A DNA stretch of 47,828 bases from Bacillota bacterium. Lineage in GTDB: Bacteria > Bacillota > Clostridia > DSM-8532. Positions within the stretch are counted from its first letter, which is position 1. Each line of letters opens with the position of its first letter. The stretch is from NCBI GenBank assembly GCA_022702935.2, contig JAKIML020000078.1, positions 1 to 47,828 on the forward strand, in the 5' to 3' direction. Below are positions 1 to 47,828 of the stretch, piece after piece. The notes beneath the pieces are model-generated. The model did not search any database. It saw nothing but the letters and a program-made list of their open reading frames with translations, and was not told where the DNA came from. Position numbers and translations under genes: made by a program.

Positions 1-95
1 TCTATTGTTTTCCCTTTTTATTTCATTAATATCCCTACAGTAACTTTACGCTAACACCACGGTTTGTGGTCCGGTACGGCTTTTTCTTATTATAC

Positions 96-1004
96 TTATT
101 TGGGTAATTTATAGAGGGCTTCATTCACCATCTGTGCGACCTCTGCGGCGAGGGCCTTGTCGCTGTCCGTAAGCTCAAGCAGCGGGGCACGGACACTGCC
201 CGTATCGGGTCCGCCCATGATTCGGATGGCTTCCTTGATGATGGCGTACATACTGCCTGCACCCGAGCACATCTTGTAGATGATACGGCAGCATTCGTTC
301 TGAATATGGCGGGCTTCTTCCATCCTACCCTTCAAAAACAGCTCATGAATACGTACATAGAGCTCAGGCATAGCGGCATAGGTACCGCCAATGCCACCGA
401 TAGCGCCAGCGGCCAGACCCGAAAGGAACTGTTCATCAGGACCGTTAAAGACAATGGCACCCTCATCATGCCACATCTGAATGTCCTGTACCGGCATGGA
501 AGAGTTTTTAACGCCAATCACCCTTGGGTTTTTCAGCATTTCTTTCAATAGGGGCACAGTCAGGCTGACACCGGCAAGCTGAGGAATATTATAGATGATA
601 AAATCGGTGTTGGGGGCAGCCGCAGAAATATCGTTCCAGTATTTCGCAATGCCTGCCGGGGGCAAACGGAAGTAAATAGGGGGAATAGCCGCAATAGCAT
701 CAACGCCGAGGGACTCAGCGTGGGCGGCCAACTCCTGGCTGTCCTTGGTATTGTTGCAGGCCACATGGGCGATGATAGTCAGATCCTTGCCGACCTCGTC
801 CATGACGTTTTCCAGGATGAGCTTTCGCTCCTCAACACTTAAGTAGATACACTCACCCGATGAGCCGTTCACATACAGGCCCTGCACGCCCTTATCCTTA
901 AGATAGCGGGCCAAAGCGCGGACACCTTCGGGGCTGATATTGCCCTCTTTATCATAGCAAGCATAGAATGCGGGGAAAATGCCTTGATATTTTTTAAGTT
1001 CCAT
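96..1004 (-). CDS. nanA: N-acetylneuraminate lyase / dihydrodipicolinate synthase family protein
   Basis: Class I aldolase of the DapA/NanA family (302 aa), predicted to cleave N-acetylneuraminate to ManNAc and pyruvate in the cytoplasm. GSSGE (residues 47-51) is the carboxylate-binding motif, Tyr138 in YNIP is the catalytic tyrosine, and Lys166 in GVKNSS is the Schiff-base lysine. I chose the ATG at 1004 because AGGA lies 9 nt upstream; a TTG at 1013 would abut that site. It is last in a leftward operon after an AGE-family epimerase and an esterase. The family also contains other 2-keto-acid aldolases, so the substrate rests on context: epimerase, YhcH-like protein and NanOx-like oxidoreductase nearby. 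Confidence 0.88.
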   Translation of the reverse strand: MELKKYQGIFPAFYACYDKEGNISPEGVRALARYLKDKGVQGLYVNGSSGECIYLSVEERKLILENVMDEVGKDLTIIAHVACNNTKDSQELAAHAESLGVDAIAAIPPIYFRLPPAGIAKYWNDISAAAPNTDFIIYNIPQLAGVSLTVPLLKEMLKNPRVIGVKNSSMPVQDIQMWHDEGAIVFNGPDEQFLSGLAAGAIGGIGGTYAAMPELYVRIHELFLKGRMEEARHIQNECCRIIYKMCSGAGSMYAIIKEAIRIMGGPDTGSVRAPLLELTDSDKALAAEVAQMVNEALYKLPK

Positions 1005-1049
1005 TTTAAGCAATCCTTTCTTTATTGTCAGCAGGGTTAATTAATTGCG

Positions 1050-2252
1050 TTATTGTTTTAATATCTCACTGATCATGGTATCCACAAGAATCAGGCAGCG
1101 CGGCAGATGGAAGGGCCCCTTGAAAGTGCTGCCCTTGGTGGACGGCATGGTGGGAAGCCCATCTCTGCGCAGATAGCCGTACCATTCGCCATAGAGCGGA
1201 TCAGCAAAGTGCTCCTTGCAGTAATCCAGCGTCTTATAAAATGCGTCCAGGTACTTTTCGTCCCCGGTATCACGATAGAGCATTATGGCGGCAATGAGAG
1301 TTTCGTTGTGGGGCCACCAGAGCTTCATATCATGCTCGTAGGCCTCCGGCGGCTTACCCAGGCAATCTATAAAGTAAAGCAGTCCGCCATACTCCTTATC
1401 CCAGCCGGCTTCAAAGGCCCAATCAAAGATTTGAGCAGATTTTTTCACAAGCTCTTTGTCACCGGTGCGCTTGGCATAATCCAGCATGAACCAGACGCCT
1501 TCAATATCATGGCCCGGATTCACGGTACGACCTTCGGTATAATACAAACGGGGAGTACCATCCTCGGCCACAAACTCGAGAACGCATTTTAGCTCGGGTT
1601 TTACATGATAGCGGAAGATTTCATCCACACACTGTCTGGCACGCTCATCATAAAGCTCGGCCTGCTCCGGATCTACTCTTCTTAAGATGGAAGTCACATT
1701 CAGGCAGATCATGGGAACGCCGAATGCGCGGCCTGTGCGTGTTTCGGGAATGGTCTTGGGTCCAAGGCCTGTAGGATCGGGCATACCATGGTTTAAGTCC
1801 CAGTACAGGTTATAGGCTCTGCGAGCCCGTTCAAGATGCTGGCGTTCACCGGTGATGCCATAATACTCAGCATTGGCGATGGCATAAAAGGCCTCGCTAT
1901 AGCAGTAACGGCGCTGGCGAAGGGGCTTGCCATCCTCGGTAACGGTGAAATACATTCTGCCCCCGGCAGCGTGATTAATACAGTATTTTTCCATGAAATC
2001 CAGGCAGTTCTTGGAGGCGGCCAGCCACTCGTCCTTTACGCCGTAAACATGGCAGAGATAGGCAAAAATCCATCCGCAGCGGCCTTGCATCCATACGCTT
2101 TTGTCGGTGGAGTAGATTTCACCCTTCCGATCCAAACAGGTGTAGACGCCACCATGCTTGTGGTCTATGCCATGCTCCAGCCAAAACCTGACACAGCGCT
2201 CCAGCTCATCCCGGATCCAAACCTGGGTTTCTTGAAGCTTGTTGCGATCCAT
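1050..2252 (-). CDS. AGE family N-acylglucosamine 2-epimerase
   Basis: Member of the AGE/renin-binding-protein (alpha/alpha)6-barrel family (400 aa), predicted to interconvert ManNAc and GlcNAc after sialic acid cleavage. The two histidine motifs of the family are visible: NPGHDIEG in the middle and LWWPHNE near residue 310. The ATG at 2252 is preferred because AAGGAGG lies 9 nt upstream; an in-frame start at 2294 has no such site. It lies 45 bp upstream of the lyase gene and appears cotranscribed with it. In cells without NanK/NanE, AGE epimerases can feed GlcNAc to salvage. Mannose or cellobiose 2-epimerase activity is a less likely alternative. Confidence 0.85.
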   Translation of the reverse strand: MDRNKLQETQVWIRDELERCVRFWLEHGIDHKHGGVYTCLDRKGEIYSTDKSVWMQGRCGWIFAYLCHVYGVKDEWLAASKNCLDFMEKYCINHAAGGRMYFTVTEDGKPLRQRRYCYSEAFYAIANAEYYGITGERQHLERARRAYNLYWDLNHGMPDPTGLGPKTIPETRTGRAFGVPMICLNVTSILRRVDPEQAELYDERARQCVDEIFRYHVKPELKCVLEFVAEDGTPRLYYTEGRTVNPGHDIEGVWFMLDYAKRTGDKELVKKSAQIFDWAFEAGWDKEYGGLLYFIDCLGKPPEAYEHDMKLWWPHNETLIAAIMLYRDTGDEKYLDAFYKTLDYCKEHFADPLYGEWYGYLRRDGLPTMPSTKGSTFKGPFHLPRCLILVDTMISEILKQ

Positions 2253-2361
2253 TGTTGAGAACCTCCTTGTTGAAATACTTCTGTCATTAACCAAATTGGG
2301 TTGATAGGCTTCTTGAAAAATATAAAACCTGGACGGTTGCCATCTATAGCGGTCTTACAGG

Positions 2362-3300
2362 CTAAGCATACAGCGCCAGCCAGGTGCGGAAGAGATACAT
2401 GCTCTGCCGCGAATGGGTGTGAATATTGTGCTCCAAATAGGTGTATTGCTTTGTGGTGTTAAGTTTGTTAAATAATGCTTCCATGGTTTTTGGCGGGCAG
2501 ACGTCGTCAGCACCTCCGCTGGAAAGCATCACCGGAACATGAAGCCTGTGGGCATGGGAAAGGGTATCGATATATCCGAGACGATTCCAAAACTGCTTTG
2601 CAGGGACTTCTGAATAGGCTTTGCGCAGGATACCATAGGCATCTCCATTCAAGCCTGAGTGCGGAAAGGCGGTCAGAAAGGGAAGATCGGCACAGACACA
2701 GCAAACCTCACCCTGTAACAGGGATGCCAATAGCAGGGAACCGCCGCCTCCCTGGCTTGTCCCAAATAATGAAAGACGCTCAGAAATCACCTCCGGCCGC
2801 TGCTTTGCCCAGCGTATGGCAAGCAGGCAATCCATCAGCCAATCCCTGTATCCTCCAGGCACGCCGCGGGCTGTTCTATCCAAAACCGGCCAGTTGCCAT
2901 CCGCCATAAGTAAATCCTCCCGGTTGCCTTGAGGTGTAACATATCCCAGGGGTGAAATATGGAGGATGTTGTATCCGTCGTCGTTAATCTGCGGGTGCAT
3001 GCTCATATATCCGCCATAACCCGGCAGGTTGATAAGCAAGGGAGCGGGCTGTTTTAAAGCTGGCTGCCAGTATCCGTAAAAGATGTGTCCGCTGCCTGTT
3101 TCAAAGCGGATGAATTTGTTGATGAGTGCATTGGGGCCGTTTCCAAATCGATGTTGGATGGGATTATCGCCTGTGAAGTGTCCTGTTATTATCAGCGTTC
3201 TGCTTTCCTGCAATAATTGCTCAGCCCATGCATCGATCTGTGCTTGTGATGGGTAGTATGAGAAGGCTTCTTCCACGTTAAGATGTAAATGCTCAAGCAA
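2362..3300 (-). CDS. Acetylxylan-esterase-like alpha/beta hydrolase (possible sialate O-acetylesterase)
   Basis: Alpha/beta hydrolase (312 aa) resembling the acetyl xylan esterase / cephalosporin-C deacetylase group. The nucleophile elbow GTSQGG places Ser182. A candidate acid lies in SGGADDVCPP and a candidate histidine in HNIHTHS near the C-terminus. There is no signal peptide, so it should act in the cytoplasm on imported sugars. I chose the TTG at 3300 because GGAGG lies 9 nt upstream; an upstream in-frame TTG at 3321 would put that site inside the gene. As first gene of the sialic-acid operon it may remove O-acetyl groups from sialic acid; that substrate is inference. Confidence 0.75.
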   Translation of the reverse strand: MLEHLHLNVEEAFSYYPSQAQIDAWAEQLLQESRTLIITGHFTGDNPIQHRFGNGPNALINKFIRFETGSGHIFYGYWQPALKQPAPLLINLPGYGGYMSMHPQINDDGYNILHISPLGYVTPQGNREDLLMADGNWPVLDRTARGVPGGYRDWLMDCLLAIRWAKQRPEVISERLSLFGTSQGGGGSLLLASLLQGEVCCVCADLPFLTAFPHSGLNGDAYGILRKAYSEVPAKQFWNRLGYIDTLSHAHRLHVPVMLSSGGADDVCPPKTMEALFNKLNTTKQYTYLEHNIHTHSRQSMYLFRTWLALYA

Positions 3301-3411
3301 TTTGAATGACCTCCAAAACAACGATTCTACATAAAGCTTAGCAGATTTGACATGACGCCACAGTCTAAAAAATGCTTAAAAATATAAATTTTCGCTCATA
3401 AAAAGAACGAT

Positions 3412-3440
3412 TTGCAATATTGTCGAATCTGGCGTATGCT
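3412..3440 (+). promoter_or_regulatory. Putative sigma-A promoter of the AraC regulator
   Basis: TTGCAA at 3412-3417, a 17-bp spacer and TATGCT at 3435-3440, about 35 bp before the regulator's GTG start. It lies in the divergent region between the regulator and the leftward sialic-acid operon. Confidence 0.5.
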
Positions 3441-3474
3441 TTAAGTACACAGCTTAAGTTGGAAGGTGAGATGA

Positions 3475-4359
3475 GTGGATCCAATCTACAGCAATTATGC
3501 TCCAACCTTTTTGTATGTCGATAAATATCAGTTTTCGGACACCTGGGCCTACCAGGAAAGCCGGGTGCCCTATTCCATGTTCCGGTATATCTGTTCGGGC
3601 TCTGCGGTGTTCAAGGTAGATGGCGTCAGTTATACCGTTAAGCAGGATGATCTGTTTTATATTCCCCAGGGAAGTATGCTTCATTGCACGGCGCTTGAGA
3701 ATATCGTTTTTATCAGCGTACGTTTTACCGGTTCCATGCAGCTTTCGGATGAGGACATGCTCAGACAGCTTTGGAATATTTCGCAGCTCTATCCTTGCGC
3801 AGATACTCCTGAAATTAAAACCTGGTTTGAAAACATGTATGCCAGCGCTGTTTCCACAGCCACATACAAGCGTTTGGTGACCAGGGGCTATCTGAATCTC
3901 ATCTGTGCTGAGCTTGCGCGCCGATCGGGGGAGAACCAAGAAACTGAGGAGGAGTTGAAGCGCGACAGAACCACCGAGGCCATGTTCGACCTTAAGTACA
4001 TTCAAGACCGCATTAAGGCCACCCAGCAGAATATTGACCCGCGTGTGCAGTTGCTTGTGGATTATATAACGGTACATCCCGAGGAAAATCTGACGCGAGA
4101 GAAAATGTGCAGCATGACAGGCGTGAGCGAAAGTACACTGCGCCGGCTGTTCAAAAAGGTCATGGGAAAAAGCATCTTTGACTTCATCACCGATACCAAA
4201 ATGGTCTATGCCACGCATCTGCTTGCAACCACCCTGGAACCCATTTCTGAGATAGGGTATAAATTGGGATTCGAGTCGCCAAGCTATTTTACAAAGCGTT
4301 TCCGTGAGAATTATGGGATCAGTCCCCAGGAATATCGCAAGATATCCAAGGAGACTTAA
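3475..4359 (+). CDS. AraC family transcriptional regulator
   Basis: AraC/XylS regulator (294 aa) with an N-terminal cupin-like sensing half (about residues 1-160) and a C-terminal double helix-turn-helix (about 190-290). The C-terminus carries the family signature around IGYKLGFESPSYFTKRFRENYGISP, interrupted here only by the usual helix turn. The start is GTG at 3475 with GGAAGG just upstream. It is transcribed away from the esterase-epimerase-lyase operon and upstream of the transporter genes, so it probably activates both in response to the imported sugar. The effector is not visible in the sequence. Confidence 0.9.
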   Translation: MDPIYSNYAPTFLYVDKYQFSDTWAYQESRVPYSMFRYICSGSAVFKVDGVSYTVKQDDLFYIPQGSMLHCTALENIVFISVRFTGSMQLSDEDMLRQLWNISQLYPCADTPEIKTWFENMYASAVSTATYKRLVTRGYLNLICAELARRSGENQETEEELKRDRTTEAMFDLKYIQDRIKATQQNIDPRVQLLVDYITVHPEENLTREKMCSMTGVSESTLRRLFKKVMGKSIFDFITDTKMVYATHLLATTLEPISEIGYKLGFESPSYFTKRFRENYGISPQEYRKISKET

Positions 4360-4422
4360 TCAGGCATTGAGTGTGCCTTGTAAGTATAATAATGAAACAT
4401 TACGACTAAGCGATGACTGATT

Positions 4423-4485
4423 TGTTATACTATTGATTGGAAATTGCGTAGCGGTAACAGAGGTGACGTTGTTATACTTGATTTG
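4423..4485 (+). promoter_or_regulatory. Repeated TGTTATACT boxes upstream of the transporter operon
   Basis: TGTTATACT occurs at 4423-4431 and again at 4470-4478, 47 bp apart in the same orientation, each followed by a TTGATT-like stretch. They lie between the AraC gene and the binding-protein gene. Tandem direct repeats in this position are typical of AraC-family binding sites. Neither box has a good -35 at the right distance, which would fit an activator-dependent promoter. The function is inferred. Confidence 0.35.
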
Positions 4486-4545
4486 TACGAGGGGGGTAAC
4501 AAAAGGTTTCAAAGCCTCGTCAAAAGGGTTTAAAGGAGGACAATC

Positions 4546-5940
4546 ATGAAAGCAAAAAAAATCCTAAGTCTCGTTCTGTCACTACTTATGCTCCTGTCAG
4601 TCTTTACTGCGTGCGGCACACAAGCTGGGGAGCCCAATGATACCGCTACTGCTCCTGCTTCAAGCGCTCCGGCACAGTCCGAAGGCAGTTCTGAACCGGC
4701 TAAGCTCAGCGGTGATATCATTTTCTGGCATTCCTTTACACAAGGTCCGCGTATGGAAACGCTGCAGTCAGCAGCAGATGCCTTTATGAAACAGAATCCT
4801 GGCGTAAAAATCACCATAGAGACCTTCTCCTGGAGTGACTTTTACACCAAGTGGACAACCGGTTTGGCTTCCGGTAATGTACCCGATATGAGTACAGCAC
4901 AGCCCGGACATGTATCTGAAATGATAAATGCTGAGGCTATTCTTCCTCTTGATGACTTAATTAATTCCATTGGCAGAGAGCGTTTCTATGAAGCACCTCT
5001 GACTGAGATGACCGCTGATGGCAGCACCTATGCAGTTCCGCTTTACTCCCATGCGCAGGTTATGTGGTATCGCAAGGATTTGCTTCAGAAGTATAACCTT
5101 CAGGTTCCTACAACCTGGGACGAGCTTTATGAAGCTGCTTCCATCATAAACAAGGGTGAGGGCGGTGCTGTCTTTGGCTGCTCCGTTCCCATGGGAACCA
5201 ATGATATGATGGCCACCCGTTACCTAAACTTCTATGTTCGCAGCGCAGGTGAGACCTTGATTACAAAGGATGGCAAGGCTAACCTTACAAGCCAGGCGGC
5301 TATCGATGGTATCAATTACTGGGTTAAGATGTATAAGAATAATTCACCTTCCGACTCTATCAACTACAATGTGCTTGATCAGGCCACTCTCTACTATCAA
5401 GGCAAGAATGCCTTTGACTTTAACTCTGCCTTCCATATCAGCGGTGTTGAAGCTAACAGACCTGACCTGATGGATTATATTGACTGCGCACCCATGCCCA
5501 CCATCAAGAAGGGCGACGCTCAGACAGGCTATGAAACATCCAATATCCCCATGGTTATTTGGAAGAATTCAAAGCATCCTGAGATAAGCAAAGCCTTCAT
5601 CGAATACCTGTATCAGCCTGAAAACTATGTACCCTTCCTGCTTTCCGTACCCGTTGGTATGCTTCCCGCTATCAAGGAAGTTGTCAATGATGCAACCTTC
5701 AACTCCAATGCAACTGTTCAGAAGTTTAACAATGCTCTGAATGTTATCAGCAATGCAGTGGGTTACGGCACCGCCATTGGTATGGAATACGGTCCTCGTG
5801 TTGAAGCTGGTCTTATCACAAGCCAGGGTGTCATAGAGAGCATGTTCCAGGATATTATTCTCAATGGCACGGATGTTCAGAAGGCTGCAAAGGCCGCAGA
5901 GGACAGACTCAACGAACTGTTTGAAGCTGCAAAAGAATAA
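4546..5940 (+). CDS. ABC transporter sugar-binding lipoprotein (family 1 SBP)
   Basis: Extracellular solute-binding protein (464 aa). A lipoprotein signal peptide ends at FTAC with Cys23 as the lipidated residue, followed by an Ala/Ser/Pro-rich linker (about 25-50). The mature part has the family 1 layout, with the W-Y-x-K-D segment (MWYRKDLL) and the TTWDELYEAA motif. AAAGGAGG precedes the ATG. It should capture the sugar outside the membrane and deliver it to the two downstream permeases. Gene order and the adjoining oxidoreductase suggest a sialic acid or 2,7-anhydro-Neu5Ac ligand, but binding residues cannot be assigned from sequence alone. Confidence 0.9.
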   Translation: MKAKKILSLVLSLLMLLSVFTACGTQAGEPNDTATAPASSAPAQSEGSSEPAKLSGDIIFWHSFTQGPRMETLQSAADAFMKQNPGVKITIETFSWSDFYTKWTTGLASGNVPDMSTAQPGHVSEMINAEAILPLDDLINSIGRERFYEAPLTEMTADGSTYAVPLYSHAQVMWYRKDLLQKYNLQVPTTWDELYEAASIINKGEGGAVFGCSVPMGTNDMMATRYLNFYVRSAGETLITKDGKANLTSQAAIDGINYWVKMYKNNSPSDSINYNVLDQATLYYQGKNAFDFNSAFHISGVEANRPDLMDYIDCAPMPTIKKGDAQTGYETSNIPMVIWKNSKHPEISKAFIEYLYQPENYVPFLLSVPVGMLPAIKEVVNDATFNSNATVQKFNNALNVISNAVGYGTAIGMEYGPRVEAGLITSQGVIESMFQDIILNGTDVQKAAKAAEDRLNELFEAAKE

Positions 5941-6008
5941 TTCTGATAGGGTTCAATGATTTTAGTTAATTTGCATTTATTCTCTGACTTATTTTAGCCC
6001 GAGAACTG

Positions 6009-6028
6009 GCGGGGGCACTCGCCCCCGC
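6009..6028 (+). terminator. GC-rich hairpin between binding protein and permease genes
   Basis: Perfect 8-bp stem (GCGGGGGC / GCCCCCGC) with a 4-nt loop and no run of T after it. Such hairpins after binding-protein genes usually stabilise the upstream mRNA or cause partial termination, giving more binding protein than permease. Confidence 0.6.
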
Positions 6029-6053
6029 TATATTTGTCTAAGGGAGTGCAAAA

Positions 6054-6950
6054 ATGAATAAACATAAAAAGCTTTTATCCAAGATCACAGCATTTTCCTT
6101 TGTCTTACCAGCAATCTTAGTTGTCGGACTGCTTCTGCTGTATCCGGTCGCATCCAGCATATTCTATAGCTTTACATCAAAGAATCTTATCAAGACGACC
6201 TATAAATTCGTGGGGCTAAAAAACTATATCAAGGTTCTCTCCGATTCTACTTTTATTTCTTCCTTCCTCACCAGTTTGAAATGGACCATTTTTTCTTTGA
6301 TTGGACAAGTAGTTGTAGGCTTTACTGCTGCACTGGCCTTGGAGCATATCCGCCGGGGCAAAGGATTTTATCGCACCATCCTGATTATTCCGTGGGCATT
6401 TCCATCCATCGTCATTGCAATGTCCTGGAAGTGGATTCTTAATGGTGTATACGGGTTTGTTCCCATCGCTTTGGTTAAGTTAGGCATATTCAGTGAAATT
6501 CCGCAGTTCTTTACCACCAAGGAATTCGTCTTTGCAACATTACTGTTTATTAATATATGGTTCGGCGCTCCGCTGATTATGGTCAATGTTCTGTCGGCAT
6601 TGCAGACCATACCCAAGGACCAGTATGAGGCGGCCCGAATTGATGGCGCTACTTCTTTACAGCAATTCAGGTATATAACGTTGCCACATATCAGTGTAGT
6701 CGTTGGTTTGCTGGTTGTGCTGAGAACCATTTGGGTCTTCAATAACTTTGACCTAATCTATCTCATTACCGGCGGCGGTCCGGCAAATCTGACGCAAACT
6801 GTTCCTATATACGCCTATAATGTGGGTTGGGGCCAAAAACAGCTTGGCGTTGCCTCTGCCGTAACAGTCTTGCTTCTGGTATTCCTGCTCGTGATATGTG
6901 CCATCTACTTCAGAATTCTTAATAAATTGGAGAAGGAGGGTCCGCAATGA
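6054..6950 (+). CDS. Sugar ABC transporter permease (MalF/UgpA type)
   Basis: Inner-membrane permease (298 aa) of the carbohydrate-uptake (CUT1) class with six predicted membrane helices, the first at about residues 15-35. The EAA loop that contacts the ATPase reads EAARIDGATSLQQFRYITLP. It overlaps the next permease by ATGA at 6947-6950, so the two are translationally coupled and should form a heterodimer. No dedicated ATPase gene is present; CUT1 systems commonly share a MsmX-like ATPase encoded elsewhere. Confidence 0.92.
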   Translation: MNKHKKLLSKITAFSFVLPAILVVGLLLLYPVASSIFYSFTSKNLIKTTYKFVGLKNYIKVLSDSTFISSFLTSLKWTIFSLIGQVVVGFTAALALEHIRRGKGFYRTILIIPWAFPSIVIAMSWKWILNGVYGFVPIALVKLGIFSEIPQFFTTKEFVFATLLFINIWFGAPLIMVNVLSALQTIPKDQYEAARIDGATSLQQFRYITLPHISVVVGLLVVLRTIWVFNNFDLIYLITGGGPANLTQTVPIYAYNVGWGQKQLGVASAVTVLLLVFLLVICAIYFRILNKLEKEGPQ

Positions 6951-7789
6951 ATAAAAGCAAACTCAATCGCAGCCTGCTTACCGATTCAATAAGCTATTTA
7001 TACTTGACCATTCTCGCTGTCATTGCAGCCTTCCCGCTTCTTTGGATTATTCTTTCTGCCGTTAAGGAGAAGGGGGAGATGATTACAAACCCCACGGCAT
7101 TGTTTCCCAAAAAGCTCACCCTTGACAATTTCCGAGTGGTTATTGAACAGTTGCACTTCGGCAGCAATATGCTCAACAGTGTGATTGTTGCGGGTTGTAC
7201 CACCATCGTCAGTGTTATTATTGCAGCCCTGGGCGCCTATGGCGTGGTACGATTCTTTCCCCGCTTTGGCAAGGTCATGACAAGGGTATTAATCACCACT
7301 TATATGTTCCCGCCCATTCTCCTGGCAGTACCCTATTCCATTCTTGTTGGCAAGGCAGGTTTAGTGAACAGCCGTATCGGCCTGGTTATCACCTACCTTT
7401 CCTTCTCGGTTCCCTATGCTATCTGGCTGTTGGTGGGCTTCTTCAAAACCGTTCCCCTGGAAATGGAAGAGGCGGCCTATGTGGATGGCGCAAACAGACT
7501 CCAGGTGTTCATTCAAATCGTAATGCCCATAGTAACTCCCGGTGTCATAGCGGTTGCCATTTACACGTTCATCAATGCGTGGAATGAGTTCCTCTACTCG
7601 CTCATCTTGATTAACAGTTCAAACAAGATGACCGTCGGAATTATCCTCAAATCTCTTGAAGGGCAGGAGGTCATGGATTGGGGTGTCATGATGGCTGCAT
7701 CTGCAATGGTGGTCATTCCCTCAGTCATATTCTTCATGCTGATTCAAAAGAAGATTGCTGGCGGATTGGCTGCCGGCTCGATAAAATAG
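6947..7789 (+). CDS. Sugar ABC transporter permease (MalG/UgpE type)
   Basis: Second CUT1 permease (280 aa), six predicted helices, with the EAA loop EEAAYVDGANRLQVFIQIVMP and the family C-terminus ending in AGGLAAGSIK. The start codon overlaps the stop of the preceding permease. It should pair with that protein to form the membrane channel for the sugar captured by the lipoprotein. The following oxidoreductase starts 18 bp downstream, so the transported sugar is probably its substrate. Confidence 0.92.
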   Translation: MNKSKLNRSLLTDSISYLYLTILAVIAAFPLLWIILSAVKEKGEMITNPTALFPKKLTLDNFRVVIEQLHFGSNMLNSVIVAGCTTIVSVIIAALGAYGVVRFFPRFGKVMTRVLITTYMFPPILLAVPYSILVGKAGLVNSRIGLVITYLSFSVPYAIWLLVGFFKTVPLEMEEAAYVDGANRLQVFIQIVMPIVTPGVIAVAIYTFINAWNEFLYSLILINSSNKMTVGIILKSLEGQEVMDWGVMMAASAMVVIPSVIFFMLIQKKIAGGLAAGSIK

Positions 7790-7807
7790 TCTACTGGAGG
7801 TATTTAC

Positions 7808-8917
7808 ATGAAAACAATTGGATATGCAATCGTAGGCACAGGCTATTTTGGCGCTGAGCTTGGTAGAATTATGTCTCAACAGGAGGGTGCAAGAATCGTT
7901 GCAGTCCTTGATCCGGAAAACGGAGAGACCATTGCGAAGGAATTTGGTTGTGACCTGGAAACAGATTTGGATAAACTTTGCTCAAGAGAAGATGTGGATG
8001 CAGTTATCGTGGCAACACCCAACTATCTACATAAGGAGCCGGTTCTGACTGCCGCTCGTTATGGCAAGAATGTCTTTTGTGAAAAGCCCATAGCCCTTTC
8101 TTATGCAGACTGTGATGAGATGGTGACTGCTTGTGAAAAAGCCGGGGTCACTTTTATGGCCGGCCATGTCATGAACTTTTTCAGAAGTGTTCGCCATGCC
8201 AAGCAGCTTATTTCTGAAGGCAGGATTGGCAAGGTGCTCTATTGCCACTCTGCCCGTAATGGCTGGGAAGAACCCCAGCCATCCGTAAGTTGGAAAAAGA
8301 TTCGTTCCAAGTCCGGTGGTCATCTGTATCACCATATTCATGAATTGGATTGTATTCAGTTCATTATGGGGCCTGCCACTTCGGTGACCATGATTGGCGG
8401 AAATGTTGCCCATTCCGGTCCCCAGTTTGGTGATGAGGATGATATGATTTTCCTTGCCCTTGAGTTTGGCAACAATACCTATGCTATTTGCGAATACGGC
8501 TCAGCCTTCCGCTATCCTGAGCACTATGTCCTGATTCAGGGCACAAAAGGTGCCATTCGTATTGATATGTGCAATGTGGGAATGACACTTCGGACTGAAG
8601 AAGGGGAAGAGCATTTTCTTGTCCATGATTCACAGGAAGAGGACGATGATCGCAGACGCATCTATCAAGACACAGAAATGGACGGTGCCATTGCTTATGG
8701 CAAGCCGGGTAAGAAGCCCCCAATGTGGCTCCATACCATCATGAAAAAGGAAATGATCTATTTCCATGGCATCATGAATGGTGAAAAACCGGACGCAGAG
8801 TTCATCGACCTTCTCAATGGCAGGGCAGCACGCGCAGCCATCGCCACGGCTGATGCCGCCACACTGTCCCTGAATGAAAACAGGAAGGTTCACATCTCGG
8901 AAGTTATTTCTAAGTAA
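7808..8917 (+). CDS. Gfo/Idh/MocA family oxidoreductase, NanOx-like
   Basis: NAD(P)-dependent sugar oxidoreductase (369 aa). The Rossmann motif GTGYFG is at residues 10-15, the family EKP motif at 92-94 (Lys93), a further Lys pair at 163-164, and a His-rich catalytic segment HHIHELD at 175-181. GGAGG precedes the ATG. It directly follows the sugar permeases. In Ruminococcus gnavus an enzyme of this family in the same position (NanOx; YjhC in E. coli) converts 2,7-anhydro-Neu5Ac to Neu5Ac through an oxidised intermediate. The family is broad, so that assignment is inferred from context and the order of motifs. Confidence 0.85.
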   Translation: MKTIGYAIVGTGYFGAELGRIMSQQEGARIVAVLDPENGETIAKEFGCDLETDLDKLCSREDVDAVIVATPNYLHKEPVLTAARYGKNVFCEKPIALSYADCDEMVTACEKAGVTFMAGHVMNFFRSVRHAKQLISEGRIGKVLYCHSARNGWEEPQPSVSWKKIRSKSGGHLYHHIHELDCIQFIMGPATSVTMIGGNVAHSGPQFGDEDDMIFLALEFGNNTYAICEYGSAFRYPEHYVLIQGTKGAIRIDMCNVGMTLRTEEGEEHFLVHDSQEEDDDRRRIYQDTEMDGAIAYGKPGKKPPMWLHTIMKKEMIYFHGIMNGEKPDAEFIDLLNGRAARAAIATADAATLSLNENRKVHISEVISK

Positions 8918-8939
8918 TATTATTCTCACTGATTGCTGG

Positions 8940-9007
8940 AGCTCCTCCCCAAAGAACTGTAGAGTCCATTAGGGGGGAACCTATAACCGGGTACTGCGGG
9001 AGGAGCT
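8940..9007 (+). other. Long inverted repeat upstream of the YhcH-like gene
   Basis: AGCTCCTCCC at 8940-8949 pairs perfectly with GGGAGGAGCT at 8998-9007, enclosing a 48-nt loop rich in short complementary runs. There is no T tract. It sits between the oxidoreductase and the YhcH-like gene and could be a processing or attenuation structure, or an uncharacterised leader. Confidence 0.4.
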
Positions 9008-9050
9008 TCATATTACATCTTAGGTTCATGGACAATTGAGGGATTTCAAT

Positions 9051-9500
9051 ATGATTCTAGACAACATCCGCCATTACTCCTTTTATCAAGACTCCCCGGC
9101 TCTGGCCAAAGTCTTGACCTATATGTCCGGCATTTCTTCGGAAAACTTTCCAGGTGAATCGGTGCGGCTGGACGGGGACAATGCTTTTGTCAATCCTGTC
9201 TGCTTCACCACTAAGCCCGAGGATGAGTGCCTGTTTGAGGCCCACAGGAAATATGCCGACATTCATTTCATTGTCGAAGGCTGCGAGAAGATCATGGTCA
9301 GCGATATCGATACTGTTACTGTTGTAAAGGCGTTTAAAGAAGCTTCGGATATTGGTTTTTACCAGGGCGGGAACGGTACGGTCTGTATTTTGAAGCCGGG
9401 TGATTTTCTGGTGTGTTACCCGCATGATGCTCATAAAGTGGCCATTGCTGTAGATTCCCCGGCCCAGGTGAAAAAACTGGTGGGCAAAATCAGGGTATAG
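9051..9500 (+). CDS. YhcH/YjgK/YiaL (DUF386) family protein, NanQ-like
   Basis: Cupin-fold protein of 149 aa from the YhcH/YjgK/YiaL family. The metal-binding region reads FEAHRKYADIHFIVEG, with the spaced His and Asp residues of the family, and a second His lies in YPHDAHK. ATG at 9051 is chosen because GAGGGA lies 8 nt upstream. Family members are found in sialic-acid gene clusters; E. coli NanQ helps open or anomerise sialic acid before cleavage. Its place at the end of this transporter cluster supports such a role. A strong terminator follows. Confidence 0.85.
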   Translation: MILDNIRHYSFYQDSPALAKVLTYMSGISSENFPGESVRLDGDNAFVNPVCFTTKPEDECLFEAHRKYADIHFIVEGCEKIMVSDIDTVTVVKAFKEASDIGFYQGGNGTVCILKPGDFLVCYPHDAHKVAIAVDSPAQVKKLVGKIRV

Positions 9501-9588
9501 CCATCCAAAAGTATATGATTCTGCCCATGACTTGGGGCTTCTTAGAAAGAAAATATAAATAAAGATGTCTAAAAAGCTAAACTAAAAT

Positions 9589-9622
9589 GCCGGAGAAATC
9601 TTGTTTCTCCGGCTTCCTTTTT
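9589..9622 (+). terminator. Rho-independent terminator after the YhcH-like gene
   Basis: A 10-bp perfect stem (GCCGGAGAAA / TTTCTCCGGC) with a 5-nt loop, followed by TTCCTTTTT. It ends the sialic-acid transporter operon and may also serve the convergent TSCPD gene. Confidence 0.9.
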
Positions 9623-9678
9623 GGTTCAGAACCATTAGGCTTCAGTTATTGGTATATTGCTGTACATTAATGTAGGAT

Positions 9679-9930
9679 TTACAGGGTTTCCAGGGCTTCT
9701 TCAATGGCCTGTGAAAGCTGGTCGGGGCAGGAGGTGGATTTAAACCCACACTGGATACCCTTGAGCCTTCTTGCGGCTTCCACGGCATCCATGCCCTCAA
9801 TAAGAGAGGCAATGCCCTGCAGGTTACCGCTGCATCCCCCGGTAAAAGTGACATTATGTACCTTGCCCGATACTATATCAAACGTGACCTGGGATGAGCA
9901 GGTTCCTTTATTCTTATGCTTACATGTCAT
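9679..9930 (-). CDS. TSCPD domain-containing protein (TIGR03905-like)
   Basis: Small cysteine-rich protein (83 aa) of unknown function. Visible features are TGGCSGN in the middle and a Cys-containing segment ending in TSCPD, after which the domain is named; the domain also occurs at the C-terminus of some ribonucleotide reductases. The start is ATG at 9930, with AAGGAGG about 9 nt upstream; an ATG at 9939 would touch that site. It overlaps the 3' end of trmB by 11 bp and is cotranscribed with it. The conserved Cys residues suggest metal binding or redox chemistry; this is inference. Confidence 0.8.
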   Translation of the reverse strand: MTCKHKNKGTCSSQVTFDIVSGKVHNVTFTGGCSGNLQGIASLIEGMDAVEAARRLKGIQCGFKSTSCPDQLSQAIEEALETL

Positions 9931-10594
9931 TTTTATCATCCTCCTTGATGATACTATTATCTAATTGTGCTATCAATTTGTTTATGGGTGTTCCTAGCTT
10001 ATGGAACTTCTCCTCGTATTCTGTGGCAATATTCCCTTCCAGCATATCACTGCTGTAAAGGTCAAAGGTGACTTTTAACAATGTGTAATGGCATTCCCTG
10101 AAGGTCTCCAGAGAATAGTCAAACAGACCGCGGTTATCGGTCTTAAATTCAATAACGGCATCCTTGGCCAGGACCTTTTTGTAGAGCTCAAGAAAACCGG
10201 GAGAGGTTAACCGTCTCTTGGCATGCTTCTTTTTCGGCCAGGGGTCGGAGAAGTTTAAATAAAGCCTGCCGATCTCCTCGGGGGCGAAAAGTTCCTCCAA
10301 ACGCTCGGCATCGGCACTGATGACCACCAGGTTTCTAAGGCCTTCTTCGGGGATCTTCCGAATCAGCTTCAGAAGAACCGTGGGATATTTCTCCAGAGCA
10401 ATATAATTAATATGAGGATTCTGCTGGGCCAGGGTGGTAATAAAGCGTCCCTTGCCTGAACCAATCTCCATATGGATGGGATGGTCGTTGCCAAATACCT
10501 CATGCCATTTTCCTCTATAGTCTGAGGGCTGCTGTATAAAATTCTTGCTGAGCTCAAGCTTGTCATAGGCTTCAGGATCGTTTCTCAGCCTCAA
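9920..10594 (-). CDS. trmB: tRNA (guanine-N7-)-methyltransferase TrmB
   Basis: SAM-dependent enzyme that methylates G46 of tRNAs (224 aa, normal for the family). The SAM-binding motif is EIGSGKGR (about 43-50), and the family signature NFSDPWPKKKHAKRRL is intact. I chose the TTG at 10594, giving the family N-terminus MRLRND, with GAGGTG 6 nt upstream; a GTG at 10603 is the alternative. It shares a divergent promoter region with the TetR gene. Confidence 0.95.
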   Translation of the reverse strand: MRLRNDPEAYDKLELSKNFIQQPSDYRGKWHEVFGNDHPIHMEIGSGKGRFITTLAQQNPHINYIALEKYPTVLLKLIRKIPEEGLRNLVVISADAERLEELFAPEEIGRLYLNFSDPWPKKKHAKRRLTSPGFLELYKKVLAKDAVIEFKTDNRGLFDYSLETFRECHYTLLKVTFDLYSSDMLEGNIATEYEEKFHKLGTPINKLIAQLDNSIIKEDDKNDM

Positions 10595-10620
10595 TGGACA
10601 CACCTCATTTCTTCTTAAAG

Positions 10621-10649
10621 ATTATAAAGCAAACCTTAGAGGATGACAA
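10621..10649 (-). promoter_or_regulatory. trmB promoter
   Basis: On the minus strand, TTGTCA (10649-10644), a 17-bp spacer and a perfect TATAAT (10626-10621), about 27 bp before the TTG start. Confidence 0.7.
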
Positions 10650-10660
10650 GTAAATCACTA

Positions 10661-10690
10661 TTGACTGAAAGTCAGTCAGTCGCATATAAT
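10661..10690 (+). promoter_or_regulatory. Promoter and palindromic operator of the TetR-ABC operon
   Basis: TTGACT at 10661-10666, an 18-bp spacer and TATAAT at 10685-10690. The spacer region holds the palindrome TGACT-GAA-AGTCA at 10662-10674, extended by another GTCA. This is a typical TetR-family operator placed to block RNA polymerase, so the regulator probably represses its own operon. Confidence 0.75.
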
Positions 10691-10714
10691 AGAAACAGGA
10701 GGCGTTGGAAGGAT

Positions 10715-11326
10715 ATGACAAGAATATCAAAACCACCCCATGAAAGAAAAAAAGAAATCATGGATGCTGCTTTGGAGCTGTTTCTTACCCGCGGCTATGC
10801 AAAGACCTCGGTCAGCGACATTGTTCAAAAGGTCAATGTGGCCCAGGGACTCTTTTACTATTATTTCAAGTCCAAGGAAGAGGTCTTCCTTGCGGCGATG
10901 GAGCAGTATACCCAGCAATTTTCAGAGAAGATGACAGCCATTATTACCGATCACAACCAGCCCTTACTTAAGCGCATTGAGCTTATCTTTACCACACTGC
11001 ATAACCTGGCATCCCAGACAGAAGGACTGCTGATGGAGGGCATGACCATGGCCGATCAGATGGATCTGGATTTAAGGCTGTCGCTCAATGCCACTCAAGC
11101 CCTGATAAAGCCCGTCAGTGAGGTTCTGGATAAGCTTAACGAGCGGGGAGCCACCCGGATAGAGGATACTATGGCCACAGCCTCCTTCCTGGTGTTTGGC
11201 ATACTGGGCCTTATCCACGGTAATGCAGAGGCACTCCATGATATCCATTACTTAAAGCTGGAAACAGTGGTGCCGCTCTTGGCTGGGGTGCTCCATGTCA
11301 CGCCTGAGCAATTGCTGCAATTATAA
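10715..11326 (+). CDS. TetR/AcrR family transcriptional regulator
   Basis: TetR repressor (203 aa). The N-terminal helix-turn-helix is clear: the segment from ERKKEIMDAALELF through TSVSDIVQKVNVAQGLFYYYF matches the family pattern. The C-terminal ligand domain is not recognisable. ATG at 10715 is chosen because GGAAGG lies just upstream; longer in-frame starts would overlap the promoter. The ABC ATPase follows 16 bp downstream. The operon therefore looks like a self-regulated export or envelope-stress system whose inducer is unknown. Confidence 0.9.
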   Translation: MTRISKPPHERKKEIMDAALELFLTRGYAKTSVSDIVQKVNVAQGLFYYYFKSKEEVFLAAMEQYTQQFSEKMTAIITDHNQPLLKRIELIFTTLHNLASQTEGLLMEGMTMADQMDLDLRLSLNATQALIKPVSEVLDKLNERGATRIEDTMATASFLVFGILGLIHGNAEALHDIHYLKLETVVPLLAGVLHVTPEQLLQL

Positions 11327-11342
11327 TGAAAGGAATAAAACT

Positions 11343-12047
11343 ATGGGTGCATTGATTCAATTCAAAAATGTTACCAAAGAATATGCGGCCGGAGAGGTAA
11401 AAATCCGGGCGCTGGATGAGGTCAGCTTTGAGATTGAAAAGGGTGAATTTGTGGTGATCCTGGGCCCCAGCGGAGCGGGGAAGAGTACGGTCCTCAACCT
11501 CCTTGGCGGTATGGACACAGTCACCAAGGGCTCCATTATTATTGACGATGTGGATATTACAGGATTTAACGATGACAAGCTCACAGCCTATCGGCGCAAC
11601 GATGTGGGCTTTGTTTTTCAGTTCTATAACCTGATCCCCACCCTGACGGCCTATGAGAACGTGGCCCTGATCCAGGAGGTTGTGAAAAATCCGTTGGATG
11701 TTAGGAGCACCTTGGCTTCAGTGGGCCTGGAAAACAGAATGCATCAATTCCCTACCCAACTGTCGGGCGGTGAACAGCAAAGGGTGTCCATTGCCAGGGC
11801 TGTTTGCAAGAATCCCAAGCTCTTGCTCTGTGATGAGCCCACCGGTGCATTGGACAGCGAAACCGGCATCCTTATTCTGTCCCTGCTTCAAAAGATGAGC
11901 CGGGAGCATGGGCACACGGTGGTGATTGTGACCCACAATGCGGCCCTGGCACCCGCTGCTGACAGGGTTATTAAAATGAGAAGCGGAAAAGTCAGTGAGC
12001 AAGTCAGAAATCCTGCACCTGTCCGGATGGAGGAGGTGAACTGGTAA
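11343..12047 (+). CDS. ABC transporter ATP-binding protein (LolD/MacB type)
   Basis: ATPase of 234 aa from the LolD/FtsE/MacB class. Walker A is GPSGAGKST, the signature is LSGGEQQR, Walker B runs into [14 protein letters not shown], and the H-loop is VTHN. ATG at 11343 follows AAAGGA by 8 nt; the upstream in-frame start lies inside the TetR gene. It is 2 bp from the permease gene and should power that protein. Such type VII ABC systems usually move lipids, lipoproteins or peptides, or transmit mechanical signals, rather than import sugars. Confidence 0.93.
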
Positions 12048-12049
12048 CC

Positions 12050-14335
12050 ATGCTGTTTAAGAAAATGCTGCGGGATATGAAAATCAACCGCACCCAGTTT
12101 ATCTCTATCTTCATCATGGCCATATTGGGCGTCCTGGTTTTAACCGGTCTTCATGCCGAATGGTATGGCATGAAGGTTGAGTCCGACCGCTATTATGCAG
12201 AAAACAGACTGCCCACCCTGTGGATGATGGGAAGAAATTATAGTCCGGAGGATGTAAAGCGGGTTGAAGGTCTGGACAAGGTTCAAGCAACATCACGAAG
12301 GCTGACGGTGGATGTGGAAACCACCCTGCCCAATCAACCCGTGCTAAGGCTGAATGTGGTGGAGGAAAACACTCTGTCCAAGCCCCATGTGGTGGACGGT
12401 GATGCCTTTGATATTCATCAGCAGGGCATTTGGCTGGACCACACCTTTGCCGATGCCCAAGGCCTAAAGGTGGGGGATGTGCTGACCATCAAGGCCATGG
12501 GATTGGAGTCCCAACAGACCATCCGGGGGCTAATTATGCATCCTGAGTATGTTTATAATGTAAAGGATGAATCGGAGCTATTACCCCATCCCGAAAGCTT
12601 CGGATTTGCCTACCTTTCCCGGGAGTCCCTCCCCCAAAGCCTGCCCCTGCCCTTTAACCAGATCCTCATTCTCACTGAGAGCGAAAAGGACAGCGAAGCC
12701 GTTAAGTCCGAGCTGGAGCGTCTCTTTACAGGGAATTACACCGCTATACTCAGCCGTGAGGATCATGTGAGCGTTGCCATGATGGACAACGAGATTGAGC
12801 AGAACAAGGCCGTGGGCGAGGTTTTCCCGGTCATTTTCTTCCTTATTGCCGCTCTGGCCATGCTGACCACCATGACCCGAATGATTGCCAGCCAGAGAAC
12901 CCAAATCGGTGTCCTTAAGGCTCTGGGTTACTCCAAACGTAAGATTCTCTTTCACTATGTATCCTACGGCTTATGGATCGGTCTTGCCGGCGGCCTGATT
13001 GGTCTGGTGGCGGGGCCTTTAATTATACCGCCCATCCTGTTTACCATGCAGAAGTCCCTCTATATTCTGCCCAACTGGTATGCGGCGCTTTCACCCGTGG
13101 ACGGCATTTCTGTTGTGCTGGCGGTTTTATGCTGCGGCGCCTCCTGCTATTTTGCCTGCAGAAGGGAGCTTACAGAAGTGCCTGCAGCGGCGCTGCGGCC
13201 CCGTCCCCCCAGGGCCGGCCGCCATACCTGGCTGGAGAAGAGCGCCTTTTGGCAGCGCATGGGCTTTAACCGTCAATGGAATATCAGGGATATCCTGAGA
13301 AGCAAGCTGAGGTCCATCATGGCCGCGGTAGGGGTTACCGGATCCATGACCTTGCTTCTCTGCGCCTTTGGCCTCCGTGATACGGTCAGCGGAGTCAGCA
13401 GCCGCATGTATGGGGAGCTCCATACCTATGAGAGCCGGATTCATCTTCAGGAGGACATAAGCCAGGATGCGCTGAAGGCCATTGAGGAAAGGGTGGAAGG
13501 TCAGTGGATACAGGAATCGGCCATCGAAATTGCGGCCAACGGCAAGGAAAAAACAGCCACCCTCACCGTTCTGGGCGAGGGCACGGGCATTGTGTACAAG
13601 GATGAAAAGAACCGGGTGGTGGAATTGCCACCCAAGGGCATCGGCCTGTCCTATAAAATGGCCCAGGTCCTTGGCATCAAGATGGGGGATACCCTCAAAT
13701 GGCGCATCATTGGCCAGGAGGAATGGATAACCTCGGAGGTCCATACCCTCTACAGAACGCCCATGGGGCAGGGGATTACCATGACCGAGGAAGCATACAA
13801 GGACTTGGGTAAGACCCTGGTCCCCACGGCAAGGCTGGCCTATAAAGCCTTTGACCAGGAGGACGGGCTGACGGGCATTAAGAATGTCCGGGCCAAGGAC
13901 GACCTTATCAGAAGCTTTAATACCATGCTGGAGAGCATACAGATGATGATCTTCATACTGATTCTTGCCGCTGTCATTCTGGGTGTGGTAGTGCTCTATA
14001 ATCTGGGCGTCCTCTCCTTTACCGAAAGAGTACGTGAGTTGGCCACCTTGAAGGTGCTTGGCTTCTTTTCCCGGGAGATTCGCTCCCTGCTTAGAAAACA
14101 GAATATCTGGCTGACCTGTCTTGGCATACTATTGGGGATTCCAGGCGGCTATGGCATTATAGACTTTATTCTCTCAACCATGAGCGAATCCATCGACATG
14201 CAGACCAAGGTAACTTGGCTGACCCTGGTGCTTTGCATCATCATTACCTTCGTTCTTTCGGCGGGCGTTAACTTCATGCTGTCAAGGAGGATTAAGACCA
14301 TCGATATGGTCAGCTCCCTCAAAGCTGTTGAATGA
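12050..14335 (+). CDS. FtsX-like ABC transporter permease
   Basis: Large permease (761 aa) of the MacB/FtsX type. It has an N-terminal membrane helix (about 15-35), an extracytoplasmic region to about 260, a first FtsX block of three helices (about 260-385), a second helix and external domain (about 435-620), and a final FtsX block (about 630-750). The duplicated architecture is typical of single-chain permeases in Gram-positive bacteria. It pairs with the ATPase 2 bp upstream and is controlled by the TetR gene. The substrate cannot be read from sequence. A terminator follows at once. Confidence 0.9.
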   Translation: MLFKKMLRDMKINRTQFISIFIMAILGVLVLTGLHAEWYGMKVESDRYYAENRLPTLWMMGRNYSPEDVKRVEGLDKVQATSRRLTVDVETTLPNQPVLRLNVVEENTLSKPHVVDGDAFDIHQQGIWLDHTFADAQGLKVGDVLTIKAMGLESQQTIRGLIMHPEYVYNVKDESELLPHPESFGFAYLSRESLPQSLPLPFNQILILTESEKDSEAVKSELERLFTGNYTAILSREDHVSVAMMDNEIEQNKAVGEVFPVIFFLIAALAMLTTMTRMIASQRTQIGVLKALGYSKRKILFHYVSYGLWIGLAGGLIGLVAGPLIIPPILFTMQKSLYILPNWYAALSPVDGISVVLAVLCCGASCYFACRRELTEVPAAALRPRPPRAGRHTWLEKSAFWQRMGFNRQWNIRDILRSKLRSIMAAVGVTGSMTLLLCAFGLRDTVSGVSSRMYGELHTYESRIHLQEDISQDALKAIEERVEGQWIQESAIEIAANGKEKTATLTVLGEGTGIVYKDEKNRVVELPPKGIGLSYKMAQVLGIKMGDTLKWRIIGQEEWITSEVHTLYRTPMGQGITMTEEAYKDLGKTLVPTARLAYKAFDQEDGLTGIKNVRAKDDLIRSFNTMLESIQMMIFILILAAVILGVVVLYNLGVLSFTERVRELATLKVLGFFSREIRSLLRKQNIWLTCLGILLGIPGGYGIIDFILSTMSESIDMQTKVTWLTLVLCIIITFVLSAGVNFMLSRRIKTIDMVSSLKAVE

Positions 14336-14345
14336 TTTAAATGTG

Positions 14346-14375
14346 CGCCATCCCTTGACGAAGGGATGGCGTTTT
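14346..14375 (+). terminator. Terminator of the TetR-ABC operon
   Basis: An 11-bp perfect stem (CGCCATCCCTT / AAGGGATGGCG) with a GACG loop, then TTTT. The loop and arm also contain the -35 of the next promoter. Confidence 0.9.
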
Positions 14376-14384
14376 CTATATAAT
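14355..14384 (+). promoter_or_regulatory. ylxM-ffh promoter embedded in the terminator
   Basis: TTGACG at 14355-14360, an 18-bp spacer and TATAAT at 14379-14384. The -35 is formed by the loop and adjoining stem bases of the upstream terminator. Confidence 0.65.
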
Positions 14385-14424
14385 CATTGGGTGTAAAGCA
14401 AAAATGCTTGACAGGGTGGGCATG

Positions 14425-14823
14425 ATGAAGGATAATAGTAAAGCGACACAGCATTCCTTTGAAGCTGTGGAGGATGTATATGAGATAACCCTGCTCCTGG
14501 ATTTTTACGGTCAGCTCTTGACCCCAAGGCAGTATGAGATCATGGATTTGCATTATAACAGCGACCTGTCCCTTGGAGAGATTGCCGAGGAGCTGGGCAT
14601 CAGCCGACAGGGCGTCCATGACAGCATCCGCAAGGCCAAGCAGACCCTGACCTCCTATGAAAACAGGCTGGGGCTCGCCAAACGGTTCAGGGAGCAGGAA
14701 GCGCAGATAGAAAAGGCCCTGTTGAGCCTGAAAAAGATGCAGGCAAAGGTTCCCCTTATTGGGGAGAACACCGACTACCAAACAGCCTATAGGCTGTTGG
14801 AAGAACTTCTGGACACACTATAG
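14425..14823 (+). CDS. ylxM: YlxM/p13-like SRP-associated DNA-binding protein (UPF0122)
   Basis: Small helix-turn-helix protein (about 132 aa) of the YlxM family, which resembles sigma-70 region 4. The HTH reads SLGEIAEELGISRQGVHDSIRKA. It precedes ffh, the usual YlxM position, and is thought to modulate signal recognition particle function. ATG at 14425 has GGGTGG 6 nt upstream; ATGs at 14422 and 14404 are in frame and also possible. The gene is 30 bp from ffh and shares its promoter. Confidence 0.88.
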   Translation: MKDNSKATQHSFEAVEDVYEITLLLDFYGQLLTPRQYEIMDLHYNSDLSLGEIAEELGISRQGVHDSIRKAKQTLTSYENRLGLAKRFREQEAQIEKALLSLKKMQAKVPLIGENTDYQTAYRLLEELLDTL

Positions 14824-14853
14824 ATTGTATGACTTGTTCATAGAGGGAAAAGT

Positions 14854-16197
14854 ATGGTATTTGAAGGATTGTCCGATAAATTGCAGAACCTGATGAAAAA
14901 GATGAAGGGTTCTGTCCGTGTCTCAGAAAAAGATGTTAAAGAGATGATGCGCGAGGTCAAGCTTGCGTTGCTTGAAGCCGATGTCAACTTTAAGGTTGTT
15001 AAGGATTTTGTTAACTCCATCACCGAGCGCGCCGTAGGGCAGGATGTTCTTGAAAGCCTGACCCCAGGCCAGCAGGTGGTTAAAATTGTCCATGAAGAGC
15101 TTATCAAGCTCATGGGCTCAGTGCCCTCCAAGCTGACCTATTCCCCTGCACCGCCCACAGTGTATATGATGGTGGGGCTCCAGGGTTCAGGTAAGACCAC
15201 CACCTCGGGTAAGCTGGCAAACCTGCTGCGTAAGGACGGAAAGCGCCCCTTGCTGGTGGCCTGTGACGTTTACAGGCCTGCGGCGGTCAAACAGCTCCAG
15301 GTGGTAGGCGGGCAGCTCAATATTCCCGTCTTTGAGATGGGCACCCAGACCAATCCTGTGGAGATAGCCAAAAAGGCCGTTGAACATGCAAAGTCCATGC
15401 AGTTTGACACGGTGATTATCGACACCGCCGGCCGCCTCCATATCGATGAGGAGCTTATGGACGAGCTCAAGCGTATCAAGGATACCGTAAAGCCCCAGGA
15501 AATCCTGCTGGTGGTGGATGCCATGACCGGTCAGGATGCGGTGAATGTGGCCGGCTCCTTTAATGAAAAGCTGGGTATTGACGGAATCATCTTAACCAAG
15601 CTGGACGGCGACACCCGCGGTGGTGCGGCTCTGTCCACCCGGGCAGTGACGGGTAAGCCCATTAAGTTTACGGGTCTGGGCGAGAAGCTCAGTGATCTTG
15701 AGCCCTTCTATCCCGATCGTATGGCTTCCAGAATCCTTGGTATGGGTGACGTTCTAAGCCTGATTGAAAAGGCTCAGACCGCCTTTGATGAAAAGAAAGC
15801 CCAGGAACTTGAAAAGAAGATGCGCACAGCAACCTTCACCCTGGACGATTACCTGGATCAGCTGCAGCAGATAAAGAAGATGGGTCCGTTAAACCAGGTT
15901 CTGGGCATGATCCCGGGCATGAACGCCAAGGCGCTGAAGGATGTGGATATTGATGAGAAGCAGTTTGCCAGAACCGCTGCCATTATTCAGTCCATGACCA
16001 TGCAGGAGCGCAATAATCCCAGCATCCTCAATGCCAGCCGCCGTCAGCGTATTGCCAAAGGAAGCGGAACTACGGTAACCGATGTGAACCGGCTGCTTAA
16101 GCAGTTTGAGGATATGAAAAAGCTCATGAAGTCCCTTACAGGCGGCAATGCCAAAAAGCTCTTAAAGGGCATGGGCGGATTCAAAAGACCCTTCTGA
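14854..16197 (+). CDS. ffh: Signal recognition particle protein Ffh
   Basis: SRP54 GTPase (447 aa, normal length) that binds signal peptides and the SRP RNA and targets ribosomes to FtsY. The four-helix N domain (1-95) is followed by the G domain with GLQGSGKTT (about 108-116), DTAGR and TKLDGD. The methionine-rich M domain (about 300-440) carries the segment SRRQRIAKGSGT that contacts SRP RNA. No SRP RNA gene was recognised nearby. It lies between ylxM and rpsP as in many Bacillota. Confidence 0.97.
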   Translation: MVFEGLSDKLQNLMKKMKGSVRVSEKDVKEMMREVKLALLEADVNFKVVKDFVNSITERAVGQDVLESLTPGQQVVKIVHEELIKLMGSVPSKLTYSPAPPTVYMMVGLQGSGKTTTSGKLANLLRKDGKRPLLVACDVYRPAAVKQLQVVGGQLNIPVFEMGTQTNPVEIAKKAVEHAKSMQFDTVIIDTAGRLHIDEELMDELKRIKDTVKPQEILLVVDAMTGQDAVNVAGSFNEKLGIDGIILTKLDGDTRGGAALSTRAVTGKPIKFTGLGEKLSDLEPFYPDRMASRILGMGDVLSLIEKAQTAFDEKKAQELEKKMRTATFTLDDYLDQLQQIKKMGPLNQVLGMIPGMNAKALKDVDIDEKQFARTAAIIQSMTMQERNNPSILNASRRQRIAKGSGTTVTDVNRLLKQFEDMKKLMKSLTGGNAKKLLKGMGGFKRPF

Positions 16198-16300
16198 CCA
16201 TTGCTAACGCTTTATACACCTGTATTCGGGGTTAAAGTCCGGACCGGTGTTAATAAGAAATTTTACATCCGATGCATAACATTTGAAAGGTGGTGAAATC

Positions 16301-16543
16301 ATGGTAAAGATAAGATTAAAAAGAATGGGCGCCAAGAAAAAGCCTTTTTACAGAATAGTCGTTGCAGACGTGAGATCTCCTCGTGATGGCAAGTTCATCG
16401 AGCAGATTGGTACCTACGATCCCAATGCAAATCCTTCTCTTATCAATATTGATGCCGAGAAGGTTAAGAAATGGATTGGTAATGGTGCACAGCCTACCGA
16501 CACTGTTAAGAAGCTGCTCAAGATAGCAGGGGTCAATCAGTGA
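16301..16543 (+). CDS. rpsP: 30S ribosomal protein S16
   Basis: Ribosomal protein S16 (80 aa), needed for assembly of the 30S 5' domain. The N-terminal signature [19 protein letters not shown] is intact. ATG at 16301 is chosen because GAAAGGTGGTG lies upstream; a longer start at 16283 would include that site. It is in the order ffh-rpsP-khpA, with a 100-bp gap after ffh. Confidence 0.97.
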
Positions 16544-16576
16544 TTTCTAGTCTGCGACCCAAGTGGAGGTACTGTC

Positions 16577-16807
16577 ATGAAAGAGTTGCTGGAGCAAATA
16601 GCGAAGTCCCTGGTAGATAATCCCGAGGAAGTATCTGTCAACGAGGTGGAGGGAGAGCAATCCCTGATCCTTGAGTTGAGAGTGTCCGAGGATGATATGG
16701 GAAAGGTTATTGGAAAGCAAGGCAGAATTGCCAAAGCTATTCGCGTTGTTATGAAAGCAGCAGCCATCAAGGAAAACAAGAGGGTTGTTGTGGAGATTAT
16801 CCAGTAA
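16577..16807 (+). CDS. khpA: KH domain RNA-binding protein KhpA
   Basis: Single KH-domain protein (76 aa; YlqC/KhpA family). The KH core with the GxxG loop reads GKVIGKQGRIAKAIR. In Gram-positive bacteria KhpA pairs with KhpB (Jag/EloR) to control cell elongation and mRNA levels. It follows rpsP by 33 bp and ends at a strong terminator. The usual next genes, rimM and trmD, are absent here. Confidence 0.95.
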   Translation: MKELLEQIAKSLVDNPEEVSVNEVEGEQSLILELRVSEDDMGKVIGKQGRIAKAIRVVMKAAAIKENKRVVVEIIQ

Positions 16808-16828
16808 TAATTGAATCCCGTAGGTAGA

Positions 16829-16862
16829 AAACTGTCACGTGCATGTGGCAGTTTTTGTTTTA
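16829..16862 (+). terminator. Terminator after khpA
   Basis: A 10-bp stem (AAACTGTCAC / GTGGCAGTTT, one G-T pair) with a 6-nt loop, followed by TTGTTTT. It closes the ylxM-ffh-rpsP-khpA operon. Confidence 0.9.
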
Positions 16863-16975
16863 TCCTGAAATACGCTCGGCTTCCAACCATATTTGCAGAT
16901 ATTTCGGGGAAGAATGAATAAGGCGGCAATGATACCGCCCTTGAGCCGGTCACGGACATTCAGGAGGGGTGGAAA

Positions 16976-17988
16976 ATGGGCTTACGCTTCAGAAAAAGCA
17001 TAAACCTTGGTGGAGGCTTCAGAATTAACCTAAGCAAGTCGGGCATTGGCTATAGCTGGGGTGTTAAAGGCTTTCGAAGGACACGCACCGCCACAGGCAG
17101 AACACGACGCACCTATTCCATACCGGGTACTGGCATATCCTATGTGGACGAATCGGGCCGCGGCTCCAGAAAAGGCACTAAGAATAGCAATTCCTCATCG
17201 GACGAGCACAGCCTGCTCCAAAACATTGAAAGCGCCGATATCCAGCAGTTTAAGATCGCCGAAACCGCCCATATCACTGACGCCATTGAGAAAACCCTGC
17301 GGTGGAATCATTGGAGCAATATGCTGTTGTGGTGTACTGTGCTTGCAGCGGTTCAGATTGGTTTTATTGTCCTGCCCATCCTGGGCCTTCTATTGAAGAC
17401 CATAGCCCATAAGACCGGTGTTGTGGAGCTGGAGTACAGCCTGGATGATGAAAAGACCGATCAGCACAAGAAACGTATTGAAGCCCTGAAGGTTCTGACG
17501 GATTGTGAGAAGATCTGGCAGGTAATTCAGGAAGGCGCAGTTTTAAAAGCCAAGGTCAATGCCGGAGCTGGCAGGAATGTTAAAAGAGTACCCTGCAGGA
17601 TTGAGAACAGGACACCTTTTTATCTTAACACCAATGTGGAGACCATCCATATCAAGCTCAAAAACGAAGCCCTGATTTTCTCCCTGACCAGGTGCTCATT
17701 GTCAGGAACAACAAGGTTGGCACCATTGACTATCAGGAAATTGCCATGCGGGTGGGCCAGGTCCGGTTCATTGAAACGGAGAAAGTGCCCAGGGATGCGC
17801 AGGTGGTGGGCTCCACCTGGCAGTATGTCAATCAAAACGGAACTCCGGACCGCCGGTATAAGAACAACAAACAGCTTCCTGTCTGCCTGTACGGCGTGGT
17901 GGCTATGACAACCCGCTCTGGGCTGAATGTGGAAATGCAGTTCTCCAATGTGGAGAAAACCCATGCCTTTGGGAGCGTGATCCAGTAA
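16976..17988 (+). pseudogene. DUF4236 domain protein, frameshifted
   Basis: The N-terminus (MGLRFRKSINLGGGFRINLS and following) is a DUF4236 domain, a short Gly/Arg/Ser-rich module of unknown function. A hydrophobic segment follows at about residues 115-140. The first frame runs to 17908 but becomes nonsense after about 17680. The other frame then carries the conserved tail (IVRNNKVGTIDYQEIAMRVGQV...) to 17988. Adding one base near 17680-17683 (TTTTCTCCC) joins them as ALIFLPDQVLIVRNN. It is either a recent one-base deletion or a sequencing error. AGGAGGGG precedes the start. It occupies the place expected for rimM-trmD. Confidence 0.75.
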
Positions 17989-18078
17989 AGGCCGTCAGCT
18001 TCATTCCTTTAGATGGCGGTCAGAAATCGGGCATAGTCGTCCGGCAGCTTTGAGAGATCTGGATATGCAGATACAAAA

Positions 18079-18104
18079 AAGAGGTGGCCATACAACCACC
18101 TCTT
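18079..18104 (-). terminator. Bidirectional terminator, mainly for asd
   Basis: A 9-bp stem (AAGAGGTGG / CCACCTCTT) with an 8-nt loop. On the minus strand it is followed by a T run, so it ends asd transcripts; on the plus strand it could end the DUF4236 transcript. Confidence 0.85.
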
Positions 18105-18120
18105 ATTGTGTCGACAATCC

Positions 18121-19206
18121 TTATTTGGCCTGGATATAGCCCTCGGCCTTAAGCAGCTCGGCCGTGAGCACACCGCCGCCGGCGGCGCCTCTGACCGTGT
18201 TGTGGGAGAGGCAGACGAACTTGTAGTCATACAGGGTATCCTCACGGAGTCTTCCGACAGTAACGCCCATGCCGTTTTCATAGTCTCTGTCGAGTTTGGT
18301 CTGGGGTCTGTTGTCCTCTTCAAAGTAGGCAATGAACTGCTTGGGTGCGCTAGGCAGATTCAGCTCCTGACTACGGCCCTTGAAGCTCTGCCACAGGCTG
18401 ATGATTTCGTCCTTGGAAGGCTTCTTCTCAAAGGATACAAAGGTGGCGGCCAGATGACCATCGGTGACGGGAACGCGGATGCACTGACTGGTGATAATGG
18501 GCGCGGAGGCCTTGACAATAACCCCATTCTCAATATGTCCCCAGATTCTTAAGGGCTCCTGCTCGCTCTTTTCCTCTTCACCGCCGATGTAGGGGATGAC
18601 ATTGTCGATCATTTCAGGCCAGTCCTTAAAGGTCTTGCCAGCGCCTGAAATGGCCTGATAGGTGCAAGCCACTACCTGGGTGGGATTGAAGGCCTTCAGG
18701 GGATGCAGCGCGGGAACATAGCTCTGAATAGAGCAGTTGGGCTTTACAGCAATAAAGCCTGTAGGGGTTCCCAAACGCTTTCTTTGGTATTCTATTACGG
18801 CGATATGCTCAGGATTGATTTCAGGAATAACCATGGGGACGTCGGGGGTCCAACGATGGGCCGAGTTATTGGAAACTACGGGGGTTCCGGTCCTGGCATA
18901 TGCCTCTTCCAAGGCCCTGATCTCATCCTTCTTCATGTCCACGGCACAGAAGATAAAGTCTACCTCGGAAGCCACGTCCTCAACCTTGGAGGCATCCTTG
19001 ACCACGATATTTTTAACGGCTTCGGGCATGGGAGTGGAAAGCTTCCAGCGTGTGCCTGCGGCTTCCTCATAGGTTTTGCCTGCAGAGTTAGCACTTGCTG
19101 CAATAGAGGTTACTTCGAACCAGGGGTGATTTTCAAGAAGGGCGACAAATCGCTGTCCAACCATACCGGTACCACCGACAATACCGACTTTCAATTTCTT
19201 TGACAT
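18121..19206 (-). CDS. asd: Aspartate-semialdehyde dehydrogenase (archaeal/fungal-type)
   Basis: Reduces aspartyl phosphate to aspartate semialdehyde for lysine, threonine, methionine and diaminopimelate synthesis (361 aa). NADP-binding GGTGMVG is at residues 11-17, and the catalytic Cys158 lies in KPNCSIQ. The motif SNNSAHR is characteristic of the archaeal/fungal branch of the family. ATG at 19206 has AAAGGAG 8 nt upstream; a start at 19227 would precede that site. It is a single gene on the opposite strand to its ribosomal neighbours, with its own promoter and terminator, so it probably entered this position as a unit. Confidence 0.95.
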   Translation of the reverse strand: MSKKLKVGIVGGTGMVGQRFVALLENHPWFEVTSIAASANSAGKTYEEAAGTRWKLSTPMPEAVKNIVVKDASKVEDVASEVDFIFCAVDMKKDEIRALEEAYARTGTPVVSNNSAHRWTPDVPMVIPEINPEHIAVIEYQRKRLGTPTGFIAVKPNCSIQSYVPALHPLKAFNPTQVVACTYQAISGAGKTFKDWPEMIDNVIPYIGGEEEKSEQEPLRIWGHIENGVIVKASAPIITSQCIRVPVTDGHLAATFVSFEKKPSKDEIISLWQSFKGRSQELNLPSAPKQFIAYFEEDNRPQTKLDRDYENGMGVTVGRLREDTLYDYKFVCLSHNTVRGAAGGGVLTAELLKAEGYIQAK

Positions 19207-19284
19207 AGGACGGGCTCCTTTCTGCATTGATATTCAGTGTAGATACTGCTAGAATTATCATATTCAGTAAAGATTTTAACCTCT

Positions 19285-19313
19285 ATTATATAGGATAAGA
19301 TTTTTATGTGCAA
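19285..19313 (-). promoter_or_regulatory. asd promoter
   Basis: Minus strand: TTGCAC (19313-19308), a 17-bp spacer and TATAAT (19290-19285). The leader is about 70 nt. I saw no lysine riboswitch or T-box in it. Confidence 0.65.
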
Positions 19314-19390
19314 TAGATAAAATATATCATAGTAAGTCCCTGTTTCAGCCATATTTTTAGCATTCTCAACTCAATTTTGTACATATTTTA

Positions 19391-19419
19391 TTTACATTCC
19401 CGAAACCCCATGGTATAAT
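19391..19419 (+). promoter_or_regulatory. rplS promoter
   Basis: TTTACA at 19391-19396, a 17-bp spacer and TATAAT at 19414-19419. It drives rplS and probably the genes beyond its terminator at a lower level. The rest of the asd-rplS intergenic region is AT-rich with no gene. Confidence 0.75.
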
Positions 19420-19425
19420 ATTACG

Positions 19426-19505
19426 GCGTGAGTACAGAGCGGTCCGCTGCCTGCGAGAAATCGTTGATTTATAAAGGATTCAGACATGAACGCTCTAGGA
19501 ATTAG
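19426..19505 (+). promoter_or_regulatory. Possible L19 leader
   Basis: The roughly 90-nt untranslated leader of rplS holds GC-rich complementary runs (GCGGTCCGC near 19439-19447) unlike the AT-rich DNA around it. Ribosomal protein L19 is autoregulated through a leader in several Bacillota, so a similar element is likely. I cannot match it to the published consensus by eye. Confidence 0.3.
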
Positions 19506-19517
19506 GAGGAAAATACA

Positions 19518-19874
19518 ATGGATATCATTCGTGCACTTGAACAAGAAGGCATGAAGCAGAACCTTCCCAATCTTAAGATCGGTGACTATGTGAAGGTCAA
19601 CGTTAAGGTTCGCGAAGGAAACCGCGAGAGAATTCAGGCCTTTGAAGGAACCATCATTGCCATGCGCGGCAGTGGCATCAGAAAGACTGTCACTGTAAGA
19701 AGGCTTTCCTTCGGTATTGGCGTTGAAAGAGTTTTCCCGGTCCATTCTCCCAATGTAGACTCTTTTGAGATTATCAGAAGAGGTAAGATCAGAAGGGCCA
19801 AGCTTTACTACCTGCGTAAGAGAGTGGGTAAGGCTGCCAGAGTTAGAGAGGATATCGGAGCTTCAAAGGATTAA
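19518..19874 (+). CDS. rplS: 50S ribosomal protein L19
   Basis: L19 (118 aa), a protein at the 30S-50S interface. The family signatures [23 protein letters not shown] and RAKLYYLR are both present, interrupted only by the usual short loops. TTAGGAGG precedes the ATG. It heads the rbgA-rnhB-ylqG-ylqH-yraN series. In most relatives trmD lies just upstream; here it does not. Confidence 0.97.
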
Positions 19875-19917
19875 GCCGAGTGGCTTAGCCTTTTCCGAGA
19901 AAACGCCTGTAAGCAAG

Positions 19918-19945
19918 AGAGGACGAAAAGTCCTCTTTTTGTTTT
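19918..19945 (+). terminator. Terminator after rplS
   Basis: A 7-bp stem (AGAGGAC / GTCCTCT) with loop GAAAA, followed by TTTTTGTTTT. It would lower rbgA expression relative to rplS. Confidence 0.88.
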
Positions 19946-19983
19946 GCCCTCTTTAGGGTAGAATAGGTTTGGGAGTTGATAGC

Positions 19984-20862
19984 ATGATTATTCAATGGTT
20001 TCCCGGCCATATGGCCAAGACCAGAAGAACCATTGCCGAACACCTGAAGCTTGTGGATGTGGTCATTGAGCTGCTTGACGCACGCATCCCCCTGTCCAGC
20101 CGGAATCCGGAGATTGATGCGCTGGTGGGAAGCAAGCCCAGGGTCATAGCCTTAAATAAGAGTGATCTGTCAGATCCGGCCCTTAACAAGGCATGGTCGG
20201 ACTATTTTACCAATAAGGGCATGGGGGTTATCTATACCAATGCCATTACCGGAACGGGACTGGGTGAGCTGAAAGCAAGGCTCAAGCAGTTGACCCAGAA
20301 AAAGCTTGAATCGGCCCAGGCCCGCGGAAGGCTTCAAAGGCCTATTAAGACCATGGTTGTGGGCATTCCCAATGTGGGTAAATCCGCATTTATCAATAAG
20401 ATTGCGGGAAGAGCCAGCGCCATGACGGGGGACAGGCCCGGTGTTACCCGAACCCAGCAGTGGGTCCGCATTAACCCCGAGATACAGCTTTTGGATACCC
20501 CGGGAATTCTCTGGCCCAAGTTCGAGGATCCTGAAACGGGCCTGAACCTTGCTTTCACTGGGGCCATCAAGGATGAGATCATGGACACAGCCGAGCTGGC
20601 CGCAAAGCTTCTGGAAAAGCTGGCTGTTCTCTATCCTCAGCGGGTGATGGAGCGATTTAAGATTACCGATCTCAATGGGAAGATAGGCCTTGATCTCCTG
20701 ACCGAAGCCGGCAGAAAACGAGGATGCCTGGTCTCGGGCGGAGAGGTGGATCTTTACAGGGCGGCAGCCATTGTCCTGGATGAGTTCAGGGGCGGCAAGG
20801 TGGGAAAGATCACCCTGGAGCATCCGCCCAAGGAGGAAAGCCATGAAGAAACCCAGTCTTAA
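19984..20862 (+). CDS. rbgA: Ribosome biogenesis GTPase YlqF/RbgA
   Basis: Circularly permuted GTPase (292 aa) needed for late 50S assembly. The family start MIIQWFPGHMAKTRR is intact. The permuted order is visible: NKSD (G4) comes first, then GIPNVGKSAFIN (G1), then DTPGI (G3). ATG at 19984 has GGGAG 8 nt upstream; a longer start at 19969 is less likely. It overlaps rnhB by 20 bp. Confidence 0.96.
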   Translation: MIIQWFPGHMAKTRRTIAEHLKLVDVVIELLDARIPLSSRNPEIDALVGSKPRVIALNKSDLSDPALNKAWSDYFTNKGMGVIYTNAITGTGLGELKARLKQLTQKKLESAQARGRLQRPIKTMVVGIPNVGKSAFINKIAGRASAMTGDRPGVTRTQQWVRINPEIQLLDTPGILWPKFEDPETGLNLAFTGAIKDEIMDTAELAAKLLEKLAVLYPQRVMERFKITDLNGKIGLDLLTEAGRKRGCLVSGGEVDLYRAAAIVLDEFRGGKVGKITLEHPPKEESHEETQS

Positions 20863-21607
20863 GGCACTGAAAGAAAAGGCCGATGCCATGGAACCCCAGG
20901 AGGCCTTCCAATGGCTATCGGCCCTTTCCAAAGAATATGGCGAGTCGGTGATGAAACTTGCCGATAAATATCATAAGAAGGTTGAAGCCCTGCGAAAAGA
21001 GAATGAACGGCTCATGGCCATGTCGGCCATGGAGTTTGCCGCCTATGAGGAGGGATTCCAACTCGTGGGCGGTATTGATGAAGCGGGAAGGGGGCCGCTG
21101 GCGGGGCCGGTAGTGGCTGCCTGCGTGATTCTCCCTCCGGGCATTATCCTACATAAGCTGAATGATTCTAAGAAGCTCTCGGAGGCCCAAAGGGAGGAGC
21201 TCTTTGACCAAATCAGGGAGAAGGCCCTGGCCTATGGCATTGGTATTGTGGACCATGACGAGATTGATACCCTCAATATCTACCAGGCCACCAAAAAGGC
21301 TATGAAGCTGGCCATAGAAAACATGCGCCTGCGCCCCGACTATCTGATTATTGATTCTGTGAAGCTGGATATAGACATTCCGCAGAAGGCCGTTCCCAAG
21401 GCCGATCAGAATTCGGTATCGGTGGCCGCCGCATCCATTCTGGCCAAGGTGACCCGGGACAGGATGATGGATGCCATGGAGAAGGAGTATCCCGGCTATG
21501 GCTTTGCCAGGCACAAGGGATATGGTACTCCCGAACATATGGCGGCCATTCGGGAAAAGGGCCTGTGTCCCATCCACCGCAGAAGCTTCACCAAGAGTTT
21601 CGCATGA
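20843..21607 (+). CDS. rnhB: Ribonuclease HII
   Basis: Removes ribonucleotides from DNA-RNA hybrids (254 aa). The catalytic block GGIDEAGRGPLAGPVVAA is intact, and further acidic residues lie in IIDSVKLD and KVTRDRMMD. An N-terminal extension of about 70 residues, as in the B. subtilis enzyme, precedes the catalytic part. ATG at 20843 has AAGGAGG upstream and lies inside the end of rbgA, so the two are coupled. Confidence 0.96.
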   Translation: MKKPSLKALKEKADAMEPQEAFQWLSALSKEYGESVMKLADKYHKKVEALRKENERLMAMSAMEFAAYEEGFQLVGGIDEAGRGPLAGPVVAACVILPPGIILHKLNDSKKLSEAQREELFDQIREKALAYGIGIVDHDEIDTLNIYQATKKAMKLAIENMRLRPDYLIIDSVKLDIDIPQKAVPKADQNSVSVAAASILAKVTRDRMMDAMEKEYPGYGFARHKGYGTPEHMAAIREKGLCPIHRRSFTKSFA

Positions 21608-21620
21608 AAAGGGTGATGAC

Positions 21621-23198
21621 GTGAATTCCATTAAGCTTGATCTCAATGTCTCGCAGCAAATCTTTGATATCCTGTCCAAGGCTTCATTAGAAAGCCTTCA
21701 AACAGGCGCGCTCATTCAGGGAAAGATCCAGTCCCTGGAAAACGGCCTGCTGTTTATCAAGCTTATGGATGGCGGCTCCATTAAAGCTCAGGTCCCCGAG
21801 GGCTTTACGGCACAGCCAGGAGAGAACATAACCCTGGAAATCGGGGAGAAGATTAACCAGCAGTTTACCGCCAGGATTGTCAGTAATGAGGCTCAGAGCC
21901 AGGGGAAAGAAGCATCGGGCGTGCAAACAGCGGTTTCAAACAGTCTTTCGGCCATGGGTGCTGCGGCCTCCAACGGGCTTGTCAATGAAGTCATGAAGCT
22001 CATCAAGGCAGAGCCCGGATTACCCTTGAACCAGGCCGCCTTTCTCACGGCCAATGGGATGGAGAACCAGCCCGAGATGCTCAAAATGCTGGATAGAATA
22101 ACTCAGCATGAGTTTCAGCTTCACCACCAGCTTGACCTGGTCAGGGATGGTCTTGCTGAGGGGCTAAAGGAGGCGGGCGAACAGGTTAAGCAGCTTTTGG
22201 AGCCCCTTGTAACCTCTCAAAAGGCGGAGGAGCTGTCTGGCGCCCTGGACAAGCTGCTGGCCCAGCAGTCCCCGGAGCAGAAGGAAACCATAGCAAATAC
22301 CCTTCGGGAGCTTCTGAACAGGACCCTGCTTGAGGAGATGCCTCAAAGCCAGGAGAACTCGGCAACGCTTAATCTTGCCGATATGGCAGGCAAGATCATC
22401 AAGGGCGGCATAGCCTTGAAGGAGGCCCTTGACCAGAGCCAAACCCAGGAGATGTTTAAGAGCGCCCTGAAGGAGCTGTTAAAGCCCCATGAGGCCGACA
22501 GCCTTTTGAAGCTGATTCAAAAGAGTCTGGAGGAAGTACATAACCAAACGGGCAAGCTGGACAAGGGCGATGCCGATGAGATTAAGCATATTCTCGATAA
22601 ATTCTTTGATAAAGCGCTAATCAAAGCCGAAAACGGCAAGGTGGAGGCCACCGATCTTAACAGCAAGGCCAAGGCCCTGAAGGAGATTATGGAGTTCTCC
22701 CAAAAAGCATTGCAGCAGCTTAATGGGGCTAACCAGGACAAAGTGCTTCCGGCCCTTAAGGAGATGGATCAAGCCTTCCGCTTCTTTAACCAGGTGGTCA
22801 CCTATGACACCATGATACAGCTTCCTTTAAAAATCAATCAGCAGAGCACCACCGGTGAGCTCTATGTGATGAAGCGTAAAAAGGGACGGAATAAAATCGA
22901 TGCTGACAATTTCACTTTGTTCCTGTCCTTAAAGACCATGAATCTGGGACGGATCGAATCCTTCCTCAATGCCACCCGCAAGGTCATCACCATCAGCTTT
23001 AAGGTGGAGCAAGAGGAGCTGGTTGCATTGGTCAAGGAAAACCACAGGGCGCTCTATGACGCGCTCATAGAGAAAGGATATAAGCTGGCTGAGTTAAAAT
23101 GCAGGGTGCTGGATAAGGAAGAAGCCGGTCCCTTAAATGCCGCCCAAAAGGCTCAGGAAGCCCTGGGGCTTGAAACTCGGGTAGACCTTAAGATCTAG
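21621..23198 (+). CDS. YlqG-like protein with FliK-type C-terminal domain
   Basis: Protein of 525 aa in the position of B. subtilis ylqG, which is of similar length and unknown function. The N-terminal 90 residues look like a small beta-rich module. The middle is long, helical and Gln/Glu/Lys-rich (90-400). The last 120 residues resemble the hook-length control (FliK C-terminal) fold: LPLKI, then GRIESFLNA, then IEKGYKLAELKC. The GTG start at 21621 follows AAGGGTG. Beyond the adjacent FlhB-like gene, no flagellar gene is nearby, so the role is unknown. Confidence 0.7.
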   Translation: MNSIKLDLNVSQQIFDILSKASLESLQTGALIQGKIQSLENGLLFIKLMDGGSIKAQVPEGFTAQPGENITLEIGEKINQQFTARIVSNEAQSQGKEASGVQTAVSNSLSAMGAAASNGLVNEVMKLIKAEPGLPLNQAAFLTANGMENQPEMLKMLDRITQHEFQLHHQLDLVRDGLAEGLKEAGEQVKQLLEPLVTSQKAEELSGALDKLLAQQSPEQKETIANTLRELLNRTLLEEMPQSQENSATLNLADMAGKIIKGGIALKEALDQSQTQEMFKSALKELLKPHEADSLLKLIQKSLEEVHNQTGKLDKGDADEIKHILDKFFDKALIKAENGKVEATDLNSKAKALKEIMEFSQKALQQLNGANQDKVLPALKEMDQAFRFFNQVVTYDTMIQLPLKINQQSTTGELYVMKRKKGRNKIDADNFTLFLSLKTMNLGRIESFLNATRKVITISFKVEQEELVALVKENHRALYDALIEKGYKLAELKCRVLDKEEAGPLNAAQKAQEALGLETRVDLKI

Positions 23199-23210
23199 AG
23201 GGAGAGTTTT

Positions 23211-23558
23211 ATGGCATCGGACAAGAATGAAACCCATAAAATAAAAAAGGCGTCGGCGCTAAGCTATGAGCCCGGTGAGGATCGGGCCCCCAAGGTCATT
23301 GCTACAGGAAAGGGCGAGATAGCCCAGAAGATAATTGAGAAGGCCAAGGAAGCCAAGATCCCCGTGGTCGAGGACGAGCACCTGGCTGAAGCCCTGTCCC
23401 ATATCTCCCTGGGCAGTGAGATTCCTTCAGAGCTCTATGAGGTTGTGGCCGAGGTTCTGGCCTTCATCAGCAGGCTGGATGAGTCCTACGGCTCAAGAAT
23501 AGGGGCCTATGGCCGGACCTTAAGCCTTGAGAACGGCTGGGAGAGCAAGGATGAATAA
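23211..23558 (+). CDS. FlhB-like C-terminal domain protein (YlqH family)
   Basis: Protein of 115 aa resembling only the cytoplasmic C-terminal domain of the export switch protein FlhB. APKVIATGKGEIAQKI and IPVVEDEHLAEAL match the post-cleavage part of FlhB. The autocleavage motif NPTH is absent: the corresponding region reads SALSYEPGEDRAPK. Positioned as ylqH next to ylqG in B. subtilis. Together with the FliK-like neighbour it recalls the substrate-switch pair of flagellar export, but without membrane helices or other export genes. Function unknown. Confidence 0.8.
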   Translation: MASDKNETHKIKKASALSYEPGEDRAPKVIATGKGEIAQKIIEKAKEAKIPVVEDEHLAEALSHISLGSEIPSELYEVVAEVLAFISRLDESYGSRIGAYGRTLSLENGWESKDE

Positions 23559-23910
23559 CCGGGATTTTGGTACAAGGGGAGAGGATTTTACCGCTTCGTA
23601 CCTGACCAAACTGGGATGGACCATCCTGGCCCGGAATTTCAGAGCGGGAAGGCTGGGAGAGCTGGACATTGTGGCCAGGGATGGGGAGTATTTGGCCTTT
23701 GTAGAGGTTAAAACCCGCAGCGGCAATCAATACGGCACCCCCGGGGAGGCTGTTTCCTATGCCAAGCAGGCCAATATCCGGCGTCTAGCCCAGGCCTATA
23801 TGGAGCGCTATAAGCTCCATAACCTGCCTGTTCGCTTTGATGTAGCAGAGCTTCTGATGGACAGGGACGGGACAATCAGAGACATTAACTTGATTAAGAA
23901 TGCATTCTAG
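23551..23910 (+). CDS. YraN family nuclease-like protein (UPF0102)
   Basis: Protein of 119 aa with the restriction-endonuclease-like fold of the UPF0102/YraN family. Visible motifs are GEDFTASYLTKLGW, the catalytic-type pattern GELDIVARD with Asp, and FVEVKTRS with the E-x-K signature. ATG at 23551 overlaps the previous gene by 8 bp, with AGCAAGG just upstream. It is widely conserved and its biological role is still unclear. Confidence 0.93.
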   Translation: MNNRDFGTRGEDFTASYLTKLGWTILARNFRAGRLGELDIVARDGEYLAFVEVKTRSGNQYGTPGEAVSYAKQANIRRLAQAYMERYKLHNLPVRFDVAELLMDRDGTIRDINLIKNAF

Positions 23911-23920
23911 GAGGGCAGCC

Positions 23921-24868
23921 ATGCTTTTTTTTGATGCCCATTGTGATATACTTTCACGCATTGATACACCCGAGGCGCTGTTTTCAAACCGCTTTCACTG
24001 GGATGCACAGCGGGCCCTGTCCAACGGGCCTTTTATACAGGTGTTCGCGTCCTTCGCGGGCAGCCGTTTCCGTGACCAACCTGAAAAGGTTATGGAATCC
24101 CAGCTCCAAAAGGCCATAGTTGCGGGAAATCAATATCCTGGGCGGCTGAAGCTCATTCGAACGGCAAAGGATTTGGAGAATGCACTAAAGGACCAGTCAA
24201 ATTCAAAGGTCTATGGCCTTCTGGAAGCCGAGGGCGGTGAAATATTGGGCGGGTCCCTGGAAAAGCTGGACCGCCTGTATGACATGGGGCTGAGGGTGCT
24301 TACTCTGGCGTGGAACTTCGACAACGAGCTTTGTGACAGTGTTGCAGGGCAAAGCCGCCATAATGGCCTTTCAGCCTTTGGCAGGGAAGTGGTGGCAAGG
24401 GCTCAGGAATTAGGGATGCTTATTGATGTCTCCCATTGCTCCGATAAGACCCTTGAGGATGTCTTGCTGATCACCCAGAAGCCCATCACTGCATCCCACA
24501 GCAACGCCCGCGCATTATGCAGCCATCCGCGGAATCTCACTGATGATCAGATTAAGGCGCTGGCCCGGAGCGGCGGAGTGATAGGCATCAATTTCTACCC
24601 CCTGTTCCTTGACAATTCGGGAAATGCCCAATTTATGGATATAATTAAGCATATAGAATATATATCCGCCCTGGTGGGACCGGAGCATGTGGGACTGGGA
24701 AGCGATTTTGACGGATTCTCTGGTCTGCCCCATGGCATGAACGGCGTCGAGGAGCTTTATAAAATCCCTGAAGCCCTGCTGAGGCTCAACTACACGGAAG
24801 CCCATGTGAAGGCCATTGCCGGGGAAAACTTTACACGACTCCTCATGGGTGTGCTTAAACCTGCCTGA
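23921..24868 (+). CDS. Membrane dipeptidase (peptidase M19)
   Basis: Zinc dipeptidase of the renal dipeptidase family (315 aa). The metal ligands are visible: DAHCD near the N-terminus, E in LLEAEGGE, H in DVSHCS and H in TASHSNARALC, with GLGSDFDG near the C-terminus. TAGGAGGG lies 6 nt before the ATG at 23921. No signal peptide is visible. It may hydrolyse dipeptides, including D-amino-acid ones. It starts 10 bp after the yraN-like gene, so it is probably cotranscribed. Confidence 0.92.
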   Translation: MLFFDAHCDILSRIDTPEALFSNRFHWDAQRALSNGPFIQVFASFAGSRFRDQPEKVMESQLQKAIVAGNQYPGRLKLIRTAKDLENALKDQSNSKVYGLLEAEGGEILGGSLEKLDRLYDMGLRVLTLAWNFDNELCDSVAGQSRHNGLSAFGREVVARAQELGMLIDVSHCSDKTLEDVLLITQKPITASHSNARALCSHPRNLTDDQIKALARSGGVIGINFYPLFLDNSGNAQFMDIIKHIEYISALVGPEHVGLGSDFDGFSGLPHGMNGVEELYKIPEALLRLNYTEAHVKAIAGENFTRLLMGVLKPA

Positions 24869-24899
24869 AGGGCTTTCTGCGCAACGGGCAGGCCTAAAC

Positions 24900-24928
24900 T
24901 TGTGAAACCATTCAAAATACGATATAAT
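24900..24928 (+). promoter_or_regulatory. rlmN operon promoter
   Basis: TTGTGA at 24900-24905, a 17-bp spacer and TATAAT at 24923-24928, about 54 bp before rlmN. It probably drives rlmN through thiN. Confidence 0.65.
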
Positions 24929-24981
24929 GCCTAAGGATACTACCCCTTAGGGGGAAGTGGCTTTCTTAGACAGGAGGATAC

Positions 24982-26028
24982 ATGGAAGAAAAACTGGACG
25001 TACTGGATATGAACCATGATGAACTTGCCGAGACGCTGACTGAGCAGGGATATCCCGCCTTCAGGGTTAAGCAGATCGAGCAATGGTTGTATTCAGGGAA
25101 GCTGGATTTTTCTGCCATGAGCAATCTTCCTAAGGAAATGCGTGACAAGCTCTCCGCCACATTTACAGCCGGCGGCCTGAAGATTGCCGACAAACTGATT
25201 TCAAAGCTGGACGGAACAAGAAAGTACCTTTTTGAGCTGAAAGACGGCAACATTATTGAAAGTGTGCTGATGAAGTACCACTACGGCTATTCGGTATGCT
25301 TGTCCACACAGGTGGGATGTCGTATGGGCTGCGCTTTTTGTGCATCCTCACCGTTGGGGCTTGTGCGGAACCTTACAGTGGGCGAAATGATGGCCCAGAT
25401 TCTTTCCATTATGCAGGATGTTGGGGAAAGAATCAGTCACGTGGTCCTTATGGGGATTGGCGAACCTTTTGACAATTATGATAATGTGATGTGCTTTCTG
25501 CGGCGGCTTAATGATGAGAACACGCTCAATATCAGCTTCAGAAAGATGACAGTATCAACCTGTGGGATTGTGCCGCGCATCCTGGATTTCGCCCGGGAGG
25601 GGATACCTGTGAATTTATCCATCTCCCTGCATGCTCCCAACGACGAGGTCCGGCAAAAGACCATGCCCGTTGCGCGGAAATGGTCCATGGATGAGCTTTT
25701 GAGGGCTTGTAAAGAGTACACCAGGCTGACATCCCGGCGCGTGACCTATGAGTATTCACTGATCAAGGATGTCAACGATTCATCGGAGTATGCGGCTATG
25801 TTGGCTCAAAAGCTTAAGGGAACCCTGTGCCACGTGAACCTGATACCTGTCAACACAGTGGAAGGGACCCGCTTTACTAAGAGTCCAAGGGCCAGAATCG
25901 AAGCATTTAAGCAGGTTCTAGAAAAGGCGCACATTGCTTGTACCGTACGACGGGAGCTTGGGAGCGACATCATGGCCGCATGCGGCCAGTTACGCAGAAA
26001 TACCCTAATGAAGACAGGGAAGGTGTAA
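24982..26028 (+). CDS. rlmN: 23S rRNA (adenine(2503)-C(2))-methyltransferase RlmN
   Basis: Radical SAM enzyme that methylates A2503 of 23S rRNA and A37 of some tRNAs (348 aa). The Fe-S cysteines are C113, C117 and C120 in CRMGCAFC. The methyl-carrying cysteine of RlmN is C334 in AACGQLR. This cysteine arrangement is shared with Cfr, but the neighbours and length indicate RlmN. It heads the conserved series prpC-prkC-rsgA-rpe-thiN. Confidence 0.95.
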   Translation: MEEKLDVLDMNHDELAETLTEQGYPAFRVKQIEQWLYSGKLDFSAMSNLPKEMRDKLSATFTAGGLKIADKLISKLDGTRKYLFELKDGNIIESVLMKYHYGYSVCLSTQVGCRMGCAFCASSPLGLVRNLTVGEMMAQILSIMQDVGERISHVVLMGIGEPFDNYDNVMCFLRRLNDENTLNISFRKMTVSTCGIVPRILDFAREGIPVNLSISLHAPNDEVRQKTMPVARKWSMDELLRACKEYTRLTSRRVTYEYSLIKDVNDSSEYAAMLAQKLKGTLCHVNLIPVNTVEGTRFTKSPRARIEAFKQVLEKAHIACTVRRELGSDIMAACGQLRRNTLMKTGKV

Positions 26029-26031
26029 AGC

Positions 26032-26763
26032 GTGAGGTATTCGGCACTCAGCGACATTGGCTTAAAACGTGAGAAGAACGAAGATAACTGGAATATTGTT
26101 TTAGATAATTCTGGCCAACCCGTGGGATTTATTATCGCCGACGGCATGGGCGGCCATCTGGCCGGGGAAGAGGCCAGTCGAATCGCTGTAGAAGAAATGT
26201 CCTCCATCATCCTTGAATGTGTTTCCACAGGGGCTACCGAGGAATCCATTCAGGACAGAATATCGGAAAAGATTTTTGCTATCAATGACAGGATCATGGA
26301 CTACTCCAATCATAAGCTGGGGGGGCTAAAGAGCGGCACCACCCTGTCCATAGGCGTGGTGTATCAGGAACATCTTCATATTGCGCATATTGGAGACTGT
26401 CGTGTCTACCGTATCAGAAACAACACCATTGAAAAGCTCACTCAGGATCATTCCTATGTGGCCGAACTGGTCAAGGGCGGGCTTATCAGTTCCGATGAGG
26501 CGCATAACCATCCTGACAGAAACCGCATAACCCGTGCATTAGGATTCAGGGATAATTTTTACCCTGACTTTTATACAACACCCATTCTGGAGGGTGACGT
26601 CTATGTGTTCTGCACTGACGGGCTCTATAGTGAAATCAGCGATGAAGAAATACGTAATGAGGTTCTGAAAGAGCCACGGGAAACCGTGGCGGACCGTCTC
26701 GTCGAAGCCGCCAAAAAACGAGGCGGAAACGATAATATCACAGTTATCGTGGCCTGGATGTAG
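26032..26763 (+). CDS. prpC: PP2C-type serine/threonine phosphatase PrpC/Stp
   Basis: Metal-dependent phosphatase (243 aa) that opposes PrkC. The motifs are RKENED-like near the start (REKNEDNW), DGMGGHLAGE, SGTT, HIGDCRVYRI and GGNDNITVIV. It begins with GTG at 26032, 3 bp after rlmN, with GAAGGTG upstream. The kinase gene follows 19 bp later, so the pair is made together. Confidence 0.95.
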   Translation: MRYSALSDIGLKREKNEDNWNIVLDNSGQPVGFIIADGMGGHLAGEEASRIAVEEMSSIILECVSTGATEESIQDRISEKIFAINDRIMDYSNHKLGGLKSGTTLSIGVVYQEHLHIAHIGDCRVYRIRNNTIEKLTQDHSYVAELVKGGLISSDEAHNHPDRNRITRALGFRDNFYPDFYTTPILEGDVYVFCTDGLYSEISDEEIRNEVLKEPRETVADRLVEAAKKRGGNDNITVIVAWM

Positions 26764-26782
26764 GCACAAAGGGGTGCAAGGA

Positions 26783-28765
26783 ATGATAGGAACAGTATTA
26801 GGAAATAGATATGAGATATTGTCCGAAATCGGTTCGGGGGGAATGGCCAAGGTCTATAAAGCCAAATGCCGTTATCTCCACCGGACTGTAGCCGTTAAGG
26901 TGCTGAAGGATGAATTCCGGGAGGATACCGAGTTCCTTCAAAGATTTGATACCGAGGCCCAGGCGGCGGCCAGTCTCACCCATCCCAACATCGTTCAGAT
27001 CTATGATGTGGGGCGGGACAATGATCGTTATTTTATTGTCATGGAATATGTGGAGGGCATCACCCTCAAGGAATATATCCAGCAGCGGGGCAAGCTTGAA
27101 TGGCGTGAGGCCATCAATATAGCCATTCAGATTTGCAGTGCATTGTCCAAGGCCCATAGCCGGCATATTATTCACCGGGACATTAAGCCCCATAACATCA
27201 TCATGAATTCGGACGGAGTGCCCAAGGTCACCGACTTCGGCATTGCCCGCTCGGTGTCCAGTGAGACCGCCACCATGAAAATTGATACGGTAGGTTCGGT
27301 GCATTATTCCTCTCCCGAACAGGTGCGGGGTGGATATACCGATGAGAAATCGGACATTTACTCCATTGGTGTGACCTTCTTTGAAATGATCACCGGTAAG
27401 CTTCCTTTTGACGGGGAGACCCCTGTGGCCATCGCGCTTCAGCACATCCAGGATGAGCCGCCGCTGCCGTCCTCCTATAGTCCCAATATCCCGCCGGCTT
27501 TGGATCAGATTATCTTAAAATGCCTGGCCAAGAGCCGTCAGGACCGCTATGATTCGGTGAGCGAGCTTATCAATGATCTTGAGAATATCAGAGCACAAAA
27601 CGGTATTACCGATATCGTTCTCCCCAATGTAAAGCATGAGGGAGACCGATTCAGCACCAAGAAGTTTGAGAGGCTGGGGGATGAGGATTTGAGCAGGAGC
27701 AGCAGAGCCGGGTCGTCAAAGAAGAAACCTGATACGGAAGGCCGCAGCAATCGTCTTTTGATGGGACTTATCTATTTCATGCTGATTGCCGTCATTCTGG
27801 GCGGTATCGGATATTTCGTCAAGGCTGTGCTGACCGACACGGGCTTTATCCCCGGTGAAGATAATAAGCCCCAGGACTATGTCATCGGCAATTACGTGGC
27901 CAGGGACCTTGATGAGGTATTGGCTGAACTGGAGCTTGCCGGCATCACCCCTGAAATCGTTTATGAGTATAACGATGATGTGGATGAAAACGTCATCATT
28001 TCCCAGAGCCCGCCGCCCGATACCAACTTCAAGATCGGCGGAATAACCCCGTTAAAGCTCGTAGTGAGCAAGGGAGAAAACCTGGTGGAGATCCCCAAGG
28101 TCAAGTATGTGGAGCACAATGCTCTGAGAATTAAGCTTCAGGACGAATATGGCCTGGAGGTTGAAGAAAAGTCCGAATATAACGAAGAAATCGGACAGAA
28201 CTATGTCATCCGAAGCGATCCGGAGCCCGGAACTCTGGTCAAGAGAGGATCAAAGATAACCATTTATTGGAGCCTTGGCCCTGAAAAGAAGGAAGTGGTG
28301 GTTCCCGATCTGATAGGCTATACCTATGATCAGGCCGTCAACAAACTTCTGGCAGCCAAGCTTAAGCTGGGCAAAACCTTCCCCGAGGGCCGTGAGGGCT
28401 ACAGGGGCAAGATTGTGGATCAGGCGCCCAAGGCGGGTACTACGGTGACTGAAGATACCACTGTCGATATCTTCTTTGAAGATAATGTTACTGAACCGGG
28501 CAACAACCAGGGCGGCAATCAGACAGGCGGCACCACCAACAAGACCATTATTGTTGACTTGCCGGGCGGCTTTGATTATGGTGAGTCGGTACAGCTCCGT
28601 GGTGTTGTCATTGACAGATCCACGGGAGAGGAATATCCCCTCTTCACTGAAACAGTGAGAACTGAGGACTTCCCCTATCCGGTAGTGGTTCCGGTTCCCG
28701 TACCCGGAGGCGTGACCATCAAGATTTATGTCAATGATGCTCTGGTCAGTGAGCAAAACTTTTAG
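26783..28765 (+). CDS. prkC: PASTA-domain serine/threonine kinase PrkC
   Basis: Membrane kinase (660 aa) that senses peptidoglycan fragments and phosphorylates proteins of growth, translation and cell wall. The kinase domain (about 8-270) has IGSGGMAKV, VAVKVLK, HRDIKPHN and DFGIAR. A membrane helix lies at about 325-350. Three PASTA repeats follow to about 565. The tail after a Gly/Asn/Thr-rich linker (NQGGNQTGG) is a further beta-type segment. ATG at 26783 has GGGGTG 6 nt upstream; GTG at 26774 is the alternative. Confidence 0.95.
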   Translation: MIGTVLGNRYEILSEIGSGGMAKVYKAKCRYLHRTVAVKVLKDEFREDTEFLQRFDTEAQAAASLTHPNIVQIYDVGRDNDRYFIVMEYVEGITLKEYIQQRGKLEWREAINIAIQICSALSKAHSRHIIHRDIKPHNIIMNSDGVPKVTDFGIARSVSSETATMKIDTVGSVHYSSPEQVRGGYTDEKSDIYSIGVTFFEMITGKLPFDGETPVAIALQHIQDEPPLPSSYSPNIPPALDQIILKCLAKSRQDRYDSVSELINDLENIRAQNGITDIVLPNVKHEGDRFSTKKFERLGDEDLSRSSRAGSSKKKPDTEGRSNRLLMGLIYFMLIAVILGGIGYFVKAVLTDTGFIPGEDNKPQDYVIGNYVARDLDEVLAELELAGITPEIVYEYNDDVDENVIISQSPPPDTNFKIGGITPLKLVVSKGENLVEIPKVKYVEHNALRIKLQDEYGLEVEEKSEYNEEIGQNYVIRSDPEPGTLVKRGSKITIYWSLGPEKKEVVVPDLIGYTYDQAVNKLLAAKLKLGKTFPEGREGYRGKIVDQAPKAGTTVTEDTTVDIFFEDNVTEPGNNQGGNQTGGTTNKTIIVDLPGGFDYGESVQLRGVVIDRSTGEEYPLFTETVRTEDFPYPVVVPVPVPGGVTIKIYVNDALVSEQNF

Positions 28766-28803
28766 ACAATAAACATACTTACAGATAGAAGGTGAACTAT
28801 TGC

Positions 28804-29703
28804 TTGCCCGAGGGGATTATTCTTAAAGGCATAGGCGGTTTTTATCAGGTTCTGGACGGGGATTCTGAAAACCTTTATACCTGCAAGGTCAGGGGGGTCC
28901 ACCGAAAGGAAGGGGGACTGACCCCCTTAGCGGGAGATCGGGTCACGTTCAGGATTTTAGACGAAAAAAAGCTTGAGGGACATATCGATAGGATTCTGGA
29001 CAGGCGAAACGCTTTTGTTCGCCCGCCAGTGGCCAATATTGATCAGCTTGCCATAGTTTTGGCTGTCAGGAGCCCTGATCCTGACCTCATGCTGGTGGAC
29101 AAGCTGCTGATAACCTGCTTATCCAAGGACATCAGACCCCTTATCCTGATTAATAAATTTGATCTGGACGATGCCCATCGTGTCGATGAGCTAAAAAAAG
29201 CCTATCAGGGAACGGGCTTTCCCATCATTGTGCTCAGCAAGTTTTTCAAGGACAGCTATCAGGAACTTCGCAGGGAGCTTATAGGATATACCACGGCCTT
29301 TGCAGGCCAGTCCGGGGTTGGCAAATCCACCATTCTCAACATGATCCTGGACAATTGGCTCATGGAGACTGGGGATATCAGCGATCGCATTCAGCGGGGC
29401 AAGCATACTACCCGGCATGTTCAGCTTTTCAGGCTAGACGGAGGCGGCTTCATTGTAGATACCCCCGGCTTCAGTTCCTTTTCGGTTTCGGATATCTCCC
29501 ATAATTCCCTGGAGCAATACTATCCGGAATTCGAGGAATGTATTGGCCAGTGCAGGTTTAAGGGATGCAGCCATACCAGTGAGCCCGATTGTGCTGTAAG
29601 AGATCTGATAGGTCAGCAAAAGCTGGACCAAAAGCGTTATTATCGATATGTAGAATTGTACAGGGAACTGAAGGAAGTTTACGACAATAGGTATAGGAGA
29701 TAG
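28804..29703 (+). CDS. rsgA: Ribosome small subunit-dependent GTPase RsgA
   Basis: Circularly permuted GTPase that matures the 30S subunit (299 aa). An OB fold at the N-terminus precedes NKFD (G4), [12 protein letters not shown] (G1) and DTPGFSSF (G3). The C-terminal zinc site reads [21 protein letters not shown] at 28804 is preferred: it gives the family N-terminus MPEGIILKG and lies 8 nt after GAAGGTGA. GTG at 28792 is an alternative. It follows prkC. Confidence 0.95.
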
Positions 29704-29708
29704 ACATT

Positions 29709-30365
29709 ATGATTATTGCACCATCTATATTATCTGCTGATTTTTCAAGGCTGGGGGAAGAAGTAAAGAAGATCGAAGCATCGGGCGCCGAATGGATACA
29801 TATCGACGTGATGGATGGACATTTTGTGCCCAACATGACCATTGGCCCTCTGGTGGTTTCGGCCTTAAGGCCTCATACAGAGCTTTTTATGGATGTTCAT
29901 TTAATGATAAGTAACCCCGAGCGCTATATTGAAGCCTTTAAAGAGGCCGGGGCCGACATGATTACTGTTCACGCCGAGGCTGCCAGGCATTTGGACCGGG
30001 TGGTGTCCCAGATTCGTGAAATGGGCCTTAAAGCAGGCGTGGCCTTGAACCCGGGAACCCATGAAAGCGTTATTGATTACGTTCTGGACAAGATTGACAT
30101 GGTTCTGGTCATGACTGTTAATCCCGGATTTGGCGGGCAGACCTTCATCAGGGATATGCTTCGCAAGATTGAAAATATCAGAAGCAAAGTCAAGGAGCGG
30201 GGGCTTAAGGTGGATATTCAGGTGGATGGCGGGATTAATGAGAACACCGTCGCAGAAGTGGTCAAAGCCGGTGCCAACATCATGGTGACAGGCTCGGCCT
30301 TCTTCCACAGTGAAGATCCCAAGGCCTTTGTAAGCCTTCTTAAACAAAGGGGCCTGGAAGGATGA
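29709..30365 (+). CDS. rpe: Ribulose-phosphate 3-epimerase
   Basis: Interconverts ribulose-5-phosphate and xylulose-5-phosphate in the pentose phosphate pathway (218 aa). TIM-barrel motifs are intact: [39 protein letters not shown] and VDGGIN. It starts 5 bp after rsgA and overlaps thiN by 4 bp. Confidence 0.97.
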
Positions 30366-31027
30366 AGGTGTTGATAGTGGGAAGCGGAAGCCTGCCCGAC
30401 AATGATAGAGTGAGGCAGCGCTTTCATTGGGCCGACCTGGTCATTGCCGCCGACGGCGGAGGGGCCAGCCTTGCATCCTTAAATCTTATGCCCCATGTAC
30501 TGTTAGGGGATTTTGACTCCATATCCTCCACGGTCTTTGAGGACCTTCAGGGCCAGCAGGGGGTGGAAGTGCTGCCTTTCCCTATTCAAAAGGACTTCAC
30601 CGATATGGAGCTGGCTTTGGAGCTGGCCATTGAACGGGGAGCCACCGAGCTGGTTCTTTTGGGCGCCAGCGGGACCCGCCTGGATCATACCCTGGGCAAT
30701 ATTCTCATGCTGTATCCCGTCCATGAGAAAGGGATTGAGGTTATTCTGGAGGATTCCCATAATCAAATCCGTCTTTTGGGATCCTTTGAGGATCGGGGGC
30801 CATATCAACTGATATTAAAAAAACAGGAAAACCATAAGGTTTCCCTGCTTTCTTTGACCCCTCAAGCCGAGGGGGTTACCACTCAAGGTCTATTCTATCC
30901 GCTTCACGAGGCCACCCTCTATTTCGGAAGCAGCCGAGGCATCAGCAATGAATTTATAGGGGATACAGCCACGGTCAGCTTAAGGAGCGGATTGCTTCTT
31001 GTCACCCTGTCAACCGACGGGATTTAG
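30362..31027 (+). CDS. thiN: Thiamine diphosphokinase
   Basis: Transfers pyrophosphate from ATP to thiamine (221 aa). Visible motifs are [28 protein letters not shown] and [14 protein letters not shown], all typical of the ThiN family. It overlaps rpe by ATGA and ends the rlmN-thiN series, facing the bactofilin gene only 7 bp away. No clear terminator was found between the two. Confidence 0.95.
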
Positions 31028-31034
31028 CCTTGTA

Positions 31035-31454
31035 CTAATCCTCCAGGTTGCTCTTGGACTTTAAGCGATTCTTTTTATGGTTGCCGTTTGAGGTTTCTTC
31101 CTCGGTCTTGTTCAACTCAATCATACGGCAGGAGCCCTGGAAGATGGCACCCTCATCGGTAACCAGGCTTGCCACCTCAATGTCACCGTATAGTCTGGCC
31201 TGGGCCATCAGATGCAGTATACCCTTGGACAGGATATTGCCCTTAATGGTACCGCTGATATAGGCGTTGCTTCCGTAAAGATTTCCGACCACAGAGGCTG
31301 TGGGTTCAATATAAATATCTCCGCCGGCCCGAATGTCTCCTTCGACCTTTCCAAGAATCTTGATAGATCCTTCGGATTCAATATTACCGACAAATGAAGT
31401 GAATTCTCCGATGACAGTATCCATGGCAAGCGGAGTATTTTTTTTGTTAAACAT
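31035..31454 (-). CDS. Bactofilin family protein
   Basis: Polymer-forming cytoskeletal protein (139 aa) with a right-handed beta-helix core. The repeated short strands show as SFVGNIESEGSIKILGKVEGDI, ASVVGNLYGSNAYISGTIKGNI and related segments about every 17-18 residues. The C-terminus is basic and disordered. It is the second gene after the M23 peptidase, a common pairing in which bactofilin positions a cell-wall hydrolase to shape the cell. Confidence 0.92.
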   Translation of the reverse strand: MFNKKNTPLAMDTVIGEFTSFVGNIESEGSIKILGKVEGDIRAGGDIYIEPTASVVGNLYGSNAYISGTIKGNILSKGILHLMAQARLYGDIEVASLVTDEGAIFQGSCRMIELNKTEEETSNGNHKKNRLKSKSNLED

Positions 31455-31489
31455 GGTATTGACCCCTTTCGTATGTTTAATGGCCTGCT

Positions 31490-32476
31490 TTAGCGCTTTT
31501 CCAAGAATTTGGTGGGATCGGTGGGCACATCGTTGACCCGGATCTCAAAGTGCAGATGTGTGCTGGTGGAGTTGCCGGTGTTACCCATGGCGGCAATCTT
31601 CTGTCCCTTGGTCACCCATTCTCCTTCTTTAACATAATAAGCGCTCAAATGGCCATAGACGGACTTAAAGCCGTTTCCATGATCAATGATAACACAATTG
31701 CCGTAACCGCCGTTCCATCCGGCTTGAATCACCTTGCCGGTGCCTGCGGCATAAATGGGAGCTCCCTTTTTTTCGCCGATATCAATCCCTTCATGGGTCA
31801 TATAGCGCTTGTAGATGGGATGGAGACGTCTTCCGAAGGGAGAGTCCACGGGAACCACCTCATCCAGCGGCCAGTAAGTGGGCAGGGAGTCCAGGTATTC
31901 GGTGAGCTCCTTCTCCTTTTTTGCAATCTTGCTGTCGATCTCATCCTCAGCGAGCTTGGCGCTTTGCACTGTCTTAATCAATGATTTGAGGTTAGCCAGA
32001 TTCTCCTGGAAGGTGGTGTTTGTGCTGCCGGAGCTTCCGCCGCGGCTGACAGAACGGATGGTGTTCATATTTTTATCCACATAGGCTACCACCATATCCT
32101 CATATTCGGCGATAACCTTATTAAGGGCTTCTTCAGAGATTGATTTTGAAGTGGCAGCAGCCGATATGAGCTCGGAGTTTTCTATGAGCTGTTGGGTCTG
32201 ATTGGCAATATAGTCCTCCAGCTTAGCCTTTTCAGCCAGAATAGTGTTAAGCTCCTCGGCATGTTGTGCCTTAAGCGCTTTGTTCTGTCTGACTACTGAG
32301 AGGGTATATCCTGTAAGCGTTAAAAGAGCAACCAGCATGAATGCCGTTGCTGTGAGCAGGGTTGTCCTGTAATTGCTGATTCTTATGGTGCGCACATTCC
32401 CTTTATGATGGGGGATGAACATAAAGGATAAATAGCTTCGGCGCTTGGCAGAGATTTTCCCTGTCCTTTTCTTCAT
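31490..32476 (-). CDS. M23 family metallopeptidase
   Basis: Cell-wall endopeptidase (328 aa). A basic N-terminus precedes one membrane helix (about 38-60). A coiled coil covers about 65-200. The LytM/M23 domain at the C-terminus has HEGIDIG with the first zinc ligands and HLHFEIR with the last. ATG at 32476 has TAGGAGTG upstream; an upstream start at 32524 lacks one. It lies just upstream of bactofilin, which probably recruits it. Confidence 0.92.
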   Translation of the reverse strand: MKKRTGKISAKRRSYLSFMFIPHHKGNVRTIRISNYRTTLLTATAFMLVALLTLTGYTLSVVRQNKALKAQHAEELNTILAEKAKLEDYIANQTQQLIENSELISAAATSKSISEEALNKVIAEYEDMVVAYVDKNMNTIRSVSRGGSSGSTNTTFQENLANLKSLIKTVQSAKLAEDEIDSKIAKKEKELTEYLDSLPTYWPLDEVVPVDSPFGRRLHPIYKRYMTHEGIDIGEKKGAPIYAAGTGKVIQAGWNGGYGNCVIIDHGNGFKSVYGHLSAYYVKEGEWVTKGQKIAAMGNTGNSTSTHLHFEIRVNDVPTDPTKFLEKR

Positions 32477-32608
32477 AATTTCACTCCTAAAACGCCCCAG
32501 TTGCAGATAAAATAAACTTAACAAAAATGAAACAAAATCCTAATTATCTAAGGGATGACTTTTAATATTATAATATATTATTCATCCGAAGAGAAGATGT
32601 AATTTGTT

Positions 32609-32637
32609 TTGAACTTTGGCCCGTGTTGGTATATGAT
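32609..32637 (+). promoter_or_regulatory. Promoter of the chemoreceptor gene
   Basis: TTGAAC at 32609-32614, a 17-bp spacer and TATGAT at 32632-32637, about 46 bp before the ATG. Confidence 0.55.
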
Positions 32638-32682
32638 TAAATATATATGATGGGCTCAAATCTTGTTTTCAGAGGATGACCT

Positions 32683-35115
32683 ATGACAAAAGCAACAATC
32701 AAAAGCAAAGTATATATTGGTTTTTCACTGTTAATAGCCCTCTTCGTATTTCTATTTGGTACTGTATCCTGGTTTGCCGGGGTTTATGTATTGAAGGGCG
32801 TCAAGGAAGTTCGTTACAACTCCTCCTTGGCAAGACAAATGGAGGAAATACGCGGATTATCTGATGAAAAGGCCAATATCCTCTACCTGGGCATGGTGGA
32901 AAAGAGGGATGTTTCCTCTGATTTAGCCCGTATCGACCAAGATATTCTGGACAAGTGCCAACACATAATAGCTGACCTGGCAAGCTTTGATGCTATTTCC
33001 GCCAATGCGGATCAAAAGGTTAAATCCCTCATTGCCGCCATTGAGGAAAAGGAGAAGGCCATTACTGCGGCCTACCAGGAAACCATTGGTCCTACCGTTA
33101 CAGGGGCTCAGGAGCAGCAGCTAAATGCTGCCCTAGTAGAGAGTATGGTAGCATGGCAGAGCTTATTACTTAACCTGCAGGACTATGGCCAATGGAATAC
33201 CGAAAAGACAATTGCAGCTTTGGAGGCAATACATACAGGCCTTTCAAACCAGAAAAAGGCGCTGGATTCCCTTCAGTCAGAGGCAGAATCATTCTTTGAA
33301 CCCCTTCAGGATAGGAATGATGCCATGGCAACCCTGAAGGCCCAAACACAAGTGCTTCTGAATGAGAGCCAGGCTGCCATGGAGACCATGGACAAGCTCC
33401 TTATGGCTGCCGCTGAGGCCACCACCCTTCCGGCCATACAGGCCTCTGAGCTTCCATCCTACAATTTTACCGATCAATACAGCCAGATAATAAAGCAGTT
33501 GGAGGGGCTTTATGTTCAATCCTTGGATCTGCTTACATCCTATCAATCCATATTGACAGATTTGGAATTCCTTTCGTCCTTCACCAAGAGCATTGATACA
33601 CAGGACCTGGAGGATGCCTTAAAGAGGAATGAAACTTTACTAAAGGCACAGTTCATCCTTCTGGAGGTTCAGAGCCAGGGTGCTGCGGCAGGGCTTTCGC
33701 GGGATGCGGCAATGCTTGAAGCCATAGTGGCCCAAAGCATTCCCGAGTTAAGAACACTGCTCACTGAACTCAATGCTGAAAACCTAGACCTTCAGCCCAT
33801 GGACAAGGCTTCAGCTGCCATGGAGCAGGCTGTGGCTTCCCTGAAGGGGCTGGCTGCCGATAAGAAGGCCGAAGGCGTAACCCGTATAGAAGCTTTAAGG
33901 GACGAGCTGTCGCCGGCTTTCCAGGAGCTCAATAGCATTCTTATTGCTCATTTCGAGGAGAACACCGATACCAAGGATATTAGGCTCTTTATCATTCCAG
34001 CCATCATTGGACTTGCGGTGATATCCCTGGTAGTGGGAATACTTATGGCCTTTGTTGTGAGCAAATCCATCATCAAGCCCATCAAACAGATGACGGGCCT
34101 TCTCCAAAAGATTGAGAAAGGGGACCTTAAGTCCCGTATCAATGACCCTGTGGCGCCCGAATTCACCCAGATGGCGCAAAGCGTCAACTATGTGCTGGAT
34201 GCCCGTGAGCAAATCCTTGAGGAGACCATTGCCGTCAGCGAGTCCATTTCCCTCATGCGGGCCGAACTGGCAGGAAGCTTTATGCAGAACAAGGAGCTTT
34301 TAAAGAACATGGCCCAGGGGATGCAGGAGCTGTTGGCCTCCTTCCAGCCCAAGCCCATTCCGGTGAAGCCTGAGAACTTGGAAACAGTGGAGGTTGATGC
34401 CTCTGTGACCCAGGAAGCCATTGAGGTTACCGAACGAAGCAAGCAAACGGCTCAGGAAGCCAAGGAGACCATTCTGAAGGCCTCCGAAACCGTTAAGGAT
34501 ATCGCCCAGCAGATTGAACAGCTCGAAGGTTCATCAGAAAAAATTGAGGAGATTACCAATACCATTACCCAAATCGCCAAGAGAACTAATCTATTGGCTC
34601 TCAATGCGGCCATCGAGGCAGCCAAGGCAGGAGAGCAGGGCAGGGGCTTTGCCGTTCTGGCCGATGAAATAAGGAAGCTGGCCGATGCCAGCGGTGGCGC
34701 CGCAAAAGCCATTAAACAGCAGCTCAGTGAGATTCAGGAGCGCATTCAATGGACCGTTCAGAGCATGGACGAAGGCGTCAGCGGCGTGGAGCAGGGTGCC
34801 AGAAGTATTGCCGATGTACACCAGTCCATTGAGGACATCACCGAACGGGTACGCAAGGTGGTGGGAACCCTGGATGATTACGCTCAGAAGAGCAATAAAC
34901 AGCTCCTTGCCAACCAAAAGCTCATGGAAACTATCGGAGACCTGAACAAGAACACCACCGAGATTCTGGAGGTGGGCCAGACCATGGACAGCCGACTGAA
35001 GGAGTCCAAGAAGAACATCTCCGAGATGGAGAAGATCGAGAATATGCTCAATACCGCCTATACCAGGCTCAATGGCATACTGAGCAAGTATAAGGGAAAG
35101 AATAGGGAAGATTAA
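32683..35115 (+). CDS. Methyl-accepting chemotaxis protein
   Basis: Membrane chemoreceptor (810 aa). The first helix is at about 12-35, followed by a long all-helical sensor domain (about 36-430), a second helix at about 432-455 and a HAMP domain (about 455-510). The signalling hairpin tip is intact: [20 protein letters not shown] then [15 protein letters not shown]. The sensor is longer than a typical four-helix bundle (about 390 residues) and may be a double bundle. No che or fli genes are in the window. The ligand is unknown. Confidence 0.93.
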
Positions 35116-35161
35116 AGGCTAGACAGTTTCCTCATAAATCTGTATGACATCAGTATTTGAT

Positions 35162-35188
35162 AAGCATCCGGCGTCGGATGCTTATTCT
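35162..35188 (+). terminator. Terminator after the chemoreceptor gene
   Basis: A 9-bp perfect stem (AAGCATCCG / CGGATGCTT) with loop GCGT, followed by a short AT-rich tail (ATTCT). The T tract is weak. Confidence 0.65.
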
Positions 35189-35245
35189 ATGAGGGGCGAT
35201 ATCAATTTATAACATAAACCACTTAAGATGGACAAAGGAGAACAC

Positions 35246-36601
35246 ATGGTAAGGAAAGATGAAATCCTTGATTTGGAGATAACCGGCATGACCCATGAGG
35301 GCATGGGAGTAGGAAAGAAGGACGGCTTTGCCATCTTTGTGCAAGGGGCTGTGGACGGTGAAAAAGTCGGCGTAAAGATTATCAAGGTGCTTAAAAGCTA
35401 TGCCGTCGCGCGCATAGAGGCCTTTATCGAGAAAAGTTCTCATCGGCAGGAGCCCTTCTGCCCTGTTTACAAGCGGTGCGGCGGCTGCAGCCTCCAGCAT
35501 ATGACCTACGCTAAGACCCTGGCCTTCAAGCGCCAGGTGGTGGTGGATAATCTCGCCCGAATTGGCAGTCTTTCCGATGTAAGGGTTCATGATACCCTGG
35601 GCATGGCAGAGCCCATAAACTATCGCAATAAGGCCCAATACCCTGTGGGCATGGGCAAGAGCGGCCCTGTGGCAGGCTTTTTTGCCAGACGGAGCCATGA
35701 GATTGTTGAAGCCCCAAGCTGTGCTATTCAGCATCCCTTAAGCGACAAGGCCAAGGATATTGTATTGGGTTATATAAAGGCCTTGAACATCCCTGTATAT
35801 AACGAGACCACGGGTCATGGCATTATCCGCCATGTGGTCACTAAGGTGGGCTTTAACACGGGTGAAGTCATGATCATCATTGTGGCCACAAAGCCCGAGC
35901 TCCCCAAGGCCAACAAGCTGATTTACCGCTTAAAGAGGGATATCCCCGGCCTTGCCAGTGTGATACTCAATGTCAACCCCAAGCCCGGGAATGTGATACT
36001 GGGGGACAGAAATATCACCTTGTTTGGCAAGGATACCATCCAGGACACCCTGGGTGGACTCGCCTTTGAGATATCACCCCTTTCCTTTTACCAGGTCAAT
36101 CCCGCCCAGACCGAGGTTTTATACCAGAAGGCCGTGGATTATGCACATCTCCAAGGCAATGAGACGGTCTTTGACCTCTATTGCGGTATCGGAACCATCG
36201 GCCTTTTTGCTGCATCCAGGGCCAAAAAGGTCATTGGTGTTGAGGTAGTGCCCGAAGCGGTGGAGGCCGCCAAAAGCAACGCAAAGCACAACGGGATTGA
36301 AAATGCGGAGTTCTATGCAGGGCTGGCTGAGGAAGTAGTCCCAGAACTCTACGAGAAAGGTATTAAGGCTGATGTGGTCTTTGTGGACCCACCCCGCAAG
36401 GGCTGTGACGAAAACCTGCTTAAAACCCTGGTGGACATGGCCCCCAGCCGCATCGTCTATGTCTCCTGCAACCCCTCCACCCTGGCCCGGGATCTCAAGT
36501 TCCTGACCGGCTCCGGCTTCCAGGTCGAAGAAGTCCAGCCCGTGGATATGTTCCCCTGGAGCGAGCATGTGGAGACGGTAGTATCGATGTCAAGGCTGTA
36601 A
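35246..36601 (+). CDS. rlmD: 23S rRNA (uracil-5-)-methyltransferase RlmD/RumA-like
   Basis: Class I methyltransferase that makes m5U in 23S rRNA (451 aa). An N-terminal TRAM domain (about 5-60) binds RNA. The Fe-S motif CPVYKRCGGCSLQH is present. The SAM motif is DLYCGIGTIG and the nucleophile region VDPPRKGCD. The C-terminus ends HVETVVSMSRL. ATG at 35246 has AAAGGAG 5 nt upstream. This gene marks the left edge of the accessory island. Two displaced, unrelated copies of an rlmD-like 3' end occur further right (41.8 and 43.3 kb). Confidence 0.93.
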   Translation: MVRKDEILDLEITGMTHEGMGVGKKDGFAIFVQGAVDGEKVGVKIIKVLKSYAVARIEAFIEKSSHRQEPFCPVYKRCGGCSLQHMTYAKTLAFKRQVVVDNLARIGSLSDVRVHDTLGMAEPINYRNKAQYPVGMGKSGPVAGFFARRSHEIVEAPSCAIQHPLSDKAKDIVLGYIKALNIPVYNETTGHGIIRHVVTKVGFNTGEVMIIIVATKPELPKANKLIYRLKRDIPGLASVILNVNPKPGNVILGDRNITLFGKDTIQDTLGGLAFEISPLSFYQVNPAQTEVLYQKAVDYAHLQGNETVFDLYCGIGTIGLFAASRAKKVIGVEVVPEAVEAAKSNAKHNGIENAEFYAGLAEEVVPELYEKGIKADVVFVDPPRKGCDENLLKTLVDMAPSRIVYVSCNPSTLARDLKFLTGSGFQVEEVQPVDMFPWSEHVETVVSMSRL

Positions 36602-36808
36602 GCCTTTATTTTACTAGGTTTCCGGAAGCACATCCAAGTTGTCTACTCAACCTAAAGGTCCAAAATAAGTACATGGAAACAAATCGACGAGGTATTTCTG
36701 GGGTAAAATTTGAGCTTAAAAATTGGTAGGGTTGAGTTGACAGAATAGATAACGGGCATTTTTGATAGGGGTTGAGGAGACAGGATGGATGTAAATTTTA
36801 TCAAATAC
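36602..36808. other. Island boundary region without a gene
   Basis: AT-rich DNA begins about 50 bp after rlmD. It contains two related motifs, TGACAGAATAGAT at 36738-36750 and AGACAGGATGGAT at 36778-36790, resembling the iterated repeats at 43.5 kb. No gene or terminator is evident here. Confidence 0.5.
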
Positions 36809-36988
36809 TCACGACTTGTATTGAAACTGGATAATTTTTGAAGGGTACATTATTAGTTGTTCTCTATCATCATCAAGAAAGGTTTTTACTATCTTAACAG
36901 CTTCAGATGGGGGTGTAATCATTCTGTGATTATATAATATGTTAGCTTCTATAATTATCTTTACGATGTATTGCAAACTTTTTATCAT
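36809..36988 (-). CDS. Small hypothetical protein
   Basis: Possible 59-aa protein with AAAAGGA 5 nt before the ATG at 36988; a further ATG at 36994 is in frame. The sequence is Ile-rich at the N-terminus and acidic then basic at the end, with no recognisable family. It lies alone between rlmD and the restriction endonuclease gene on the opposite strand. It may be a chance open frame in AT-rich DNA. Confidence 0.25.
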   Translation of the reverse strand: MIKSLQYIVKIIIEANILYNHRMITPPSEAVKIVKTFLDDDREQLIMYPSKIIQFQYKS

Positions 36989-37130
36989 GCACATCCTTTT
37001 TACTGTGTTCTGCGGTTACATATTCTCTTAGTGATTTATTGCTTTTTAAAAGTATAAAACTATATATTAGATATTTATTTCAGTACTTGAGTTCTCCTGT
37101 TTTTACTGAAATCCTCGTAACTGATAAAAA

Positions 37131-37158
37131 TTAACTATAATCCTGTTTATGATATAAT
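37131..37158 (+). promoter_or_regulatory. Putative promoter of the endonuclease gene
   Basis: TTAACT at 37131-37136, a 16-bp spacer and TATAAT at 37153-37158, about 50 bp before the ATG at 37210. The -35 is weak. Confidence 0.4.
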
Positions 37159-37209
37159 AAGATATCAAAAGATAAAATGATTGTGTATTTATTAGGGGAG
37201 GTAAGTTTT

Positions 37210-38475
37210 ATGATACGAATAATTTCTTCACCAAGACAGCCACTTTTTGAAGAACTTCAAAAGGCTTCCCTAAAACATAAGGGTGGTCGTGTGAGGATAG
37301 CTGTCGCATGGGCAAGGGAGGAAGGTGCGCGCTGGCTAATAGATGCCCTTAATGAAAATATTTCCAATGTGGAAATGGTTGTAGGTATAAATGAAAAAAA
37401 TACGACAGTGGAAGCGTTACTACAACTATTTGAGAAAGTAAAATCTCTTTCTGTGTTTTTCAAGCATAATCGCCAGACATTTCACCCTAAAATATATTGG
37501 TTTTCAGGCGGCACAGATCAACCAAATACAGCAACTGTTATTGTTGGTTCTTCAAATTTGACTAGGGGAGGCCTTTTTATTAATTTTGAAACCTCTTTGA
37601 TTGTGGAGGTTAATATGGATACTTTAACTGAGGAGGATAAAGCTTTTCTGGAATCTGCAGAGATAATTTGGAGTGAATTTGTTACCTCGGATTACTCATA
37701 TCCAGTTACATCAATAGATAAAATTCAAGAATTATATGAAGCTGGGTACATTGTTACAGAAAAAATACTACGTAAGAAAAGGAGAAAAGAAACACGTACG
37801 GAGCGACCATTAAAGGGCCTTCCAACAGCTCCACCTCCATTAATTAAGGAAGTACCTGGCACGGCCATTGCTATTCCTTTTGAACTCAGTGGTGAACAAG
37901 ACTTAGAACAAGATGTAGATTTAGTAGAACCTTTGACTGAAGAAGATGGTGATCCAATAGGAACCACACCATTATCAGATAGATTTTATGTAAGAACACT
38001 GACACGTAATGATATTGCAAAACTACATAATATTACCCCCGGAACATTCGAACCAGACTTAGGACAAATTGCCCGTAATCAGTATCCAGCATTTTGGGGT
38101 TGGCCTACAAACTATGTAGAAGTAACACGTAATTTGACACGGAAGGAGTGGAAAGTGGAAGCAAGACTTTTTTCATCTTGTACCCCTGATGATGGAATAC
38201 CAGTGATATTAACACTATGGTTTCGTGAAGCACGTCCTGGCCATCCTGCAGAACACAGAATAGGACTTGGACCAATAGGAGATGTACGTGCAGCTACTCC
38301 GCTGAACTTTGATGAAAATTCTCTGTTTGTGGTTGAACTTGCCTCTGAAGGTGTGTCTTATAAGTATATTATAAGATTTATTACTAAAGATGACGCTATA
38401 TACAACGATTATGCCACTTATTTAACAGAAAAGCGCCCAAACCATAGATACGGGTATGGTCCTCGAGGAGTATAG
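37210..38475 (+). CDS. PLD-family restriction endonuclease (NgoFVII/BfiI-like)
   Basis: Protein of 421 aa. The N-terminal third has a phospholipase-D-type nuclease site: H92-x-K94 in FHPKIYW followed by Asn116 in VGSSNLTRGG. Only one such site is present, as in the metal-independent enzyme BfiI, which dimerises to form a single active centre. A charged, proline-rich linker (about 215-265) joins a C-terminal domain (about 270-410) beginning DRFYVRTLTRND, which is likely to bind DNA (B3-like in BfiI). ATG at 37210 follows GGGGAGG. It faces two DNA methyltransferase genes across a shared terminator. The recognition site is unknown. Confidence 0.8.
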   Translation: MIRIISSPRQPLFEELQKASLKHKGGRVRIAVAWAREEGARWLIDALNENISNVEMVVGINEKNTTVEALLQLFEKVKSLSVFFKHNRQTFHPKIYWFSGGTDQPNTATVIVGSSNLTRGGLFINFETSLIVEVNMDTLTEEDKAFLESAEIIWSEFVTSDYSYPVTSIDKIQELYEAGYIVTEKILRKKRRKETRTERPLKGLPTAPPPLIKEVPGTAIAIPFELSGEQDLEQDVDLVEPLTEEDGDPIGTTPLSDRFYVRTLTRNDIAKLHNITPGTFEPDLGQIARNQYPAFWGWPTNYVEVTRNLTRKEWKVEARLFSSCTPDDGIPVILTLWFREARPGHPAEHRIGLGPIGDVRAATPLNFDENSLFVVELASEGVSYKYIIRFITKDDAIYNDYATYLTEKRPNHRYGYGPRGV

Positions 38476-38499
38476 GGTTTAATCTTTTATTTATTTTAT

Positions 38500-38554
38500 A
38501 GCAAGACCTAAGTATTTTTTCCATATGAGGTAAGATAAAAGCTTAGGTCTTGCT
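38500..38554. terminator. Bidirectional terminator between endonuclease and methyltransferase genes
   Basis: A perfect 13-bp inverted repeat, AGCAAGACCTAAG at 38500-38512 and CTTAGGTCTTGCT at 38542-38554, with a 29-nt loop and AT-rich flanks on both sides, between convergent genes. Confidence 0.75.
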
Positions 38555-38586
38555 TTACATAATAAAAAATGAATTAAGTTATTGCT

Positions 38587-40107
38587 TTACTTGTAGAGCA
38601 ATATTAGTGATTCCTTTGCAATACCATTTTTATGATGAAGCCCATACCGTTGATATGTTTGCAACGGTATGATTTCTTTTATACGCCAACCACATCCTTC
38701 AGCTAATTGAGCGAGTAAATAAGGAGTATCAATATCAAATCGCTTTCCACCTAAAACAGTGTGGTTGTGTCCAACTACTAGGGCGAATGGTGCATTTGGT
38801 GTAAGAACGTTATATACATTTCTAAACATTTTAAGCATATCAGACAGATATCGGTATAATAACATAGGAACTAGTCTCCTCCTGAATCCATCTTCGGGAG
38901 AGAGGGAGTCATATAATTCAAGGCAGAGATCATGTAAATTGTGAGGTATATTATTTGAATTATTAATCATAATATCTTGTAAGAAGCTCTTGGTAGTTCC
39001 ACGTATTTCACGACTCCCAGTTAATGAAGCCTCAAGATTTAATATTTCACTAGGCTTGCATAAGTCTAACCACACTAAACTTAATCTTTGTGTATCTATA
39101 TATGGAAGGGCTGTAGCGTAAGGAGGACTAGTAATCGCACCATTATATAATGTGTCAGTATTGTTCTCAGGACTGTACGAGTCACTTCTTGAATCCATAA
39201 TGTACGCTCTTCCAAGCCTAGGTTGAACCCCTATCAATTTTTGACAAAGCCTAAGGTTATTTATAAATGCATTAAAATTTGTTTTGAAAGCTTCGATGAA
39301 CGGAATACTCGGCATAGGGCTTTTCCTACGACGTATCCGCAAATCGGCAGGTTCCTGCAAAGAATAGTCTCTCAGAAGGTTACTTACTAAAATAAAGAAA
39401 ATAGGTCTAATATTTTCATCTTGTTGCTTAATTAACAAATATAAAGTTTCTATATCAAATAAAATCGATTTATCAAACCATTTTTGCAAGTATTTTAGCC
39501 TTTCATCTGGCAGTTCAGACAATTTAAATTCTCTGCGAGTAGTAGAAAAGCCATCTATTATTTGTCTCCCAACTTGCTCTACATTATCAGCAGGAACTGA
39601 AAGAGCAGTTAATTTTGCATTGGATATATATACTGCTAGTGGGTTTATATCAAATCCAACAGAGTGTATTCCCATTTGTGTACTTTCTACTAGTGAAGTT
39701 CCACTGCCACAAAAGGGATCGAGGATTCGTTGGCCTTCAGCAATGCCAAGTATATTAAGCAAACTTTTGGCAATTTGAGGATTAAACTTACCTTTGTACT
39801 CATGTAATCCATGAACGGAATATCTAGTTGATTGTCGTTTGTTTGTTATTATATTCCCATTATGGCAACTACTTTCCAAATAGTATTGAAGAGTATAAAC
39901 AATTTCATCATTTATTTTTGCATGTGAAAAGTATGTGAGTCTTTTGAATAAGTTTATTACAAACGAACTGGATGTTGATATGTGACTACCCATATCTGTG
40001 AAACTATTTATATTTAGGACAGCTTGTATTTCCCGAAACGCCAGTTCCTTTTCATATGGTAAATATTTATAGTCATGCCAATAAAACTCTGAGTAATTAG
40101 AGTTCAT
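38587..40107 (-). CDS. DNA methyltransferase (TSPPY type, first of pair)
   Basis: SAM-dependent DNA methyltransferase (506 aa). SAM motif I is DPFCGSGT at residues 130-137 and catalytic motif IV is TSPPY at 326-330. An upstream HEYKGKFNPQ segment (102-111) fits motif X. The SPPY motif is usual for N4-cytosine enzymes, although adenine methylation cannot be excluded. The roughly 190 residues between motifs I and IV probably hold target recognition. The ATG has AAAGGAAGG upstream and lies 19 bp after the second methyltransferase gene. It should protect one strand of the endonuclease target. Confidence 0.88.
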   Translation of the reverse strand: MNSNYSEFYWHDYKYLPYEKELAFREIQAVLNINSFTDMGSHISTSSSFVINLFKRLTYFSHAKINDEIVYTLQYYLESSCHNGNIITNKRQSTRYSVHGLHEYKGKFNPQIAKSLLNILGIAEGQRILDPFCGSGTSLVESTQMGIHSVGFDINPLAVYISNAKLTALSVPADNVEQVGRQIIDGFSTTRREFKLSELPDERLKYLQKWFDKSILFDIETLYLLIKQQDENIRPIFFILVSNLLRDYSLQEPADLRIRRRKSPMPSIPFIEAFKTNFNAFINNLRLCQKLIGVQPRLGRAYIMDSRSDSYSPENNTDTLYNGAITSPPYATALPYIDTQRLSLVWLDLCKPSEILNLEASLTGSREIRGTTKSFLQDIMINNSNNIPHNLHDLCLELYDSLSPEDGFRRRLVPMLLYRYLSDMLKMFRNVYNVLTPNAPFALVVGHNHTVLGGKRFDIDTPYLLAQLAEGCGWRIKEIIPLQTYQRYGLHHKNGIAKESLILLYK

Positions 40108-40126
40108 TTAAATTACCTTCCTTTAG

Positions 40127-41263
40127 TTACTTATTATGTAGAACCAAAATTGTTTCTTCCTTTATTTTGGCATATGAAAGATTAAAGGATTTCCTATTTG
40201 ATGGAATTTTCCTCGTTATTTTTATTACTACATCCATTTTGCATTTCATCGCCAACTCTTCCAATATTGAGGCGTTATCTATATATTGCCCATGTATAAT
40301 TGAACGTCCTATTACAATACAAATAAAGCCGTTCTTTATAACTATTTTCCTCATTAAACTGAGAAATACTTCCATTTGATTTTTAAAATCATCTACAGTT
40401 TGATGATTCTTCTTAAAGTAATGTGCTCTTGCACCAATTTCATGTTCTTTTACATTAATAGGATCATATCCTAACCACCACATTCTATATTTATGGTAAA
40501 GCCAGTACTCATAAGCGTTGGGATATGGGGGTGAGGTAATTACTAAACCAATACGCTGGTCAAGGTCACTATTTGTAATAGTAAGAACATCTTTTTGTAA
40601 AACTGTAACTGGAGCTAAATAACGTGATGGATTTTCTGATTTAACTTTTGTAATGTGTTTGCATGCTGATAAAAACAAATTAAACACATCTTTACTCTCA
40701 ATATTTTTTTCAATTGCTGCATACCGTGTATCACTTTCTTGATTTGATACTCTAACAATAATACTAGAGAAAGCTAATTGTAATGCTTCCCGTATCAAGT
40801 TATCATTGACACTCCTTATTTCATGTAGTAATGAAGCAAGAGCATGCTGAATGTCTACTTTGAACCAATGATTTAGGTTAGGTATTTCAGGTATTACGTA
40901 ATTCCTTGATGTCATCGCTCTCTGTACACACTTTTCTGCACTTTCTTGGAACATTGGTGGAAATGGCTGAGTTTTTACTCGACTAATCAAACATGCAATT
41001 GGATTAAGGTCTATACCAACTGAAGGGATGCCTAAAGATTGAGCTTCAGTTAATGTTGTACCACTACCACAAAAAGGATCTAAAATGCTTGTACCACTAG
41101 GAACTTTAATTTCCTTAATTAATGTTCTTGGGATTTGTGGTATGAATTTTGCAGGATAAGGGTGTATAGAATTTAAATCATCAGCGGTTTTAATGTCACT
41201 AAAGTTCCAGTCTATTGAAGCAAGCTTTTCCTTGATGGATATTATATTGTTGTCAAAATGCAT
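40127..41263 (-). CDS. DNA methyltransferase (TSPPY type, second of pair)
   Basis: Paralogous DNA methyltransferase (378 aa). HPYPAKFIPQ (34-43) is followed by motif I DPFCGSGT (62-69) and motif IV TSPPY (243-247). It has the same motif order as its neighbour but little similarity outside the motifs, so the two are old relatives rather than a recent duplicate. ATG at 41263 follows AGGTGAG; GTG at 41272 is the alternative. Two distinct modification enzymes beside one endonuclease suggest an asymmetric target whose strands are methylated separately, as known for BfiI. Confidence 0.88.
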   Translation of the reverse strand: MHFDNNIISIKEKLASIDWNFSDIKTADDLNSIHPYPAKFIPQIPRTLIKEIKVPSGTSILDPFCGSGTTLTEAQSLGIPSVGIDLNPIACLISRVKTQPFPPMFQESAEKCVQRAMTSRNYVIPEIPNLNHWFKVDIQHALASLLHEIRSVNDNLIREALQLAFSSIIVRVSNQESDTRYAAIEKNIESKDVFNLFLSACKHITKVKSENPSRYLAPVTVLQKDVLTITNSDLDQRIGLVITSPPYPNAYEYWLYHKYRMWWLGYDPINVKEHEIGARAHYFKKNHQTVDDFKNQMEVFLSLMRKIVIKNGFICIVIGRSIIHGQYIDNASILEELAMKCKMDVVIKITRKIPSNRKSFNLSYAKIKEETILVLHNK

Positions 41264-41302
41264 AATTCTCACCTATGTCTTTCTTGGATTTTTTATAAAT
41301 AG

Positions 41303-41524
41303 TCATTCCCTGTCCTTTTTGACAGAATATGCGTTTGTGCTGTTTTCAGCGACATGTTCTATTCTATATGGTGGGGATTGTAAGTTTGCTTCAACAAAAC
41401 TTTCTGCAGTTTCTAAAAACCAATCCTTAAGTGTAGTTTGTTTTTTCTCTAATGCTAAATATAAGTTTCTTTTTAAAATAGGATCGATTTTTATAACAAC
41501 CCTACCTGATTTTCCTCGTGCCAT
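41303..41524 (-). CDS. Ribbon-helix-helix regulator of the methyltransferase operon
   Basis: Small protein (73 aa). The segment GRVVIKIDPILKRNLYLALE then TLKDWFLETAESFV gives strand-helix-helix, the Arc/CopG ribbon-helix-helix pattern. AAAAGGAGG precedes the ATG. It lies 39 bp upstream of the second methyltransferase gene, so it heads the operon. The palindrome over its promoter suggests autoregulation, the job done by C proteins in other restriction-modification systems. This function is inferred. Confidence 0.65.
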   Translation of the reverse strand: MARGKSGRVVIKIDPILKRNLYLALEKKQTTLKDWFLETAESFVEANLQSPPYRIEHVAENSTNAYSVKKDRE

Positions 41525-41542
41525 ACTTGACCTCCTTTTCTA

Positions 41543-41601
41543 TAAGTAACATAAGTAATATATGTTACTTAGATGATATTATATATGCTAAACTTTGTCA
41601 A
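41543..41601 (-). promoter_or_regulatory. Promoter and palindromic operator of the RHH-methyltransferase operon
   Basis: On the minus strand, TTGACA (41601-41596), a 17-bp spacer and TATCAT (41578-41573). Just downstream is a perfect 10-bp inverted repeat, TAAGTAACAT (41543-41552) and ATGTTACTTA (41562-41571), 9 bp apart, with an extra AAGTAAT half-site inside. It covers the expected transcription start, fitting a repressor site. Confidence 0.7.
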
Positions 41602-41711
41602 GAGGAAAAAGAACATCAGTTCTAACTCTACGGTCATGGAAGAATTATCGGTAAGAAATAACAAGATGGTCGCTATGTTTCCTTGTACGATGGCTTTTCA
41701 AAAAAATCACC

Positions 41712-41826
41712 GAAGAACCGATTGATATGTTCCCACGTACAGATGCAATAAAAACGGCCCGCAGACATCAATTCCATCAACTCGACCCACGTTGAGTGCG
41801 TAGTATTGATAACGCGCAATATGTAG
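41712..41826 (+). pseudogene. Remnant of an rlmD/rumA-like 3' end (att-like scar 1)
   Basis: One frame reads EEPIDMFPRTDA, the RumA-type DMFP motif. The shifted frame reads NSINSTHVECVVLITRNM then a TAG stop at 41824-41826, the RumA-type C-terminus. About 40 bp separates the two. It is not a copy of the rlmD in this window, which ends HVETVVSMSRL. It lies 125 bp before a serine recombinase, so it is probably an attachment-site remnant of an element that inserts into rlmD-type genes. The rest of 41602-41950 shows no gene. Confidence 0.55.
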
Positions 41827-41950
41827 CTGAAAGAGATTACGCGGACACAATATGTTGTAATTTCACGCATTTAATGAGCAATAATTGCCTACTTATCATT
41901 GGCGATAAAACGTGATATAATTAGGCTATATTAAAACAGGAGGTGAGCTT

Positions 41951-42880
41951 GTGGATTCAAAAATCTGGTATATCCCGGTAAAGAATGACCGTTTAGAAAA
42001 GAAAGTCGGAATTTACTGCAGGGTCAGTACAAACGAAAGAGAACAGCTTTATAGCCTTGCAGCACAGATTTCCGCTTTGACAAGAGCGGTTGCGAATGTC
42101 AGTCAGTGGAGACTGGCAGATGTTTTTATCGATATCGCTTCAGCGAAGGGAGAAGTTCCACGTAGAGAATTTGAACGATTGATTAAAGAATGCGAAGCTC
42201 ACAACATCTCCGTCGTTCTGACAAAAAGCATCAGTAGATTTGGCCGAGATACTGTAGAGACCTTATCAGCACTCAATAGGCTGAAAGCAGCAGGCGTCAG
42301 AATCATATTTGAAGAAGAAAATCTGGATACCGATGAAGTTGACAGCAATCTTATGATTTCGGTGATGGAATCCTTCGCTCAGGCCGAAAATGAGAGCCGA
42401 AGCGAAAACATCCGCATGGGACTTGCTATGAGAGCGGCAAACGGTACCTCTGGACTCTACAAACGAAAGCTGTACGGCTACATCAAGAATAAAGATGGTG
42501 AGCTTGTAATTGACAATGAACAGGCTAAGGTTGTGCGAGATATTTTTAGATGGTATCTGGATGGTGCCAGTGTGCTTGGTATCATAAAGAAATTATCAGA
42601 CGCAGGCATTCCTTCCCCTACCGGTAAAGAAACATGGAGCAAACGCTCTATAGAGAAGATGCTTAAAAATGAGAAGTACACAGGTACGGTTACACTTTTG
42701 GATTCTGCTACACAAAAATATGAATTTCAGATGAAAGAATGTCATCCGCCGATTATAACGGAGAGCGAGTTCAGGGCGGTTCAGGACGAAAAGAAAAAGC
42801 GAAGCAATATCGTCACGGATGGCGACGGTAAGCGTCGCAGTAGTCAGAAATATAGTTCGAAAAAGAAACAGGAATATTAG
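41951..42880 (+). CDS. Serine recombinase (short form)
   Basis: Site-specific recombinase (309 aa). The resolvase domain (about 18-165) has the catalytic Ser26 in YCRVST and the motif TKSISRFGRDT. A recombinase DNA-binding domain (about 180-285) follows (LYGYIKNKDGELVIDNEQAK and onward). The zinc ribbon and coiled coil of full large serine recombinases (450-550 aa) are missing; the protein ends in a basic tail (KRRSSQKYSSKKKQ). The GTG start follows AGGAGGTGAG. It sits between two rlmD-like att scars (41.8 and 43.3 kb), so it may be the integrase of a small element. Confidence 0.85.
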   Translation: MDSKIWYIPVKNDRLEKKVGIYCRVSTNEREQLYSLAAQISALTRAVANVSQWRLADVFIDIASAKGEVPRREFERLIKECEAHNISVVLTKSISRFGRDTVETLSALNRLKAAGVRIIFEEENLDTDEVDSNLMISVMESFAQAENESRSENIRMGLAMRAANGTSGLYKRKLYGYIKNKDGELVIDNEQAKVVRDIFRWYLDGASVLGIIKKLSDAGIPSPTGKETWSKRSIEKMLKNEKYTGTVTLLDSATQKYEFQMKECHPPIITESEFRAVQDEKKKRSNIVTDGDGKRRSSQKYSSKKKQEY

Positions 42881-42899
42881 AATTTGTGAGGTGTGATGA

Positions 42900-43130
42900 A
42901 TGAGATGTCCATATTGTAATGAAGAAATGGAAAAAGGAATTGTTAGGAGCCGCGGAGGAGTATATTTTTTGCCTGACGGCGAGTCAATACCAAAGCTATA
43001 TACTGAAAAAGAATTTAATAAGCATAATGCAATCAGGCTGCCGCCTTATGTAACTATTCTTCCAAAACAAACAGAATACCCCATTGCCTTTACATGCAGG
43101 AAGTGCAGAAAAATAATTATTGATTTCTGA
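42900..43130 (+). CDS. Small zinc-ribbon protein (DUF6487/PF20097-like)
   Basis: Protein of 76 aa with two Cys pairs: MRCPYCNEEM at the N-terminus and FTCRKCRKIIIDF at the C-terminus, a zinc-ribbon layout. The middle is neutral (RGGVYFLPDGESIP). It begins 20 bp after the recombinase gene, with AGGTGTGATGA upstream, and is probably cotranscribed. Proteins of this kind are common near mobile genes in Clostridia; their role is unknown. Confidence 0.7.
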   Translation: MRCPYCNEEMEKGIVRSRGGVYFLPDGESIPKLYTEKEFNKHNAIRLPPYVTILPKQTEYPIAFTCRKCRKIIIDF

Positions 43131-43268
43131 TTTATGAAACAATAGATTTTAGTTTTTTGAACCTGTCAAAAACACAAATAGCCTACTTAAGCGAAGCGAT
43201 AAGTTAGATATCAAGGTTTTGATAAATGTCTGGAAAAGCTAATAATATCAATAGTTCTGGTTGTTTTA

Positions 43269-43438
43269 GGACTTGTTCCCGAAAAAGCCTAACTATCACA
43301 CGTTGAGAGTTGCGTATTGATAACAAGGAATGAAAAGTAGTATGGCTGAAAAGGTTGTAAATAAGGGATTTTCAGATTTTAAGGATAAAAATATAGGCTT
43401 GAAAATAGGCACATTTTTCAGTTCTCGGAAACAAGTCC
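43269..43438. repeat. 170-bp segment bounded by a 14-bp inverted repeat
   Basis: GGACTTGTTCCCGA at 43269-43282 and its complement TCGGAAACAAGTCC at 43425-43438 match at 13 of 14 positions. The segment contains the second att-like scar and could be a small non-autonomous element or a hairpin. Confidence 0.4.
43293..43340 (+). pseudogene. Remnant of an rlmD-like 3' end (att-like scar 2)
   Basis: Reads LSHVESCVLITRNEK and a TAG stop, codon-aligned with the first scar (HVECVVLITRNM). In DNA, CACGTTGAG and TATTGATAAC are spaced identically (16 bp start to start) in both: 41788-41813 and 43299-43324, with 21 of 26 bases equal. The copies flank the serine recombinase and the zinc-ribbon gene in direct orientation. 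Confidence 0.5.
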
Positions 43439-43457
43439 ATGAGATCGATTTTGAGTG

Positions 43458-43536
43458 TGATAGAATAGAATAGATGGCGGTGCTTGCTGACAGAACAGAA
43501 TAGATGTCAGGGGTTAATGACAGAACAGAATAGATG
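43458..43536 (+). repeat. Three 19-bp repeats at a 30-bp period
   Basis: TGACAGAACAGAATAGATG is identical at 43488-43506 and 43518-43536; 43458-43476 differs by two bases. All three start exactly 30 bp apart. Related pairs occur at 36738-36790. Regular spacing near three helical turns suggests cooperative binding, as at transposon ends. Confidence 0.75.
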
Positions 43537-43647
43537 TTTTTCAAAAAATGCAGGGTTGTGAGAGCAGGTTGGATGTTGACTAAAGGATAGCGAAAATTCG
43601 CGAAATTTACAACCTCTTATATAGACAGAGGATAGGAGGATTTCCTT

Positions 43648-44919
43648 ATGGAATATGTTGTTATTGGTATCATTGTTGTTATTGCCGTTGTTCTTGGTGG
43701 TGTATTATGGTGGAAGGGCATGAAAAACAAAAAACTACTTGAAGCAAACGTAATCCTAAAGCAAGAATCAAAATTGAATAGTTCTAAACTAAGTGAAGAT
43801 GATATGAATCGCTTAATGATTCAGCTTGAACAATTGCCGTTAGAAGCCATATCTGATGAAAGAAACCTCATGGAAATTACGGATAGTAAGATTCTAGCTC
43901 GTGTTAACAATCTTGTTCCAGCGTTGTTTCAAGGAGGAAATGCCGCGGCGAACGCTGTTCAAGCCAGTGGCAAAGTGTTGTATCAAGCCGTTATACCAGC
44001 CGGAGCCAAGCTCGCTAAATCTCAAGATATGGCTGGAGCAGTTCGTGGTATTTACCATGGTGCTGAAGGCGTAAGTGGCCATGCTAATCTTGTGGCTGTA
44101 AATAATACTGCGAATGTTGCAGCTAATGCAGCAGCTGCTGCAATGGGTGTTGCATCAATGGTCGTGGGTCAGTATTATATGACACAAATCAACGCTGAGC
44201 TTAGTGAGATTAGTGAAGGTATTACAAAAATTTCAGATTTCCAAGATAATGAATATAAGAGTAAGGTGTTTGCTTTGGTAGCACAAATTCAAAAAGCAGC
44301 AAAATTCCAAGTGAATATTCTGGATAATGATGAACTTAGAATAAGCGAGATTGCTAATCTGAATAACTGGGAGCAAGAATGTATTCAGTTATTAGGACAG
44401 GCTAACCTTACAATAGCAGGTTTTTCAAAGAAAAATGATCTAGATTATGACGAATATGAGAAGGAACTCGGGGAAGCTCAGAATTGGTTCATATATCAAA
44501 AGACTTTGATGGAAGTTATGTCCAAAATAGCAGAGTTGAAACATACATTACATCTTGGAGCGGTGTCCAGAGAACAGTGCGGCGCCTTGCTTCCTATATA
44601 TTCAAAACAGGTGCAGGATGCATTGAATCAATTATGCTCATGGCATCAAGTCCAGGTTGAGAAGTTCAAAATAAATGTAGAGGAGAGTAACAGAAAGCGA
44701 ACGGGATTTGATAGCTTTATTCACACGATTCCGGGTTGGATAAATGAAAAAAATAGATACCGTTCCGTTTCGGAGAACACAGTGAAAAAGATAGTTGATC
44801 AGACCAATAGATATGATATTCCCCAAAAAACAGATATGATAGATCTATTCCAAGAGGATGTTAAGATCATTGCTAAAGAAGGTAAGATATATTACCTTCC
44901 ACAAGAAGCAGCTCAATAA
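43648..44919 (+). CDS. Membrane-anchored protein of unknown function in the island
   Basis: Protein of 423 aa I cannot assign to a family. A membrane helix at about 4-22 begins almost at the start, followed by a basic patch. A Gly/Ala-rich stretch (about 90-185, including NVAANAAAAAMGVASMVVGQYY) could form one or two more membrane or amphipathic helices. The rest (190-400) is helical and charged. AGGAGG precedes the ATG. It is flanked by recombinases and has no apparent partner. Possible roles include phage defence or a toxin-like membrane protein; both are speculation. Confidence 0.6.
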   Translation: MEYVVIGIIVVIAVVLGGVLWWKGMKNKKLLEANVILKQESKLNSSKLSEDDMNRLMIQLEQLPLEAISDERNLMEITDSKILARVNNLVPALFQGGNAAANAVQASGKVLYQAVIPAGAKLAKSQDMAGAVRGIYHGAEGVSGHANLVAVNNTANVAANAAAAAMGVASMVVGQYYMTQINAELSEISEGITKISDFQDNEYKSKVFALVAQIQKAAKFQVNILDNDELRISEIANLNNWEQECIQLLGQANLTIAGFSKKNDLDYDEYEKELGEAQNWFIYQKTLMEVMSKIAELKHTLHLGAVSREQCGALLPIYSKQVQDALNQLCSWHQVQVEKFKINVEESNRKRTGFDSFIHTIPGWINEKNRYRSVSENTVKKIVDQTNRYDIPQKTDMIDLFQEDVKIIAKEGKIYYLPQEAAQ

Positions 44920-44921
44920 AC

Positions 44922-44964
44922 AAAATATGCCCTGACAGCCACAAAGGTCGACAGTGCATATTTT
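44922..44964. terminator. Bidirectional terminator
   Basis: A 9-bp stem (AAAATATGC / GCATATTTT) with a structured loop, between convergent genes; followed on the plus strand by TTTTCTTTTC. Confidence 0.6.
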
Positions 44965-44974
44965 CTTTTCTGAC

Positions 44975-46546
44975 CTATTCTTCCACATCCACCGTTAAAC
45001 CTGACTTAAATTCCACGGTAAATTTATCCTCATAAACAGTGACTTTTTCAATAAGTCGCCGGATCAGTTGCTCATCATATTTAGTGATAGTGGCGGGATG
45101 CTCATTGAGGAAGGCGCTCATATCAGCTATACGCTTTTTGAGTTCATCCCTGTTTGCGTTTTCAACCATCAAGCTTTGTTTCTGGTCACGCAGGCGGTGA
45201 ATCTCTTCACCAACTTTCTCATAATCAGCATTGGAACTGGCCAGTTTAAGAAGTTCTGTTTGTAGCTCTTCCAGCTTATTATCTATGTCAGCTAAGGTCT
45301 GGTCGTTTTCTTTGGTTAAGACGGTGGCGATGTTATTCCGGAGCGTGGAGAGGAAAGTATCCTTACCGCTCAGCGTATTGTTTATGGCGGTTACCAGCAC
45401 TTCCTCTATGGTGCTTTCTAATACCGTCCGAGCATCGCAGAATAAGCCGGTGTTTTCTAAACGGCTAACGCAGCGCCAGACGATAGATTTCTTTCCGCGA
45501 TTGTTCCAGTGAACTCTTCGGAAAACTTCGCCGCAATTACTGCAGAAAACTATCTGTGCAAGGCAGTGATTGCTGCTGAAGGTTCTTTTCTTTCCATTAG
45601 GGCTGGTATGAACGATGCGACGTCGAATGAGCTCTTCTTGTACCTGCATGAAAATTTCACGCGGGATAATGGGCTCATGGTTGTTTTCTACATAGTATTG
45701 AGGAACAATGCCGTTGTTCTTAACACGTTTCTTTGTTAGAAAGTCAACCGTATAAGTTTTCTGCAAAAGGGCATCCCCAATATATTTCTCATTTCGAAGG
45801 ATATGATTTATATTGCTGGTATGCCATCTTTTATTACCTGCTCCGTTTCGAATACCGTCAGCTTCTAAGCCACGGGCTATTTTCAACATACTGGCACCCT
45901 CGAGGTATTCTCGGTAGATACGTTTCACAACTTCGGCTTCTTCCGGAACAATGACTAGTTTCTTATTCTCATCCTTGGTATAGCCGAGAAACCTAGCACA
46001 GTTTATTTGGATCTCGCCCTGCTGGTAACGGTACTGTAGGCCCAGCTTCACATTCTGGCTCAACGACTGGCTTTCCTGCTGCGCAAGGGATGCCATAATT
46101 GTGAGCATGACCTCGCCCTTGGAATCCATGGTATTTATGTTTTCTTTCTCGAAATAGACCGGTATGTTCTTGTCCTTAAGTTGACGGATATATTTCAAAC
46201 AGTCCAGCGTGTTTCGGGCAAAGCGGCTGATGGACTTTGTAATGATCATATCGATATTACCAGCCATACACTCGTCTATCATGCGGTTGAATTCTTCACG
46301 TTTCTTAGTATTGGTACCGGAGATACCGTCATCTGCAAAAATGCCTGCAAATTCCCAATCGGGGTGATTATTTATGTAGGTCGTATAATGTTCTATCTGT
46401 GTTTCATAGCTGGTAGCCTGCTCGTCACTATCTGTAGAAACTCGACAGTAAGCTGCTACACGGAGCTTTGGCTTTTCTTCACCTTTTTTCTTTCTACCCA
46501 TTAAGTTTCGTGCTGGAATTACGGTTACATTCTTATTAACTTCCAT
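44975..46546 (-). CDS. Large serine recombinase
   Basis: Complete large serine recombinase (523 aa). The catalytic domain (about 28-180) has Ser37 in YCRVST and [11 protein letters not shown]. The recombinase domain (about 195-300) follows. A zinc ribbon starts [10 protein letters not shown] and ends in WRC and a later Cys. A coiled coil spans about 400-470. GGAGG lies upstream of the ATG, inside the previous gene, which it overlaps by 11 bp. It is third in a leftward set of recombinase genes and is likely the catalytic partner. Confidence 0.93.
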
Positions 46547-46964
46547 CCTTTTGTACCTCCATTTCTATCAAACTGTAGACGTATTCGGCCTGCTGAAAAG
46601 GATCATCAAATTGCTGCACGACTTCGTTTATATAGAATTCGGTGGGGAAGACAATCTCTGCTTTTTCTTTTGGTTTACGAATGCGGCCAAGCTTCTCAGC
46701 CCGCCTGGTGCGTTCCTCCTCGGCGGCAGCAAAGGTATCAATATCGATAATCGCAGGATAATACTCATTACCGAGATAACAGGTGTTTCTAAGCATCCTA
46801 CCAATACCAGAATGATAGGATTTAATGCCAGCTTTTTTTGCAGCGTTTACTAACGAATCGCCAGAAAGATAATACTGAAACAGTTTTTTTACTTTCTCAG
46901 CAGCTTCACTATCAATTAAGGCCTTTCCATTTTCAATTCGGTAGCCAAATGGTGTGTGGCTCAT
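46536..46964 (-). CDS. Recombinase-domain protein lacking the catalytic domain
   Basis: Protein of 142 aa covering only the recombinase DNA-binding domain: it begins with the segment after the catalytic domain ([15 protein letters not shown]) and has the [15 protein letters not shown] motif. There is no resolvase catalytic domain or serine motif. It starts right after the stop of the upstream gene (TAAATG) and overlaps the next by 11 bp, so all three are coupled. Such small proteins occur beside multi-recombinase elements in Clostridia and may act as accessory DNA-binding factors. Confidence 0.8.
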
Positions 46965-47774
46965 TTATCTCACCAGCCTTTCCTTTAATGTAATGCCACA
47001 TTTTAGTTCAAATCCGATTTCTGTTCGGGAATATACGATAATCCGTTCTACAAAGCACTTAAAAATCTCACTGTTAAAACTGTCCAACATATTTGCCTTA
47101 GTAGTAAAATGCAGGAGTTCATTGACTTCGTTTAGGTGCTGAGTATCACAATTAAAAAAGTGGGATAAGGATTCTTTTTGGCGACGCAGGCGTTCAGCCT
47201 CCTGTAACAGTTCATTATTGCTCTTATTGTAAACGGCAGGCTCAAGATAACCCTTGGTCATCAGGCCGACCAGCACATTTCGTTGCTCCATGTTTTCTTC
47301 AAGTTTTTTGTCTAGCTCTCGAATGCTTACAATGCTGTCATCGGTGTTAAGATTGCGCAGACCCGCAAGAAGTGGTTTAAGAATAATCTCATGTCCGAAG
47401 ATGAGCTTGTTCATCATGGTGACGAAAGCATACTCAAAATGGGACTCAGGAATATATTTCATAGAGCATTTCTCTATCTCTGAAATATGAGTAGAACAGC
47501 ACCAAGCGATTTTATGTTTGCCGCTTGAATGGATTCTGCGCTTAAATGTACCATCACATTGATGGCAGATGATTCTCCCCGAAAAGGGGTAGCGATTCTG
47601 ATACTTTTCATGTCGCTTTTTTACACCTTTTTCCTTGCTACGCTGTTTTATTACTTCTTGCGCGGCTTCAAAAATCTCATGACTTATGATAGGTTCATGA
47701 TGATTCTTTACTAGATATCGATCCTTTTGACCGTAATTATGGTGGCGACTAAAGTGAGCATCAGTATAGGTCTT
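46965..47774 (-). pseudogene. 5'-truncated serine recombinase
   Basis: The open frame runs 269 codons to a stop, but no usable ATG, GTG or TTG occurs before 47462. It begins KTYTDAHFSRHHNYGQKDRY, which is the middle of the recombinase domain, followed by HEPIISHEIFEAAQ, a zinc ribbon (CHQCDGTFKRR ... WCC) and a coiled coil. The catalytic N-terminus is gone; an in-frame TAA lies at 47775-47777 and the sequence beyond is unrelated. Only a fragment starting at 47462 could be translated directly. Confidence 0.7.
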
Positions 47775-47828
47775 TTATAATGCCCCCACTTGTCAAGACA
47801 ATTTTTTAGCTTTTCTAAGTTAGGTTCT

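Follow-up and report, generated by a model that had tools for sequence, protein, structure and literature searches.

The window, i.e. the whole stretch of 47,828 nucleotides that was analysed, carries four intact open reading frames at positions 37210-41601, which encode a nuclease (R), two DNA methyltransferases (M2 and M1) and a small ribbon-helix-helix-like (RHH-like) protein. R lies on the plus strand and converges with a minus-strand operon read in the order RHH-like gene, M1 and M2, the 3' ends facing each other. The features of the region are the following:

37131..37158, plus strand: candidate R promoter, TTAACT-16-TATAAT (promoter scan)
37210..38475, plus strand: R, PLD-superfamily nuclease of 421 aa (sequence and family matches)
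Domains of R, plus strand: PLD, residues ~1-190; linker, ~190-245; C-terminal B3-like domain, ~250-421 (B3-like part by homology)
Catalytic motif of R, plus strand: H92 at 37483-37485, K94 at 37489-37491, N116 at 37555-37557, E127 at 37588-37590 (R-family alignments)
38485..38569: inverted repeat between the 3' ends of R and M2, 33-nt arms, 76% complementary
38587..40107, minus strand: M2, DNA methyltransferase of 506 aa, with TSPPY
40127..41272, minus strand: M1, DNA methyltransferase of 381 aa from GTG 41272, with TSPPY
41303..41524, minus strand: RHH-like gene, 73 aa, head of the methyltransferase operon (sequence pattern)
41543..41571: candidate operator, perfect inverted repeat TAAGTAACATA-7-TATGTTACTTA (11+7+11) plus a third half-site (repeat search)
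41573..41601, minus strand: promoter TTGACA-17-TATCAT (11/12), adjoining the operator on its upstream side; no other promoter-like site of the region ranks higher

The start of R is the ATG preceded by the ribosome site AGGGGAGG at 37194-37201, a longer open reading frame from 37177 being less likely, and the ATG of the RHH-like gene follows the ribosome site AAGGAGG at 41531-41537. For M1, an alternative start at ATG 41263 (378 aa), with the ribosome site AGGTGAG, was judged better than GTG 41272. The inverted repeat at 38485-38569 may be a two-way terminator. A first-pass annotation, made from the letters of the sequence, had described two TSPPY methyltransferases and a single-motif PLD nuclease, and this description stands, since all three genes are intact and TSPPY is present in both M1 (40523-40537) and M2 (39118-39132). 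Its term "divergent" for the methyltransferases is correct in the sense that they differ from each other, but not as a statement on orientation, R and the methyltransferases being convergent.

M1 and M2 match over their full length the PADLOC type II methyltransferase models PDLC03364 (E 3.2e-157) and PDLC03377 (E 3.3e-158), respectively, and in both proteins motif I is of the DPFCGSG type. Plasmid searches with the two proteins led to two alphaproteobacterial loci, L011 on Methylobacterium indicum pVL1_4 and L012 on a Roseibium aggregatum plasmid, in which both methyltransferase genes are followed by a PLD gene in the same direction. The product of the L011 PLD gene is truly orthologous to BfiI (E 3.5e-145 in a phmmer comparison with 2c1l), and the nucleases of L011 and L012 are 70% identical. 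M1 and M2 of the window share 47-50% identity with their counterparts in L011 and L012, all other M1/M2 pairs found being ~28-37% identical to the window pair, and the window groups with the two BfiI loci in both methyltransferase trees (support 97/99 for M1 and 100/99 for M2), in which these two reference loci alone stand for BfiI, the M1 and M2 of BfiI itself being absent. Since the catalytic segments of the window enzymes are highly similar to those of the BfiI loci, as are several segments after TSPPY (~60% or more), the window pair is likely to have a target similar to that of the BfiI-locus pair. BfiI has two methylases, one per strand (PMC4267653), and its recognition site is ACTGGG (PMC4081073). 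This hexamer occurs 16 times in the window against 15 expected; it is neither over- nor under-represented, which says little. The TSPPY motif is compatible with m4C methylation, and the BfiI methylases were reportedly described as N4-cytosine enzymes by Sapranauskas et al. in 2000. The best reading of the M1 and M2 sequences is that of a BfiI-type m4C pair acting strand by strand.

Members of the R family were found convergent with M1/M2-type enzymes in nine further loci, in six of which (L004, L005, L009, L025, L026 and L204) M1 and M2 are fused in one polypeptide of ~930-1075 aa, and in three of which (L010, L027 and L200) they are split. L004 (Methylotenera) and L005 (Janthinobacterium) are on genome contigs, L010 is on the Rhizobium anhuiense plasmid pRA_T24_3, and L009, L025, L026, L027, L200 and L204 are on viral contigs, in some of which phage or integrase genes lie close by, L027 and L200 being taken from IMG/VR. 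The module of fused M1-M2 and PLD nuclease in L009, L025 and L204 is carried by what look like prophages, or by viral contigs. In 9 of 9 loci, across plasmids, prophages and chromosomes, the nearest full-length relatives of R adjoin M1/M2; no close R relatives were found in phages. Two other plasmid loci carry PLD genes. A Salipiger plasmid (L023, 3626-8017) has a CopG-type RHH gene, a gene for an 832-aa methyltransferase with two methylase domains and then a PLD nuclease gene, and represents another PLD system preceded by an RHH gene. An Enterococcus gallinarum megaplasmid (L014, 6004-12534) encodes a PLD protein, a 766-aa protein of no known kind and an N-6 DNA methylase, adjoining a plasmid copy of rlmD.

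R matches the Pfam models PLDc_2 (28 bits, cut-off 27) and RE_NgoFVII (27 bits, cut-off 23.8), the Pfam search revealed neither an SRA nor a helicase domain in it, and nothing of use came from a search of PDB sequences with R. The protein has a single HxK motif, and H92, K94, N116 and E127 are invariant across every R-family relative aligned, corresponding in the alignment to H105, K107, N125 and E136 of the BfiI ortholog. The single-site PLD enzyme with H92-x-K94 and Asn116 that had been proposed from the sequence is thus upheld by the alignments, with E127 to be added to it. In the predicted model, the PLD part of R superposes on BfiI 2c1l with Z 14.8 and rmsd 2.7 over 166 residues; the top structural match of this part is the PLD domain of SauUSI, and 4rct (R.NgoAVII) is among the structural matches both of the PLD part of R and of the R of L009.

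As for the C-terminal part, R gave no match to BfiI_DBD (PF18243) at E 0.1, a model that is found in the BfiI orthologs of L011 and L012 with E 2.1e-70 and 7.2e-72, and the similarity of R to the L011 ortholog is limited to 20% identity over 113 residues of the PLD part (E 0.019). By profile, the R family is related to BfiI over its whole length (probability 94.6, E 6.5e-8), and so is the R-family C-terminus alone (E 8.5e-5). In the AF2 model of the window R, made with seven sequences, the C-terminal domain was mostly below pLDDT 50; after it had stayed at low confidence, the R of the relative L009, for which a better alignment was available, was folded by AF2 with pLDDT 77. A Foldseek search with the latter model had BfiI 2c1l as its best match (E 5.9e-15), and its C-terminal domain fits 3zi5, the DNA-bound structure of the BfiI B3 domain, with Z 13.0 and rmsd 2.8 over 133 residues. 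The C-terminal domain of the L009 nuclease can therefore be confidently modelled as B3-like, and the window domain, which matches those of L200, L010 and L027 by sequence (E ~5e-5), would be B3-like by homology. The comparison with B3 that the first-pass annotation had called for has thus a positive outcome for the relative, but for the window R it runs through the sequence link. A C-terminal domain unrelated to DNA binding, the result that had been named as speaking against the initial proposal, is unlikely given the fit of the L009 fold to the BfiI B3 domain.

To judge by these sequences, the locus is a BfiI-type methyltransferase pair combined with a different PLD-B3 nuclease, R lying outside the BfiI family. 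R and M identities run mostly in parallel across locus pairs, and within the R family nucleases and methyltransferases diverge mostly in step. Between the window and the two BfiI loci, R identity is 23-25 points below that of M2, the largest shortfall of all pairs (the next being 17), the 25% R identity behind it coming from a forced global alignment and being near background. That R identity trails M identity most precisely against the BfiI loci, of which there are two only, suggests that the nuclease has been exchanged. In the tree of PLD domains, the split of the BfiI orthologs from the rest is firm, and no other placement is, that of the window included; the nuclease and methyltransferase trees do not conflict in topology, and the argument for exchange rests on rates and layout. 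As to layout, R is convergent in the window and its nine relatives and co-directional with the methyltransferases at the BfiI loci, so that perhaps the BfiI lineage is the side that changed its nuclease. That two non-orthologous PLD-B3 nucleases serve one kind of methyltransferase pair, BfiI being the later arrival and the convergent family the older partner, is a tentative proposal, to which we give slightly less than an even chance. Since the nuclease split is compatible with the methyltransferase tree, a faster change of R in one lineage could also be considered, R being then a plain BfiI ortholog that has merely drifted fast in a BfiI isoschizomer. The M1/M2 identity to the BfiI loci, the PLD-B3 architecture common to both and the lack of topological conflict between the trees would agree with this, but the lack of a BfiI_DBD match, the weak similarity to the L011 nuclease, the R shortfall in a family that otherwise diverges in step, and the orientation of R make it quite unlikely. 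It is very unlikely that R, like R.CglI and R.NgoAVII, depends on an ATPase partner and is inactive alone: it matches the N-terminal PLD model RE_NgoFVII and has R.NgoAVII among its structural matches, but there is no DEAD/Z1 helicase gene among the locus ORFs, none is common to the loci of the relatives, and the CglI and NgoAVII systems have one C5 methyltransferase (PMC4267653) where two TSPPY enzymes are found here. A modification-dependent (type IV-like) R, or one otherwise unconnected with an orphan methyltransferase pair beside it, could be thought of from the SauUSI match; the constant association of R relatives with M1/M2 and the lack of SRA and helicase domains render it extremely improbable.

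The 73-aa protein is RHH-like in its sequence pattern, with no Pfam (even at E 10), PADLOC, NCBIfam or useful PDB sequence match. The candidate operator is located at the expected transcription start (+1) of its operon; no such perfect repeat turned up in 5000 Markov regions of similar composition, and in the window as a whole perfect 11-nt arms separated by 3-12 nt recur at two further places. Promoter and repeat together have the anatomy of an autorepressed operon, in which the repeat would be the operator. No AAGTAACATA-like half-sites were found near the R promoter, so that there is no evidence for RHH control of R, and no comparable inverted repeats were found upstream of the M genes of the relatives. 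The RHH controller placed at the operon head by the first-pass annotation has therefore gained a candidate operator at its own promoter, but it is part of the methyltransferase operon and shows no sign of controlling R. An alternative is that the small protein serves M1 as a DNA-binding accessory subunit instead of regulating transcription, which would be in keeping with the RHH-like segment that forms the N-terminus of the fused M1-M2 in L009, L025 and L204 and the MerR-like domain that forms the N-terminus of M1 in L010 (Pfam E 6.6e-9) and L027. An ungapped alignment of 31 residues joins the window protein to the fused segments of L009 and L025; the scores against the fused segments were reached by 2, 14 and 69 of 2000 shuffles and the profile E is 0.77, and the resemblance is suggestive only. 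We regard the accessory role as unlikely in view of the perfect inverted repeat where transcription of the protein's own operon would start, of the fact that N-terminal DNA-binding domains of methyltransferases are themselves known to mediate autorepression (PMC3874152), and of the M1 start in L011/L012, where no RHH- or MerR-like domain was seen. The roles of regulator and accessory subunit are compatible and need not exclude each other.

The locus lies downstream of rlmD (35228-36601), at the end of which the GC content drops from ~49-53% to 32-37%. In at least six congeners rlmD is within 500 bases of a contig end, and the adjoining site could be repetitive, or could vary within the genus. 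Serine-recombinase genes or fragments related to Ccr/XisF are present to the right of the locus (41951-42880, plus strand; 44975-46546 and 46536-46964, minus strand), with a 423-aa protein without family match encoded between them (43648-44919). Repeats of the form GGTTGAG..GACAG.AT.GAT are found at 36630-36790, with two exact forward copies after rlmD, and two other contigs of this genome, C97 and C109, carry them as well. Further right, at 43458-43535, there are three repeats resembling TGACAGAACAGAATAGATG; these short repeats may be insertion-element ends on both sides of the island. Attachment sites of the island were sought and none was delimited. Of the 390 other genomes in the class sample, none had an R relative at E 1e-20; for M2, a distant relative was found at E 1e-30 in one further genome. 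The GC drop, the lack of close R and M2 relatives in the class sample, the serine recombinases and the position of rlmD at contig ends indicate that the system was most likely gained by horizontal transfer.

The reading that we favour, and hold to be probable, is that of a complete type IIS-like restriction-modification system with strand-by-strand methylation by M1 and M2, a metal-independent PLD-B3 nuclease, autorepression by the RHH-like protein and an R that was not co-inherited with BfiI, two non-orthologous PLD-B3 nucleases serving this kind of methyltransferase pair. M1 and M2 would each modify one strand of one asymmetric site and, as BfiI is accompanied by a pair of this type, the modification would most likely be at N4 of cytosine and the site most likely ACTGGG/CCCAGT or a close relative. 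BfiI is a dimer with a B3 domain and a single active site (PMC4081073); R, in the same manner, would dimerize through its PLD domains to form one composite, metal-independent active site, with H92, K94, N116 and E127 contributed by each chain, while its C-terminal B3-like domain would find unmodified sites, the cut being made at a short distance. The RHH-like protein would bind the 29-bp inverted repeat at the transcription start and repress its own operon, thus limiting the supply of methyltransferases. The BfiI design invoked in the first-pass annotation agrees with the single-motif PLD nuclease, with separate M1 and M2 nearest to those beside BfiI orthologs and with the B3-like C-terminal domain of the nuclease family, and from this anatomy the locus likely operates like BfiI.

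The system shares with BfiI/BmrI (ACTGGG 5/4) the two separate methyltransferases (at the 47-50% identity given above to those beside BfiI orthologs), the PLD nuclease with one HxK motif and with N and E at the BfiI spacing, and the B3-like C-terminal domain, supported for the window by its relatives. It differs in its nuclease R, for which BfiI_DBD gave no match, whose PLD part is ~20% identical and whose gene is convergent instead of being the last of the operon, and in the separate RHH-like gene that heads the operon. The module of L010, L027 and L200 has a full-length homologous convergent R, the same gene order and split methyltransferases, but the latter are only ~28-37% identical to those of the window, M1 carries a MerR-like domain (L010 and L027) and no separate RHH gene is annotated. 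The fused module (L004, L005, L009, L025, L026 and L204) has a convergent R of the same family and both methyltransferase halves, with an RHH-like N-terminus in L009, L025 and L204, but M1-M2 is one polypeptide. CglI/NgoAVII (GCCGC) and NgoFVII/AspCNI (GCSGC) have in common with it the N-terminal PLD domain of R and, in CglI/NgoAVII, the C-terminal B3 domain, whereas CglI/NgoAVII depend on an ATPase subunit and have one C5 methyltransferase, the window locus having neither a helicase nor a C5 enzyme.

The locus holds an intact defence system that cuts DNA and was most likely acquired horizontally, with a nuclease from a barely described branch of the BfiI fold. Detailed knowledge of metal-independent PLD restriction enzymes comes from BfiI and its close kin, and the window locus and its relatives add a second, diverse branch of nucleases with the same kind of methyltransferase partners. 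They represent a natural experiment on how a restriction enzyme can be replaced while its methyltransferase pair stays fixed. Should both nucleases have one target, their B3 domains would have reached one sequence by separate routes. The branch may also yield new cutters that resist EDTA and have B3 specificity. Moreover, the occurrence of the regulator as a free RHH gene, as an RHH-like fusion or as a MerR-like fusion makes a clear case for how the methyltransferases may be controlled in such systems.
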